From the IMG/VR virus record IMGVR_UViG_3300042542_005279, positions 17,617 to 81,616 of that record: a DNA stretch of 64,000 bases; one strand, 5' to 3'. The notes beneath the pieces were generated by a model. The model made no database searches. It saw only the letters and a list, made by a program, of their open reading frames with translations, and had not been told where the DNA came from. The position numbers were made by a program, and so were the translations under genes. Position 1 is the first letter of the stretch. Each line of letters starts with the position of its first letter. The DNA comes from a virus. Shown in pieces: positions 1 to 64,000 of the stretch.

Positions 1-27
1 GGCACAACTTATGCCGAATGTTTATAA
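1..27 (+). CDS. 3' end of an unidentified gene
   Basis: Frame 1 is open from the window edge and reads GTTYAECL before a TAA at 25-27. The next gene on the same strand starts 3 bases later, as in tightly packed phage operons. Only eight residues are visible, so no product can be named. It is probably another tail fibre or adhesin subunit, judged only from its neighbour. Confidence 0.45.
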   Translation, partial: GTTYAECL

Positions 28-30
28 AAT

Positions 31-1473
31 ATGAGTAGTAGTCATTGTAGTAGTTCAATAACAAATTGGTCCTTAGTAAATGATGGTTCTGGTGATTATA
101 CAGGGACCTCAGCATCAACAACATTTATATGTTTCAATTCCGCTTCAGTATTTTACACTTATTCACCGAAATTTGGTTATTTTAATCCCAATACGGATTA
201 TATATTTGAAATATCTCCCGTGTTAAGTGGTGAAATAAGTGAAATTGCTAACACAACTGATAAGGTTTGGATTTATACAGGCGGTACTAACTTAGTTGAA
301 TTTAATTTAGAAATGTCTCCTATTTTATTTAACGGACTTGGTGCAGATTTTCCCGCTACAACTTTTAATAGACTTTTAACATCAAGTGGTGTTACGGCAT
401 TTGAAGGTTTAGGTGCGTTGGATAATACTAGATTGGTCGGTGGTTCGGGTTCAACAATTTACTTACATACTATCATAGGTTCAGGTTTTACAAGTGAATT
501 ATTATTTACATTACCTGAATCAAGAATAATAAATGACATATCATACAATTCACTTAAAAACACATTTGTTGTGGCTTGTATGAAAGCCGATAAAACTTTA
601 AATTACATATCTGAATTCACAACCGGTGGAACATTAGTTAATGATTTTTCTTTTAATAACACGACTTATACAGAAATATTAAGCACTGTTGAATATTCGG
701 GTAAAACCTATTTTATGGGTTGGGATAATTCTGTTTCGACTACATATGAAGTTGAAGTTGATATTTTTAACACGGGTTTTACAACAGGATATGACTTCGG
801 TAATCCTTCTATTTCTGGGTTTAGTCAATCACCAGGCTCTATTACATCATTTTTTAATTATTCTGCGGCTAGTTATTGTTTATCAACAAATTATATAACA
901 ACATCACAATATGACGGGAATTACACAAGTGGTGGAACATTTAATGGACAAACTGTTTATGCGGGAAATAATGGTGGTGTAATTTATTATAATTCAGCAT
1001 CAACACAGTGGTGTTTAGCATCTTACGTTGGAGGACCTTGTATTTTGTTTGGTGGTAATAGATGTTCAAGTACAACTCCTAACTTGGCAAATGAATTTTT
1101 TGCAACCGATATCTGCCCAACACCAACACCATCACCCACTAACGATTGTAGTGTATTGGATTTAGCTGCTTATTTTGATTGTGATATTGCACCTCCAACA
1201 CCTTCTGTGACACCTACTCAAACTGTTACACCATCCACAGGTTTTGTTTATCCAACACCTACTCCAACAATGACGATGAGTCCAACTCCATCAGGTAATG
1301 TTTGTGCGAATGTTAATTTCTGTTTTGGTGTTCAAAATGTCGCCCCTTCACCATCACCAACACCTACGATGACACCAAGTAGTGCTGCGGGAAGAAACAC
1401 TGACAGAAGTGGTGTTGTTATTTTTACAACAATAAATGGTGAGGTAATTTGCCCACCAGCACAAATAAGATAA
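31..1473 (+). CDS. Putative tail fibre / adhesin with Pro-Thr linkers
   Basis: The 480-residue product is rich in Ser, Thr, Gly and Asn. Residues about 1-365 are beta-rich with repeated aromatic and Gly-Thr motifs, suggesting a beta-propeller or fibre-like fold. The last third has four Pro/Thr/Ser linkers (for example TPTPSPT and PTPTPTMTMSPTPSG) alternating with short Cys-containing segments. It ends in a compact tail after the last linker. There is no signal peptide or membrane segment. The same kind of linker occurs in the adhesin at 4405-6036 on the other strand, so both probably belong to the host-recognition apparatus. It converges on the RuvC-like gene with a 3-base gap. The exact family is not recognised; the fibre role is inferred from composition and context. 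Confidence 0.6.
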   Translation: MSSSHCSSSITNWSLVNDGSGDYTGTSASTTFICFNSASVFYTYSPKFGYFNPNTDYIFEISPVLSGEISEIANTTDKVWIYTGGTNLVEFNLEMSPILFNGLGADFPATTFNRLLTSSGVTAFEGLGALDNTRLVGGSGSTIYLHTIIGSGFTSELLFTLPESRIINDISYNSLKNTFVVACMKADKTLNYISEFTTGGTLVNDFSFNNTTYTEILSTVEYSGKTYFMGWDNSVSTTYEVEVDIFNTGFTTGYDFGNPSISGFSQSPGSITSFFNYSAASYCLSTNYITTSQYDGNYTSGGTFNGQTVYAGNNGGVIYYNSASTQWCLASYVGGPCILFGGNRCSSTTPNLANEFFATDICPTPTPSPTNDCSVLDLAAYFDCDIAPPTPSVTPTQTVTPSTGFVYPTPTPTMTMSPTPSGNVCANVNFCFGVQNVAPSPSPTPTMTPSSAAGRNTDRSGVVIFTTINGEVICPPAQIR

Positions 1474-1476
1474 AGA

Positions 1477-2082
1477 TTATTTCCAAAGATTTTCTTGTCT
1501 CATATAACCTAAACAACAGGTATATGCATCTGACATATCAAAGTTCTCTTTTTTCAGAGTTTGATTTTTGGTATATTGCCACTTAATTTGTGGTTCCCTT
1601 TTTGCCACCAAATCCCAAATAATCATTTTTTTATCAATATCTTTTGGTAAACCACCAAACAATACAAATTTTTTCTTGTCGTTTTCTTTTACTAACTCAG
1701 GAAATGCAAATTTTCTTGAATTATAAGTTGATATGTATTCAGGAACAACTCCTAATACATCATAAATTTCTTTTGAAATAAGTGTGTTGAATCTTAATAA
1801 TGTTTGAATGGTATACACATTATTTGAATTAAGTAATGGTTCTTCAATGATTACTTTTGTAATACCCAAATTTTTGTATTCATTAAGTTTCTGTTTGAAA
1901 ACTTCCGCTTTCAAAAATAATTCTTTGATTTTGTTTTCCTCTTTTGGTTTTGGTACGGGTGAGATGTGAGTTAACTCTAATAACTCCTCTGTAATCATAT
2001 CAAATAATGCCCATCCGATTGTTTTTGTACTTACATCTAAACCCAATACTTTTGGGTTGTTCTTAATCTGTTGTTTCGCCAT
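1477..2082 (-). CDS. RuvC-like Holliday junction resolvase
   Basis: This 201-residue protein has the RNase H-fold signature of RuvC-type resolvases. There is an N-terminal beta hairpin with the first acid (KVLGLDVSTKTIGWALFD, D16), a second acid at the end of a strand (KVIIEEP, E80/E81) and the last acidic pair near the C-terminus (FDMSDAYTCC, D182 and D185). Enzymes of this family cut four-way DNA junctions. In a T4-like phage that would resolve branched replication intermediates before packaging, the job of gp49 in T4, to which it is not obviously related in sequence. It lies between tail fibre genes, away from the replication block. A variant late box (TATTTAC on the coding strand, 2115-2121) lies 32 bases before the start. 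Confidence 0.75.
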   Translation of the reverse strand: MAKQQIKNNPKVLGLDVSTKTIGWALFDMITEELLELTHISPVPKPKEENKIKELFLKAEVFKQKLNEYKNLGITKVIIEEPLLNSNNVYTIQTLLRFNTLISKEIYDVLGVVPEYISTYNSRKFAFPELVKENDKKKFVLFGGLPKDIDKKMIIWDLVAKREPQIKWQYTKNQTLKKENFDMSDAYTCCLGYMRQENLWK

Positions 2083-2114
2083 ATACCTTATATGGTATTA
2101 AAAACAACAAATTA

Positions 2115-2121
2115 GTAAATA
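2115..2121 (-). promoter_or_regulatory. Variant late box (TATTTAC) before RuvC-like gene
   Basis: The coding strand reads TATTTAC, one base off the TATTTAT box that precedes most transcription units here, 32 bases before the start at 2082. A small inverted repeat (ATACC...GGTAT) overlaps the start region. Confidence 0.25.
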
Positions 2122-2127
2122 ATTAAC

Positions 2128-4383
2128 TTAAAAATCAAATTTGATAAGGAATTGTTGGATACTTTGTCTAAGTACAGGTGATTGTAATTTTGATATTGCC
2201 ATCAAGTTTCTATTTTCATCAAGTAATCCCACTTCAGTTATATAAGATGCGGTTCCTGCTGACCAAGTTGGGTTTGATGTGTAAGTAAATTCATTAGCAG
2301 ATAGATTACATAACCATCTCATTTCATAAATCGTTGCCTGTATTTCAGTTTCTATATTACCGTAAAAGAAGTATTCATCTCCAAAGTTTAATGTTTGACC
2401 TGTTTGACCTACCGTAGTTAAATCAATGTAATTTCCTAAGTCATATGAAGACCCAGCATTGTAAAGTGCGTTTGTTATAACAAATGTAGTTGCCGATAAA
2501 TTCGACTGACTAATTGCTGAGGATGGTAGTTGAGATGTTACATCAATAATCTTCCATCCGTTGGGGTCAGGTTTTGTATCTCCACTTACTTTCTGACATA
2601 TAATTTCAAATTTAGTGTAGTCATTTAATCCCGCAACACAACCGAACTCATTTCCGAATGTTACAGAAAAGTTTTGTGATACCGCATTACAACTTGGGTT
2701 TGGCCCTTGTAGTTTTTGATAATAATTACAATGGAGTGAATTAGTAAATGCAAGATTTTTTGTAAATCTATATGTGATGTACATATATTGGTTACTATCG
2801 GTCAAAACTCCTGTCTCAGAACCATCAGGTGTTATAGTTGCAACTCTTGGTGCGGGTAAAGTCCAGTTTCGGTTTGATTTGTAAGACATTGCTGCAATTA
2901 TTTCATCATCATCAATAATGATTGTATGTAAATCAGGAAAAACTTTACCTATTCTACTTGGATATCCATTAGATGTTGCATATGTGTCCCACAAGTGATA
3001 ATATCTATGACCAGGTATATTCATGTCATTATTTAAGTTTGAAGTCAAATAATGTTCTTCAAATAGACCTAACTCGTCAAATCCTTCAGGGTCAACATAA
3101 AAAGTTTGGCCTGAGCAACATGTACCACTTGATTTATGCCATTGTAAAGTTGGCATGTGTAATCTGAAATTTCTAGCCATACCAACTGTGTTGGTTACAT
3201 TATCGGGGTCATATGGTTGTAATGCGAATTTCTCACCATAAACAAAATCAATCGTATTATTTGTATAATGAATTATTGCAATCGCTTTTTGGTCTTTACC
3301 TGACACTGTAATTTGGTCTCCTAATGAGTTGTAATAATAAACAGAACTACTATCAGTTTGACCTGTACTATTACTGTATCCAAAATATTCTTTACTTCCT
3401 AAATAATTTATAGAACCAAAATTAGAATAATCTTGATAAACTGAACCATTAATACCTGCAGGACTCTCACTCCAAGGTATGTTCATATTCCAAATATTTA
3501 CATTAAATAAATCCACATCACATACTGATTGGAAATTTAAAACATCTTGGTTCCAATGTGGTTCAGGAGTTTCACTATCATAAAAGTTGGTCATTCCTGA
3601 TGGATAAACCATAACTCTAATATCACCTGTCGTACCAATGTGAACGTAATCAACAACATCTCTATCTAATGTTACCACATTCCCTACCACATTTACAACT
3701 CTATAAGTCAATACAGGATTACAACTTTGAAATGATAACAAACAATTTCTATCCGTTGGTGGTAATGGAGGGCATGGGTCAAATGGTGAATATGGCGATG
3801 TACAAGTTCCTGATGCTGGTGTATATGTACAATTACAAGAAGTATCTGTTTGGTAATATATTGTAACAAAATCTCCAGCAGAAAAAGTTAAAGTGGTTGC
3901 AGTATTACATGTATTTTCAGTTACAGTTATGGTATTCTGATTGAAATTAAGTGTACTTATATCAACCGTATAATTTGGCGTTTTAACATATTCAGACCCA
4001 GTTCTAACATACCAATTTGTTGGTAATGTTGAGGTATCGGCACTAAAAAATCCCCTCATTGGCGCTACGTTATATACATCAGAAACAACTGAGTCCATAA
4101 ATGGTATCCCATATGTTGAACCTTGGTTACCATCTACATAATATGGATATTTGATATTTTGTACGTTTGCTGAAGGTACGGGAGCACTATTTGCAGAATT
4201 AAAGGATGGTTCTAAAATTACAGTATTTGTTTGGTCAAAATTAGTTATTACATTGTAAGAAACCTCACTATCACCAATTTGGAAATATTTTATATTGAAA
4301 TTACCTTGAGACATTTTTTCTCGTCCCGTATCTGTAATTCTTGTGTTAATTAATCCTGAGGTATTTTTTAATATATAAGCCAT
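2128..4383 (-). CDS. Large tail fibre / baseplate-attached structural protein
   Basis: The 751-residue product has conserved-looking ends and a beta-rich, Cys-containing middle. The N-terminus (LKNTSGLINTRITDTGRE, then FNIKYFQIGDSEV) looks like a phage fibre attachment segment. The C-terminus (YITEVGLLDENRNLMAISKL, then a hydrophobic-acidic tail ending in FDF) resembles the EvGLyDe-type terminal segment of phage tail-fibre and tail-collar proteins. The middle contains Pro- and Cys-rich loops (CSCNCTY-like, CPPLPP, TCCSGQ). No enzymatic motif is seen. It is led by its own late box 5 bases before the start, so its transcript may be nearly leaderless. The fibre assignment is an inference from termini and gene neighbourhood. 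Confidence 0.6.
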   Translation of the reverse strand: MAYILKNTSGLINTRITDTGREKMSQGNFNIKYFQIGDSEVSYNVITNFDQTNTVILEPSFNSANSAPVPSANVQNIKYPYYVDGNQGSTYGIPFMDSVVSDVYNVAPMRGFFSADTSTLPTNWYVRTGSEYVKTPNYTVDISTLNFNQNTITVTENTCNTATTLTFSAGDFVTIYYQTDTSCNCTYTPASGTCTSPYSPFDPCPPLPPTDRNCLLSFQSCNPVLTYRVVNVVGNVVTLDRDVVDYVHIGTTGDIRVMVYPSGMTNFYDSETPEPHWNQDVLNFQSVCDVDLFNVNIWNMNIPWSESPAGINGSVYQDYSNFGSINYLGSKEYFGYSNSTGQTDSSSVYYYNSLGDQITVSGKDQKAIAIIHYTNNTIDFVYGEKFALQPYDPDNVTNTVGMARNFRLHMPTLQWHKSSGTCCSGQTFYVDPEGFDELGLFEEHYLTSNLNNDMNIPGHRYYHLWDTYATSNGYPSRIGKVFPDLHTIIIDDDEIIAAMSYKSNRNWTLPAPRVATITPDGSETGVLTDSNQYMYITYRFTKNLAFTNSLHCNYYQKLQGPNPSCNAVSQNFSVTFGNEFGCVAGLNDYTKFEIICQKVSGDTKPDPNGWKIIDVTSQLPSSAISQSNLSATTFVITNALYNAGSSYDLGNYIDLTTVGQTGQTLNFGDEYFFYGNIETEIQATIYEMRWLCNLSANEFTYTSNPTWSAGTASYITEVGLLDENRNLMAISKLQSPVLRQSIQQFLIKFDF

Positions 4384-4388
4384 CCTAT

Positions 4389-4395
4389 ATAAATA
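4389..4395 (-). promoter_or_regulatory. Late box TATTTAT before 4383 gene
   Basis: The coding-strand sequence ATATTTATATAGG ends directly at the ATG. The box lies only 5 bases upstream of the start, with no other Shine-Dalgarno candidate. Confidence 0.5.
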
Positions 4396-4404
4396 TTATA
4401 ATTT

Positions 4405-6036
4405 TTATTTTGCCGCGTTTGTTGTCATAACCACAGAGTCCACACTTTGAGAGCTTACGTTACAACAAGTACATCCGTTTATTGCTTTATTTATTAACGA
4501 TACAGTATCTGTTGATTTCAAAATACAAACGTTTCCAGATATAATTTTAGCAACCTGTCTTTGTACTGTTCCTGAAATAACATCAGAACCTGAAATTGTT
4601 AGTCCTTGATATATTCTTGTTGTTCCTGTATTAAACTGTGTTGGTTGACTCGGACATGTTGAGTTTACTGCGGTTGTACTATTAGAAGTTTGTACAGTTG
4701 GTGTAATTGACTGTGTGACGTTATTTTTCTTAACACTTATAACACCGTTAACGCTTCCACCGTTTTGTACAGTAGAACTATAAATTGTATTAACTTGTAT
4801 GTCGAATGATATTTGAGTACCGCTTGGAAGTGTAGTTACTTGGTTACCATTATTATCGTAAACTTTAACAGTATAATTTAATAAAGAGTTCCCTGAACCT
4901 TGTGGTACAATACTTGAATTTATCTCCAAAACATAAGTGTTCAAGGTTGTAGGTTGTGGAATTATTGCCGTTTGTGTTAATGTCACACTATTAGAATCTT
5001 GAACCCAAATTTGATATGTACCAGGTGGTTTGTTTGAGAATAATGGATTTGTTTGAGTTTGTGCCCCACCATTTAATGAATATAATATAGGAGGTGTTCC
5101 ATTTACAGTATTAACATATATAGAACCTGTGTTTGGTTGATTTTCACAAACAGGTGTCTGAATAGTAGGACTATTCAAAGTCATCAAAGGGTTTCCGCAA
5201 GCACCATTTGTCATAAAAGCAGTGTTTGAAGAACCGTATAGTTGAAAAGCACCTGTAGGAATTAATATGTTTGAACTATTAGTCAGAACTGATGATGTTG
5301 TACTTCCTGCAACAGGCATAACCACTCTCCATTGGTTTGGGTTTGTATTCCAAGAAAGAACATATGGACCATAAATCCAAGTTGACCTACCATTTATTAT
5401 TGTTGCTGATGGTGAGAACTGATATTGATAATAATTACGACCTGAATTTACTTGTAAACATAAAGTCGTGTTATTACTTGGAAAAGGAGTAGGTGTTGGG
5501 GTAGGAGTAGGTGATGGGGTTGGAGTTGGTAAAGCTAATGAACAAGTTGTTACCGCAGTATAATCAGGACCGCCACCGGGCCAACTATAATCAGTTACGG
5601 TTATTTCATAGGTTTGACCTGGAACCGCATTTGATAATGTAGGGCCAATTAAACCATTTGACCACTTAATTGTGTAAGGGGGAGTTCCACCCGTTACAAT
5701 CATCGTAATTGTATTAGCACTTAAATTAGGTGAACATTCAACTCCCATAGGGGCTATCGTAATAACATCACACTCGCTTGTTGCGGTAATTCTAGTACAT
5801 GGATATGTTGCCGTACAATTTGTACATGACGACTGACTTGTTAATGTTGAACCTGCTTGTGGATATGTTGGTGATGCAGGTAAAAGTTGACCTATTGGAA
5901 TTACGGTAGAACATCCCGAAAAATATCCGGGTATCTGAACATAATAAACATCACCCAAAGTTAAGGACGAAACCAAACCAGTTAATGTATATGTTACGTT
6001 ATTATCGCAACAGGATTTTAGATATGAATTAGCCAT
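4405..6036 (-). CDS. Cys-module and SprB-like tail adhesin
   Basis: The 543-residue product has a Cys-rich N-terminal module: CC at 9-10, YYVQIP at 31-36, GCSTVI at 41-46, CTNC at 71-74 and C80. It matches the C-terminal module of the next gene upstream (6109-6849) in order and spacing. Then comes a SprB-type repeat (GGTPPYTIKWSNG through YEITVTD, about 97-150), a Pro-Thr linker (PTPTPSPTPTPTPTPFP, about 170-186), a beta-rich domain, a second SprB-like repeat (VNGTPPILYSLNGG through GTYQIWVQD) and a beta-rich C-terminal domain with several Cys. It is probably a virion-surface adhesin for a Bacteroidota host. There is no signal peptide, as expected for a virion protein. Which exact structure it forms cannot be told from sequence. 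Confidence 0.65.
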   Translation of the reverse strand: MANSYLKSCCDNNVTYTLTGLVSSLTLGDVYYVQIPGYFSGCSTVIPIGQLLPASPTYPQAGSTLTSQSSCTNCTATYPCTRITATSECDVITIAPMGVECSPNLSANTITMIVTGGTPPYTIKWSNGLIGPTLSNAVPGQTYEITVTDYSWPGGGPDYTAVTTCSLALPTPTPSPTPTPTPTPFPSNNTTLCLQVNSGRNYYQYQFSPSATIINGRSTWIYGPYVLSWNTNPNQWRVVMPVAGSTTSSVLTNSSNILIPTGAFQLYGSSNTAFMTNGACGNPLMTLNSPTIQTPVCENQPNTGSIYVNTVNGTPPILYSLNGGAQTQTNPLFSNKPPGTYQIWVQDSNSVTLTQTAIIPQPTTLNTYVLEINSSIVPQGSGNSLLNYTVKVYDNNGNQVTTLPSGTQISFDIQVNTIYSSTVQNGGSVNGVISVKKNNVTQSITPTVQTSNSTTAVNSTCPSQPTQFNTGTTRIYQGLTISGSDVISGTVQRQVAKIISGNVCILKSTDTVSLINKAINGCTCCNVSSQSVDSVVMTTNAAK

Positions 6037-6078
6037 TAATTAAACTTTTACCAAAAAAATAAATTTAAGTTGTCAGTT

Positions 6079-6085
6079 ATAAATA
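6079..6085 (-). promoter_or_regulatory. Late box TATTTAT before 6036 gene
   Basis: The coding-strand TATTTAT lies 42 bases before the start at 6036. An inverted repeat (TTGTCA at 6070-6075, TGACAA at 6093-6098) flanks it and could form a stem with the box in its loop. Confidence 0.45.
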
Positions 6086-6108
6086 CTAACAATGACAATT
6101 TATAGAAA

Positions 6109-6849
6109 CTAACATGGATTTATTTCGGTACATTCATCACAACTTTCCATAACAGGAAAAGGAAAGACACTAGATATGTTAGTGTTAACTGAACTATTCC
6201 AATCAGATTGTACATATGTTTGGTCAGGGGTTTCGTAATTACTAATTACAATAGTACATCCTGTATAACCTGTACCAGTTCCCGAACCCGAAGTTGGTAT
6301 GTTCACATACCAAGAAATGTTTGGGTCAAAAGTTGATTGAAATGTTGAATCGAATGTAAAAGTGTAATCTGAGCAACAAGCACTAAAATAACTTGGTGCA
6401 TCCACATCATAACACTCTTGACATGTATTATAAGGTACGCTACTTACTGTTAGTGTTTCACCAACTTCATTTGTAAATTGATATCCTGAAAAATACCAAC
6501 ACTCAGAGTATTCACTTAATGTGACTGTTTTACCAAATTCTAAAAATGGGTCAACATTAGTATATTTACATTCAGATAAGTTACTACATTTACAAAATGT
6601 GTATAATACATTACCGAAGTATGAACAAACTACGGGTATTTCTTTTACACAAGGAACATTTGTTTCTATTATCTTTAAAGAAACCGCAGGAGCTCCACTA
6701 AAAAAATCAGGTAAAGGAAAAACTTCAATAGGTGGTACCGTTGATGTTATTGTTTGAATAAATTGACAATTATTACCTAAGAAATCACAAACATATATTT
6801 GATATGGGGGTGTTAAACCTGAAATTGATGAAATAATTATATTTTTCAT
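6109..6849 (-). CDS. Cys-rich structural protein with shared adhesin module
   Basis: The 246-residue product carries about 20 Cys, often as CxC, CxxC and CC. It begins with a short SprB-like strand (ISGLTPPYQIYVCD). The C-terminal half has CC at 158-159, WYVNIP at 180-185, GCTIVI at 197-202, CDEC at 237-240 and C246. This repeats the N-terminal module of the 4405-6036 product with near-identical spacing. Phage cytoplasmic proteins rarely hold so many cysteines, so they may bind metal or cross-link in the mature fibre. It starts 3 bases after the stop of the 6853-9150 gene, so it is co-transcribed and possibly a partner or capping subunit. No named family is recognised. Confidence 0.6.
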   Translation of the reverse strand: MKNIIISSISGLTPPYQIYVCDFLGNNCQFIQTITSTVPPIEVFPLPDFFSGAPAVSLKIIETNVPCVKEIPVVCSYFGNVLYTFCKCSNLSECKYTNVDPFLEFGKTVTLSEYSECWYFSGYQFTNEVGETLTVSSVPYNTCQECYDVDAPSYFSACCSDYTFTFDSTFQSTFDPNISWYVNIPTSGSGTGTGYTGCTIVISNYETPDQTYVQSDWNSSVNTNISSVFPFPVMESCDECTEINPC

Positions 6850-6852
6850 AAT

Positions 6853-9150
6853 CTAACAACTTTCACAATCTATGTCATAAACAATTTTTAATTGTACAGT
6901 GATATTTTGATTTGCTAAACCATTATTTGACTCTTCACATGAGGTATCAACTGTGATTGTATTTTCAGTAGTATTAACTGTTACAGTTCCGATACCTGTG
7001 GCACCACTTAATAGATTTTTAACCGTATTTGACCACTGTGTTTCGGTAGGAACGTCATTAAGTGTTGTTGCGGTATAAAATGATTGACTATAACCCGTTC
7101 CTGCAACAGTTGTAACCGCTGAGAAAATTGCGCTATTCATCAAACAATTTGTACACCCACTTGTTAAATCAAGATAACCCTCAACTAACATTTTTGACAT
7201 ATCTCGTTCAATTATTTCACCTGTTGATGCAATAACACTATCACACACGTTAAATAATGAAAAATTACTTGCTAAAAATGTACCCTGTAAAGTTATACTA
7301 TTAGATAACACGCATCCCGCAAAATCTGTCACGGTTAAAGTGTAAGTACCTGCAGATAAATTAGTTACAGTATTTCCCGTTTGACCATTGACATTTGATG
7401 ACCAAGTTAGTGTGAATGGAGGTAACCCTTGATATATGTTAGCAACAATTTCACCATTCGAACCATTTGTTGAGTCCTGTGGTATAAGTGTAAAATTCAC
7501 ATTTTCACTACTATTGATAACAAACGAACTTGTTTCCTCACACAAATTTTTATCTTCAATGGTTGCAAAATAAGTACCTGGTGCTAAGTTACTAAAAGTA
7601 TATGAACTAAAAAGTATTTGTGGTGACGCTTGATTATTATTTCCATCGATATCTACAATTGAGAATATGAATGGTCCTGTCCCTCCTGACGCCTTTGTGA
7701 TTGTTACAACTCCATTATTATTTCCACATGTTGTACCTGTGGTATCAATTGTAAGACTATATAATGACGTTGTTTCTAAACTATATATATTAGTGTAAGT
7801 ACAAACACCATCAGTAATTGTAAGTGAATAATTTTGTGAGGATAAATTAGTAAATGTTTGACTTAATCCTCCAACTCTGTTTAAACTTGTTCCGTTTGCA
7901 CCGCTTAAAGTATAAGTATAACTTATACCATTTGTATTACCAATTAAAGTTATATCTAAGATTCCATTCGAATTACCACATGTTGGTTGTGTTATATTAA
8001 TAGCACCAATCGCAAAACTATTAGATTGATTTATTTGTACTGAAGTTTGAGTGTTACATAATGCAGCATCTGTAATTATAATCTGATAATTACCCCCTGG
8101 AAGATTAGTGAAAGTATAGGTTTGGGAGTAACTTATATCGGTGAATGAAATTGAGGGTATATTAAATCTATATGGTGGCGTTCCATTGATTAAAGTTACC
8201 GTTATAGAACCATTACTTTCAAAACAAGTAGGTGGATTAGTTTCGGTTGATGCTATTGATACTGGTAGTTTTTCAGTAATTTCAGATGTGACAGTTAAAA
8301 AACATCCAGCAGCGTCTGTTACGGTTACATCATAAAAACCGGCAGTCAAACCTGTGATAGATGAACCGCTTAAGGATTGATTTGAGTCCGAGAGGTATTG
8401 TATAGTGTTGCCAACCCCATTCCAACGATAATTATATGGTGATGTACCTGTCAACCCTGTAATAAAAATTTTACCAACTCCAGTACTTACATTACCGCAA
8501 TCCGCATCATTTACGATATAAGTACCAAAGTTTAGTTGGGTTGAAGAATTGATAATAACATTTTCGCTTCTTCCAGTACACCCACCACCATCATTAGCAA
8601 TGATATAATAAACACCGCTCGGTAAATTTTGGAATGTGTAAGAGTTTGAACCAATATTAACAAAATCTATTAAATCAGGATTTGCATTCTCAATGTTTGG
8701 TTGTTCTAATGGTGGTAAAGTCGTGTTGTTTTGTAAATATAAATAAAAATCAACGTTACCATTACTATTTTGTATGGTAGCGGTCAAAGACCCGTCATTA
8801 TTTCCGCAGGTAGTATTGATTACATCTGAAATATTTACACATGAAGTTCCTGACGATACTGTAATACTTACTGTCTGTCGATTGTTTTGAGTTGTGGCGG
8901 TCGGTGAACCACAACTATCATTAACAACAAAAACATATGTTCCCGCCGGTACGTTGAAATAATCTCTCGAACCATTTAAAACTCCTGTTTCAGGGTTTTC
9001 TCCTCCATAAGGAGGCCAAGGATTTGGTGAAATCCAAGTAATACTCATTGGTTCTGATGTGGATGACAAATATAATGTAAATCCACCTGAACCATTATTT
9101 TCGCAATCACCTATAACTGAAAACTGACTAAAATCGTATGAACAAGGCAT
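6853..9150 (-). CDS. SprB-repeat tail adhesin
   Basis: The 765-residue product is built from about seven tandem beta-sandwich repeats of the SprB type, roughly at residues 10-80, 104-191, 212-283, 300-365, 384-450, 466-537 and 552-613. A typical unit opens with TCGNxxG, continues with NGTPPYxF or GTSPYNYRW, and closes with NLxxGxYxxxxTDxxGC. SprB repeats are known from very large cell-surface adhesins of gliding Bacteroidota. The remaining 140 residues form a different C-terminal domain (ETQWSN, ENTITVDTSC, IVYDIDCESC) that resembles the C-terminus of the adjacent 9154-12132 product. The likely role is a receptor-binding or host-contact fibre. The repeat identification is strong; acquisition from a host is inferred. 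Confidence 0.8.
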   Translation of the reverse strand: MPCSYDFSQFSVIGDCENNGSGGFTLYLSSTSEPMSITWISPNPWPPYGGENPETGVLNGSRDYFNVPAGTYVFVVNDSCGSPTATTQNNRQTVSITVSSGTSCVNISDVINTTCGNNDGSLTATIQNSNGNVDFYLYLQNNTTLPPLEQPNIENANPDLIDFVNIGSNSYTFQNLPSGVYYIIANDGGGCTGRSENVIINSSTQLNFGTYIVNDADCGNVSTGVGKIFITGLTGTSPYNYRWNGVGNTIQYLSDSNQSLSGSSITGLTAGFYDVTVTDAAGCFLTVTSEITEKLPVSIASTETNPPTCFESNGSITVTLINGTPPYRFNIPSISFTDISYSQTYTFTNLPGGNYQIIITDAALCNTQTSVQINQSNSFAIGAINITQPTCGNSNGILDITLIGNTNGISYTYTLSGANGTSLNRVGGLSQTFTNLSSQNYSLTITDGVCTYTNIYSLETTSLYSLTIDTTGTTCGNNNGVVTITKASGGTGPFIFSIVDIDGNNNQASPQILFSSYTFSNLAPGTYFATIEDKNLCEETSSFVINSSENVNFTLIPQDSTNGSNGEIVANIYQGLPPFTLTWSSNVNGQTGNTVTNLSAGTYTLTVTDFAGCVLSNSITLQGTFLASNFSLFNVCDSVIASTGEIIERDMSKMLVEGYLDLTSGCTNCLMNSAIFSAVTTVAGTGYSQSFYTATTLNDVPTETQWSNTVKNLLSGATGIGTVTVNTTENTITVDTSCEESNNGLANQNITVQLKIVYDIDCESC

Positions 9151-9153
9151 TTA

Positions 9154-12132
9154 TTATTGACAATTAATTGAGAAATCTACTCCCACGTTTATTTGAAATT
9201 CTGAATTTAAATTTAGTCCATCACAAGTAACTGTAAATATTGTAACTTGATTACCTGATATTTCATACGCTAAACCATAAGCAAATAAATTATCTAATTG
9301 TGTTTCTAAGGCGGTTAACCATTGAGCAGATGTTGGATAACTTAAAGTACCTAAATCAATACCAACTCCCTCAAAAAACTTATAATTTATAATTGTTGAC
9401 CCTGCCAAACTTATATTTACATACCAACCACTACTAATTGTTGTTGTGTCGCAAGTTGGATTACTATTTGTATAGTTTGAAATTACTGAGTTTAATATAG
9501 AACCAAAGTTATTACCAATACTTGGGTTAGAAGTCCAAGGATAAATGTCGCAAATTGTTTGAGCCTGAGGACAGTCATATGTTAATATAGGCCCAACCAA
9601 AGTACATGGGTTGCAAGGAACAGGAACAATCTGACAACCTCTTTGTCTTCTCCAAACAAATTTTTGTCTATGAAATGCCGAATTTTCAAATCTTGTTCCG
9701 GCGTTCCAAAGTGTTGTTGCAGGAACCATTTGTTCCACCAGTCTCACCCAATAATCACCAATACCTTTTACATAGTTAATCATTTTTTGATAAGTGAATA
9801 AACTATCAGGTATTTCTTCAAAATCAATTGATTTCAGATATTTCCAATAAACAGATTCTAGTGTTGGATATCCCCCTGTTTTACCATTTGTAATATATTG
9901 TCTATCACGGACATTAATCATGTTTTGCCAAAATGTTTGAGCAAATTCAAAAAATGTTTTATCGATTGGATTTGGGTCAATTAATGTTCTATCTAAAATT
10001 GTTGGGTTCAGATATGTTGGGCAGTAACAATTACCACTTATTGTGTATCCTGTTGATGGAATTGGGTAATTATAATTTAATGAAAGATACCATACATCAT
10101 ATGTTAAGGCTTGACCAGGATTTAAAAACACATCAACATTTTTAGCGTTTAGTGTCAGTTTTTCATTGTCAACAAAATAAAATGAGTTGTTTCCGTCTGT
10201 ATTTCTTCTTAAACCAATTTCTTCATCAGTCCAACTTTTCTTGTTATCTTTGGTTCTTGTTAGTGAAAACCCTAAATCAGTATATGGGAAATCTCTAAAC
10301 CTATCAAAGTATTTTTGTCCGTATGTGAAATCTTGTAATTTAGTTTGGAAATTAGGGTTTTGACCCGTAAAAGTACTAGATGTCGCATCAAATACTTCGT
10401 TGGCTCTATGTTGTGGTGTTTGTTCAAACCAACCCGCACCTTGTTGGAAAAAGAAACTTTCAGTATCGTCAGGGGCTTTTGGGTAACCATTATCATCAAC
10501 AGGGAACTCTTCTCTTGATAATTCAACATCCAAGATTGTGGTTTGAATTGTAAATCCTGTAAAGGTTCTACCTAAAATTCTAAATGTATTTTCAGGTTCC
10601 AAAACAGGTAAATCAATCGCGTATGTTCCACCAGAAATCTGAGCATATTGTTGATTAAATTGGTTCATATTAATCCTTTGGTCCGCTAAGTAGATATATT
10701 CGTTGAAATCTACAAGAGCATCAGGTGCACCAATTAATCTTAATAAGTTTTGAATTGATGCTCTTGTTCCTTTGGATTTGAATAGGTATGCCGAATTTAG
10801 AATTAAATTTCTATAAAATTGATAGTTTAACTCATCGGGTGTAGGAGCAACTGGTTGTCCGCTGAATTGACTTGGTGTATTATTACCAAATACGGATTCT
10901 AATAACCCCTCATTTGATATTGGAGATATGTTTGCGGTCCAACCTAATGTTTGGGCTAAATTTTTTAGTAATTGAGATGGTATGTCATTTTTAACATTGT
11001 AATTGACCGAGTTCATGAAGGCAAGAGCCTCAATAAACTTCTTAACTTGGTCAAAACTTCTACCGTAAAGTTCTAAAACTTTAAGTATTTTTTGGTCATT
11101 AGTGTCAAAATCTTTAAACGCGCCTGTTGTTAAAAATCTTACAATCAAATTAGTTTTGAATTGGTCAAAATTTTCGGCAATCGCATTTAAGTTCTGTAAG
11201 TAAGTCGTAAATGATGGTGTTACAATATCTATGTTCCAAGGTCCATATAATGGCCAAGTCACAGAATCCGTAGTCACAAAAGTGGTACCATCATTCGCTT
11301 CTTTAACAACGGTAAAGTATGCGGTATATAGTGGAAAATTTTTTCTATTTAATATAAACTTTTCAACCTCATCAAAATCCTGAACAAAAACCATTTCTGT
11401 GGTCATGGGGTTTAATCTGATATTTAAATCATCATAAGTTAAAGATTGACCTGAAAATGGATTTCCCTTGACAGTTAATGTAATTGTTCCACCTGTTATA
11501 CTTTGACTTGGTGTAATGAAAGTACAATCATAAGGAGTACCACTTAAATAAAGGCTATATTTATCTATATTTTTTACCATATCCCTCATTGGTGATATTT
11601 CAATCTCATAAAGGGATATATTTCGTGTTGAATTTACACTAAAATCAATATTGAAAGGATTTACAATTTTTGTAACGTCTATAGTAAAAGTTGTATTATC
11701 CGTTGATTCATTGTAAGTTATATTAGTAGCGGTTGTTCCTGTTGTATAATTTCTTCTGAAATAAACATCAAAAGATGCGGGAAAGAAATTGATAATTTTT
11801 GTAACCGATACTGACATTCTTTTTACCAAAGAACCGTACTGTGAAAACAAAGATACCTTACTTAAATCATAATTAGGATATACTTGAAAGTTCTTCTCAA
11901 TAATCGCTTTGGATTCCTCAACGGATGTCATACCCATTGAGTCCAAAGTTATCGGTTCAGAAAAAGTTCCAACTACAAATTCTCTGTTAGATTTTTCAGT
12001 TATTGATACCGTAAAATCAAAATTACCTTGGGTAAGACCTCCCCCATCTACAATCTGAAAGCCTACCAGATTGTCAGAAAACGTATTATCTGCAGTTGCC
12101 TGTTGTGGGGGACAAGTATATTTTTTAGCCAT
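9154..12132 (-). CDS. Baseplate protein with tail protein I-like segment
   Basis: The 992-residue product occupies the place where T4-like phages keep outer baseplate wedge proteins. The middle (about 317-395, with FDTNDQKILKVLELYGRSFD) and the segment KGTRASIQNLLRLIGAP at about 447-465 resemble P2 gpI-type tail proteins, which join baseplate to tail fibres. The N-terminal third is beta-rich. The last 90 residues (SGWYVNISL, TSAQWLTALE, a strand ending INCQ) form a module also found at the C-terminus of the SprB-repeat protein. Its start overlaps the previous gene's stop by one base. I infer that it is the adaptor that anchors the adhesins downstream. It could also be a gp10 counterpart. Confidence 0.6.
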   Translation of the reverse strand: MAKKYTCPPQQATADNTFSDNLVGFQIVDGGGLTQGNFDFTVSITEKSNREFVVGTFSEPITLDSMGMTSVEESKAIIEKNFQVYPNYDLSKVSLFSQYGSLVKRMSVSVTKIINFFPASFDVYFRRNYTTGTTATNITYNESTDNTTFTIDVTKIVNPFNIDFSVNSTRNISLYEIEISPMRDMVKNIDKYSLYLSGTPYDCTFITPSQSITGGTITLTVKGNPFSGQSLTYDDLNIRLNPMTTEMVFVQDFDEVEKFILNRKNFPLYTAYFTVVKEANDGTTFVTTDSVTWPLYGPWNIDIVTPSFTTYLQNLNAIAENFDQFKTNLIVRFLTTGAFKDFDTNDQKILKVLELYGRSFDQVKKFIEALAFMNSVNYNVKNDIPSQLLKNLAQTLGWTANISPISNEGLLESVFGNNTPSQFSGQPVAPTPDELNYQFYRNLILNSAYLFKSKGTRASIQNLLRLIGAPDALVDFNEYIYLADQRINMNQFNQQYAQISGGTYAIDLPVLEPENTFRILGRTFTGFTIQTTILDVELSREEFPVDDNGYPKAPDDTESFFFQQGAGWFEQTPQHRANEVFDATSSTFTGQNPNFQTKLQDFTYGQKYFDRFRDFPYTDLGFSLTRTKDNKKSWTDEEIGLRRNTDGNNSFYFVDNEKLTLNAKNVDVFLNPGQALTYDVWYLSLNYNYPIPSTGYTISGNCYCPTYLNPTILDRTLIDPNPIDKTFFEFAQTFWQNMINVRDRQYITNGKTGGYPTLESVYWKYLKSIDFEEIPDSLFTYQKMINYVKGIGDYWVRLVEQMVPATTLWNAGTRFENSAFHRQKFVWRRQRGCQIVPVPCNPCTLVGPILTYDCPQAQTICDIYPWTSNPSIGNNFGSILNSVISNYTNSNPTCDTTTISSGWYVNISLAGSTIINYKFFEGVGIDLGTLSYPTSAQWLTALETQLDNLFAYGLAYEISGNQVTIFTVTCDGLNLNSEFQINVGVDFSINCQ

Positions 12133-13040
12133 TATTCGGTAATATTTGTGAAGTTTTTACTATAATCTATATTGTCACCTCTGTCTTGTCTAACCTCATA
12201 CAATAAACTATTAAATTCATCTCTGATTTCATATAAGTTGTATTGTCTAAATATGTTATTATCTCCGTCATACAATGTGTAAATACCATCATCCATAGAT
12301 TTGGTTTGATTACCCAACAATGCAATTGCCAATGTTGATGTGTCGTTTTCAACAATTTCAACCTCAATGGTTATGGGATTGAAGAATGTATTTGTAATAA
12401 TAACATTTTGATTAGGTTGTCCGATAAAAGGAGTTGCGTTTGGTTTATTTGTTGGCGATGATGATGGTGATAAAGTACAGAAAATTAAATTTGTTGCTCC
12501 ATCAACATATCTATATCTAATTGATTTTTGAGAACTATTTGTTTGGTTTTCTAAAACTGGCTCACAGAAAAAAGAAGATGTTATAATTCTGAAAAAATTA
12601 GGTATTTTTGTTCCATCGTCGTTTAGATATTCAACTCTGAAACCTACCAATCCTTGACTTACAAATTTATTTCTGAATTGAGCGGGAACCGCCTCGATAT
12701 TAAAGATAAGACCTTTTACATTTGGTAATGCAGATAACACACCGCAATCTGTGATTGTCGTTCTAATTTGAGCGGGTCTAATGTATATGTTATAAATTCC
12801 AAGTGCGTTGAATTGGTCAGAAGGTAACCTTAGATTGTACAATCCGCCCAATATTTCAACATCGGCATTTCCTCCCGTATTTTCATTATTAAAATAAGGT
12901 GTTAGTACTTCTTGTGAATTAAGTGTTGTTAATAGAAAATTATCCGTAACATCTCTACTTTCAGTGTAGTTAAGGATTATTTCAACATCTTCGGGTGATA
13001 CATCTGCTGGTCTTATGGTTCCGTATGTTCCTGTAGCCAT
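12132..13040 (-). CDS. Structural protein, baseplate region, family unknown
   Basis: The 302-residue product is beta-rich with no catalytic motif. The N-terminus (IRPADVSPEDVEIILNYTESRD) is helical; the rest alternates strands and Asn/Thr loops. A Ser/Pro loop (SPSSSPTNKP) sits near residue 200. The last third (TLYDGDNNIFRQYNLYEIRDEF) resembles a small beta domain with a helical tail. It has its own late box and overlaps the next gene's start by one base, so it is probably made in step with the 992-residue adaptor. A T4 gp8-, gp9- or gp11-type wedge accessory is possible, but no homology was recognised. Confidence 0.5.
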   Translation of the reverse strand: MATGTYGTIRPADVSPEDVEIILNYTESRDVTDNFLLTTLNSQEVLTPYFNNENTGGNADVEILGGLYNLRLPSDQFNALGIYNIYIRPAQIRTTITDCGVLSALPNVKGLIFNIEAVPAQFRNKFVSQGLVGFRVEYLNDDGTKIPNFFRIITSSFFCEPVLENQTNSSQKSIRYRYVDGATNLIFCTLSPSSSPTNKPNATPFIGQPNQNVIITNTFFNPITIEVEIVENDTSTLAIALLGNQTKSMDDGIYTLYDGDNNIFRQYNLYEIRDEFNSLLYEVRQDRGDNIDYSKNFTNITE

Positions 13041-13054
13041 TTCAATTTTTAATT

Positions 13055-13061
13055 ATAAATA
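13055..13061 (-). promoter_or_regulatory. Late box TATTTAT before 13040 gene
   Basis: The coding strand reads AACTATTTATAAT, with the box 14 bases before the start. Confidence 0.5.
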
Positions 13062-13062
13062 G

Positions 13063-14259
13063 TTATGTTTGATTTTTTTCAACATTAAAATATTTGTATC
13101 CATATGAAACCAAACCTCCAATTGTGGATACTTCGCCTAATCTTCTAACTTTTTCAAAAGGTGATATTTTACCTCGTTCAATATATACATTTGAGAATAT
13201 CTGAGGTTCATCAACAACATTTAATAATGTCTCGTCTTTTGTAATTGCCGTCATTATAAGATTGTCTGATGTAAGTCCTGATGAAGCTACAATATATACC
13301 GTAGTCCCATCGACATAATCATAATAATCAATACCATTGACGTTATAACCAACGGATAAACCGTCCTCTGACTCTCCGTTGTAAATACCAACGGTTCCAC
13401 TTGCTCCTGTGACACTTTGGTTTAGTTTAAATGATTTGCCATTTACAGTTGAATTACCCTTGTATTGTGAGATATCATTTAGGGTTGATTTGGTATATCC
13501 TGTAATTATAAATGGAATAGATGTGAAATCATTTACAAAATAGTCATTTAAATTTGGATTTGAGTCACCTGAAAAGATATAATCATATGAAATTGGAATA
13601 CCTGACCAATTTCCACCTTGAGCAATAAAATAGGCAGTTCCATTAGGATTTGGTATTGTTGTTCCTGTGAATGGTACATATATCGTTTTTTCAATAATTG
13701 AAAGTCCAAAAGATGTTGAACCTGTCATACTTATTTTGTAACTACTTGGTGTAGATGCATATACGTGTTGGGTGTAATTAGGTGCAAAATTTGTAATTGT
13801 TTGAATGCCGGAATTATCACCCCAATCTACTTTGAAGGTAGAACCCTTTAGAAACTTTTTATATTGTTGGTCAGAAGTGTTATAAAGATATAATGTTGTT
13901 GCATTTCCTCCCGTAATACCAGAAAAGACAAAGTTTGTTATAACATCTTTTTGTAAAACCGCCCCATCAAAAACTGAATAATAACCGATATCAACCGTGT
14001 TTTGTGTAAATAAAACAGGTATTGTGAGTCCCGTCATTAAAGAAGTTCCACTTGTACCACCTGTTACAACTTGAGACATTTTTAAATACACTTTTGTTTC
14101 ACCTGTTGTGAAATAAAAATTTTCTGTGTAAGAAGTAAAATCACAACACGCCTCATCCAAGGTATATGTAACACCTGTTGATGCGGTAAATATTACATCT
14201 CTAAGGTCACTTTTAATAACCTCTGGCGATATTGTAATGAAATACTTTTGTTGTTCCAT
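13063..14259 (-). CDS. Structural protein with PKD-like domain
   Basis: The 398-residue product has a PKD-like beta-sandwich in the middle: FKVDWGDNSGIQTI followed about 15 residues later by QHVYASTPSSYKISMTG. WGDxS and the later HxY are the hallmark positions of PKD domains, which usually mediate binding on surfaces. A CC pair (EACCDF) near residue 38 is followed by an FYFTTGETKVYLKM strand, similar in style to the Cys modules of the adhesins downstream. It begins one base after the stop of the preceding gene, so the two are translated from one mRNA. It is most likely a baseplate-attached binding or spacer protein. Confidence 0.5.
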   Translation of the reverse strand: MEQQKYFITISPEVIKSDLRDVIFTASTGVTYTLDEACCDFTSYTENFYFTTGETKVYLKMSQVVTGGTSGTSLMTGLTIPVLFTQNTVDIGYYSVFDGAVLQKDVITNFVFSGITGGNATTLYLYNTSDQQYKKFLKGSTFKVDWGDNSGIQTITNFAPNYTQHVYASTPSSYKISMTGSTSFGLSIIEKTIYVPFTGTTIPNPNGTAYFIAQGGNWSGIPISYDYIFSGDSNPNLNDYFVNDFTSIPFIITGYTKSTLNDISQYKGNSTVNGKSFKLNQSVTGASGTVGIYNGESEDGLSVGYNVNGIDYYDYVDGTTVYIVASSGLTSDNLIMTAITKDETLLNVVDEPQIFSNVYIERGKISPFEKVRRLGEVSTIGGLVSYGYKYFNVEKNQT

Positions 14260-14260
14260 A

Positions 14261-15079
14261 TTATGGGTTTCTATATTCGTACCAATTTATGGGGTTTTGA
14301 GTATTTCCTACTCTTGTTGGTTGATTTACTATATCAAATATTTGATAAGTATAATCACTATAGTCCATCACAACTTTATAGTAAAAATATTTTTCCTCAT
14401 TAAATGTGAATTTACTATTTGCTAATTGTGGCGAACCTTGTGACCTCGTCATCATTTTAATAAACTGACCTGTGTTTGCATTAAAGAATTTTGCGGTCAT
14501 ATAAAAAGTGTCAAGATTATAAAACTCTTTTGATTTTAACCAATAAAAAAAGTAACCTTCTTTTTGATTTACATAATCTAATGTGTAAGTAGGGATACTA
14601 ATATTCACATCAGGTAAGTATTGTGATATTGAGAACTTAGCATCAGAACTTTGATTTGCTGGTAATATGATTGAAAAATAATTTCTTTGTGTTTTAGTTT
14701 GTGGTGTATCGTAAAAATCTAATTTGAAAAATGATTTCAAAAATGGTTTTGTTGTGTAATAAATTTCCTCTAATGTAAATCCCAAAGGTTGGTACGATAA
14801 CCCCCAATCATTTTGAGAAGCTGTAGAAAAATTATCTGTAAGTCCTGTATAAAATGAAAAGTTGTATTTGACCAATGTTTCAAAACTATTAAAATACTGT
14901 TTGTTTTGAAATCTTGCTAATTCAAAATCTTTCGGTATTCCAATTGCCTTTTCAACAACATCTTCTTGGAATGCATCCAAACTATCGTCTTGTCCATAAA
15001 AATCCCATTTGATTTCAATTGGTATATCAATTTGTTTGTCCAAGTTGGACCTCAATATTTTATATTTACTCACAGCCAT
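14261..15079 (-). CDS. Baseplate-region structural protein, unknown
   Basis: The 272-residue product is rich in Phe and Tyr, with mixed alpha/beta character and no recognised motif. Its start (SKYKILRSNLDKQIDIPIEI) parallels that of the upstream gene (TSYKILSSELRYK...), which hints that the pair share a docking segment. The start overlaps the upstream stop by 14 bases, implying translational coupling. No T4 homologue was recognised. The place in the operon, between the giant wedge protein and the adhesins, suggests a wedge periphery component. Confidence 0.5.
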   Translation of the reverse strand: MAVSKYKILRSNLDKQIDIPIEIKWDFYGQDDSLDAFQEDVVEKAIGIPKDFELARFQNKQYFNSFETLVKYNFSFYTGLTDNFSTASQNDWGLSYQPLGFTLEEIYYTTKPFLKSFFKLDFYDTPQTKTQRNYFSIILPANQSSDAKFSISQYLPDVNISIPTYTLDYVNQKEGYFFYWLKSKEFYNLDTFYMTAKFFNANTGQFIKMMTRSQGSPQLANSKFTFNEEKYFYYKVVMDYSDYTYQIFDIVNQPTRVGNTQNPINWYEYRNP

Positions 15080-16850
15080 CTATTACAGGGAATTCAACAT
15101 CGGTTATTGTAGAAATAGAAGTAGAACCTTCTGGTATTAATCTGAAAATTGTTGTCTTAAATGGATAATGAGTACCATTTAAAAAAGGAAAATCCACACC
15201 TCTACCATCAGAATCTATGTACCCATATGGATATATATCTTTCCAAAGAAAAGATTGTGCGTTATTATCATAAACCGCCCAATCAGGTATTTCACTCACT
15301 TTGTCAGGTTCACCTTCCTCAATGTATGTTGAAAAAACTTTGATTGTAATTGGGTGATGAACTTTATAATAGTAACCCAAAGGGTTTTGTTCCTCGGATT
15401 CTCCTGTTATATTAATATCAAATACACTTTCATTATATGTTATTTTGTGGTGAATATTTGAAACTACCCTTTCTGAATATTCAGAGTCATTCCACTCACA
15501 AAAATCGCCATCAATAACATCACCTTTTGATAAAGGAACATTGTAGTAAAAAGTTCTTGGGGATTGTCCCGGTAAAGTCCTTGTGTAAGATGCGGTTTGT
15601 ATATTTACATATGAATTTGAGTTAATTTGATTTGGTACATTTGTCCACCATTGGTCAGGTTTTTCTTGATATACCGGTAAGTTGAACTCCCACCCTTGTT
15701 TCAAAGCCTTTTGACCATAAGTTGGTTTAGATGTCCAACCCAAATATCCAATCCATTGATATGTAAAAAATAATTCACTCAATGGTCTTTTTTGATTATC
15801 TACTAAATTCTCTATTGAGACGTTATCTGCAAAAGTTAAATTATAACTTTGACTGCCTTCTTTTATGGAGACTCTTGAGATATAATTAGGTGTTGTTGCC
15901 GAAGGTTCGTATTGTTTAATTACTTTGAATGGGTTAAGTTCAAATCCCGCATTTGTTAATACCGCATCTGAATTGTTTGTCAAAATTTTGTTTCTTCTGA
16001 CATAATATTCAGACCTTGTAACATCCAAATTATTTTCATCTATAACTCGTTTAAATGTCCCTGTAACACCTTCAGAAAATGTTGTACCTGTATAGCCAAC
16101 ATCAGGGATACTAAATACAAAATCTTCTGAACCATATAAACCATCACCTAAGTTTGTAACTTGGAATATATTTTGACTGCCGTAACTAAACGACAACTCA
16201 GCAAATTCGTTTACATTTAAACCATGTTTACACAAACATCTAAATGAGATAAGGCTTTGTCCATTATACACACTTCTATATATTATAAAGGGGATACCAT
16301 TTGCAGAGTTCCAATTTAATCTAACGCCAGTTTTCGGCTCAACTCCCGTCATAGTTCTTTGTACATTATCATACGCATAACTCAAAAAGAAATTCCAATT
16401 ATAACTTGCTGCACTTGTACTAATAAAATTTATATGTCCATTTGTGTTTGGTTGTGTATAACCATCAGTATCGTTATCAGTTCTTGATAAATCAAATTCA
16501 TTATAAAGTGGATATCCTGACCAATAAACGTTTGTAACACCTGAACACGATTGCCTGCTCGCATCCAACGCATTTACGTAATATAGATTTTCATAAAATG
16601 GTCTATAATTGGTTTCACCAACATATGTGTTTTTGAAAAGAAATGTTATTTTGGTGGAAGGTCTAAAAAGAACTGACTTTTCTCTCTCGTTGTTATAAAC
16701 GTCAACTAAATTTATTATCTGACTTCTATCATATTCGGTGATATTTTTTGAGGTTTGAACCAAAGGAACATCTAAGGAATAACTCAACGTAGGTGCCGAT
16801 TTATACCTCAACTCACTCGATAATATCTTATAACTAGTTTCTTTTCCCAT
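15066..16850 (-). CDS. Baseplate wedge-region structural protein
   Basis: The 594-residue product is beta-rich and aromatic. The N-terminal segment (SYKILSSELRYKSAPTLSYS) is similar to that of the next gene. A Cys-containing loop (ISFRCLCKHGLN) is found near 200-215, and the C-terminus carries PFLNGTHYPFKTTIFRLIPEG before ending in DGCE. Its order directly after the gp6 and gp7-position genes suggests the gp8 slot of T4, but T4 gp8 is much shorter (334 residues) and no clear sequence match was seen. It starts 4 bases after the stop of the giant protein upstream and has no box of its own. Confidence 0.5.
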   Translation of the reverse strand: MGKETSYKILSSELRYKSAPTLSYSLDVPLVQTSKNITEYDRSQIINLVDVYNNEREKSVLFRPSTKITFLFKNTYVGETNYRPFYENLYYVNALDASRQSCSGVTNVYWSGYPLYNEFDLSRTDNDTDGYTQPNTNGHINFISTSAASYNWNFFLSYAYDNVQRTMTGVEPKTGVRLNWNSANGIPFIIYRSVYNGQSLISFRCLCKHGLNVNEFAELSFSYGSQNIFQVTNLGDGLYGSEDFVFSIPDVGYTGTTFSEGVTGTFKRVIDENNLDVTRSEYYVRRNKILTNNSDAVLTNAGFELNPFKVIKQYEPSATTPNYISRVSIKEGSQSYNLTFADNVSIENLVDNQKRPLSELFFTYQWIGYLGWTSKPTYGQKALKQGWEFNLPVYQEKPDQWWTNVPNQINSNSYVNIQTASYTRTLPGQSPRTFYYNVPLSKGDVIDGDFCEWNDSEYSERVVSNIHHKITYNESVFDINITGESEEQNPLGYYYKVHHPITIKVFSTYIEEGEPDKVSEIPDWAVYDNNAQSFLWKDIYPYGYIDSDGRGVDFPFLNGTHYPFKTTIFRLIPEGSTSISTITDVEFPVIDGCE

Positions 16851-16854
16851 GTTA

Positions 16855-19800
16855 TTACTCTAATCCTTCAGTGTCAATCCATTTAGCGGCAAACCTATCA
16901 AATGCGGATGCTCCATTGGTTAGTCCAAAATAAAAATAAAACGGAGCACCAAATAAAAATGGTCCGCCCCCTATGTATGGTTCTGGGTCATAATCCAATT
17001 GTTCTGTATATTGATTATATACATTCTCAACGTTATAAATCCAACCTTTTTGATATTTTATTATATTTGTTGTATTTGGTTTATACATTCTACTAATATT
17101 GTATGGTAAAAGTCTATCAATTTTTTGATACCTATATGAAAAGGAATCCCACTTCCAATCATTACCTTGATTTCCAAAAATGTTAGACCTACTTGTATTA
17201 TCATTAATAGACCATAAATAAAATGGAACTTCCTGAGTTGTTATTGGTATGTCTTGAGAAGCACATACATCACCGATTTGAGCGTCTTCATTATAAATTG
17301 TTCTATTTGGTGAAATATAATCTCTCGCCTGTTCATTACCATTATAAAAAATTCCAAAAACGACATCTTTAGGACTTCCAAAATTTGTTCTGAGATAAAG
17401 TGAAGAACTTAAATTTGAATTAGGTGGTGGTTCAGGATAATTTTCAGGGTCGTAGGCATCAACCCCAAATTGAGAATTTGTTGCTATTAATTGTGCGAAG
17501 TCACCATCAACAAACCTTTTTTTCCTTGTATCAAAAAATTTTAAAACACTAGACCCTCTCGATTTGAATAAACTTGTAAATGATGTGTTAGCCAATCTTG
17601 AAAGTACGAATATATTGAGTAATTCTGAAGTATCACCAAAAGTTGTTGGGGATAAAAGATTCATTATATATCCGTCCCAATTTCCACTTTGTGATAAATA
17701 CTTTTGTAGTTCATCTCGTGGTCCCAAATCCATAATAGTTGTCGGATACATGTGATTTTTAGTGTTACCAACAAATTGGTTTAATACTTTATTTCCTTCT
17801 CTCCCAACAAAAAAACCACCACCACTCGACTCCTTAAAAGGTGCTGACCGATAGTAGAAATTAAAGGTTTCTGGATGTAAAAATGTTATATCATTACAAA
17901 ATTTATTATAGGGTTGATTGGGAGGATTGTCATTAGGTCCCGTGAAGAATCTTGTAGTTTTGAATGGAATTGCGAATAAAGTACCATTTATCCAATTATT
18001 AACAAAGAGATGTGAAAAAACTTCTCTACATGCTCCGAAATTAATATTAATCCTTGATGCCCATTCATTTATTAATTCTCTGTCATTTTTAACATTATCC
18101 TTTTGATTGTAGGGTCGTCTAACTAATTCATAGCAAGAACCTTGAACGAAGAATTGCGTGTTAAAAGTATCTCCGTCCCTGTCAGTGACGGAAACATATG
18201 TACAATTTGAGATTGGCGCTATTTGGACACTTTCCCCGTTTGATGTTGGTTGATAACAATTCAAAGGCACTAATGATTGACAACTGAAAGAACTTAATAT
18301 ATCAGATATCACATTTGGCGTTTCTCCAACTTCGGGTTGTTCAGGTTCATTAACTTGAAATGATAGTTGGGCTGGTTGAGTTTCTCCACTAGTAACAATT
18401 CCCTCAATAGGTACTTCGTATATTTTGAAATTACCATTTGACATACCTCCGTACGAATTAGGTCCTACCCCTTGATATATGTCTGATGTTGGTAATCTAT
18501 CGCTTCTCATCACAATTCTTTCAGCATTTGTCATAGTAAATGTTGAAGCCGCGGGGTCATACCTTCTTGAGTAATATATTGGCTGTAATCTAAGGAATCT
18601 ATATATGTTTCTAGCAAAAGAAGGTAACCCGTCATCTAAATTACCCCCATTTAAACACATAAACGGTATTCCCTCTACAGGTTCCCCAGGTTGATATGAC
18701 CACTTGAATCTTATTTCGTCCCCGCTTGTATTAGTTGCCGTTGGAATTCCTAATTGTGCGTCAATACCATCATAATTATTTCTTGTATAAAAATTATTAA
18801 TACCTATTCTTAAACCTCTTCCTGAATTAGTAGCATTAAATGTGTAAAAAGACGAAAGTTGCCTTAGGTAGGATGGTTGTTGGTCTGATTGGAACACAGT
18901 TGGTGGATATCCCGCCACCATGTTAACCCCGTAATCATCCTCTGATGTCTTTATATAATTGAAGACCGATGTAGTGTTAAATGGTTCCCAATTTTGTTGA
19001 CTTGGTTTGAAGTGGTAGGATTTAAAAAACAGTCTTCCTTTTGTATAATTACCATCTATTTGATTTGCTTCGTTGTTTGTACCAACAAAATTATGTCTAG
19101 TACATCTGTGTGCAAAATCAACCGCCGTAGTTTGAGAATTATCTGATGGTGCAAGTCCGAAATCCAAACCATCGTTTGGTTGTAAAGGAATATTCATTTT
19201 AAAATTTCCTTCAACGGAGTAAGACCAATGATTTTGTTTTCCAAACAACCTTCCTAAACCTATTTTCATAGGTTGTGCGGTTGAGTGTGGGTCAACACCT
19301 CTCATTAAAATTGTAACATATAAAGCACCTTTATCTGCATAAATATTATATGGACTATCAACGTTTGTCCAATCCCAAGTAAATCCATCCCCAAAACCAT
19401 CCGTTGTTGAAAAATATCTACCTGATAAAATTTGAATCCCTTGGACAAACAATCTTGTATAAGGTGTGAAACTGTTCATTTTATCTCTGGCATCGTAAGT
19501 TCCTCCCCAAAATTGGTCTATAAAGGCCTGACCTTTCATAGAATCTATCACTTGAAAATATTCAATCCCTGTTGGGAATCTTAGGAACTGATTTTGAGTT
19601 GTATCTCCGCTTATGTTATATTTAGTTCTTAATCTTTTACCTGTTAAAGGATGAGTATGACTGACATATATTTGAGATATACCGTTATTTATTGATGTCC
19701 CTGTTGTTGAATACGTACCAAATTGATTTAATACGTCACCTGATAAATTTAAATCACGATAATCAAATGGATTGTCAAAAGTCATCAAAGTGCCCTTCTG

Positions 19801-22413
19801 ATATGGTTCTTCTGTTAAAAGTATTACGACATTATCATAATGAAATCCTAAGTTGTCGTAATTATTAACAAGATTGGAAATTAATGTACTTTGGTTATAT
19901 TGATTTCCGACTAATTCGAAGTCGGAAGATAAATTTGTATTGTTTAATGTCCTGTTAAAACAAACTTTTATTTGATTTGTCCCTCCTCCCGCGTAGTAAT
20001 TGTATGTTGTATTTCCTAAAGTAACACCAACCTGATTTAATGGTGATTCTTGAGTTGGGCTTATAGCACCTCTATTCAATCCACTACCAAAAAATTTACC
20101 TTTAGCGTTCATCAAATTTATTCTTTCGTGGAACGGTAAATTTAAAGGGGTGTAATAATCTTGCACGGTTTGAGATGGGTCAAAAAGTTCTTCTCTACCA
20201 AAAACTAAATTAGCCGGTGTTCTAATTGACCAACCATAATTAGTATTTTGTGGTTGATATCCTGCATAAAATGTCTGAACAATCGGATTAAAATCAGTTG
20301 AGCCATTTTGTATGTTCGTTTCATAGTTTGTTGAATTCAAAATGTCAGCTAATACACTTCTATTTATAAATGGTGCTTGTGACTGAGCACTAGTTACACC
20401 TAATGGTAAACCAGGAGAAGCGGTAGTCGGGGCACAATCGCACAATTCACAATCAGGAAAAGTATACATTGGTAGATTGAATCCTGACAAACCATCTAAT
20501 AATCTTTGCATATTTTCGATTGGCTTGTCGAGATTTACTAAGTTTTGATTATCATTTATTTTAGTTAAAAAGTCTATAATATCTTGTAGTAATTTACAAA
20601 CAACGTGTAAAACTTTAACGAATATCTTCAATAAGACACTCAAAAAAATAATCAAAACAGAAAATATTGTGAAAATAAAATCAGGTTTGAATTGGACATC
20701 ATTAGCAGGAAATTTATTAGTGGTGCTTCCACATTCATCATCAGTTATTGACTTTATACCTGAAAACCGCCTATTGAATGCACCTTTTGTATATCTTGTA
20801 ATTAATTGTGAAATCGTATAAACTTTGTTATATGACATTTCATAAAATCTATCATCACAATTTATTGCCTCATTCAAATTAGGATAATCGTCCCAAGAAA
20901 TACTAAATTCATATGACCTTTTTAATTGAAAATATTCATATGTTAGATAACTTACTGTAAAAGTCGCCGGATTTTCACTATTAGTTAGTATACAACTACA
21001 CGTTAGTTGTTGTCCAGGTTGTATAATTATATTATTTGTTTCAGATATTGGGTCACCGTTTATATAAAAACTAAGTGATTCAACGTTATTTTTATTGCTA
21101 ATCTGAATTACACCTTTATCATATACACCATTAGTAGGTACTGTGAAAAGTTGTCCTTGAAATATCGGTAATACTGTTAAAGTCACAGGTTCTATCTCGA
21201 AAGTGCTTTTGATAGGGTCATTTGCAGAATTATCCCAACCGTATTCTTTTATATTAGGTATTAGAAAGTTTGCCCTCCTTATTGGTATTCCTAAATCAGG
21301 ACTTTGGTTCCATTTTACTTTAAATCTATATTTGGCTTTGGTTGGTATTCCTTTTCTCTCATCGTTTGAAAAAACTTGTTCTCCAAATTCATTTGTTATT
21401 ATGTAATCCAAATTCATTGGTATATCGAGTAACCAAGTGCCATTTTCGTCGATTACATTACCATTATTTTCTAATTCATATTCCTCTAATACCGGTCTAC
21501 CATACTCATCTTGTTTTATTGTTTGTCTAATTGCTAAAATTTGACCAGGTGCCGTATATAATGAGCACATATTACCTGAACGTAATGGTGGTTTACAGTT
21601 CTTTTTTATTGACCCTCTATCAGCGTCAGAAAATATTGACCCCATGAATATCGAAGTTGGTTTGATTTCTATATTATTTGAAGCGGTCAAATCAACGTCG
21701 GACCTTGTGATTGATATTTGACAATATTCATCATCTCCCCACAATGGATTTACAATTACATCTTGATTAATTGTTATAATTTGAGGTAATGACGTTATGT
21801 TTTCTGAAGTTCTAAACTTTGTTCCATTTACTTGGCTATCAGTTGCAATACCCAATCTGATTAAATCTTGTGGCGATTGTGAGAAAGGACCGATGTCTGA
21901 TAAATCAACATTAATTACCATTCTATGACTACCAACTGGAAGTCCGAAAATCATAAAGTCACCACTATCATTTGTGGTTACAGTATATTTGTAATATTTG
22001 TCATAGATTTCAACCGCAGTTGGATTAACTAAAACATCCTCTAAATCAGGAAACGAACCTGTTGCCACATGACCAGGATATGATGGTTTGTAGGGTAACA
22101 AATTATATTTATATCCATCTTCATTTACGTCTTGGATACTTTTATAAGGGTATATTGAATTAATGATTGGATTAACCTCGTCTTGAGGTGTAATTGGAAT
22201 AAAAATTCCTATTTTAGCGTTTGGTACTCCAAACCCATCATTTATTGATATTCTACCAACTAAAACACCATAATCGGCACATCTTCTCGTATAAAGTTCT
22301 TGTTGAGATAACTTTACAGATAAAATTTCAATAAATTCAAAATCTTGGTCTAAATTTAATGTTACTGTTTTATCTTTCCCGACCTCGGTTCTTATTCTTA
22401 ATGATTTGGACAT
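16855..22413 (-). CDS. Giant baseplate wedge protein (gp7 position)
   Basis: The 1852-residue product follows gp6, as gp7 does in T4, but is nearly twice the length of T4 gp7 (1032). Residues about 45-180 resemble a carboxypeptidase regulatory-like beta-sandwich (GRISINDGFGVPNAKIGIFIP, then TNDSGDFMIFGLPVGSHRMV). Residues about 571-612 form a strongly hydrophobic stretch (FIFTIFSVLIIFLSVLLKIF) followed by an amphipathic segment, very unusual for a soluble baseplate protein. A short Cys cluster (CELCDCAPTT) follows near 650. The remaining 1200 residues are beta-rich, with no enzyme motif. The box before the start drives the whole downstream series of wedge genes. Confidence 0.6.
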   Translation of the reverse strand: MSKSLRIRTEVGKDKTVTLNLDQDFEFIEILSVKLSQQELYTRRCADYGVLVGRISINDGFGVPNAKIGIFIPITPQDEVNPIINSIYPYKSIQDVNEDGYKYNLLPYKPSYPGHVATGSFPDLEDVLVNPTAVEIYDKYYKYTVTTNDSGDFMIFGLPVGSHRMVINVDLSDIGPFSQSPQDLIRLGIATDSQVNGTKFRTSENITSLPQIITINQDVIVNPLWGDDEYCQISITRSDVDLTASNNIEIKPTSIFMGSIFSDADRGSIKKNCKPPLRSGNMCSLYTAPGQILAIRQTIKQDEYGRPVLEEYELENNGNVIDENGTWLLDIPMNLDYIITNEFGEQVFSNDERKGIPTKAKYRFKVKWNQSPDLGIPIRRANFLIPNIKEYGWDNSANDPIKSTFEIEPVTLTVLPIFQGQLFTVPTNGVYDKGVIQISNKNNVESLSFYINGDPISETNNIIIQPGQQLTCSCILTNSENPATFTVSYLTYEYFQLKRSYEFSISWDDYPNLNEAINCDDRFYEMSYNKVYTISQLITRYTKGAFNRRFSGIKSITDDECGSTTNKFPANDVQFKPDFIFTIFSVLIIFLSVLLKIFVKVLHVVCKLLQDIIDFLTKINDNQNLVNLDKPIENMQRLLDGLSGFNLPMYTFPDCELCDCAPTTASPGLPLGVTSAQSQAPFINRSVLADILNSTNYETNIQNGSTDFNPIVQTFYAGYQPQNTNYGWSIRTPANLVFGREELFDPSQTVQDYYTPLNLPFHERINLMNAKGKFFGSGLNRGAISPTQESPLNQVGVTLGNTTYNYYAGGGTNQIKVCFNRTLNNTNLSSDFELVGNQYNQSTLISNLVNNYDNLGFHYDNVVILLTEEPYQKGTLMTFDNPFDYRDLNLSGDVLNQFGTYSTTGTSINNGISQIYVSHTHPLTGKRLRTKYNISGDTTQNQFLRFPTGIEYFQVIDSMKGQAFIDQFWGGTYDARDKMNSFTPYTRLFVQGIQILSGRYFSTTDGFGDGFTWDWTNVDSPYNIYADKGALYVTILMRGVDPHSTAQPMKIGLGRLFGKQNHWSYSVEGNFKMNIPLQPNDGLDFGLAPSDNSQTTAVDFAHRCTRHNFVGTNNEANQIDGNYTKGRLFFKSYHFKPSQQNWEPFNTTSVFNYIKTSEDDYGVNMVAGYPPTVFQSDQQPSYLRQLSSFYTFNATNSGRGLRIGINNFYTRNNYDGIDAQLGIPTATNTSGDEIRFKWSYQPGEPVEGIPFMCLNGGNLDDGLPSFARNIYRFLRLQPIYYSRRYDPAASTFTMTNAERIVMRSDRLPTSDIYQGVGPNSYGGMSNGNFKIYEVPIEGIVTSGETQPAQLSFQVNEPEQPEVGETPNVISDILSSFSCQSLVPLNCYQPTSNGESVQIAPISNCTYVSVTDRDGDTFNTQFFVQGSCYELVRRPYNQKDNVKNDRELINEWASRININFGACREVFSHLFVNNWINGTLFAIPFKTTRFFTGPNDNPPNQPYNKFCNDITFLHPETFNFYYRSAPFKESSGGGFFVGREGNKVLNQFVGNTKNHMYPTTIMDLGPRDELQKYLSQSGNWDGYIMNLLSPTTFGDTSELLNIFVLSRLANTSFTSLFKSRGSSVLKFFDTRKKRFVDGDFAQLIATNSQFGVDAYDPENYPEPPPNSNLSSSLYLRTNFGSPKDVVFGIFYNGNEQARDYISPNRTIYNEDAQIGDVCASQDIPITTQEVPFYLWSINDNTSRSNIFGNQGNDWKWDSFSYRYQKIDRLLPYNISRMYKPNTTNIIKYQKGWIYNVENVYNQYTEQLDYDPEPYIGGGPFLFGAPFYFYFGLTNGASAFDRFAAKWIDTEGLE

Positions 22414-22427
22414 TCAATACTTTTTGA

Positions 22428-22434
22428 ATAAATA
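22428..22434 (-). promoter_or_regulatory. Late box TATTTAT before giant wedge gene
   Basis: The coding strand reads AACTATTTATTCA, with the box 14 bases before the ATG at 22413. Upstream, at 22436-22462, AT-rich direct and inverted copies of AAATAGTTTA are seen. Confidence 0.5.
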
Positions 22435-22485
22435 GTTTATAATCTATTTTCAAAAAATAGTTTAAGTAATTGAAAAATAAATTTA

Positions 22486-24324
22486 TTAACTGAAATTAAC
22501 AGTTTTTAGATTCTTGACTCTAACGCTGATGTCTTTACCAGGAAACCTGACTTGGTATGTTTGTGATGGTTCAGCGAATATCGTTTCATCAATTAATTCA
22601 ATTTGTTTAGTTGCTGAGTCAGAGTATCTTTGTGAAGTTTGTGAAGATGAGTATTGTCCTCCCACTAAGTTAAAGACATCAATCTGTGCTACTGTAACTA
22701 CACCATTTAGGTTTTGAATATCCTTTTTGATTTCTGAGACATACACGTTTTGTCCCATTTCACGATTACTTGGTGAGAAGTAGTTAGAAATAATATCTAC
22801 GATTTGAGTGATAATTGAACCTTGATTTTGACCACCGTCTAATACTACATAAACATCAAATTTAAGGTCAATAACTTGAGCACTTTCAATTGATACGTAA
22901 TCATTAATCATTCTGTAATTTGACAAATAATTTGCAAGGTTTGATTTAATGGTGTTTGATAGTACGTTAGTTAATTTACCCGTGGAATCATAAGATAAAC
23001 ATTGTATTCTGATTTTGTTATCTTGTTCTATAATTGCGACTTTTGCAGGTGCTCCGAACTGTGACGGCATACCACGTATAATCGACTCGTAGTCATTAAT
23101 TGTAACCGCTCTTTTTTGTGCTGCAAAATTATATGTTACATAATTTCTTACTTCCTCTACCGTTGGGAAATTTGCACCTCCAATTGCTGCGGTTGTATTA
23201 GTACAATTCAAAGAGTTAATAACTGATGTGTTTTGTGATTGAGATGGTCCATTAACTGCAAAATTAATAGTACCCAATTGATTAATTACATTAACACCAA
23301 CATTACTACTTATACCACCACCCACTCTATATTGAATAAACAATGTTGAGTTTGCCTTTAGAGTACTTCCCAACGCTAAGTTGTTTGAATATTTCTGTAA
23401 GTTAAGTGGATTTCCTGTTGCTGCGAACTCTCTTAATTGTTCATCAGCGGATTGACTACCTCCACCGAAAGTTAATTTAAAAAATCCTTCAGGGGTAAAT
23501 TCTGTAATAAATTTGTTGCTTGTAGAGATATATTTACCTACCTTTATACCAGGTTGGTCAGACGCTTTGGTTGGGTCTTCTACGAAAACCTTATCTTGTA
23601 TTAACGCATCTACCTCATACCATCTCCCGTTTGTTCCCAAAAAATCTTGGTCATTAGGTACATTAGCATATTGAGTTCCGTCTTTTAGTAACACACTTGT
23701 AACCCCCAAAACATTTTTTTCAGGTAGGAATAATTCAAAAAATGGCACAACATCGTTTGGTAAAATAGTTCTTTTGAAAACTTTTGTGATACCATTTACT
23801 ACGGTTTCTCTTTTTGTGATTGTATAGTTTAATATATTACCGTTAGAATCTAAATTAGGAATTTTTGTTCTGTTAGGGAACCCTTCATTATTGAATGGTG
23901 ATGTGAAATCTATATCATATACGGTTTCAAATGTTTGTCCTGCGCCTTGAACTTGTGAGCCTCGTCTTATAACACCACAATACCTAATATCTTCTTTATC
24001 TCCAAACGCTGGAACAATGATTGAAAAATCAACCAAAGCAACAGATGGTCTTTGTCCCGGTACTTTTAATCCGTAAGTTCTTGCAATGTTATAAATTGAT
24101 GAACGTTGCTGCGCATATTGTAAAACAGTTTCTTGGATACTTCTGTCAATCTGAAATTGTAAGTTGTCTGATACCGCAGCGTTTAAATCCAACAAAACTG
24201 AAAATACAGATGCATCATTTACATTGGCAAGTAAGTCAGGATAATATGTTCTTACAAAATTAATTAATTCAGTCCTAATTGATTGAAAATCTCTGACTGT
24301 ATATGATATTTTTTTATTAGCCAT
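22486..24324 (-). CDS. Baseplate wedge protein, gp6 / baseplate J family
   Basis: The 612-residue product matches T4 gp6 (660 residues) in length, position and character. The N-terminal part has the typical NDASVFSVLLDLNAAVSDN segment and a helical QYAQQRSSIYNIARTYGLKVPGQRPS stretch (spread over residues about 55-115). The middle carries a baseplate J-like core (KRAVTINDYESIIRGMP). The C-terminus is the paired alpha/beta domain (NYFSPSNREMGQNVYVSEIK) seen in gp6/gpJ proteins. gp6 dimers form the ring that holds the baseplate wedges together. The start lies 4 bases after the gp25-like stop, so the two are co-translated. Confidence 0.85.
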   Translation of the reverse strand: MANKKISYTVRDFQSIRTELINFVRTYYPDLLANVNDASVFSVLLDLNAAVSDNLQFQIDRSIQETVLQYAQQRSSIYNIARTYGLKVPGQRPSVALVDFSIIVPAFGDKEDIRYCGVIRRGSQVQGAGQTFETVYDIDFTSPFNNEGFPNRTKIPNLDSNGNILNYTITKRETVVNGITKVFKRTILPNDVVPFFELFLPEKNVLGVTSVLLKDGTQYANVPNDQDFLGTNGRWYEVDALIQDKVFVEDPTKASDQPGIKVGKYISTSNKFITEFTPEGFFKLTFGGGSQSADEQLREFAATGNPLNLQKYSNNLALGSTLKANSTLFIQYRVGGGISSNVGVNVINQLGTINFAVNGPSQSQNTSVINSLNCTNTTAAIGGANFPTVEEVRNYVTYNFAAQKRAVTINDYESIIRGMPSQFGAPAKVAIIEQDNKIRIQCLSYDSTGKLTNVLSNTIKSNLANYLSNYRMINDYVSIESAQVIDLKFDVYVVLDGGQNQGSIITQIVDIISNYFSPSNREMGQNVYVSEIKKDIQNLNGVVTVAQIDVFNLVGGQYSSSQTSQRYSDSATKQIELIDETIFAEPSQTYQVRFPGKDISVRVKNLKTVNFS

Positions 24325-24328
24325 ATTT

Positions 24329-24787
24329 TTATATATTAATTATTATAAAATCACTTGATTCAAAAGCATTTGATGTAACAACAAAGTCAATTCTTACTTT
24401 TGCGGTATGTTCTTTTGTTCCTATACCAGGCACCCTGAAAACTCTTTCGTCTCCCGATATTACAGTTCTTTCGTCACTTTCTTCCTCTGTTGATGCATCA
24501 TACACTTGAAGGTTGGTTATTTTAAGATTGGGAATATATTTCTGAACTGAATCTCTAATTTCCGCATCTATTTGAGAAAATGTAGGTCCATCCATAGGTT
24601 CAAAAATATATTCATATAACCTTGTTCCGAAATCTGGTAGAAAATATCTAGTACCTCTTCTTGTTAATAATAGATGTATTAAATCCGTCCTCAACTCTTC
24701 ATCAGGTTTAGTTGATAAATCCAAATATCTACCATCGTTAGAATCTCTAAATGGGAAATTTATACCATATGTAACTCCGTTTGCCAT
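24329..24787 (-). CDS. Baseplate wedge protein, gp25 family
   Basis: The 152-residue product has the GPW/gp25 fold signature. There is an N-terminal INFPFRDSNDGRYLDLS segment, the helix DLIHLLLTRRGTRYFLPDFG with the LLT-R-GxR-PxFG pattern, then RLYEYIFEP and a long helix with strand (AEIRDSVQKYIPNLKITNLQV). gp25 joins gp6 and gp53 in the wedge core and primes sheath assembly. The length is close to T4 gp25 (132). The insert with acidic EESDERTVISGDE near residues 100-115 makes it slightly longer. A late box sits 4 bases before the ATG, so gp25 and gp6 are probably expressed from that promoter. Confidence 0.88.
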   Translation of the reverse strand: MANGVTYGINFPFRDSNDGRYLDLSTKPDEELRTDLIHLLLTRRGTRYFLPDFGTRLYEYIFEPMDGPTFSQIDAEIRDSVQKYIPNLKITNLQVYDASTEEESDERTVISGDERVFRVPGIGTKEHTAKVRIDFVVTSNAFESSDFIIINI

Positions 24788-24791
24788 ACCT

Positions 24792-24798
24792 ATAAATA
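24792..24798 (-). promoter_or_regulatory. Late box TATTTAT before gp25 gene
   Basis: The coding strand reads CTATATTTATAGGT directly before the ATG; the box is 4 bases from the start. Confidence 0.5.
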
Positions 24799-24805
24799 TA
24801 GAATA

Positions 24806-25432
24806 TTAAATTTTGTTTTCATTAATATCATAATAATAACTATCCCCATCCTCAGAAATCCATCTATCTGAACTTGTTTCAACCGATGGTAATGAATTAT
24901 CAACTTTTATGTCTTTTAAATTCAGTGGAAACTCAGTTGTTATCCAATTGGAATCTTTCCAAAATATTCTGTTATTTGGTTGACATAAAAGATACCCATC
25001 GTCTGACACAAGTAAATGACCACACTTATAATCAGATGGTTCATCTGAGTAAGCATTATCAAACCAATCTATTGTCATCATATATGTCACCCAAACTTTT
25101 GATTTATCTTTTAATAAGACCTCAGCCCTTTTACCTTTCAAAAATTCATATTCCGTTATACTAACGTTTTCTGAAAAACAATCCCATAGTTGTTTGAAAT
25201 GAAATGGTATATCCTCGGTTGGTTCTTTAAGAAAAATCTCAGAAATTGGAACTCTTGACCTTAACATTCCATAATCTGTCATGACATGAAAAGTTAATAT
25301 TTTACCTGATACAGATTGAATACCGAAGGCATAACCATTGTGGAACTTATCTCGGTCTTTATCATTTTTAGTGAAGTGGGATACTCTGATTAAGCACTTA
25401 AAACTTTTGATATTTTCGTTAAGTGTCGCCAT
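24806..25432 (-). CDS. Conserved-looking unknown protein
   Basis: I take the ATG at 25432 (MATLNENIKSFKC) because the late box at 25439-25445 would lie inside a longer frame starting at 25456. The 208-residue product is a soluble mixed alpha/beta protein with no recognised motif. It opens with KCLIRVSHF and GYAFGIQSVSGKILTFHVMTD. It then carries a Trp-rich region (VWVTYMMTIDWFDN, FWKDSNWITTEFP) and a short acidic C-terminus (SEDGDSYYYD). It sits between the NrdA terminator and gp25. Since it shares a late box with structural genes, a late role is more likely than a nucleotide-metabolism role. Confidence 0.55.
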   Translation of the reverse strand: MATLNENIKSFKCLIRVSHFTKNDKDRDKFHNGYAFGIQSVSGKILTFHVMTDYGMLRSRVPISEIFLKEPTEDIPFHFKQLWDCFSENVSITEYEFLKGKRAEVLLKDKSKVWVTYMMTIDWFDNAYSDEPSDYKCGHLLVSDDGYLLCQPNNRIFWKDSNWITTEFPLNLKDIKVDNSLPSVETSSDRWISEDGDSYYYDINENKI

Positions 25433-25438
25433 TTTATT

Positions 25439-25445
25439 ATAAATA
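25439..25445 (-). promoter_or_regulatory. Late box TATTTAT before 25432 gene
   Basis: The coding strand reads GGATATTTATAAT, 6 bases before the chosen ATG and immediately after the NrdA terminator hairpin. Confidence 0.5.
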
Positions 25446-25453
25446 TCCCAAAA

Positions 25454-25480
25454 CAAAAAATCCCGATTTCTCGGGATTTA
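25454..25480 (-). terminator. Intrinsic terminator after nrdA
   Basis: On the coding strand, AAATCCCGA and TCGGGATTT form a 9-base-pair stem around a GAAA tetraloop, followed by a run of T. It lies 3 bases after the nrdA stop and ends the DNA-metabolism transcript just before the next late box. Confidence 0.9.
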
Positions 25481-25482
25481 TG

Positions 25483-27903
25483 TTATGCTGAACATCCAAA
25501 ACATTCGACCAAACTACTGTCGGGTCTTGGAGGTAAGTTCATTTTACTGTAATCAACATCAGGTAATGGTTGTGGTTTTGACTCTTTACTAATATCAACC
25601 GCCAAGTGTTTTGCCCCTGTTGATATAGCCTTTGTTCTAACGTAATAACACATAGTTTTTAATCCGTTTTCCCAAGCCCTAAAGTGAGATGAAGTGATTT
25701 TTGATACTGTTGGATTTGCCAAATAGATATTCATTGATTGAGATTGGTCGATAAATGGTGCTCTATCAGATGCCATATCAATTAATTCTTTTTGTGAAAT
25801 CTCCCAAATCGTTTTGTATTTTTTCAACAAATGTTCAATTCTTTTTACTTTTTTGTTGTAGTTTTTATCCTCAGCGTCCAAGTATTTGTTGAAATTAATT
25901 GATTGGATTGAACCTTCATTTATAATAATTTCGTTTTTAACTTGTTCGGTCCAAATACCAATTTTTTCAAAGTCGGTAATTAGATATTTGTTAACAATCA
26001 TGATTTCTCCACCAACAACTCGTCTGTTAAATAATGCTGAGTGAGCGGGTTCTGTCATTTCATAAGACCCTGTGATTTTAGCTGATGACGCAACTGGCAT
26101 CTGAGCGGTGGTAAGTGAATTACAAACACCAAAGAATTTAACACTTTCTTTAAGTGAGTTCCAATCCCACATTCCTGACAAATCACTCTCATTTAATCCC
26201 CACATATCAAATTGGAATACTCCTTGAGACATTGGCGACCCTTTAAAGAAGTCATACGGTAAATATTCTGCAGTTTTGCACAAGTTATTTGACTCGTAAA
26301 TCGCTCCGTAATAGATAGTTTCAAAGATTTGTTTGTTAAGTTTTTTCGCTTCATCAGAAGTGAAAACATAATCCATTAAATAAAATACATCTGCCAATCC
26401 TTGAGTTCCGATACCAATAGCACGCTGCTCTAATCCACCTTTTTTACCTTTTTCTGTTGAGTAATAGTTGATATCAATAACTTTATTAAGTGCTCTTACA
26501 ACTTTACGAGTTTCTTCAAACAATCTTTGGAAATTAAACTTTCCGTCCTCAACAAAGTTCTTCAAAATCATAGAAGATAGTGTACAAATCGCTGTTGTTT
26601 TTTCATCAGTATATTGGTAAATCTCATTACACAAGTTAGATTGTTTGATTACACCGATATTTTGATGGTTTGTCTTTTTGTTAGCGTTATCTTTTGAACA
26701 AAGGTATGGAACACCAGTTTCAATTTGTGATTCAATAATCTTATACCATAACTCTTGAGCCTTGATTTTTTTACCAATACCTAAACTTACGGCTTTGTTA
26801 TAGATTTCTTCGTATTCATCACCGTAACACTCTTGGAGTGGTTTTAATCCCGCTTTACTAATGTCATCAGGACAGAATAAATACCAATCTGATGACTCAC
26901 GAACCGCTCTCATAAAGTTATCAGGTAACCACAAAGATGTGAAAAGGTCTCTCGCTCTTAACTCTTCAGGACCTGTGTTTTTCTTAATATCCAAAAGGTC
27001 AAAAATGTCTTTATGCCAAGGTTCAATATAGATGGCCGCACTTCCCGGTCTTCTTCCTTGTTGGTTAAAGAACCTCAATGATTCATTTACGATTTTAAGA
27101 TACTTCAATAATCCACCGGCAAATCCACCTGATGAAGAAATTCGTGTATCTTTTGACCTTAAATTACTCATACAAAGTCCGATACCTGCAGCATCAGATG
27201 AATATGTTGAGATATCTTTTAATGTGTCTAACAAACCTACTCTTGAGTCGTCGTTATTGTAGTGTAATACACAAGATGCTAGTTGAGGTACTTTGGTTCC
27301 CGCATTAATCATAATAGGAGTTGCAGGGGAAATAAGTTGGTTTGACAGGGAATTATAGTATTCAACAGCCTCTTCAAAAGATTTTGTAACCCATAACGCG
27401 ACTCTCATATACATATGTTGAGGTCTTTCAACTGACACACCATTTGAGTTCTTTAGTAGATACATCTCTTGTAGTGAACGCCAAGCAAAGTAATCAAAGT
27501 TATAATCCAATTCGTGGTTAATTACCTCATCAATTTTGTCTTTACCATAGTATTTCATAGTTAAAATAAGGTCTTCATTAATGATACCCTCCTTATTTAA
27601 ACTTTCCATAACCTCTGAAAAACTTGGGTTTGTTTCTTTGTGGTATGATGAAATCGCAACGGTTGCTGCCAATCTACTATAATCGTAGTGACTACCAGTA
27701 TAAGCCGCAGAAATCTCATAAACCAACTTGTCCAAATCCTTAGTGGTGATTTTACCTTCAGTTGGAACGGATGTGATTACTTTAATGAATATTTCGTCTG
27801 AATTTACGTTAAGTGACTTAGACGCCTTTTTAATACGGTTGTATATTTTGGTGGGGTTGAAGGCTACTTCTTCCCCACCTTTTTTAATAATTGTTAATGA
27901 CAT
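25483..27903 (-). CDS. nrdA: Ribonucleoside-diphosphate reductase, alpha subunit
   Basis: The 806-residue class Ia large subunit reduces ribonucleoside diphosphates to deoxy forms for phage DNA synthesis. An ATP-cone-like N-terminus (residues about 1-95, opening IIKKGGEEVAFNPTKIY) suggests allosteric activity control. The active-site cysteines are visible: C211 (QLASCVL), the thiyl-radical C425 in NLCNEI and C440 (AICTLSS). The radical-transfer YY pair occurs in CYYVRT, and the C-terminal redox pair in ECFGCSA (C801, C804). It starts 10 bases after nrdB ends, and a strong terminator follows. All catalytic residues are intact, so it should be active with the adjacent NrdB. No thioredoxin or glutaredoxin gene is in the window. 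Confidence 0.95.
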   Translation of the reverse strand: MSLTIIKKGGEEVAFNPTKIYNRIKKASKSLNVNSDEIFIKVITSVPTEGKITTKDLDKLVYEISAAYTGSHYDYSRLAATVAISSYHKETNPSFSEVMESLNKEGIINEDLILTMKYYGKDKIDEVINHELDYNFDYFAWRSLQEMYLLKNSNGVSVERPQHMYMRVALWVTKSFEEAVEYYNSLSNQLISPATPIMINAGTKVPQLASCVLHYNNDDSRVGLLDTLKDISTYSSDAAGIGLCMSNLRSKDTRISSSGGFAGGLLKYLKIVNESLRFFNQQGRRPGSAAIYIEPWHKDIFDLLDIKKNTGPEELRARDLFTSLWLPDNFMRAVRESSDWYLFCPDDISKAGLKPLQECYGDEYEEIYNKAVSLGIGKKIKAQELWYKIIESQIETGVPYLCSKDNANKKTNHQNIGVIKQSNLCNEIYQYTDEKTTAICTLSSMILKNFVEDGKFNFQRLFEETRKVVRALNKVIDINYYSTEKGKKGGLEQRAIGIGTQGLADVFYLMDYVFTSDEAKKLNKQIFETIYYGAIYESNNLCKTAEYLPYDFFKGSPMSQGVFQFDMWGLNESDLSGMWDWNSLKESVKFFGVCNSLTTAQMPVASSAKITGSYEMTEPAHSALFNRRVVGGEIMIVNKYLITDFEKIGIWTEQVKNEIIINEGSIQSINFNKYLDAEDKNYNKKVKRIEHLLKKYKTIWEISQKELIDMASDRAPFIDQSQSMNIYLANPTVSKITSSHFRAWENGLKTMCYYVRTKAISTGAKHLAVDISKESKPQPLPDVDYSKMNLPPRPDSSLVECFGCSA

Positions 27904-27913
27904 AGTTTATAGT

Positions 27914-28861
27914 TTAAAAATCCTCATCAAATGAGATTGCCTCGTTAAGTTTTGCTTTTTGATACTCGATAGTTCTACTTTCAAAGAAATTACCTTTGGT
28001 TTCTACAGCAATTTGTTCCATAAATTTAAATGGTTGTTCTACGTTAAATTCTTTTTTACACCCAAATTTAACTAAAAGTCCATCAACAACAAACTCTAAG
28101 TATTGTTTCATTAGGTTTTGGTTCATACCAATTAATGAAACAGGTAATGATTCTGTAATAAATTCCTTCTCAATCTCAAGTGCTGACAACAATATCTCCT
28201 TGATTCTTTTTTCTGATATTTTGTTTTCTATATGATTGTTAAATAAATGAATAGCGAAATCACAATGTAGGTTTTCGTCTTTGAAAATCAAGGCGTTTGC
28301 GTTACACAATCCTTGCATAATACCTCTTGATTTTAACCAAAAGATTGAACAGAATGAACCTGAAAAGAAGATACCCTCAACTGCTGCGAAAGCAACTAAC
28401 CTCTCTTGGAAAGATGCGTTATTAATCCAATTAAGAGCCCAATTCGCCTTCTTTTGAACCGCAGGGAGATGCTCGATTGCTCTGAAACATTCCAACTTTT
28501 CTTTTGGGTCGTTAATATATGTGTCAATTAATAATGAATACATCAGTGAGTGGATGTTTTCCATCGCGAGTTGAAATCCGTAGAAAAACTTAGCCTCGGG
28601 ATACTGAACTTCTCTGTAGAAATTTTCAGCCAAGTTCTCGTTAACGATACCATCAGAGGCGGCAAAAAACGATAATACATTTTTTACGAAATACTTTTCA
28701 TTTTCTGATAGTTTTTCCCAATCTCTAATGTCCGTACTCAAATCCACTTCCTCAGCGGTCCAAAATGCCGACTGATGTTTTTTGTAAAAATCCCAAATGT
28801 CGTGATATTCAATAGGGAATATGACAAACCTGTTAGGGTTCTCTTTTAATATTTTTTCCAT
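27914..28861 (-). CDS. nrdB: Ribonucleoside-diphosphate reductase, beta subunit
   Basis: The 315-residue small subunit holds the diiron-tyrosyl radical that starts catalysis in NrdA. The iron ligands are all present: D70 (AASDG), E101 and H104 (AMENIHS), E162 (VEGIFF), E196 and H199 (DENLHC). The radical tyrosine is Y108 in [10 protein letters not shown]. The usual family sequence here is HSEMY, so the Leu is a small departure. The pattern is closer to the eukaryote/Bacteroidota type than to E. coli NrdB. The acidic-aromatic C-terminus (AISFDEDF) is the peptide that docks on NrdA. It lies 2 bases after the helicase gene stop. Confidence 0.94.
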
Positions 28862-28863
28862 AA

Positions 28864-30243
28864 TTAATTAACTTGTTGTTTTTCTTTTCTTTTATCCATC
28901 AATTCTTTCATTCTTTGACGACGCTTTTCTTCTTGGTTTTCTTCGTGACCCAAGAATGTTGTGGATGATTCAACATCAATCTCTAACATCGCATTATCAA
29001 ATTTACAATTTTCAAAGATGACACCATCGTCACCGATACGAGATTTTGTAATCGCAATTGTTGCCAATTTCATCTCTTTTTGTTGTAAGGTTTTCGCCAC
29101 CGATATGATAACGTGACCTACTTGTGCTTTCTTAATTGAACCCCCCATTTGGTCTGTGGTTACGACCTCTGATGAAATAGATGACCTATTTCCTTGTGTT
29201 GCGGTCCAACCCACCAAAGATAGTTCGTGACACATTGCTTCAAACCCTCTCATTACTGACCCCTCACTTTTCCACTCATCTTCAAGTTGTCTGTCAGGTA
29301 AAACACAATCAATGTAGTCCAATAAAATCATATCGATTTGTTGTCCGTCAGCAATTAACTTTCGAATTGAGTTTTTGATTTGATTCATAGACAAAGTATC
29401 GGAAGCATATTTTTGCAAAATTAACTTATTATTCATAGTTCCTTCAACTTCTTTTACCTTTTTCAAAACTTCTTCTTTCTTGAGTGTTAAATCGTCGGGA
29501 TGTATTCCTGTCCATAGAACAATATGTTTTCTTTGAATAATCTTTGGGTTGTCTTCAAAGAATATCTGTAACACATTGTATCCCATATTAAACGCATGGT
29601 TTGCTACTTTAGTTAGTAAAGTGGATTTACCCACACCCGTAGGTGCTAAGATAACACCAATTTCTCCTTTTGCCAAACCACCTTTTAATAATCTGTCAAT
29701 ACCTGGGATACCCATAGGTATTGGGTGTCTGTAATCCTCATTCAATACCTCATCCAAGTTTGAGAACACATCCATAAGGGATGTCTCTCTTTCACCTACT
29801 TGTAATGCGGATTTAAATAATTCTTCAATTGTGTCATAACTTTCAAACTCCCCTCCGTCGATGATTTTTTGAGCCTTTGTCATAGCCTTTGAAACTTCTT
29901 GTTGTTTACAGAATTTCAAAGCCTTTTCTTGTACGAACTGTGGACCGTCAATGTTAACGTCCTTGATTTTTTTCACAGTATCGAGTACAACTTTCGCTAC
30001 CATTTCTTGGGGTAGTTCGCTCCTTGTAATCTGATTTAGAGTTTCAAAAGATGGTGTAACTTCGTATTTCTTATAATACTCCTTAACCATTTGTAGGATG
30101 ATTTTGAAGTATTTGTTCTCGAAATAACTAGGTTCAATAACATCAACAATAGAGTGGGCGAAGTCCTTATCTACAACAATCTGATTAAGTAATTGTAATT
30201 GAAATGATTGTCCTAAATATTCAAAATTTTTCTCGGTCGCCAT
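28864..30243 (-). CDS. Replicative DNA helicase, DnaB/gp41 family
   Basis: The 459-residue product has the two-part architecture of DnaB-type helicases. The N-terminal helical domain (about 1-110) is followed by a RecA-like motor from about 170. Walker A is APTGVGKST (200-208), Walker B is MILLDYID (305-312), and the segment [12 protein letters not shown] carries the sensor Gln of motif 3. The C-terminus is a charged helix ([20 protein letters not shown]). In T4 this role belongs to gp41, which unwinds the fork as a hexamer. The leader has one of the few clear Shine-Dalgarno sequences in the window (AAGGAG, 8 bases before ATG) plus a late-type box at 30266-30272. nrdB and nrdA follow in the same operon. 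Confidence 0.9.
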
Positions 30244-30265
30244 ATAAAATCTCCTTGATGTATTG

Positions 30266-30272
30266 ATAAATA
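30266..30272 (-). promoter_or_regulatory. Box TATTTAT before helicase gene
   Basis: The coding strand reads TAATATTTATCAA, 22 bases before the ATG, with an AAGGAG ribosome-binding site in between. This puts the replication gene under the same type of box as structural genes. Confidence 0.45.
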
Positions 30273-30725
30273 TTACACATCTAAACTATAATCCGAATAT
30301 TCCAAAGTTAATTTTTTTGTAGAAAAAATCTCTGTCAGGGTGTTCAGAATCGACTTTAATTTTGGGCGGAGGTCTACGGTGTATCTAACTTTTGGGGGGT
30401 AAATCTTCGCGTCGAGGTAACGATTGTATAACACGTTATCTCCGTTTTTAATCATAAGTGAAAAACTCTCTGGACCCTCGATAATTGATGTTTCCATAAT
30501 CTGTGGATTCTCATATATGTCATACATATTGTCTAGCATATAAGATGCGGTTCTCACTCGTAAGTCGGACTTAAACCCGTCAATGAATTCAGAAATGTAG
30601 TCGTGAAGTTCCATTGAGTTACGGGCTTTGTGATTATAACCCCTAACATTGAAAAATCGTTGTACGATAATGTTTCCATTAACTTTGAGTAAAAACTCCA
30701 ACTTGGTTGAATCTTGTTCTTTCAT
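30273..30725 (-). CDS. Unknown protein in replication operon
   Basis: I chose the ATG at 30725 (MKEQDSTKLEFLL), 2 bases after the exonuclease stop, over an upstream start that would overlap that gene by 75 bases. The 150-residue product has a beta-rich core. Recognisable landmarks are VQRFFNVRGYNHKARNS, a helix YISEFIDGFKSDLRVRTASY, and IYPPKVRYTVDLRPKLK. No enzyme motif is visible. Its place between exonuclease and helicase and its compact, ordered sequence suggest a replication accessory protein conserved among related phages, but I cannot name the family. Confidence 0.55.
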   Translation of the reverse strand: MKEQDSTKLEFLLKVNGNIIVQRFFNVRGYNHKARNSMELHDYISEFIDGFKSDLRVRTASYMLDNMYDIYENPQIMETSIIEGPESFSLMIKNGDNVLYNRYLDAKIYPPKVRYTVDLRPKLKSILNTLTEIFSTKKLTLEYSDYSLDV

Positions 30726-30727
30726 AA

Positions 30728-31738
30728 TTAGTTTTTTTGATTTTTGAATTTCTTTTTTTCTTTTCTTGTTAGTTTCATTATTGGTCTTAAGAATTCTACC
30801 CACGCATCGTCGGTTTTGGGTAGGAATTTAAATATTCCGTCATCCATCATCATTTTGATTAGGTTCTTATACCCCCTACCATCAGGGTCCAAGGTTTCTT
30901 TATAATATTCTTCAACAATAGTTTTACCTTGGTCTGTGATAAGTGGTTCAGACAAATCAATTATCTTTTGATTAATCACAAAAAATTCTTCACCATAAAT
31001 TCCGTCTTTTGTTTTACCTGTGAGTAGATTTTTAAGGGCCGTGTTTTCTTTGTCCTCTTTGAGGAGTTGTTCTGCTTTTGACAAAATATCACTAAAGGTG
31101 ATGGGATTTTCAAGTATCTCGGGAAATAATTTCACCAAAGTTTTTTCTCCCATCAAACGAATACCATCGATATTGTCTGACGTATCACCACAAACAATTT
31201 TGGTTGTTTTGATATTATAGTGGGGAAACTCCAAGTCCTTATTTTTAATCATATCACCCATCTTATACGTTCTTTTTTGTTGGGGTGAATATACAGAGAC
31301 CTTTTCAGAAATTAATTGTGTTAAATCCCTATCTGATGAAAAAATTGTTTTTTGTTCATCTTCTGATATATGACAATAATATGCAATCAGGTCATCAGAT
31401 TCGTTATTTTCAACTTCAATCTGTCTTACAAACATTTCCTCCAAATATTGTTTTATTCGTTCTTTTTGTTTGTAAAATGATTCCTTCTTTTGGTCCGTCT
31501 CGGTTGAGGTTCTGTTTTCCTTATATTTTGGATATATTAGTTTTCTTGTGGATGAATTTGATTCACCATCCCACATAACAACTACCTTATCAAAGTTTTG
31601 TTCTTCAATGAACCTTCGGAGGGTATTTAAAAAATGATAAATACCTCCGATGTGTTCACCTTTATGATAATACTCCTTTACCCCGTAAAACCCAATTTTC
31701 AAAAGGTTATTACCATCAACTAAAAGTGTTTTTGTCAC
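30728..31738 (-). CDS. 5'-3' exonuclease / RNase H (FEN family)
   Basis: The 336-residue product has the PIN-like flap nuclease core. Metal-binding acids are D8 (LLVDGNN), D57 (VVMWDGES), E113/D115/D116 (NESDDLIA), D136/D138 (SSDRDLTQ) and D185/D188 (CGDTSDNIDG). The last is followed by the helix-hairpin-helix segment RLMGEKTLVKLF that grips DNA. In T4 the corresponding RNase H removes RNA primers and 5' flaps on the lagging strand. The start is a GTG (VTKTLLVDGNN). No late box or strong Shine-Dalgarno is seen before it; it lies 39 bases after uvsX and is presumably read from the same transcript. Confidence 0.88.
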   Translation of the reverse strand: MTKTLLVDGNNLLKIGFYGVKEYYHKGEHIGGIYHFLNTLRRFIEEQNFDKVVVMWDGESNSSTRKLIYPKYKENRTSTETDQKKESFYKQKERIKQYLEEMFVRQIEVENNESDDLIAYYCHISEDEQKTIFSSDRDLTQLISEKVSVYSPQQKRTYKMGDMIKNKDLEFPHYNIKTTKIVCGDTSDNIDGIRLMGEKTLVKLFPEILENPITFSDILSKAEQLLKEDKENTALKNLLTGKTKDGIYGEEFFVINQKIIDLSEPLITDQGKTIVEEYYKETLDPDGRGYKNLIKMMMDDGIFKFLPKTDDAWVEFLRPIMKLTRKEKKKFKNQKN

Positions 31739-31777
31739 TTAATTGTTTTTAAATTGTTTGTAAAAAAATTCTTGATG

Positions 31778-32764
31778 TTATTCATCAATTTCTGATTCGG
31801 ATTCATCTAGTAAAATCTCACCAGTTCCCGAAAGTATTGCGTTCCAATAATGTGAGTATTGTTTCTTATATTGTTCTAACGCCTCTTTAGTGTCACTAAT
31901 ATATCCTTGTGGTACTGCGATAATCTTACCATCTTTATATCCCAAACCATTTACGTGGTTTTTAATAATAGATACTTTGGTTCTAATCGCATAAGACACA
32001 GTTCTTCCGTTTTTAGTTGCGGTAATATGATTGATACCAGCTTTCTTTTGATTTCCAAATAAGAATACCAAAGAAGATGCTAACCAAAGAGCCTCACCAC
32101 CTTTTGCCTTAATTTCAGGTTGTCCGAAAGGATTATCAGGTAAGTCAACCCAAGGTTGGTTAACTACAACCATAGTGTTGTAATATGGGTAATCTTCTTT
32201 CTTTGATTTAGAAATTCTTGAGTGAATACCCATACCAATTTTATCAGCTAGTGCGGATGCGTTATGCATCTTACCTCCCTTTCCCTCAAATGTCATCTTA
32301 CAAGGAATTGAACCAACTGAGTCCCATAAGAATAATAAATTATATGGGATGTCTCCTTTTTCTTGAGCGTCCAACATTTCATTAATGAAGTCAGTTGCCT
32401 GTTCAATGTAATCGAAACTGTCGTTGAATATGAAGTCTCCGTCCCACTCTCCGTTACTATTTTTTTCGGCAACCAATCCTAGTTCGATTGCGTGTTCCCA
32501 AGACCATTTTTTTTCTGTGATGATGAAAACAGGAATATGTCCTTTTCTCTGAGCATCAGCTCCAGCTAAAATCATCGCGGTAGTTTTAGAGGAATTTGAG
32601 TGTCCCAAAAACATATTGATACCACCCATAATCGGACCTGGTAATCCACAAGCCCCCATAAAGGCCTCACCACAATTATAATAACTTTCGGGTTTGTACT
32701 TTGTTTTAGTAGAAAACTTATCTTTAATACTACTTAACCCGATTTCTTTTTTCTTTAACGCCAT
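31778..32764 (-). CDS. uvsX: UvsX/RecA-like recombinase
   Basis: The 328-residue product (ATG at 32764, MALKKKEIGLSS) is a RecA-family strand-exchange ATPase. Walker A is GHSNSSKTT (54-62), an unusual but UvsX-like form with Asn-Ser. Walker B is LLFLWDS (143-149). The segment KAKGGEALWLASSLVFLFG carries the usual loop 2 region and strand. In T4, UvsX works with gp32 and the helicase in recombination-dependent replication; all three are encoded within 4 kb here. A longer reading from 32833 would overlap the upstream small gene by 68 bases and adds a sequence unlike RecA proteins, so I rejected it. The upstream gene ends 2 bases before this start. Confidence 0.92.
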   Translation of the reverse strand: MALKKKEIGLSSIKDKFSTKTKYKPESYYNCGEAFMGACGLPGPIMGGINMFLGHSNSSKTTAMILAGADAQRKGHIPVFIITEKKWSWEHAIELGLVAEKNSNGEWDGDFIFNDSFDYIEQATDFINEMLDAQEKGDIPYNLLFLWDSVGSIPCKMTFEGKGGKMHNASALADKIGMGIHSRISKSKKEDYPYYNTMVVVNQPWVDLPDNPFGQPEIKAKGGEALWLASSLVFLFGNQKKAGINHITATKNGRTVSYAIRTKVSIIKNHVNGLGYKDGKIIAVPQGYISDTKEALEQYKKQYSHYWNAILSGTGEILLDESESEIDE

Positions 32765-32765
32765 A

Positions 32766-32984
32766 TTAAATTTCGTATTTGTAGAATTGTTCCAAATTTT
32801 CCAACTTGTCTTGTGCGTTGGCTCTTTTCTCAATTAACTTATCCATTTCTTCAATATGTTGTGGATGTTCTCCAATACCAACAGGATTTGTGAAATAAAC
32901 AAGTAATGATGACTCAGCATCCAACATTTCGCTCTCGTATTTCTTCTTGAGAGCCTCGTACATTTTTAATTGAATTTTTTGCAT
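32766..32984 (-). CDS. Small coiled-coil protein between SSB and UvsX genes
   Basis: The 72-residue protein is nearly all helix (MYEALKKKYESEMLDAESSL, then IEEMDKLIEKRANAQDKLEN), with a short break at FTNPVGIGEHPQ. It has no Cys or enzymatic motif. It ends 2 bases before the uvsX start and has a box 22 bases upstream. The tight linkage with uvsX and SSB suggests a mediator or regulator of recombination filament loading (the position of a UvsY-like factor), but T4 UvsY is larger and no homology was seen, so the function is open. Confidence 0.6.
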   Translation of the reverse strand: MQKIQLKMYEALKKKYESEMLDAESSLLVYFTNPVGIGEHPQHIEEMDKLIEKRANAQDKLENLEQFYKYEI

Positions 32985-33005
32985 ATAAATTAGTTTTTAA
33001 TGTAA

Positions 33006-33012
33006 ATAAATA
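33006..33012 (-). promoter_or_regulatory. Box TATTTAT before 32984 gene
   Basis: The coding strand reads TTTATTTATTTAC directly after the SSB terminator, 21 bases before the small gene. It could simply be the T-rich tail of the terminator, so this instance is weaker. Confidence 0.3.
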
Positions 33013-33051
33013 AAAAGCATGGACACTTTGTCTATGTAAATGTCCATGCTT
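33010..33051 (-). terminator. Intrinsic terminator after SSB gene
   Basis: A perfect 11-base-pair inverted repeat (AAGCATGGACA at 33015-33025, TGTCCATGCTT at 33041-33051) with a 15-base loop is followed on the coding strand by TTTTTATTTATTT. It starts 11 bases after the SSB stop codon. Confidence 0.88.
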
Positions 33052-33061
33052 AAGTTTGAAA

Positions 33062-33910
33062 TTAGAATGGTAAATCTTCGTCAGGTGCGTCCATTGACTG
33101 TGGGTCTTGAACTGATGCAGAACCACCGATAGATGCGGTGCCTACGGATGAATCACCGTAAACGTATTTTCCTGCGTCTGAGTCCCAACGTGGAGTTTCA
33201 CCACGAGCAATCGCCTCTAAATAATCTTCGGGTTTTTTTGAATATACGTCAGCCCAAGTTAGTTCATCTTCCAACCAAGATTTTGATGTATCAGCATCTT
33301 CGTGAAGTGGTTGTGGGTCATCGTACATAACCGCTTGAATTACGGTATAAGGTTTTCCGTTGTTTGCCTTTGTTTTGGTAAGTTCCAAGATAAGGTCACG
33401 TCCTTTTTCAGAATCGGTAATGTCACCTTTTGCTCTCCAAATAGGAATGATTTTGTCCAAGATACCTTCTTTTTTGTAGTTGTGTTTAAATCTCCAAAAC
33501 TTAGGTCCGTCTTGTTCTGCGTCACGGTCAACAACTTTTACGATATAAAATAGTCGTGAGCGGTAGTTGCCGGCAAGTTTCTTGTCCGCCTCTTTACCTG
33601 TTGACATCAGTTCTTCGTAAAGTTCGTTAAGTGGTGAACGCTCATTGTCGTTTTTACCTGGGTCATAAAGTTTTACCCATTTTCCATCTACTTGTACCTC
33701 GTGATACCATACCTCTTTAAAAGGTGAACTACCATCGGGAGTTGGTAAAATACGAAGTCGTTTTTGTCCTTGATTTTCTTTATCGCCGAGAACCGCAGCG
33801 AAATACTTTTTCATTCTTTCGTCCTGACTCATCTTTGGAGATGAGGACGAGCTTGACTTTTGTTGTTTTTCATACTGAGCCAAAACAGCATCCATTGAAT
33901 TTGTCGCCAT
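33062..33910 (-). CDS. gp32-like single-stranded DNA-binding protein
   Basis: The 282-residue product has the gp32 layout. A helical N-terminal segment (MDAVLAQYEKQ, Ser run, MSQDERMKKYFAAVL) is followed by a core OB-like region (KRLRILPTPDGSSPFKEVWY, KKLAGNYRSRLFYIVKVVD, GPKFWRFKHNYKKEGILDKI) and an acidic flexible C-terminus ending PDEDLPF. The core aromatic/basic pattern is typical of T4-like SSBs. No cysteine occurs in the whole protein, so the Cys-based zinc site of T4 gp32 is absent. The C-terminal tip resembles the DDIPF-type tail of bacterial SSB that recruits partners. The gene is insulated by terminators on both sides and has its own vegetative-type promoter. Confidence 0.85.
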   Translation of the reverse strand: MATNSMDAVLAQYEKQQKSSSSSSPKMSQDERMKKYFAAVLGDKENQGQKRLRILPTPDGSSPFKEVWYHEVQVDGKWVKLYDPGKNDNERSPLNELYEELMSTGKEADKKLAGNYRSRLFYIVKVVDRDAEQDGPKFWRFKHNYKKEGILDKIIPIWRAKGDITDSEKGRDLILELTKTKANNGKPYTVIQAVMYDDPQPLHEDADTSKSWLEDELTWADVYSKKPEDYLEAIARGETPRWDSDAGKYVYGDSSVGTASIGGSASVQDPQSMDAPDEDLPF

Positions 33911-33943
33911 AAATAATGTATTAAATTGTTAAATTGTTTCAGA

Positions 33944-33972
33944 AATATAGTGTGTAAAAGTGGGGTTGTCAA
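33944..33972 (-). promoter_or_regulatory. Vegetative-type promoter for SSB gene
   Basis: The coding strand has TTGACA (33972-33967), a 17-base spacer and TATATT (33949-33944), 33 bases before the ATG. It also reads as TTTGACA and TATATTTC, which fits the Bacteroidota -33 TTTG and -7 TAnnTTTG pattern except for the last base. It is the best promoter of this kind in the window. Confidence 0.7.
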
Positions 33973-33974
33973 AT

Positions 33975-34002
33975 GAAAAAGGGTGATTACTCACCCTTTT
34001 TT
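33975..34002 (-). terminator. Intrinsic terminator overlapping a stop codon
   Basis: On the coding strand AAAGGGTGA, a GTAA loop and TCACCCTTT form a 9-base-pair stem followed by TTTTT. The stop codon TAA of the 33987-34328 gene lies within the loop, so the end of the gene is part of its terminator. Confidence 0.85.
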
Positions 34003-34328
34003 AAAACTCTTAAAGAAGTTGTCGAATATAGTTGGGGATTAACATTCTTTAATCCATATGTATCCTTGAACCATTTTTTGAAAAATTGTTTTACTTGGTC
34101 GTCATTTACCGTGAAATCTGCTTTTATTTTAGAAAATACTTTGTGTATATGAACTACCATATCCTTTGTTTTTTTATTATATTGAAATATGGGTTCATCT
34201 TTGGTATTGACATAAAATATCGTGTCAGGATAATCCTTATGTTTTCTTGGTTTGAAATGGTCGAAATACTTATTTGCGTAAAGCGTAAGTGCATCCTCCA
34301 ATTGTTTATTCAAAACTATTACTTTCAT
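33987..34328 (-). CDS. Small basic protein, unknown
   Basis: The 113-residue product is basic and aromatic (for example YANKYFDHFKPRKHKDYPD and QVKQFFKKWFKDTYGLKNVN). The predicted fold is a helix, a two- or three-strand sheet (IFYVNTKDEPIFQYN, DMVVHIHKVFS) and two helices. No Cys and no enzyme motif are present. The basic surface would suit nucleic-acid binding. It begins 2 bases after the stop of the 34331-35029 gene and is the last gene of that operon, with its terminator built into the stop region. No family is recognised. Confidence 0.55.
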   Translation of the reverse strand: MKVIVLNKQLEDALTLYANKYFDHFKPRKHKDYPDTIFYVNTKDEPIFQYNKKTKDMVVHIHKVFSKIKADFTVNDDQVKQFFKKWFKDTYGLKNVNPQLYSTTSLRVLKKGE

Positions 34329-34330
34329 AA

Positions 34331-35029
34331 TTATTTAACTTCAACAGGTTTTTCGTTACCAGGGAAATCTCTGAAACTATCTTTAATTTCTGATGGTGAA
34401 AAATCTTTAACCTCATCAGTTGTTAAAACATATTCATTTTTTCCTGATTTTTCCATTTCTTCTTCTTTATCAACGAAGAAATCTGAAAGTTTTTGGTTAT
34501 ATGGACCCGAATCCAAACTTCTCAATTCTAATTTCTCCTGTGCCGTTTTTGGTCTATATTTTTCAACTTTTGCCTCCAATGAATCAATCTTTGATACCAA
34601 TTTATCCATGTCGGCTAATTTGTTTTGTAATGTTTCAAGTTGTCCAAATAAATCATTGAAGTACGATTCTTGTTTTTCTTCAATTGATTTTTGAGATGTA
34701 ACCAAATCTGTAATGTCTAATTCTTCGGTTCCTTCTCCTTTTTCTTGGGATTCTCCTTCAGCACCAATTTTTTCAACATCGGGGTCGTTTTCAACATCAA
34801 TAGGTTGTGGTTCAGCGGGAGCCGCGGGTGCGGCTCCGGGTGCTGCAGGTGGTGGAGGTACCGCACCTGGGTCAGCGGGTGGTAAAGCCCCTGCCGCAGG
34901 GTCTGCTGGCGGTGCATCAGGTGGTGGAGGAACGTCTAACGCTTCTTGTTCATAGATATATCTATTTATTTGATTGTATCTTCTTAATTCTTCTAAAATT
35001 TTCTTATCAACACTCATTTTTTTAACCAT
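34331..35029 (-). CDS. Ala/Pro-rich linker and coiled-coil protein
   Basis: The 232-residue product opens with a helix (ILEELRRYNQINRYIYEQE). Residues about 35-78 are an Ala-Pro-rich linker (repeated PPPDAPPADP, APGAAPAAPAEP), then a short acidic region. A long coiled coil follows (QESYFNDLFGQLETLQNKLA, DKLVSKIDSLEAKVEKY, about 112-160). The linker is conspicuously more GC-rich than its surroundings. The start overlaps the upstream stop by 8 bases; an in-frame ATG at 35017 (MSVDKK) is an equally good start. It lies at the end of the tail hub operon. The shape suits a whisker, scaffold or tether, but no function is shown. Confidence 0.6.
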   Translation of the reverse strand: MVKKMSVDKKILEELRRYNQINRYIYEQEALDVPPPPDAPPADPAAGALPPADPGAVPPPPAAPGAAPAAPAEPQPIDVENDPDVEKIGAEGESQEKGEGTEELDITDLVTSQKSIEEKQESYFNDLFGQLETLQNKLADMDKLVSKIDSLEAKVEKYRPKTAQEKLELRSLDSGPYNQKLSDFFVDKEEEMEKSGKNEYVLTTDEVKDFSPSEIKDSFRDFPGNEKPVEVK

Positions 35030-35249
35030 TTAATAGTTGTTTTATACCCGATGCGGTTTCAACCTGAATTTTCTTAGATTGATTCATTGTATTGTCTACT
35101 CTTTCGATAAGACCATCTTTCATTCTTACGGTGTAACATTCACCGCTGTCCAAATCACAAACTTGTTTTGAACCATTCCCTAAATCTTTTTCGGATATTC
35201 TTGTATTCTTACCAAGGTAACTATCCAATATATTTTTAACTGAGCTCAT
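35022..35249 (-). CDS. Small protein in tail hub operon, unknown
   Basis: The 75-residue product has a short helix (SVKNILDSYLGK) followed by a beta-hairpin core (VCDLDSGECYTVRMKDGLIE with two Cys) and a C-terminal helix (ASGIKQLLNG). No catalytic motif is seen. It has a box 16 bases before the start and is followed directly by the coiled-coil protein with an overlap. It is probably a late protein; nothing in it names a role. Confidence 0.55.
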   Translation of the reverse strand: MSSVKNILDSYLGKNTRISEKDLGNGSKQVCDLDSGECYTVRMKDGLIERVDNTMNQSKKIQVETASGIKQLLNG

Positions 35250-35265
35250 ATTATTTTATTTTTAT

Positions 35266-35272
35266 ATAAATA
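35266..35272 (-). promoter_or_regulatory. Late box TATTTAT before 35249 gene
   Basis: The coding strand reads GATATTTATATAA, 16 bases before the ATG. Confidence 0.45.
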
Positions 35273-35289
35273 TCATCATTTATTGTAAA

Positions 35290-38200
35290 TTACAAACCTA
35301 AAATCTGTGCTTGTTGAATTGCTGATTTTATATTTTTTATTCTATCTTTACATTGTTGGGTTGGGAAAATTTCTTTTTCATAATTAGTTGTATTATCTTC
35401 AATAGGCCATGATGTAAATAACAATCTATCCATTTCCTCAGATAATTTGTCTAAGTTGTTTATTTTACCTTGAATATCTTTGATTTCACCCTTACTTAAT
35501 AATTTTGTATCCACTTTCGCCTTAAAATATTCAATACCAAATTTTATAAAGTCGTTTGGCGAACCGAATGTTGCAAACGCCATTTCTTTATCACTACTAG
35601 GTAGTGTACCACAGAAATAACTTTCAGTCAGTAAACTATTTCTTGGTCCATATTGTATTTCTACTTTATTAACTTTCAAATCTAATCGTAAATTTACGAA
35701 ATTACTTTCATAACCTTCAAAACCTGTAGATGTTCGGTTATTTATCCACATTAAACACCACATAGTATAATTTATCTTTGTTTTTACTCTATTGTCTATT
35801 GCTGACATTGACGAAGTATATCCCGTTAATAAATCTATTGTTTCTTTGAAACTTAAAGTGACATTTTGTGGTGCTGTAATTGGTTGGAATTTATCAAATA
35901 TAGGATTTGTTTTACATAAATCTGCGGATGATGGTTGTGGGTTTTTAGCGGCATCTTGTTGATTTTGTTTTTCTTGAGCCGTGTTTTGTGATGGTGTTGA
36001 ATTTCCTTCAGACGCTGAATTAGGTTGTTTTACTTGACTAAAAACAGTATTTACTAAATTAGTTAGAACACCTTGTATATAACTATCTACATCAGGTAAA
36101 CTGAAAATTGATTGTCTAACCCCCTCAAATTGTGTTGTAAAATTACCAGGTGTTATTGTGTGATTAACACCTAATATCATGTAAGAACCTGCAAACATAG
36201 GTACATGTCTCAAATTAAAATACATCATAGGTTGTATCATGGCATTTCCCATCATTTGTATTGTACAACCATAACTCCTTGTTTTGTACAAGTTGTATAA
36301 TGAAACATTCTGCGTTGATGTTTTTCTATTACCTGCTTGATTTGCCATATCATTCAACTGTTGTAATGTTTCAGATGTTGGTTTTCCATTATCTTGACTG
36401 ACAGAAATGTTAGTAAATACATTTTGGTTTTGTAACCCCATATCTACAGTAAAACCAACTACCCTATTTGATTTACCCCAATCATTTTTATTAACCAAAT
36501 TATCAATTAAAGTGTTTCTATCTAATTTTTGGAAATAAATTCCGTCATCTTGATAAGCATATTCAGGTTTGTTAATTTGTGGATGTTCAGATGGTTTCCC
36601 CGCATAAAAACAAACCATTTTAGGTCCTGAGTTTCTATAATCTACGTTAGGATGAGTTCCAAACATATCATTTGCAAACTCCAATGAATTTTCCACTTTA
36701 GGTATTGCATTTTTGATTGGGTCTTGGACATTATAAAAATTAACGAAAGCGGGTAACGCCATAACCTGAAAGTTGTTCATTTGTAAAACTGACTGTATGT
36801 AATATAATAAATTACTTGTGGCATTAATAGTTGTGAGTAAATTGTTTAAACCAAAAATATCAACCAAAACTTTATCACCGATATCTCTACTTGCTCTATC
36901 GATTAACATCAAGTCCTCAAAAATTGTTTTGTATTTCAAATCATACCCAGCAATCCATCTATCATTTGTGGATTTAAGTGATTCCCATATATCCACTTTA
37001 CCTTGAGCGCCAATCAACTGCGAAGAAAGATTACTTTGTGGTGTGAAAGATACATTTTGTAGATTTTTTTGTAGTTTAGAAAAAGTTGATATCAAAACTA
37101 AATCTTGAAACTTATTATTTTTATTTACTAAATTAAGAATATCTGAATAAAACTTATTTTTGTTGTAACTACTGTCATTCGCTTTTTGCGACGCATATAT
37201 TTTTATCAGAGGTGCTAATGTTTCTACGTTTTCAACGCTGAATTCGATATTATTATCAATAAAGAAATCAAAAATCGTTGAGCCCGTATCTGTATATTTC
37301 ATACCTTCAGCTTGTGAGAAACCTACATTTAATAATAAACTATTCCATACATTTGGATATTGAGCAGTAACCGCACTTAAAGGTTTAGTGAAGTTTTTAT
37401 TAGGAAGAGCGTTAGGTGTATAATTAGAATAGGGTAAAGGTTTTATCGGGTCTACCACGCTATCCACACCAAATTTTTTCGTGGATGAATTAGTGAATGA
37501 TAAAAATAGTTGTTTATCGTATTCACCAGGATTACCATATTTAAATAAAATATCGTATTCCATAAAAGATTGAATAATTGGTTTTATTACTTTATATTGT
37601 TCTTTTTGTAGCTCTGAAATACTCAAACCTTTTTTATCGATAGTTATTCTCATCATTTCCGTAAACATTTTATGGAAATTTTGTGTTATAAAAACAGTAT
37701 CTGTAACTCCTGATGAGGGTAACTGTGAAAAATCAATTGGTTGAAAGTCATAACGAGATAATGAAAAATTCAAAAATATTCTTTCCATCTCATCCAATAT
37801 TTCTTTTTTGAATCCACTAGTAATTTCATCAAAATATGCATATTCGGATGTTTTGGTTAGAGTGAAGTTATCTTGGGATTCAATATCGTTATAAATTTTC
37901 TTTAGATATTGGTTGTATTCTGGTTTTTGTATCTGAGAAGAATCAAACCAACCATAATTCGGTGACATCCAAAATGTTCTTACAGAACCATTGAATAAGG
38001 ATTTATTATCCGTCGGTTCAATTATTTTTTCAGGACTCGCAGTATTATTTGAAAGGTTTTTGAAACATTCATTGAACGATTGATTGAAGTTATTTCCAAC
38101 TGATGGTAATGTGAAGAAACTTGTATCATCATTATTTCTAACAAATGTTGAATATGAATTTAACAGTATTGTTCTATTAGGGTTTTGTTTGTCGGACCCT

Positions 38201-41200
38201 TGTTGTGCGATATTATAAGATGTTCTTGTTATACTAAATCCTGAATTAATACCATTTTGTATATCTTCATCAGAATACCCTACCGAAAATCCTGCATATG
38301 GTCCAGTGGTAGCTGTAACTGTTGATGTGAAGATTTCATATCCGTTCAAGAAAAACGAAAAATCATTAATCAATTTAGGATAGAAACCAACATTCATGTT
38401 TGTTGCGGTTAAGTTACCAACCGTATCACTTGTTTGTAAAGTAATTCTAGTTTCACTTGTTTCACCCTCACCTGTAAATGCATATGTTTTGGTTGCCGCC
38501 GATGATGATGGGTCATAATTTCCAAGATAATCAAAATCAGTCCAAATACCGTCTAAAAAATCATTTCCCGTTTGTACTTTTGTTTTATAACGATGCCACA
38601 AAGAACCGTATTTTAATATGAATGGATATGGTAATTTATGAACACCTCCAAATTTTTTAAATGATGCAAAAATATAATCTAAATTCTCAACATTATTATT
38701 AGATAACGATTTGTATTTTTCTTTTAACGTGGCTATTGGTAAACTATTTATGAACAAATAAGCAGCCTCTTTATATGGATATATTCTATTTGTTTTATAA
38801 TTAAAAACCCCTTTTTGAATCGCATTAATGAAATAAGGTGTATTCAACATTGATGTGGTTTGCTCACTTACAAGTCCACCACTATATGATGAATAAAATA
38901 CGGAACCTTCGGTTGGTAATTGTGTTCTTTTTGCACCTACATCAGGACTATTTCTTTGTGTATAGAAATTTGATAGTGTTGTAGAATTAATTGGAGGAAA
39001 ATCAAAAGTGTTAATCTCACCATTTTGTACATATGAGAAATAAGTTACAGGTCTTTTTGTTGAAGTGGTCGTATCTTCAACATCGAAATTAGCGACTGTG
39101 TTTATATTATCATTATATGTTATAATTTTATCCGTTTTATTTACCAAGTTAGTAAAGAATTTTCCTTCCGCCATGTAATCTTTAATCCAACCATTATTGG
39201 TCAGAGGGAAGGTATCCATAAAATCCGTTTTTGAGGCTTCGTTTGATTTAATGTAATTATCTAAATCTTGTAACTTTTCAATTTTTAATTGGTTTTGCTC
39301 GGCACTTGAAAATTTTTCAAAAATTGTGTTATCAAATACTTTGAAATCTGTGTTGGTATAACTAGTTATATAAGGTGTAGAATAATAACCCCTTATAAAC
39401 TTCTGATAAGATTCTCCTTCACCCAAATTTGATATTGTTTTCAAAATTGGAATTATGGTTTGGGGTGTGATTAAATACTCTTTTAATTTTTTAATTAGAA
39501 ATACATTTTCAGTACCCAAAGCATTTAACATGTTTGTTGCTTCGGTTTGTGAAACAATTTCATCGATTGAGTAATTTTCAGATTTACCTCTATTTATTCT
39601 TGAGAAATTTGAAACTGACCCCATCCTTTCCCAAAATTCATAAAAAAATTTTACTTCCTCTTTGTTTTGGTAAATTCCATTGGATATAGGAAATTCAATC
39701 GGGTTTAAAGATAAACGATTAACAGTATTTATTTCTTTGTCATTTGGTTGGAATTGTGAGTCGCTCGGGTCTCTTTTCATAAGACCTCCTAAGAGTTCCT
39801 CTACAAATTCAATTTCAGGCCATTCATCAAATAGATAACCTTCAGTTTCTTGTACAACATCGGGGTCACCAGGGTATGTTACATCATAAGTTTTGATACC
39901 ATCTTTTTCGTTTTCTTTAATCAATTGAGGCCAAGGATAGACAAGTTCGTTAGAAGAGTCTGATGATACTTTAGCACCAAGTATCGCTTTTTTTCTAACA
40001 TCACTATCTCTTTTATTCCATGCCTCTCTATGACAATCATCCATTAATCTTAGAAATGCCTCACCGTTCGCAAATAAAACTGCAAGTACATTTCTTATTG
40101 TTGGTGTAAATCCTAAACCACTTTTTCCTTGTGAACCTTCTTTTATAATTTTATTTAATTCATCACCAAGTTTTTTTGTAATTTCATTTTTTTTGATGTT
40201 AACAGATTTTTCCATCTGTGTTATTTTATCTAAAAAATTTTTTTTGTTTTCAAAGGCATAGAACTTATCATAAAATGGCGGTTGGTCGGGTTTTGGTTCT
40301 TCTTTAGGTGGTTGTGATAAACTTATTGTTAATGTTGTATCTGCACTATACTTAGCAAAATCAGCTGCGTTTTCAGGTGCTTGTGGGTTTTTATTGTAAG
40401 TCAATGAATATGATTTTTCAAAATCAACTTCTTCGGGTGTAACGTTAAAACTAATCCAATCAGGTAAATTACCGGGTTCTTTTTGTGGTGGTGTTGGTAC
40501 TCTAACATTATTGTTTACCTCTGAATTTTCTTTTTTGTTTCCTATCGTATAACTACCTTTCAATCCTAATGTCGGATTCTCGTCTAATAACTTGTTGTAT
40601 GTTTGGAATATCGTAATTAATTTTACTCTTGCTTCTTGTTCTTTTTGTTGTGCTAATCTTAATACGGGTTTCAGTAAATAAACCTTTTGTGCATCTTTTC
40701 CTTTTAGAACTAATGGATTTTTACTGTCCAAATTTTGTTTTACCCAAGAATCTTCAACATATAAAACTTCAGTTTTTAACTTTTGAAGATTTTTTTGATA
40801 AGTCTCAACATTGGTAAGAGGTTCCATATTAACCTGACCCCAATTTTTTAAAGTATCTTTAATAAAAGTGTCCAATCTTTTTTGTAATTGAGTCACTGTA
40901 ATTTCAGGTAAATCATCGGCAATAATACCTTTTGACTTATACTCATTATATACCTCTCTAATTTTCTGATATCCCAACGTATAATTTTTTGGTATTGCAG
41001 GTACATTTGTCGTATTTGGGTTTTGTGAATTTTGTTTTTGTAATACCGTTGTTGGATACATATAAGGTGTTGCCAATAGATATCCCATCGAAACATCTGA
41101 TAAGACATTGAACTTATAAGTTAAAAACGTTAGGGTGATTTCAAAATTCCCACTATTGTTGTCGAATCTGGCGTTGAAATTCTGTAGCATTAATTGATAC

Positions 41201-41775
41201 CTTACCGCTTTACCGTAATACCCTTTTAATGTTAAATAAAAAGAGGGATATGGTAGATTAAAAAATGCAGCATAAGGCGACTTATCTCCAAGTTCAAATA
41301 GCGCTCTTCCTCTAACGTCTTGTAACGTCATTGTAATTTTTGGTAAGAAGGAGGTATTAATGTTTAAGTTGATGTTTGTGATACCCAACAGTGAGGTTTC
41401 TATCACTCCCTTATCTACGGTATCGGATGCTGGCTCATAAAATCTAAAATTTTTTTGGGGTTGAGCATTCGCCTCAGGTACACTTGGTCCTGTAAATAAC
41501 TCAGTATATCTATTATTTAGATACTTTTGGTCACCTGGTTTTAAAAAATTAATTTTTGCAATTTCTACGGTCTTGATTTCACTTTGTTCAATACCCAAAC
41601 TTAATTTTGTTCTTGGTATTAATGAACACTCCAAATTAGCATACATTACCAAATCTTCATGGTTTACCAATCTATCTTTCGCTTTACCATCTTGGTCTAC
41701 AATTTTGTTTGGGTCAACAATTATGATGTTTTGGTAATCAAATTCAACAAAAATGTTTTCAGAATTATCTGCCAT
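35290..41775 (-). CDS. Giant tail / baseplate hub protein
   Basis: I take the ATG at 41775 (MADNSENIFVEF), 11 bases inside the upstream gene, giving 2161 residues. Residues about 150-240 have a beta-rich tail-tube or hub-like segment (KITMTLQDVRGRALFELGDK, FYLTLKGYYGKAVRYQLMLQ, NFEITLTFLTYKFNVL). A Pro/Gln-rich linker is found near 1950-1980 (NTAQEKQNQQDAAKNPQPSS). It separates a last domain of about 190 residues that contains FCGTLPSSDKEMAFATFGS; this might be a cell-wall-active or glucosaminidase-like head, but the match is weak. Its position between the gp53-like protein and the small late genes suggests a gp27/gp5-type hub. It is three to five times longer than those, so it may combine several functions. 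Confidence 0.5.
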   Translation of the reverse strand: MADNSENIFVEFDYQNIIIVDPNKIVDQDGKAKDRLVNHEDLVMYANLECSLIPRTKLSLGIEQSEIKTVEIAKINFLKPGDQKYLNNRYTELFTGPSVPEANAQPQKNFRFYEPASDTVDKGVIETSLLGITNINLNINTSFLPKITMTLQDVRGRALFELGDKSPYAAFFNLPYPSFYLTLKGYYGKAVRYQLMLQNFNARFDNNSGNFEITLTFLTYKFNVLSDVSMGYLLATPYMYPTTVLQKQNSQNPNTTNVPAIPKNYTLGYQKIREVYNEYKSKGIIADDLPEITVTQLQKRLDTFIKDTLKNWGQVNMEPLTNVETYQKNLQKLKTEVLYVEDSWVKQNLDSKNPLVLKGKDAQKVYLLKPVLRLAQQKEQEARVKLITIFQTYNKLLDENPTLGLKGSYTIGNKKENSEVNNNVRVPTPPQKEPGNLPDWISFNVTPEEVDFEKSYSLTYNKNPQAPENAADFAKYSADTTLTISLSQPPKEEPKPDQPPFYDKFYAFENKKNFLDKITQMEKSVNIKKNEITKKLGDELNKIIKEGSQGKSGLGFTPTIRNVLAVLFANGEAFLRLMDDCHREAWNKRDSDVRKKAILGAKVSSDSSNELVYPWPQLIKENEKDGIKTYDVTYPGDPDVVQETEGYLFDEWPEIEFVEELLGGLMKRDPSDSQFQPNDKEINTVNRLSLNPIEFPISNGIYQNKEEVKFFYEFWERMGSVSNFSRINRGKSENYSIDEIVSQTEATNMLNALGTENVFLIKKLKEYLITPQTIIPILKTISNLGEGESYQKFIRGYYSTPYITSYTNTDFKVFDNTIFEKFSSAEQNQLKIEKLQDLDNYIKSNEASKTDFMDTFPLTNNGWIKDYMAEGKFFTNLVNKTDKIITYNDNINTVANFDVEDTTTSTKRPVTYFSYVQNGEINTFDFPPINSTTLSNFYTQRNSPDVGAKRTQLPTEGSVFYSSYSGGLVSEQTTSMLNTPYFINAIQKGVFNYKTNRIYPYKEAAYLFINSLPIATLKEKYKSLSNNNVENLDYIFASFKKFGGVHKLPYPFILKYGSLWHRYKTKVQTGNDFLDGIWTDFDYLGNYDPSSSAATKTYAFTGEGETSETRITLQTSDTVGNLTATNMNVGFYPKLINDFSFFLNGYEIFTSTVTATTGPYAGFSVGYSDEDIQNGINSGFSITRTSYNIAQQGSDKQNPNRTILLNSYSTFVRNNDDTSFFTLPSVGNNFNQSFNECFKNLSNNTASPEKIIEPTDNKSLFNGSVRTFWMSPNYGWFDSSQIQKPEYNQYLKKIYNDIESQDNFTLTKTSEYAYFDEITSGFKKEILDEMERIFLNFSLSRYDFQPIDFSQLPSSGVTDTVFITQNFHKMFTEMMRITIDKKGLSISELQKEQYKVIKPIIQSFMEYDILFKYGNPGEYDKQLFLSFTNSSTKKFGVDSVVDPIKPLPYSNYTPNALPNKNFTKPLSAVTAQYPNVWNSLLLNVGFSQAEGMKYTDTGSTIFDFFIDNNIEFSVENVETLAPLIKIYASQKANDSSYNKNKFYSDILNLVNKNNKFQDLVLISTFSKLQKNLQNVSFTPQSNLSSQLIGAQGKVDIWESLKSTNDRWIAGYDLKYKTIFEDLMLIDRASRDIGDKVLVDIFGLNNLLTTINATSNLLYYIQSVLQMNNFQVMALPAFVNFYNVQDPIKNAIPKVENSLEFANDMFGTHPNVDYRNSGPKMVCFYAGKPSEHPQINKPEYAYQDDGIYFQKLDRNTLIDNLVNKNDWGKSNRVVGFTVDMGLQNQNVFTNISVSQDNGKPTSETLQQLNDMANQAGNRKTSTQNVSLYNLYKTRSYGCTIQMMGNAMIQPMMYFNLRHVPMFAGSYMILGVNHTITPGNFTTQFEGVRQSIFSLPDVDSYIQGVLTNLVNTVFSQVKQPNSASEGNSTPSQNTAQEKQNQQDAAKNPQPSSADLCKTNPIFDKFQPITAPQNVTLSFKETIDLLTGYTSSMSAIDNRVKTKINYTMWCLMWINNRTSTGFEGYESNFVNLRLDLKVNKVEIQYGPRNSLLTESYFCGTLPSSDKEMAFATFGSPNDFIKFGIEYFKAKVDTKLLSKGEIKDIQGKINNLDKLSEEMDRLLFTSWPIEDNTTNYEKEIFPTQQCKDRIKNIKSAIQQAQILGL

Positions 41776-42088
41776 AGTAATAAAAATGAGTTTCAAGTGC
41801 GTTATTGTAATCCTGTAAAGACGATAGTAGAGGGAAAGGAACTGTTAAAATAGACCCGTCAGGTATAAGAAATTCATTACCTCCAAACTCAGGATTTGCC
41901 GCCATGATTAACCAACCAAAAAATGGGCTGTTATAATATTGTTGAGATACTTTATCTAACCTAGACATACCGACTTTATAGATATATTTCTTATCTGTTG
42001 TTTTTATTGGTACTTTAATAAAAGGAACAACCGTTTGATTACCGTTAATCAAAAAACCATCGTATCTATTATAATATTGTAAAGCCAT
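41765..42088 (-). CDS. Baseplate wedge protein gp53-like (LysM fold)
   Basis: The 107-residue product has a LysM-like core typical of gp53: RLDKVSQQYYNSPFFGWLIM, then AANPEFGGNEFLIPDGSIL. This is the D-x-VA-x-YYG...W-I-x-x-AN and 'iP-dG-x-L' pattern. gp53 clamps neighbouring wedges when the baseplate assembles around the hub in T4. T4 gp53 is longer (196 residues), so only the LysM-like part may remain here. It begins right after the 1536-residue protein and overlaps the start of the giant hub protein by 11 bases. Confidence 0.72.
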   Translation of the reverse strand: MALQYYNRYDGFLINGNQTVVPFIKVPIKTTDKKYIYKVGMSRLDKVSQQYYNSPFFGWLIMAANPEFGGNEFLIPDGSILTVPFPLLSSLQDYNNALETHFYYYGR

Positions 42089-45000
42089 TTATAATATTTT
42101 TCCATTAAATTTAGCTCCTTGGGAAGGAACTGATTTATATAAATTAAGTAATTTTTCTTTAACTTCATCAGCATTAGGTACATTACTTGTAAAATTAACC
42201 TTTCTGTCATTTGATAAACTGCTTAGTTTGAAATTACCATAGGTCTTAAATTTTCTAGGTAGATTACTTCCTCCGAAAAAATTTGTTGGTATTTTATCTA
42301 AATTATTTTTTGCCTGTCTATATCTATCATAAAAACTTTTACCGAATACCAAGTTGAAGGCGTCTCCAAAATCCAAACCTAAAATATCATTTAAGAATTT
42401 TTTAGGTTTTTTCGGATTATCTACCTCAATACCACCAATCATATTATTTGGAAAAACAAAATCACTAAATTCTTGCAATTTGTTTTTATCAGTGAATGTT
42501 TGAGAAATAATCATGAAGAAATCAGATTCTACATCGGGGTCGGGTATATTATTGTCTGGTACTAGTAAGAAATTATTACTTGGGGTAATTATTTTGTTAT
42601 CTCCTAAACTAACTATAAATTCATCTAAATCTACCGCTACTTTTTCTAAATCCGATTTTATATCAAACATAGAATTTCCAGACAGTTGGTATGGTAAAGC
42701 AGACCCATCGGTTTTTATTTGCCCATCATTTTCACCATAAACTAAATTCATCTTATCAATAAAATTTATAACTTTTTGTTGTTGTTCATAAAGAGGTAAA
42801 AGTTGTTGTGTAATTCCCGCAACAAAATTAGATTTTATTTTTTGATTTATAAAATCAATCATTTTTGATTTTAATTGTTTGATAACAGGTTCCTTAAACC
42901 CTTTTTCTACAAATTTAGCAACCAAAACATTTGTTTCTTTATTTATTTGATTTATCACAAAATTAAATCTATCGTCAAATGTTTTATCTAAATTTTTTGG
43001 TTTGCCATAGATTTCTGTAGTACCTGTATTAGGAAATTCACCTTCTTTATATTCCCTTTCTTTATCAGTATATTGCCAAACATAGAAATTGTAATTTTTA
43101 GTTATCGCCTCACAAGTACTATTTACAGATTTAAAATAAACTTCTAACTCATCGAAAAATTCTTTCATGACTTTCCTATAACTTATTTTACCCGTAAAAA
43201 ACTCCCCATCATATGAAGTAGATAATATTTCTCCGATTGTAGAACCACCAGGATTTTGTATTTTATTTTGAGGTTGTGGTGGTGGTACTTCTTTATCCAA
43301 TAATCCTTTTTCAACAATTGCGTCTAACTTACTAACATCTTCAGTTGCCACCGCTCTTTCATCGTATATTTCAGTATTTGCATAGTAATTGAAAGATAAT
43401 GCGTTTTGTAAATCTTCTACAGGTCTTGCAAGACCACTTCCTCCAATAAAATCAAACGAAAGGGTGACATTTGCAATCATAGGTTGAATTCCTATACCTT
43501 CTCTATTCATATCTAATATTAGAGGTTCATAACTAAATTGGAGGTTTCTTGGTATTATTTTGGTATTATAAAAATCACCAATTCTTAAAACTAAAACTGG
43601 CGGTCGTCCAAATGCCGTATTTACCGCATCGTTATAAACAGGTCTTCCATCTGCACCAATAGTGGGTATAGTATCTCCCGGTCTCAAACACTGATTCAAA
43701 AATGTGATTCTTGAATTCAACCCTTCAGGTGTTGTGGAATGAAATGTTGGTTCAAAAAATTTAAGTTTTTGTTTTAAAGACCTATAAAGAAAAGGGCTAG
43801 TCTCTTCAATTGCTTGAAAATAATTACACTCGCTCAATAATAATCTTAGTATTTTTTTACTGAGCCCTTGTTGTCTAATTGTTTCAAAAACGGGTTCACT
43901 AACCTGTGAACCTTTATTTGGTAAAATTTTAAGTTTGTTTGTTTCAGGTACATTACTAGGTGGTAGTGTAACTTCAACAGTTGTTTGTACCTCTATAGGG
44001 TCCTCAAGTGTCGTAGTAATATCTGAAATAAAAACACTTCTACATGACATAGAAGGTAATAAGTAAATTGAATTAGGTCCTGTAATTGTATTACCATTTA
44101 TAACTGGATTACTGGTACATGCTGCAACGGTTCTGAATGAAGAATTCCCTTTAGGTGACACCTCGGTTGCAGTTTCCCCTAATGCTTCGTCATTTATTGT
44201 TATTTTTGGTAAAAAATCCTTCAAAGAAATTTTAGTATCACCACTTGATATTTCATAAGTTTCTAAAAGTTTTTTTACTGATTTAATTCTTCTTAATGCC
44301 AATTTATTGTTATAATCTACGCTAGCACTTGCCGACGCACAACCTTTTATGTTGATTGTCATATTTTTTATTTGCTTTCTATTGAAGAAATCATATATCT
44401 TCAATATAAATCCATCGTTAGAATTTGTAATTTTTTCGTAATTGTTTATGATGATGTCATCAAAAAATTGACCGACACTATTTTTATCCGGCTCTATAGT
44501 TTTTTGAACGTATGTAGATTTTTTTGCAATATAAGCTTCGTAATATGATTGAAAACTAGATGGTTCTGTTTCTTTTGGGGTGTCATTATCAAAATAAAAA
44601 CCATACCCTAAAAACTCGTCTTTTGGAAATGCGGTTGGCGTTATAGTGTCTGTTTTCGTTTGTGTTACTACGTTTGGGCCAGGTTCTGATTCTGTTGGAT
44701 TTGTTGCGATACTATTAGTAATGTTTATCGCTTCTGCGGGTGTTGCATTCGATAAAATTTCTTGAATATACTGTAAATCATTTAATGAAACATTACTGAA
44801 TCTTGTTGCAAAATCATATAAATCATATGTTTGACATCCCGCAAAAAACGATTCAATTACTTTATCAGCATTTGAATCCAATTCATTTGTCAAAATTTTA
44901 TCAACAATTAAATTTAATACGGACGGGTGGTCAACTACAATCTTCCAACTCAAAGTACCGTTTCTTGAAGTACTTCTATATGTGTACACAGGCTCAGGTC

Positions 45001-46699
45001 TTCCAAGAAAGGTAGTGTCTTGCCAATTCGCTGTTGAGTTATCATTGAATTTTAAGTCGTAAGGTGGAAACCACATTATTCTACCCCCATTTGGTCCTCT
45101 TTCACATAATGGTAAATCTTGAACATTGAATCCTGGTTTTTTTGAATCTTTCCATGCCAAGTTTTCAATAGAAAACATATATTTTTTAACGTTTCCCTCT
45201 CCTAACCATGATGGTGTAGGTCCGTTTTCAACAACTTTTGTTGGATAAATGTTCAAATTATAAGTGTTATCCAAAACAGAGTATGAAAATCTTCTACCGA
45301 AATTTGTAATGCCATCAGATTTTTGTAACCTATCATATGTTGCGTAAGGTGAATCTTTGGTAAAAATTCTACAGTATTCTGTTCCAACTTCGGCTTTACC
45401 ATTTACATAAGTTACTTTTTGAACTTTAGAACCTTTTGTTATATTTCTATATCCATCATTGAATATTCTACTTACTTGGTTTATCGCGTTTCCGACATGT
45501 TTAAATCTTGCCTCACCTTGTAATCTATCCGCAGCATCAATTAATCTTTGTGTATCATCTAAAATTGAACCCGGTTTGAAGTTAATTGATGTAGAATAAA
45601 ATGAACTATTTCCTGCTTTGTACTTTGGCGAAACCCAAATTAAATCACTTTCTATATTTCCTTGGTCAATAAGGGCACTTGACCTAAGACCAAAATTAAT
45701 ACGACTTTCATTTCCTTCGTAATCTTTACCCAACACATCAGGACCCAATACTATTGCTTGAGTATCTCTACCATAGTTATCAATAGGTGTTTGATTAATT
45801 GGTGATGTAGCAAAACTTGGTTCAGATGTGATTGAACCAACATAATAAGCACCTGGTAGTTGTAATCCAAAATTATCTAATATGTTATTAACACCAGTGG
45901 TTAAAATATTTCCTAACAATCCTGATGCAGTACTATCACCATAAGCGGGTCTGAAAATGTTGTAAGAAAGGTTTGCGAACATCAAACCTTTTTGACCATC
46001 GTTTGTATTTTCTAAAAATATTTGTGAAGGAGTAATCGCCCTTGTTAAAGAACCATTAAATATACCACCGACAGTTGTACTTCTACCGGCAACAAGATTA
46101 ATTACTTCACCTAAAGTATCGGTTGTTCTTTTATTTAAACCGTCTAAAAAGTAATCACCTGGTATTGGTGATGCTGGTACATATGTTCCTGCTAACTTAC
46201 TTATGAACGTATCATTAACATCAGGAGTTGTGATTTTGAAACTTACTGAATTATCGTTTTGTAAAGATTGGTCTATGAAAAAGGCATCGGTTTCTAATAA
46301 AGATTTTTTCAGAACTTGAGCACCTATTTTTGCCAAATAAGAGTCATTACTTAAAGGTCCTTTATTACCAACAGGGTTTGGACTTGTAAATATACTGTAA
46401 GCTAAATAAGTTGATGGAACAATTAATTGGTCAGGAGTTTTATTTCTGAATACTACCGGTAATCCCAAACCATCTATTGAGAATAGGACCTCTGTTGCCG
46501 CCAAATCAGGTACTGATTGTTGGTAAATAACAGTTCCTTGTGGTTCTGAATTTATACCAGCAATATTATAAGGGACCAAATTTTTTATTATTAGTTCTTC
46601 TCTGAACACTTGAGAGGACTGATAAGATAATGGACTATCTGTACTTGGTGTTGACTTATTAGTGTCTTGAGCCTTTTTGAGTAATGATGGTGTTGCCAT
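42089..46699 (-). CDS. Tail tube cap / baseplate protein with OmpA-like insert
   Basis: The 1536-residue product has two segments typical of gp48/gp54-like tail tube initiators. The first, about 560-600, reads FLGRPEPVYTYRSTSRNGTL then SWKIVVDHPSVLN. The second, about 1033-1116, reads VLRIGDFYNTKIIPRNLQFS, then GIGIQPMIANVTLSFDFIGG and LQNALSFNYYANTEIYDERA. Between them (about 770-860) lies an OmpA-C-like segment, MTINIKGCASASASVDYNNK followed by LALRRIKSVKKLLE. OmpA-type domains bind peptidoglycan. The rest is beta-rich. T4 gp48 and gp54 are 364 and 320 residues, so this protein may have fused or grown them. It follows the tape measure gene, as expected for the tail tube base. Confidence 0.6.
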   Translation of the reverse strand: MATPSLLKKAQDTNKSTPSTDSPLSYQSSQVFREELIIKNLVPYNIAGINSEPQGTVIYQQSVPDLAATEVLFSIDGLGLPVVFRNKTPDQLIVPSTYLAYSIFTSPNPVGNKGPLSNDSYLAKIGAQVLKKSLLETDAFFIDQSLQNDNSVSFKITTPDVNDTFISKLAGTYVPASPIPGDYFLDGLNKRTTDTLGEVINLVAGRSTTVGGIFNGSLTRAITPSQIFLENTNDGQKGLMFANLSYNIFRPAYGDSTASGLLGNILTTGVNNILDNFGLQLPGAYYVGSITSEPSFATSPINQTPIDNYGRDTQAIVLGPDVLGKDYEGNESRINFGLRSSALIDQGNIESDLIWVSPKYKAGNSSFYSTSINFKPGSILDDTQRLIDAADRLQGEARFKHVGNAINQVSRIFNDGYRNITKGSKVQKVTYVNGKAEVGTEYCRIFTKDSPYATYDRLQKSDGITNFGRRFSYSVLDNTYNLNIYPTKVVENGPTPSWLGEGNVKKYMFSIENLAWKDSKKPGFNVQDLPLCERGPNGGRIMWFPPYDLKFNDNSTANWQDTTFLGRPEPVYTYRSTSRNGTLSWKIVVDHPSVLNLIVDKILTNELDSNADKVIESFFAGCQTYDLYDFATRFSNVSLNDLQYIQEILSNATPAEAINITNSIATNPTESEPGPNVVTQTKTDTITPTAFPKDEFLGYGFYFDNDTPKETEPSSFQSYYEAYIAKKSTYVQKTIEPDKNSVGQFFDDIIINNYEKITNSNDGFILKIYDFFNRKQIKNMTINIKGCASASASVDYNNKLALRRIKSVKKLLETYEISSGDTKISLKDFLPKITINDEALGETATEVSPKGNSSFRTVAACTSNPVINGNTITGPNSIYLLPSMSCRSVFISDITTTLEDPIEVQTTVEVTLPPSNVPETNKLKILPNKGSQVSEPVFETIRQQGLSKKILRLLLSECNYFQAIEETSPFLYRSLKQKLKFFEPTFHSTTPEGLNSRITFLNQCLRPGDTIPTIGADGRPVYNDAVNTAFGRPPVLVLRIGDFYNTKIIPRNLQFSYEPLILDMNREGIGIQPMIANVTLSFDFIGGSGLARPVEDLQNALSFNYYANTEIYDERAVATEDVSKLDAIVEKGLLDKEVPPPQPQNKIQNPGGSTIGEILSTSYDGEFFTGKISYRKVMKEFFDELEVYFKSVNSTCEAITKNYNFYVWQYTDKEREYKEGEFPNTGTTEIYGKPKNLDKTFDDRFNFVINQINKETNVLVAKFVEKGFKEPVIKQLKSKMIDFINQKIKSNFVAGITQQLLPLYEQQQKVINFIDKMNLVYGENDGQIKTDGSALPYQLSGNSMFDIKSDLEKVAVDLDEFIVSLGDNKIITPSNNFLLVPDNNIPDPDVESDFFMIISQTFTDKNKLQEFSDFVFPNNMIGGIEVDNPKKPKKFLNDILGLDFGDAFNLVFGKSFYDRYRQAKNNLDKIPTNFFGGSNLPRKFKTYGNFKLSSLSNDRKVNFTSNVPNADEVKEKLLNLYKSVPSQGAKFNGKIL

Positions 46700-46713
46700 T
46701 CAACTTTTTTTTA

Positions 46714-46720
46714 ATAAATA
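46714..46720 (-). promoter_or_regulatory. Late box TATTTAT before 46699 gene
   Basis: The coding strand reads ATCTATTTATTAA, 14 bases before the ATG. Confidence 0.5.
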
Positions 46721-46740
46721 GATAAAAAGTCAAAATTTTT

Positions 46741-46764
46741 AAAAAACTATACAGGTATTCCTGT
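46741..46764 (-). terminator. Weak terminator at end of tape measure gene
   Basis: On the coding strand ACAGG-AATA-CCTGT forms a 5-base-pair stem inside the last codons, followed by ATAG and TTTTTT. It is short, so readthrough is likely. Confidence 0.4.
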
Positions 46765-55500: not shown

Positions 55501-55748
55501 TATGCTTTAGCAATATATGCCGCCTCATATTTAGGAATTTGTGTGTTCACAAATTTTTCAGGAGAAGTACCTCCGAAAATTGTTTGAAATTCGTCGTAGT
55601 TAGATATAAAAATTGGTTCAAAAGCAGGACCTTTAAGGGTCTCACCCACAATACCCAATGTTGTAACACCTACACTAGAAGCGACAAAAGACAAATCAAC
55701 CTCAGATGTGTAAACCCCTGGAGAAACGAAAACTTTTGTGTTTGCCAT
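52530..55748 (-). CDS. Tail sheath protein, gp18 family
   Basis: The 1072-residue product is a contractile sheath subunit. The N-terminus has the classical start (VFVSPGVYTSEVDLSF, then VGVTTLGIVGETLKGPAFEP and SNYDEFQTIFGG). The C-terminal 230 residues hold the conserved polymerisation domain (VKARRKLSQEDRDVLYEGRI, NKTLQIAQSALDRINVRRLL, LYDFRVTVRNTPEDLDNNRL, then YIKPTRALEFIDITFYI). The middle 500 residues are variable and beta-rich, presumably outward-facing decorations. It is longer than T4 gp18 (659). A late box lies 35 bases before the start, and its transcript continues into the 33-codon and HAD genes. Confidence 0.95.
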   Translation of the reverse strand: MANTKVFVSPGVYTSEVDLSFVASSVGVTTLGIVGETLKGPAFEPIFISNYDEFQTIFGGTSPEKFVNTQIPKYEAAYIAKAYLQQSNQLFVSRILGLSGYDAGPSWSIRTIANVDPSTIAVTNSDLSTGVNFTADTTTNPFTVTFNQSQIPSQMLPFLDVTYTNNDGSTSSIREELNSLVITLVNNATGGTEENNTEVYYFGSIPSATYNTLLGGSAPDANVPLTAETNVYSVDNLSLSANTLSNSSNDAWYYALFDNSNGTYTGYAFYAYQQNTVGIITGPPALGRINIGWVEFSGTSFSDYENLVVATLRSRGANLYVNSSGPVYEVSATTGVTMVCTGSYSGVTSNPFSTFKITGTTNSGTNFDFETSMSISATNTLSKVFGNTNFDKPKAEVPLFVEEEYTNLLYWAYNKGYIRGLNCDLIELNSARSTSNISIGNYLEKYQTPQTPWIVSELRGNTVYRLFKFITISDGDSANREVKISMANMSYVDNTFDILVRDFYDTDQNPFVIEKYTKCSMNPSLNNYIGKKIGSSDGEYSLVSKFIMVELNADAPIDAIPCGFEGYVTREYSGATFTKSPFLIYKTKYDIPGETIFEPPFNTPVGAGYSLTTNGDNLRRTFLGVSDKIGIDIDFLDYKGGQNDGDLCDTEDFPDWNYKTRGFHMDKEASAITISNDYVTSGTPEFYVGAATFQSEPENQDNAYYRIFARKFTVVPAGGFDGWDIYRESRTNTDRFILGGSGYKKGACFNSRYPSATGQGMFKEITIDQNSVDYANTDYYAYLLGMKSMANPEAVNINVFVTPGIDYVNNLLLVNAAIEVAEIDRADSIYITTTPDYSMFVPSASNSEDAIYPQTAVDNLIDSAIDSNYTATYYPWVLTRDTVNNTQLYIPPTAEVTRNLALTDNIAFPWFATAGYTRGLVNSVKARRKLSQEDRDVLYEGRINPIATFSDVGTVIWGNKTLQIAQSALDRINVRRLLLQARKLISAVSVRLLFEQNDDIVRQQFLDAVNPILDSIRRDRGLYDFRVTVRNTPEDLDNNRLVGSIYIKPTRALEFIDITFYITPTGASFENI

Positions 55749-55783
55749 TTTTTTTGAGTTTTTTAAGATTTATTATTTTCTCA

Positions 55784-55790
55784 ATAAATA
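55784..55790 (-). promoter_or_regulatory. Late box TATTTAT before tail sheath gene
   Basis: The coding strand reads GATAATATTTATTGA, 35 bases before the ATG. No Shine-Dalgarno is seen; the leader ends in an A-rich run. Confidence 0.55.
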
Positions 55791-55826
55791 TTATCTCAAA
55801 AACCAAAAACTTTACTTAAAACAAAA

Positions 55827-55833
55827 TATTTAT
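55827..55833 (+). promoter_or_regulatory. Late box TATTTAT before RHH gene
   Basis: The plus strand reads AAAATATTTATATTTTAGG, 35 bases before the ATG at 55869. It diverges from the sheath box 36 bases away, so the region is a two-way promoter. Confidence 0.45.
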
Positions 55834-55868
55834 ATTTTAGGTAGATTATTTTCTACTTTTTTTCTATT

Positions 55869-56033
55869 ATGAGCTCCAGCAATTCAGAAATCAAAAATTT
55901 AAAAATTTCCAAAGAGACTCACGACATTCTAAAGACTTATTGTGATAAGCGAGGGATAAAAATTTATCGTTTCTTAGAACAACTTATTCGTGAAAAATGC
56001 GGAGATAAAAAAGATATTTACGGGGAAAATTAA
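55869..56033 (+). CDS. Ribbon-helix-helix type DNA-binding protein
   Basis: The 54-residue product on the plus strand, in an otherwise minus-strand block, has an RHH layout. A short strand (EIKNLKISKE) is followed by helix 1 (THDILKTYCDKRG), a turn and helix 2 (IKIYRFLEQLIREK). This resembles Arc/CopG-like phage repressors and bacterial RHH regulators, which bind DNA as dimers through the strand. Its own box lies upstream, and its stop overlaps the stop of the opposite 56030 gene (TTAA). The position between sheath and sheath-terminator genes, opposed to both, suggests a regulator of the divergent promoter. The assignment is by pattern only. Confidence 0.6.
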   Translation: MSSSNSEIKNLKISKETHDILKTYCDKRGIKIYRFLEQLIREKCGDKKDIYGEN

Positions 56034-57070
56034 TTATTAAACCCTTCGTAAGATATTTTAGATTCCAAAGTGTTATCAACTTTGGTTACAATTATTTTGA
56101 CAACATCATTCGTGCTTATCTGTATGGTTATCAAATCTGAACCAAAAAAGTCCCCATTTACATAAACATCAAAAGTCGTAACGTTATCAGTATTCAATAA
56201 TGTTAATGTGTCAAATAAATTAAATGTTTTTTCAACTTCGGTAGTACCTGATGGAAATACAAATTCAATGTTTCTTGGTTCTGCAGGTTCATTTCTACCG
56301 TTAGTTTTCTTTGTTAAAATTTTACCATCACTTTCAAAAACCTGTAAAAATCTATTAACCGCAGGACTTACTGTAAATTCTTCTTCATCAATTAGAAAAC
56401 CTAACATAATAAATTCATAACTTTGGACATAATACTTTCTTTTATCTATATCCATTACAGATTCATCAGAGATATTGTTCCATATGATAGGTATATAATG
56501 TCCTTTAATTGTTGCATATGCTTGTCTTGATGCAAATTTTCCAAGAACCAACTGATTGAATCTGTTTAATTCTCTCATTCTATTACAAACAACCTTTACT
56601 TGGTATGTAATATCAACAGGAATTGGTTGAGGTATTTTATATACATCAGCCCCTAATTTTTTTCCATCCCATGTTGGTACAGTTGCATAAAAATATTGTC
56701 TTCTATTTGGGATATTGTATAAAACAGCAGGATTTGTTCCAAACTTAACTTCAGGTATTCTTACAGTTGTAACAAATGGAGGTTTAACATTGAAATCTAA
56801 GTCAACAAAATTCCATGTCTCGGTGAATTGAGCCCAATTTTGAGTCGTGATTATAATATCAACTGTAGGAACTATTTTACCATCAACAGATAATTCTAAT
56901 TCATTTTTAATAAAATCCAAAAATCCCCTATCTAAATCTGAATGTAAAATAGATTTAGGTAAGAAAGTACCATCTTTATTAATTTGGTCTATTAGCTCCT
57001 CCCTTCTTGGGAATAAAGTTTTCGGATAATTAAGTGGTATGTTTTTTTTGATTTTTTTTGGAAATGCCAT
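56030..57070 (-). CDS. Tail sheath terminator candidate (gp15-like)
   Basis: The 346-residue product sits upstream of the tail sheath gene, where gp15-like proteins are encoded. The core has features of that family: TWDGKKLGADVYKIPQPIPV, a helical VVCNRMRELNRFNQLVLGKF, then YAIIKGHYIP-like strands and KRKYYVQSYEFIMLGFLIDE. gp15 (272 residues in T4) caps the sheath and joins tail to neck. The extra 80 residues at the C-terminus (GTTEVEKTFNLFDTLTLLNT onward) look like a separate small beta domain. It starts 1 base after the stop of the 57072 gene. The assignment rests on order and general pattern. Confidence 0.5.
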   Translation of the reverse strand: MAFPKKIKKNIPLNYPKTLFPRREELIDQINKDGTFLPKSILHSDLDRGFLDFIKNELELSVDGKIVPTVDIIITTQNWAQFTETWNFVDLDFNVKPPFVTTVRIPEVKFGTNPAVLYNIPNRRQYFYATVPTWDGKKLGADVYKIPQPIPVDITYQVKVVCNRMRELNRFNQLVLGKFASRQAYATIKGHYIPIIWNNISDESVMDIDKRKYYVQSYEFIMLGFLIDEEEFTVSPAVNRFLQVFESDGKILTKKTNGRNEPAEPRNIEFVFPSGTTEVEKTFNLFDTLTLLNTDNVTTFDVYVNGDFFGSDLITIQISTNDVVKIIVTKVDNTLESKISYEGFNN

Positions 57071-57071
57071 G

Positions 57072-57584
57072 TTATAATCCTCTAAATTCGTTATCCGTTA
57101 CAGGGGCTGCCATGATTGTTCTATAAAAAGGTCTATACCCTGCATAATTATGTTTATTATCCGACACAACACGACCATCATCAGTTACCGTATAATATCT
57201 AACTCTTGTTTCTGACTCATAATAACCGATATAATCACCAAACGCAATATCAATTCCAAGTTCTTGTAAGTGTTTGATATACACAGATATTCTAATATTT
57301 CCTGGTTCGGTCTGTTCAATTTTTGAGTTACCGTAATTTTTAGACGTTGGAGCCATAACTTGAACAAATGCTTTAAATTCAATTGGTGGGTCAAACTGAA
57401 TTCCGTCTTTTAGGGTTTCACCATAAACATCATCCTTTTTTGTTTTAATTCTGTTTACACGATATAAAACCAAAGTGAAGTTCATGTCCCCCTCCAACCA
57501 TTCAGAACCCATGTTGATATCCAAATCGTAATCCTCTGCACCAAAAAATTTACCTAATCTTGTAATTGGGACTTTCTTTGCCAT
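57072..57584 (-). CDS. Neck / head-tail connector candidate
   Basis: The 170-residue product is a beta-rich, barrel-like protein: SEWLEGDMNFTLVLYRVNRI, YGETLKDGIQFDPPIEFKAF, a GNIRISVYIKHLQELGIDIA stretch and VRYYTVTDDGRVVSDNKHNY. This composition suits head-closure or neck proteins, and it is co-transcribed with the gp15-like gene. T4 gp14 (256 residues) is the positional candidate but no sequence match is seen. The box lies 7 bases before the start, in a two-way promoter shared with the SNF2 gene. Confidence 0.5.
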   Translation of the reverse strand: MAKKVPITRLGKFFGAEDYDLDINMGSEWLEGDMNFTLVLYRVNRIKTKKDDVYGETLKDGIQFDPPIEFKAFVQVMAPTSKNYGNSKIEQTEPGNIRISVYIKHLQELGIDIAFGDYIGYYESETRVRYYTVTDDGRVVSDNKHNYAGYRPFYRTIMAAPVTDNEFRGL

Positions 57585-57591
57585 AATATTG

Positions 57592-57598
57592 ATAAATA
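57592..57598 (-). promoter_or_regulatory. Late box in divergent promoter (57584 and SNF2 genes)
   Basis: The minus strand reads AAATATTTATCAA, 7 bases before the ATG at 57584. The plus strand overlaps it with a one-base variant (TATTTAC, 57597-57603) that could serve the SNF2 gene. Confidence 0.45.
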
Positions 57599-57636
57599 TT
57601 TACTTAATTCTTATTTTTAGTTATAAAACTATTTTT

Positions 57637-59391
57637 TTGGAAAACCTATTATCAATTGAACAAAAGGCCTTAGAAATTTTATCCACATATGATGGGGGTA
57701 ATAATTTTATTTTGCGTTTAAAGCAGCAACAATTGCTAAATAAAAAGTTTTTTCCAACAAGAACTCAATCTGATTACATTATAACTTATCATAACGATAA
57801 ACCAAAGGTCGCCAAAAAGTGGGTTGATTTGGACCCCTATTTTGCAAAGAAAATCGCTGATGAAAAATTATTTAGAGAAATACCTGATAAAGTTTATGTT
57901 GAGAAGTTATTGGTTGAGAAAGAAAAATCATATCACATTTGGGGTAAATTTTTTGAGAACGAACAAATGATTGATTTTTGGATGCCGAAAGGCGCTTTAG
58001 TTAAAACCCATACGGTAGAAAAAGTTGATATTGATTATTCAAAGTATTCTCATAGACCACCGCTTTCTCATCAAAAAGAAGCAATTGAGAAATTAGCAGG
58101 AAGTAAAAGGTTTATATTAGCCGATGATATGGGTTTGGGGAAAACTACCTCAACTATTATCGCTGCGTTAGAGTCAGGGGCAAAAAAGGTTTTGATTATA
58201 TGTCCCGCGTCTTTAAAGATAAATTGGGCAAGAGAAATCGAAAACTACACAGATAAATCAATTTATATTTGTGAGGGTAAAAACTTTTCAAGTGATGAGG
58301 ATTTTGTTATTGTAAATTATGATATCATAAAAAACTTTCACGACATCAAAGAAAAAGAGAATTCACAGATATTAAATGCAAATTTTGATTTGGTTATAAT
58401 TGATGAGGCGCATTATATCAAAAACTCACAAGCCCAAAGAACAAAACTTATTAATAACTTTGTTAAAAACGTTAATCGTCTATGGTTATTAACTGGAACC
58501 CCAATTACATCTCGTCCGATTGATTATTTTAATTTATTGTCTTTAATTGAATCCCCTGTTGCACAGAATTGGATGGCGTATGTAATTCGTTTTTGTGAGG
58601 GATACCAGTTTAGAGCGGGAAAAAGAAAGGTATGGAACGTTAATGGAGCATCCAACTTGGATGAACTTCGTGATAGAACCTCAAAACAAATATTAAGAAG
58701 ATTAAAAACCGATGTATTAGATTTACCTGAAAAAATAATTAACCCCGTTTATTTGAGATTAAAATCCAAAGAATATGAAAACCTTATGGGTGAGTATTAT
58801 GATTGGTATAGAAATAATAAAGAGGAGTCCTCATCACTTACAATTCAGTTTTCAAAACTGATGAAAGTAAGACAGGTAATCGCAGATGAAAAAGTTTCAC
58901 AAACGATAGAACTTGCTGAGAACATTTTAGAACAAGGAAAAAAAGTTATCATATTTTCTAACTTCACGGAACCTTTAAAGAGAATTTATGAACACTTTGG
59001 AAAATCTGCCGTTTATTTGGATGGTTCTTCTACCAAACCAGCAAGACAAAAGGCGGTGGATGATTTCCAAGACAATGATAAGGTCAAAGTTTTCTGTGGT
59101 AATATAAAGGCTGCGGGTGTTGGTATTACTTTAACATCCGCTGAGGTTGTTATCTTTAATGACTTATCTTTTGTTCCGTCGGACCATTCACAAGCCGAGG
59201 ATAGAGCGTACCGATATGGACAAAAAAATAGTGTATTAGTTTATTATCCCTTGTTTGAAAACACAATTGAGGGGGCGATTTACGACATCTTAATTAAGAA
59301 AAAAGGAATCTTTGAAACCGTGATGGGTGACAATTTAGATAGGGGTTCCGCCGCTGAACTAATACTGAATTCAATTAACTCGGAAGGATAA
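57637..59391 (+). CDS. SNF2-family DNA-dependent ATPase
   Basis: I use the in-frame TTG at 57637 because the longer frame from 57589 includes the divergent promoter; the exact start is uncertain. The 584-residue product has all main SNF2 motifs: PLSHQKEAIEKL, Walker A DDMGLGKTT (about 163-171), IICPASLKINWAREI, DEAH (256-259), WLLTGTPI, SNFTEPLKR, IKAAGVGITLT and motif VI QAEDRAYRYGQ. The layout resembles compact SMARCAL1/HARP-type fork remodellers. In T4 the UvsW helicase has a related role in fork regression and recombination. It is led by a variant box and followed by the superoxide dismutase-nuclease gene. Confidence 0.88.
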   Translation: MENLLSIEQKALEILSTYDGGNNFILRLKQQQLLNKKFFPTRTQSDYIITYHNDKPKVAKKWVDLDPYFAKKIADEKLFREIPDKVYVEKLLVEKEKSYHIWGKFFENEQMIDFWMPKGALVKTHTVEKVDIDYSKYSHRPPLSHQKEAIEKLAGSKRFILADDMGLGKTTSTIIAALESGAKKVLIICPASLKINWAREIENYTDKSIYICEGKNFSSDEDFVIVNYDIIKNFHDIKEKENSQILNANFDLVIIDEAHYIKNSQAQRTKLINNFVKNVNRLWLLTGTPITSRPIDYFNLLSLIESPVAQNWMAYVIRFCEGYQFRAGKRKVWNVNGASNLDELRDRTSKQILRRLKTDVLDLPEKIINPVYLRLKSKEYENLMGEYYDWYRNNKEESSSLTIQFSKLMKVRQVIADEKVSQTIELAENILEQGKKVIIFSNFTEPLKRIYEHFGKSAVYLDGSSTKPARQKAVDDFQDNDKVKVFCGNIKAAGVGITLTSAEVVIFNDLSFVPSDHSQAEDRAYRYGQKNSVLVYYPLFENTIEGAIYDILIKKKGIFETVMGDNLDRGSAAELILNSINSEG

Positions 59392-59406
59392 ATCGAAATA
59401 ACTTAA

Positions 59407-59413
59407 TATTTAT
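59407..59413 (+). promoter_or_regulatory. Late box TATTTAT before SOD-nuclease gene
   Basis: The plus strand reads TTAATATTTATCAAT, 20 bases before the ATG at 59434. It is nearly identical to the helicase box on the other strand. Confidence 0.5.
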
Positions 59414-59433
59414 CAATACGAACATGAAATTAA

Positions 59434-60975
59434 ATGATGAAAAAACTTCAAGAAAAAGTAGAAAAAATAGCCAGTCAAATAAAAGAAGAAGAAACAAGGG
59501 ATAATGAAAAATTATTTATAAATGAAATGAAAAAAATAGGAATTGAGAAATTACCTTACTCGTATTCCGCTTTAAAACAATTCATTGACCCTGAAACAAT
59601 GTCTTACCACTATAACGGACATTACAAAACTTATGTTGATAAATTAAATGATGCATTAAGTAAAAAAGATTATGGTGATGTTGAGTTAGAGGAAATAATT
59701 AAATCAATTAGCAAGTACAACAAGACCATAAGAAATAATGCGGGTGGAGCGTTCAACCACGCACTTTTTTGGAAAATGTTATCTCCAACTGAACAGAAAT
59801 GTACAGGAACAATTTACGAAAGAATTAAAAAAGATTTTCATAACTTTTTGGGATTCAAACAAGAATTCACTGAAAAGGCCAAGAAAAACTTTGGTTCAGG
59901 ATGGATATGGCTTGTGTTAACAAAATCGGGTTCTTTAAAGATTATGACAACTCCAAACCAAGATAATCCACTTATGAATATTGTAAGAAATGGGGGTTAT
60001 CCACTTTTGGGTCTTGATTTGTGGGAACACGCTTATTACTTGAGATATAAGAACAAAAGGGACGATTACATCAAAAACTTTTTCAAAGCAATAAATTGGA
60101 AGTTTGTCGGTAAAATGTATAACATGAAGTTAAAGAATAAACTTAATGAGTCGGCACATGTAAAATCTGTATTATCGGAGGGTGTTAGTGAAAGTTGTTC
60201 AAGAGAAGAAAACGAGGCGTATCGTTTTATATTTAATCTGAATCCAATGGTTAAACAGATTTATAAAAAAACAATTCAATCTGTTTTGAAAGAAGTTTTT
60301 TCAGATAGATACTACGAGGAAAATGAGTATAAAGACGGGGAAATGGCCGGTGTTTATAATTTAGAAGGTGAAGGAAGGTCGGTGTTGAATTATTTAAACA
60401 CAAACATCAGAGGGTTTTGTATTTTAGTAAAAGACATTAATAAACTATTGAGGGTTAAAAACGAAACCCCATTAAAATTTGTCGGTGTGTCACCCCGAGA
60501 ACAATTAAATGAAGTTCAAAGAATGTGTCAAATAATCGAACAATTCAAATTCAGAATCTTTTCAACTAAATCTAAAACTTTTGAAAATCTTATATCAACG
60601 TTAAGTAAGACCGAACAACTTGGTAAAATGACTGAGGAGTTTACGGTTGTTAAATTGAAAGAAAAATACGGAGATGATAATGTATCACTTGTGGGTAAAT
60701 TGGGTAGTTCAAAAGACGCTAAAGAAGGTATTGATGCGGAAATAATTGTTGATGGTGAAACTAAAACAGCCCAAATCAAACCTTTTGGTAGTTATAATTT
60801 AGATAAAGATACTTATACAGTATATAATACTGCCAACGTAAAAGAATATAATACAGATTGGATTGTATTTTATAATAAAAAATTTGGTATATTTGTATTC
60901 GATAATCGCAACACTAAGATTGTGGGGGGAAATTACACTATACCATCAACATCTTTAATTGAGATTATCAAATGA
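59434..60975 (+). CDS. Mn-type superoxide dismutase fused to PD-(D/E)XK-like nuclease
   Basis: The 513-residue product has two unrelated halves. Residues about 37-231 are a complete Fe/Mn superoxide dismutase: LPYSYSALKQF, ligand H59 and gateway residues H63/Y67 (SYHYNGHYKTYV), H109 (GAFNHALFW), D195 and H199 (LDLWEHAYYLRY). Q176 (PNQDNPLM) lies at the Mn-type position. It should convert superoxide to peroxide and oxygen. A linker (about 232-262) contains VLSEGVSE. The C-terminal half ends in a nuclease-like core: E401/E402 (MTEEFTVVKLKEKYG), D434 (EGIDAEIIVDGE) and Q447-x-K449 (AQIKPF). That is the order of PD-(D/E)XK enzymes with Gln in place of Glu. A helical N-terminal leader (1-36) precedes both. 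It overlaps the next gene by 4 bases. Confidence 0.85.
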   Translation: MMKKLQEKVEKIASQIKEEETRDNEKLFINEMKKIGIEKLPYSYSALKQFIDPETMSYHYNGHYKTYVDKLNDALSKKDYGDVELEEIIKSISKYNKTIRNNAGGAFNHALFWKMLSPTEQKCTGTIYERIKKDFHNFLGFKQEFTEKAKKNFGSGWIWLVLTKSGSLKIMTTPNQDNPLMNIVRNGGYPLLGLDLWEHAYYLRYKNKRDDYIKNFFKAINWKFVGKMYNMKLKNKLNESAHVKSVLSEGVSESCSREENEAYRFIFNLNPMVKQIYKKTIQSVLKEVFSDRYYEENEYKDGEMAGVYNLEGEGRSVLNYLNTNIRGFCILVKDINKLLRVKNETPLKFVGVSPREQLNEVQRMCQIIEQFKFRIFSTKSKTFENLISTLSKTEQLGKMTEEFTVVKLKEKYGDDNVSLVGKLGSSKDAKEGIDAEIIVDGETKTAQIKPFGSYNLDKDTYTVYNTANVKEYNTDWIVFYNKKFGIFVFDNRNTKIVGGNYTIPSTSLIEIIK

Positions 60976-62117
60976 AAATTTTAATATCTGAAAGTCAATT
61001 AGTTAGATTAACAGAGAAATATTTAGACCAAGATGAAATGTTTGACGACGATTATTTAAATGTTTTATATAAAAAAACTCGTAAAAAAAACAACTCAGCA
61101 ATTAAACTTTTGGCTTTGAGGTCATCGCTAACCGACCAAAAATTAATAACCGATTTGAACAAAAGTATTGAAACTCTATACAAATTTTTTAATAGGAAGA
61201 ATTCAGGTCTTTTACCAAAAATATTGGAACTATCATTGATAGATAGAAACAAAACCATAAATGACTTGAAGGTGGTTGCTGATTTCATCAATGATGAAGA
61301 ATTTAATGATGATGTGACCAAAAAACAATTATTAAAATTAAGAGATATGTCCATAGTTCCTGATGATTTAGAAGATATATTAAAAAATGTTAGAGAAAAA
61401 GAATATTCAAAATATGAGAAAGAATTCGAGGGTGATTATTTTGACCTAAGTAGGACTGCTCTTTCTTTACAATATAAATGCGGTGAAGACCTTGATAATA
61501 ATTTTTTGGAAAAAATACAAAGATTCAAAAGTGTCTCTACTGATGATTTTCAAAAATTACTCTTAAAGATAAAAAATTGTGTTAAGTCATCTTTAAGTGA
61601 TAAGGTTGTTATAAAATCAGACATAGTGTCTAAAACCCCTCTTTATGTTGTGGATAATGGAAAAAAAACTGAGGTATTCCCATCTGGTTCTAACTTTGAG
61701 GTCAAGAAGATGGACGTTAATATAGATAGTTACTTGTCAGAATTTTTTTCAATTTTTAAACAATCAAAAAATAAACAATACAAGGGTTCACATTTAGAAA
61801 TTTATAACTCAGTAATTCGTGGTCTTTATGAGTGGGTAAAAGGTGAGGGTCAAGAATATCTTGATAGTATTAAAAATAATATGGAGGGTATTGTTTATGA
61901 AAATTATACAATTGTACCCATTAAATTTATAGATTTCTATTGGTCAAATGTTGGTCAAAGAGGATGTAATGAATTGAGATTATCTATTAGATTCCGTATA
62001 AAACCGGATTATCAAAATAAAACAATCGACACATACATTTTTAATAAAAATTCCGATATTTTAGAGAAAAAACAATTATATGTTGCTAAAAAAGAGGTTG
62101 AAAAGGTAGTTTGTTAG
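60972..62117 (+). CDS. Unknown partner of the SOD-nuclease gene
   Basis: The 381-residue product starts with KILISESQLVRLTEKYLD, the ESQL motif also found in the 33-residue product at 52423-52524. Residues about 35-215 are helical and charged (KKTRKKNNSAIKLLALRSSL, LLKLRDMSIVPDDLEDILKN). The remaining part is mixed alpha/beta (HLEIYNSVIRGLYEWVKGEG, then VPIKFIDFYWSNVGQRGCNE and RLSIRFRIKPD). No enzyme motif is recognised. Its ATG overlaps the TGA of the fusion gene (ATGA), so the two are translationally coupled and probably work in one complex. A late box follows its stop. Confidence 0.55.
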   Translation: MKILISESQLVRLTEKYLDQDEMFDDDYLNVLYKKTRKKNNSAIKLLALRSSLTDQKLITDLNKSIETLYKFFNRKNSGLLPKILELSLIDRNKTINDLKVVADFINDEEFNDDVTKKQLLKLRDMSIVPDDLEDILKNVREKEYSKYEKEFEGDYFDLSRTALSLQYKCGEDLDNNFLEKIQRFKSVSTDDFQKLLLKIKNCVKSSLSDKVVIKSDIVSKTPLYVVDNGKKTEVFPSGSNFEVKKMDVNIDSYLSEFFSIFKQSKNKQYKGSHLEIYNSVIRGLYEWVKGEGQEYLDSIKNNMEGIVYENYTIVPIKFIDFYWSNVGQRGCNELRLSIRFRIKPDYQNKTIDTYIFNKNSDILEKKQLYVAKKEVEKVVC

Positions 62118-62118
62118 A

Positions 62119-62125
62119 TATTTAT
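62119..62125 (+). promoter_or_regulatory. Late box TATTTAT before gp13-like gene
   Basis: The plus strand reads AGATATTTATATA, overlapping the stop region of the previous gene, 13 bases before the ATG. Confidence 0.5.
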
Positions 62126-62138
62126 ATATAAACTAACT

Positions 62139-63263
62139 ATGGCTGTTATTCCTGAACCTGAAAGAACCAAACTTTACACTCAAGTAAAACATTTACTTGG
62201 AGCACCTTTACGTTCTATTGAAATAGTTGATGAACAAATGGATACTCTTTTGGAGTTTTCCGTTCAAGATTATGCTCAGTATGTTCAAGATTGGTTAATT
62301 GAATCTCAATGGACTTCTTTATATAATCTAAATTTGGATACTCAATCTTTATCAAGAGCGTTTGTAACAAAGAGTTTAGATTGGGAAACAAGATACTCAT
62401 ATGCATACTCAAAGATTGTGGGACTACAAACCAATGGAGATTGGGTTTTGAAAAAGGATTTTATTCAATTAGAAAGAGGAAAGCAAATTTATGAGATACC
62501 CGCAGGTCGTGAATTGAATGAATTGTTATGGTTTACTCCCGCAACACTAAACAATATTTTCTTTGACCCTTGGTCTTTTGGAGGTATTGGTTCAGGAGGA
62601 TTGGGTGGTCCTGGTGGATTTGCTCAGATGGGTAACACGGTTGGTTCATACTTTATGATGCCCGCTTTTGATATGTTACTTCGTATGCAAGAAGTTAATA
62701 TTCAAAGAAGAATTATTGCTGGAGATTTAACTTATCGTGTGACCGCATTACCTGATGGTAAAAAGGCAATTCATTTGATGCAGACTCCAGGTGGAAAATT
62801 CGACTTCGGAAATGCTAATCTAATGAGAGGACAAGTATGGTATTGGTATTATGATACTGAAGGTGCTGATAGGGATGATTGTTTAAAAAGTAATCCTGAT
62901 ATTATAAAATTACCATCTGATGTTCCTTTTGATGAATTATCTTGGATTGATTTGAATAATCCCGCTAAGCAGTGGGTTCGTAGATGGTTTATTGCATATG
63001 TTAAAGAAACCTTATCAAGAGTAAGAGGAAAGTATAGTGGTAACTTAAAAACACCCGATTCTGAATTAACTATGGATTATACATCTTTAGCCACTGAAGC
63101 GAAGGATGAAAAGACAAAATTAATTGAGGAATTAATTGGCGCCGAGGGTAGATTGACAAGGTTAAAGCCTGAAAAGGTTATGGAAAGGGAGGCTCTGATT
63201 GCTGAAAATCTAAACAAACAAATGAAATTCAGAGCATTCCCAAGACAAATATATGTAATTTAA
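62139..63263 (+). CDS. Neck protein, gp13-like
   Basis: The 374-residue product resembles T4 gp13 (309 residues), which forms the head-tail neck. Family features are LYTQVKHLLGAPLRSIEIVD and DEQMDTLLEFSVQDYAQYVQ near the start, a YSYAYSKIVGLQ region, a Gly-rich insert (GGIGSGGLGGPGGFAQMG, about 147-165), then WYWYYDTEG. The C-terminal helical block is WFIAYVKETLSRVRGKYSGN followed by SELTMDYTSLATEAKDEKTK and LIEELIGAEGRL. It is read on the opposite strand from the tail genes. The next gene starts 1 base after its stop. Confidence 0.72.
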   Translation: MAVIPEPERTKLYTQVKHLLGAPLRSIEIVDEQMDTLLEFSVQDYAQYVQDWLIESQWTSLYNLNLDTQSLSRAFVTKSLDWETRYSYAYSKIVGLQTNGDWVLKKDFIQLERGKQIYEIPAGRELNELLWFTPATLNNIFFDPWSFGGIGSGGLGGPGGFAQMGNTVGSYFMMPAFDMLLRMQEVNIQRRIIAGDLTYRVTALPDGKKAIHLMQTPGGKFDFGNANLMRGQVWYWYYDTEGADRDDCLKSNPDIIKLPSDVPFDELSWIDLNNPAKQWVRRWFIAYVKETLSRVRGKYSGNLKTPDSELTMDYTSLATEAKDEKTKLIEELIGAEGRLTRLKPEKVMEREALIAENLNKQMKFRAFPRQIYVI

Positions 63264-63264
63264 T

Positions 63265-63600
63265 ATGGCAATTATTCGTTCAATACCTTCTGAAAAAGTA
63301 ATTGGTGGTAGAATTATAAAATCATCTGAAATTGTTATTGTATCTGAACCTGAATATACATCTAATGGTGAGGGATTAATAATTGTAAAAGATATTAGTT
63401 TTTGTAAATTGAAATTAAATCATGCCGCAACTGACCACGTTAGGGTTAAGTCGTTAACAAACACTTTAATAATTCCTGATATTGGAATGTTTGATGAAAA
63501 ATATGATGAGTTATCAATTACATCCGAATCGTGTGTTGAGTTTTATTTTGCCCAAGGACATTGGTACATTACATCAAGTGATGGGTTAAAGTTATCTTAA
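63265..63600 (+). CDS. Small beta-rich protein after gp13-like gene
   Basis: The 111-residue product is nearly all beta strands (IGGRIIKSSEIVIVSEPEYT, GLIIVKDISFCKLKLNH, CVEFYFAQGHWYITSSDG). It has two Cys and no enzyme motif. It is translated with the gp13-like gene and might be a decoration or neck appendage protein. No family was recognised. Its TAA overlaps the stop of the convergent HNH gene (TTAA). Confidence 0.55.
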   Translation: MAIIRSIPSEKVIGGRIIKSSEIVIVSEPEYTSNGEGLIIVKDISFCKLKLNHAATDHVRVKSLTNTLIIPDIGMFDEKYDELSITSESCVEFYFAQGHWYITSSDGLKLS

Positions 63601-64000
63601 ACTATTCTCCCTCCTTTTTTGAAATTATCTTGGGACCACAATGGTTGTAAATTAGTGTAATGACATAATTTAAAAACCTCTTCTTCTGTTTTTGCCGTAC
63701 ATAATGGTATTATATGGTCGATGTGCCAACCATAAAAACCGTAATTATCCCAAGTCATACCTTCTAAAAATTTTTTCTCCAAATATTCTTTAAGAAATTC
63801 AGGAGTACAACCAACAACATCAAATGTTTTATTTTTTTTTGTAATTTTATTTGACGATAAAAAAACATTAATCCTTCTTCTTATGTTTTCCGAAAGTTTT
63901 ACAATGTTTGATTCTTTTCTTCTTTTATTAGAATAATACGTTCTATATTCAGTAATTTTACTTTTATTTTTAAGTTTATACTCGTTTCGTGAAAGTTTGA
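63597..64000 (-). CDS. HNH endonuclease, 5' end beyond window
   Basis: The frame is open from the stop at 63597 to the window edge, so the true start lies beyond 64000; at least 133 residues are visible. The C-terminal part is an HNH core of the phage homing type: CTPEFLKEYLEKKFLEGMTW, then GWHIDHIIPLCTA, and YTNLQPLWSQDNFKKG. The helical upstream part is basic (SNKRRKESNIVKLSENIRRR). Such enzymes are usually selfish free-standing homing nucleases. The TTG at 63782 is not its start, because the frame continues upstream with HNH-family sequence. Confidence 0.85.
   Translation of the reverse strand, partial: KLSRNEYKLKNKSKITEYRTYYSNKRRKESNIVKLSENIRRRINVFLSSNKITKKNKTFDVVGCTPEFLKEYLEKKFLEGMTWDNYGFYGWHIDHIIPLCTAKTEEEVFKLCHYTNLQPLWSQDNFKKGGRIV

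Follow-up and report, generated by a model that had tools for sequence, protein, structure and literature searches.

The gene at positions 59434-60975 (+) of the window, the 64,000-nucleotide stretch analysed here from an 81.6-kb virus record, encodes in one open frame of 513 codons a superoxide dismutase (SOD) of the Mn type followed by a C-terminal half with a predicted PD-(D/E)XK fold, here called NucA. With a probability of about 0.6, we read it as a head-cargo polyprotein resembling the internal proteins of phage T4, which would be cut in the prohead into separate enzymes. Established at the level of sequence are the architecture, the active sites, the (L/I)xE motifs at the module borders, and the exchange of modules between fused forms and separate, tagged genes.

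The fusion gene and its two halves

In a scan of IMG/VR, at least 592 stretches were found to encode relatives of the fusion, and at 141 loci both halves lie in a single open frame, so that a frame-joining artefact, which the first-pass annotation had named as a possible refutation of a single gene, is ruled out. A search for other proteins with both domains yielded 74 different full-length fusions, which were collected for alignment. The carriers make up a large family of aquatic T4-like phages. The architecture had been called undescribed, and no account of a SOD-nuclease fusion was found in the literature; a family member is, however, already deposited in BFVD, where the one predicted structure of the family (A0A6J5L953, from an uncultured phage) is titled only 'superoxide dismutase'. 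Among GenBank phages 30 records match, none across more than 43% of the protein, and the fusion is absent from that collection. SOD matches in Staphylococcus, Enterococcus and Listeria 'phages' (OR844989, OR846594 and similar GenBank records) resemble host chromosome contamination, and those in Salmonella 'phages' likewise resemble host DNA within phage records. When 84,980 species genomes were scanned with SOD-based patterns, the matches were all free-standing SODs, none with the C-terminal half, and an origin as a host gene or prophage was rejected on this ground. PADLOC returned no defence-system match.

The SOD domain (residues 37-231; 59542-60126, +) matches Pfam Sod_Fe_N (E 1e-22) and Sod_Fe_C (E 2e-37) across residues 37-227, and the best PDB sequence match of the fusion is S. 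aureus SodA (E 4e-57, residues 37-231). H59, H63, Y67, H109, W157, Q176, G193, D195, E198, H199 and Y202 are invariant in 74/74 fusions. Both domains of an Fe/Mn SOD are present, with the four metal ligands H, H, D, H (H59, H109, D195, H199) and, in 74/74, a Mn-type second sphere consisting of the C-terminal Gln (Q176) and a Gly at X_D-2 (G193); in Mn-preferring SodFM enzymes, the usual pattern, a correlation, is a C-terminal Gln with Gly or Ala at X_D-2 (PMC10172142). The Pfam and SodA matches and the invariance of these residues thus bear out the complete Mn-type SOD of the first-pass annotation, and this half is very likely to be catalytically active. Its dN/dS (NG86) is 0.02-0.12 and that of the faster-evolving NucA 0.08-0.28, both rough because dS is often near saturation.

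For NucA (residues 250-513; 60181-60972, +), no sequence match was found in Pfam, PHROG or PDB. The full-length AlphaFold2 model of the fusion was modest (pTM 0.54) and Foldseek detected SOD alone, so the C-terminal half was modelled separately, which for residues 238-513 gave a confident structure (pLDDT 89.8, pTM 0.81). Against the PDB, Foldseek placed the homing endonuclease I-Ssp6803I first (prob 1.00) and archaeal Hjc resolvases next, the top matches all having a restriction-endonuclease-like fold at E-values of only 4e-3 to 0.3, and PD(D/E)XK-named entries are within the first 11 matches in BFVD. As the E-values are 4e-3 and weaker, the fold assignment is based on the consistency of the matches and on the conservation of E401, D434 and Q447-x-K449. 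These residues, the candidate active site, are invariant in 74/74 fusions and preserve the PD-(D/E)XK catalytic order E...D...(E/Q)xK. The order given earlier was right in D434, Q447 and K449 and off by one residue in its first acid, since position 402 varies (D, E or N) and E401 is the conserved one; the restriction-endonuclease-like fold expected for this half agrees with the confident model and its matches to PD-(D/E)XK enzymes. NucA is accordingly modelled as a PD-(D/E)XK nuclease-like protein, for which cleavage is predicted. A stand-alone NucA homologue of 290 aa, with neither SOD nor tag, occurs in the 735-kb phage genome LR756501 (L084, 4743-5612); it keeps the D and QxK, and no further relatives were found with it as query.

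Module borders and the cassette

Residues 1-31 (59434-59526, +) form a helical leader ending in INE31↓M (the arrow marks the proposed cut), a putative capsid-targeting propeptide. E31 and L/I29 are invariant in the 74 fusions, in a leader that is otherwise highly variable, and the residue after E31 (P1') is Met in 68/74. Two further proposed head-protease sites lie past the SOD at LNE239↓S (60142-60150, +), where E239 is invariant, P3 is L or I in 95% and P1' is S or T in 63/74 fusions, and ahead of NucA at LSE249↓G (60172-60180, +), with (L/I)xE in 98.6% and G, S or Q at P1'. The linker around these motifs is variable across the 74 fusions, and (L/I)xE is conserved in at least 94% of them only at 31, 239, 249 and the catalytic WEH at 198. 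In T4, the protease gp21 cleaves behind L/I-X-E, and the propeptides that it takes off range from 7 residues (Alt) to 65 (gp23) (PMC9026906); the leader end and the module borders thus carry a motif of head-protease substrates. Across all architectures, a motif of this kind stands just before the SOD, nine residues ahead of LPY, in 131/131 different SOD proteins (L or I in 126, V or M in the rest). Within 34 residues past the SOD, (L/I)xE occurs in 121/121 proteins that continue into another module and in 0/10 that end after the SOD, a control weakened by the length of those ten tails (below 20 residues), against 43% of random 34-aa stretches; as related sequences are not independent, such counts are not probabilities.

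The fusion is preceded by a SNF2/UvsW-like helicase gene (57652-59391, +), a constant upstream neighbour at 194/197 loci (a count to which some contigs contribute overlapping loci), and a neck gene (head-tail adaptor Ad2-like; 62139-63263, +) is the downstream border of what proved to be a modular cassette built round the SOD. The slot holds SOD-NucA in the window, and elsewhere SOD-NucB-NucB (882 aa), HExxH-SOD, HExxH-SOD-NucB, SOD-NucA with a separate NucB gene, or HExxH-SOD with or without other tails, NucB being a distant NucA homologue (profile comparison prob 96-97%). Several modules exist in two forms, joined to a longer chain behind (L/I)xE or encoded on their own by genes starting MKxxI(S/T)E: the next gene of the window (60972-62117, +; 381 aa), which begins MKILISE↓SQ, overlaps the fusion's stop codon and is homologous to the C-terminal module of HExxH-SOD-X proteins (26 loci, E down to 4e-87); NucB, whose stand-alone start MKITISE↓G matches LSE249↓G in position; and small tail modules, which resemble separate small genes starting MKxxITE (E 1e-6). 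In a large second group (L289-L295, L296-L375), the SOD has in front of it the HExxH (metallopeptidase-like) domain, some 150 aa long, and L348 and L374 have a further, different C-terminal module. Downstream of the neck gene, a short ORF at 63597-63782 (-) has an HNH-like HIDHIIPL motif, and L275 contains a similar ORF (7114-7413).

At nine loci (two different sequences), one of them a 318-kb contig, the same gene in the same place lacks the SOD with no shift of frame: leader and MKKIEIEKL remain, and the chain resumes at KSIISEGKSE. No SOD was found elsewhere in the 318-kb contig. In the NucA tree, the SOD-less form is nested among SOD-bearing forms (fork support 99/97), which indicates loss of the SOD.

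By BLAST, no capsid or head-protease gene was found in the window's own 81.6-kb record, so the head protease is deduced from relatives. In the 322-kb relative G003, the SOD-NucA gene occurs together with a T4-type head cluster of portal, head protease (phrog_207), NucB, scaffold and major capsid protein (phrog_138), in which the stand-alone NucB has the head protease gene on one side and the scaffold gene on the other. The capsid propeptide of G003 ends in HLINE↓A, and those of two isolates end at the equivalent place in QIVSE↓A and QLISE↓A, that is, in a conserved (I/V)xE↓A; G003 thus has a gp21-like protease together with a gp23-like capsid protein that bears such a site. By capsid similarity, the nearest phages are Microcystis phage Mel-JY01, a 484-kb uncultured phage and Flavobacterium phage immuto. 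The phage is a T4-like myovirus, and its gene content suggests a Bacteroidota host.

N-terminal (L/I)xE in G003 peaks at residues 7 and 9 (46 observed against 12.5 expected), close to the 7-residue T4 Alt propeptide, and about 30 of its 325 genes bear such tags. About 30 small genes there (L172-L188, e.g. L173 11641-20000) start MKxLITESK/Q or MKKxIRLTES(D/E)L..IVKxxIxE, and the tagged small proteins may be head-targeted; no mention of RLTESDL and similar tag letters was found in the literature. In the window, a HAD-like gene at 51578-52426 (-) has an (S/L)xE↓GITE leader (MIKKGRYKKPVSVSEGITETG; in a relative MRKKYILEGITEEG) and is another possible tagged protein.

Proposed head cargo and the alternatives

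In the reading that we favour, the leader would direct the polyprotein into the prohead core, like the capsid-targeting sequence of a T4 internal protein, and a gp21-like head protease would cut after (L/I)-x-E at residues 31, 239 and 249, freeing a MnSOD (about 32-239) and a PD-(D/E)XK nuclease-like protein (250-513). Both products would remain beside the genome inside the head and would probably be ejected along with the DNA. The SOD would then clear superoxide from the surroundings of the DNA, whether inside the particle or in a cell that has just been infected; protection from oxidative damage is the natural role of a SOD, and this place and time of action are our proposal. For the nuclease-like part, the targets at infection would be DNA of the host or of competitors, or else nucleic-acid structures. 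The loss of the SOD, its varied partners and the presence of (L/I)xE at every module border argue for separable cargo proteins, and the SOD-less lineage, nested among SOD-bearing ones, counts for head cargo in that it keeps leader and NucA.

Several points stand against this reading. At the first site, nearly all fusions have Met at P1' in place of A, S or G; no capsid or head-protease gene was found in the window's own record; about 30 tagged genes out of 325 are a large number for head cargo, so the tag may have another meaning; and an active nuclease beside packaged DNA would need restraint. T4 can carry foreign proteins, including staphylococcal nuclease that is idle until its metal is added (PMC9026906), which makes a packaged nuclease feasible.

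Alternatively, the whole fusion could work inside the cell as a bifunctional enzyme, its SOD shielding replicating phage DNA and its nuclease acting in repair or recombination. The in-frame fusion across hundreds of contigs and the constant helicase neighbour would suit this, but the SOD is lost while the nuclease remains, occurs with other partners or without any nuclease domain, and is followed by protease-type motifs within otherwise variable linkers, so we consider it unlikely; the redox-coupled DNA cutting of the first-pass annotation finds no support as the main reading for the same reasons. Still less credible is NucA as a Holliday-junction resolvase that partners the adjacent branch-migration helicase, with the SOD as a passenger: the Foldseek matches to Hjc resolvases and the adjoining helicase gene speak for it, but the closest match is a homing endonuclease, NucA evolves fast, and its paralogue NucB sits in the head gene cluster, not among recombination genes. 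The window moreover has a separate RuvC/RuvX-like gene at 1477-2082 (-) (LGLDVSTKTIGWALFD), with a weak Pfam match (E 0.046) and an LGLDVSTKTIGWAL motif read from its sequence, which is probably the phage's own Holliday-junction resolvase. A structural or inactive role of the SOD fold in the head or neck, as the adjacent neck gene might suggest and as the inactive scaffold considered earlier would imply, is highly improbable, since ligands, gateway and second-sphere residues are all invariant, dN/dS is low and the SOD can be lost, as in one lineage.

Beyond this gene, the odds are about even that a widespread group of T4-like phages has a combinatorial cargo cassette, in which fused or unfused enzymes (MnSOD, two PD-(D/E)XK-type families, a HExxH protein and others) share a common (L/I)xE tag and would be packed, released by the protease and delivered with the genome. 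If this is true, these phages bring an antioxidant enzyme, a dismutase carried within the particle, into the cell along with their DNA, and the role of superoxide in early infection becomes directly testable. Short tags would then mark dozens of uncharacterised phage proteins as virion cargo, a tag-and-linker rule would predict injected effectors among the small proteins of large phages from sequence, and the natural multi-enzyme loading of T4-type heads would offer delivery designs for laboratory phages.

Comparison with known systems

Like other members of the SodFM family (PMC10172142), the fusion's SOD has a complete active site and the Mn-preferring pattern; unlike them, it bears a leader and a C-terminal module and sits in a phage late cassette. 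Fe/Mn-type SODs are also encoded by Vibrio phage 2.275.O and the Pseudomonas PA5oct group, but these genes code for a single domain, 27-28% identical, and have different neighbours. NucA shares the fold and the E...D...Q-x-K order of I-Ssp6803I and Hjc, from which it differs in having no sequence similarity to them and an extra N-terminal helical half (250-380) that is unmatched.

Among the giant phages, SPN3US and phiKZ-like phages also have many head cargo proteins from which a prohead protease removes propeptides, their ejection proteins being cut at A-X-E, a motif of the xxE type, with a preference for Ser at P1'; the propeptides there are mostly long, and in the parts of these accounts available to us no SOD or nuclease polyprotein is mentioned (PMC5694885, PMC10052503). 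T4 IPI, IPII, IPIII and Alt have short N-terminal leaders that end in (L/I)xE and are cut by gp21, and the T4 internal proteins are, as proposed here, accessory enzyme or inhibitor cargo, poorly conserved and exchangeable among phages (PMC9026906, PMC9958956). In the present phages, by contrast, several cargo domains, presumably located in the head, are joined in one chain with motifs between them, and the cargo consists of MnSOD, nuclease-like and HExxH domains, none of which is homologous to the internal proteins or Alt.
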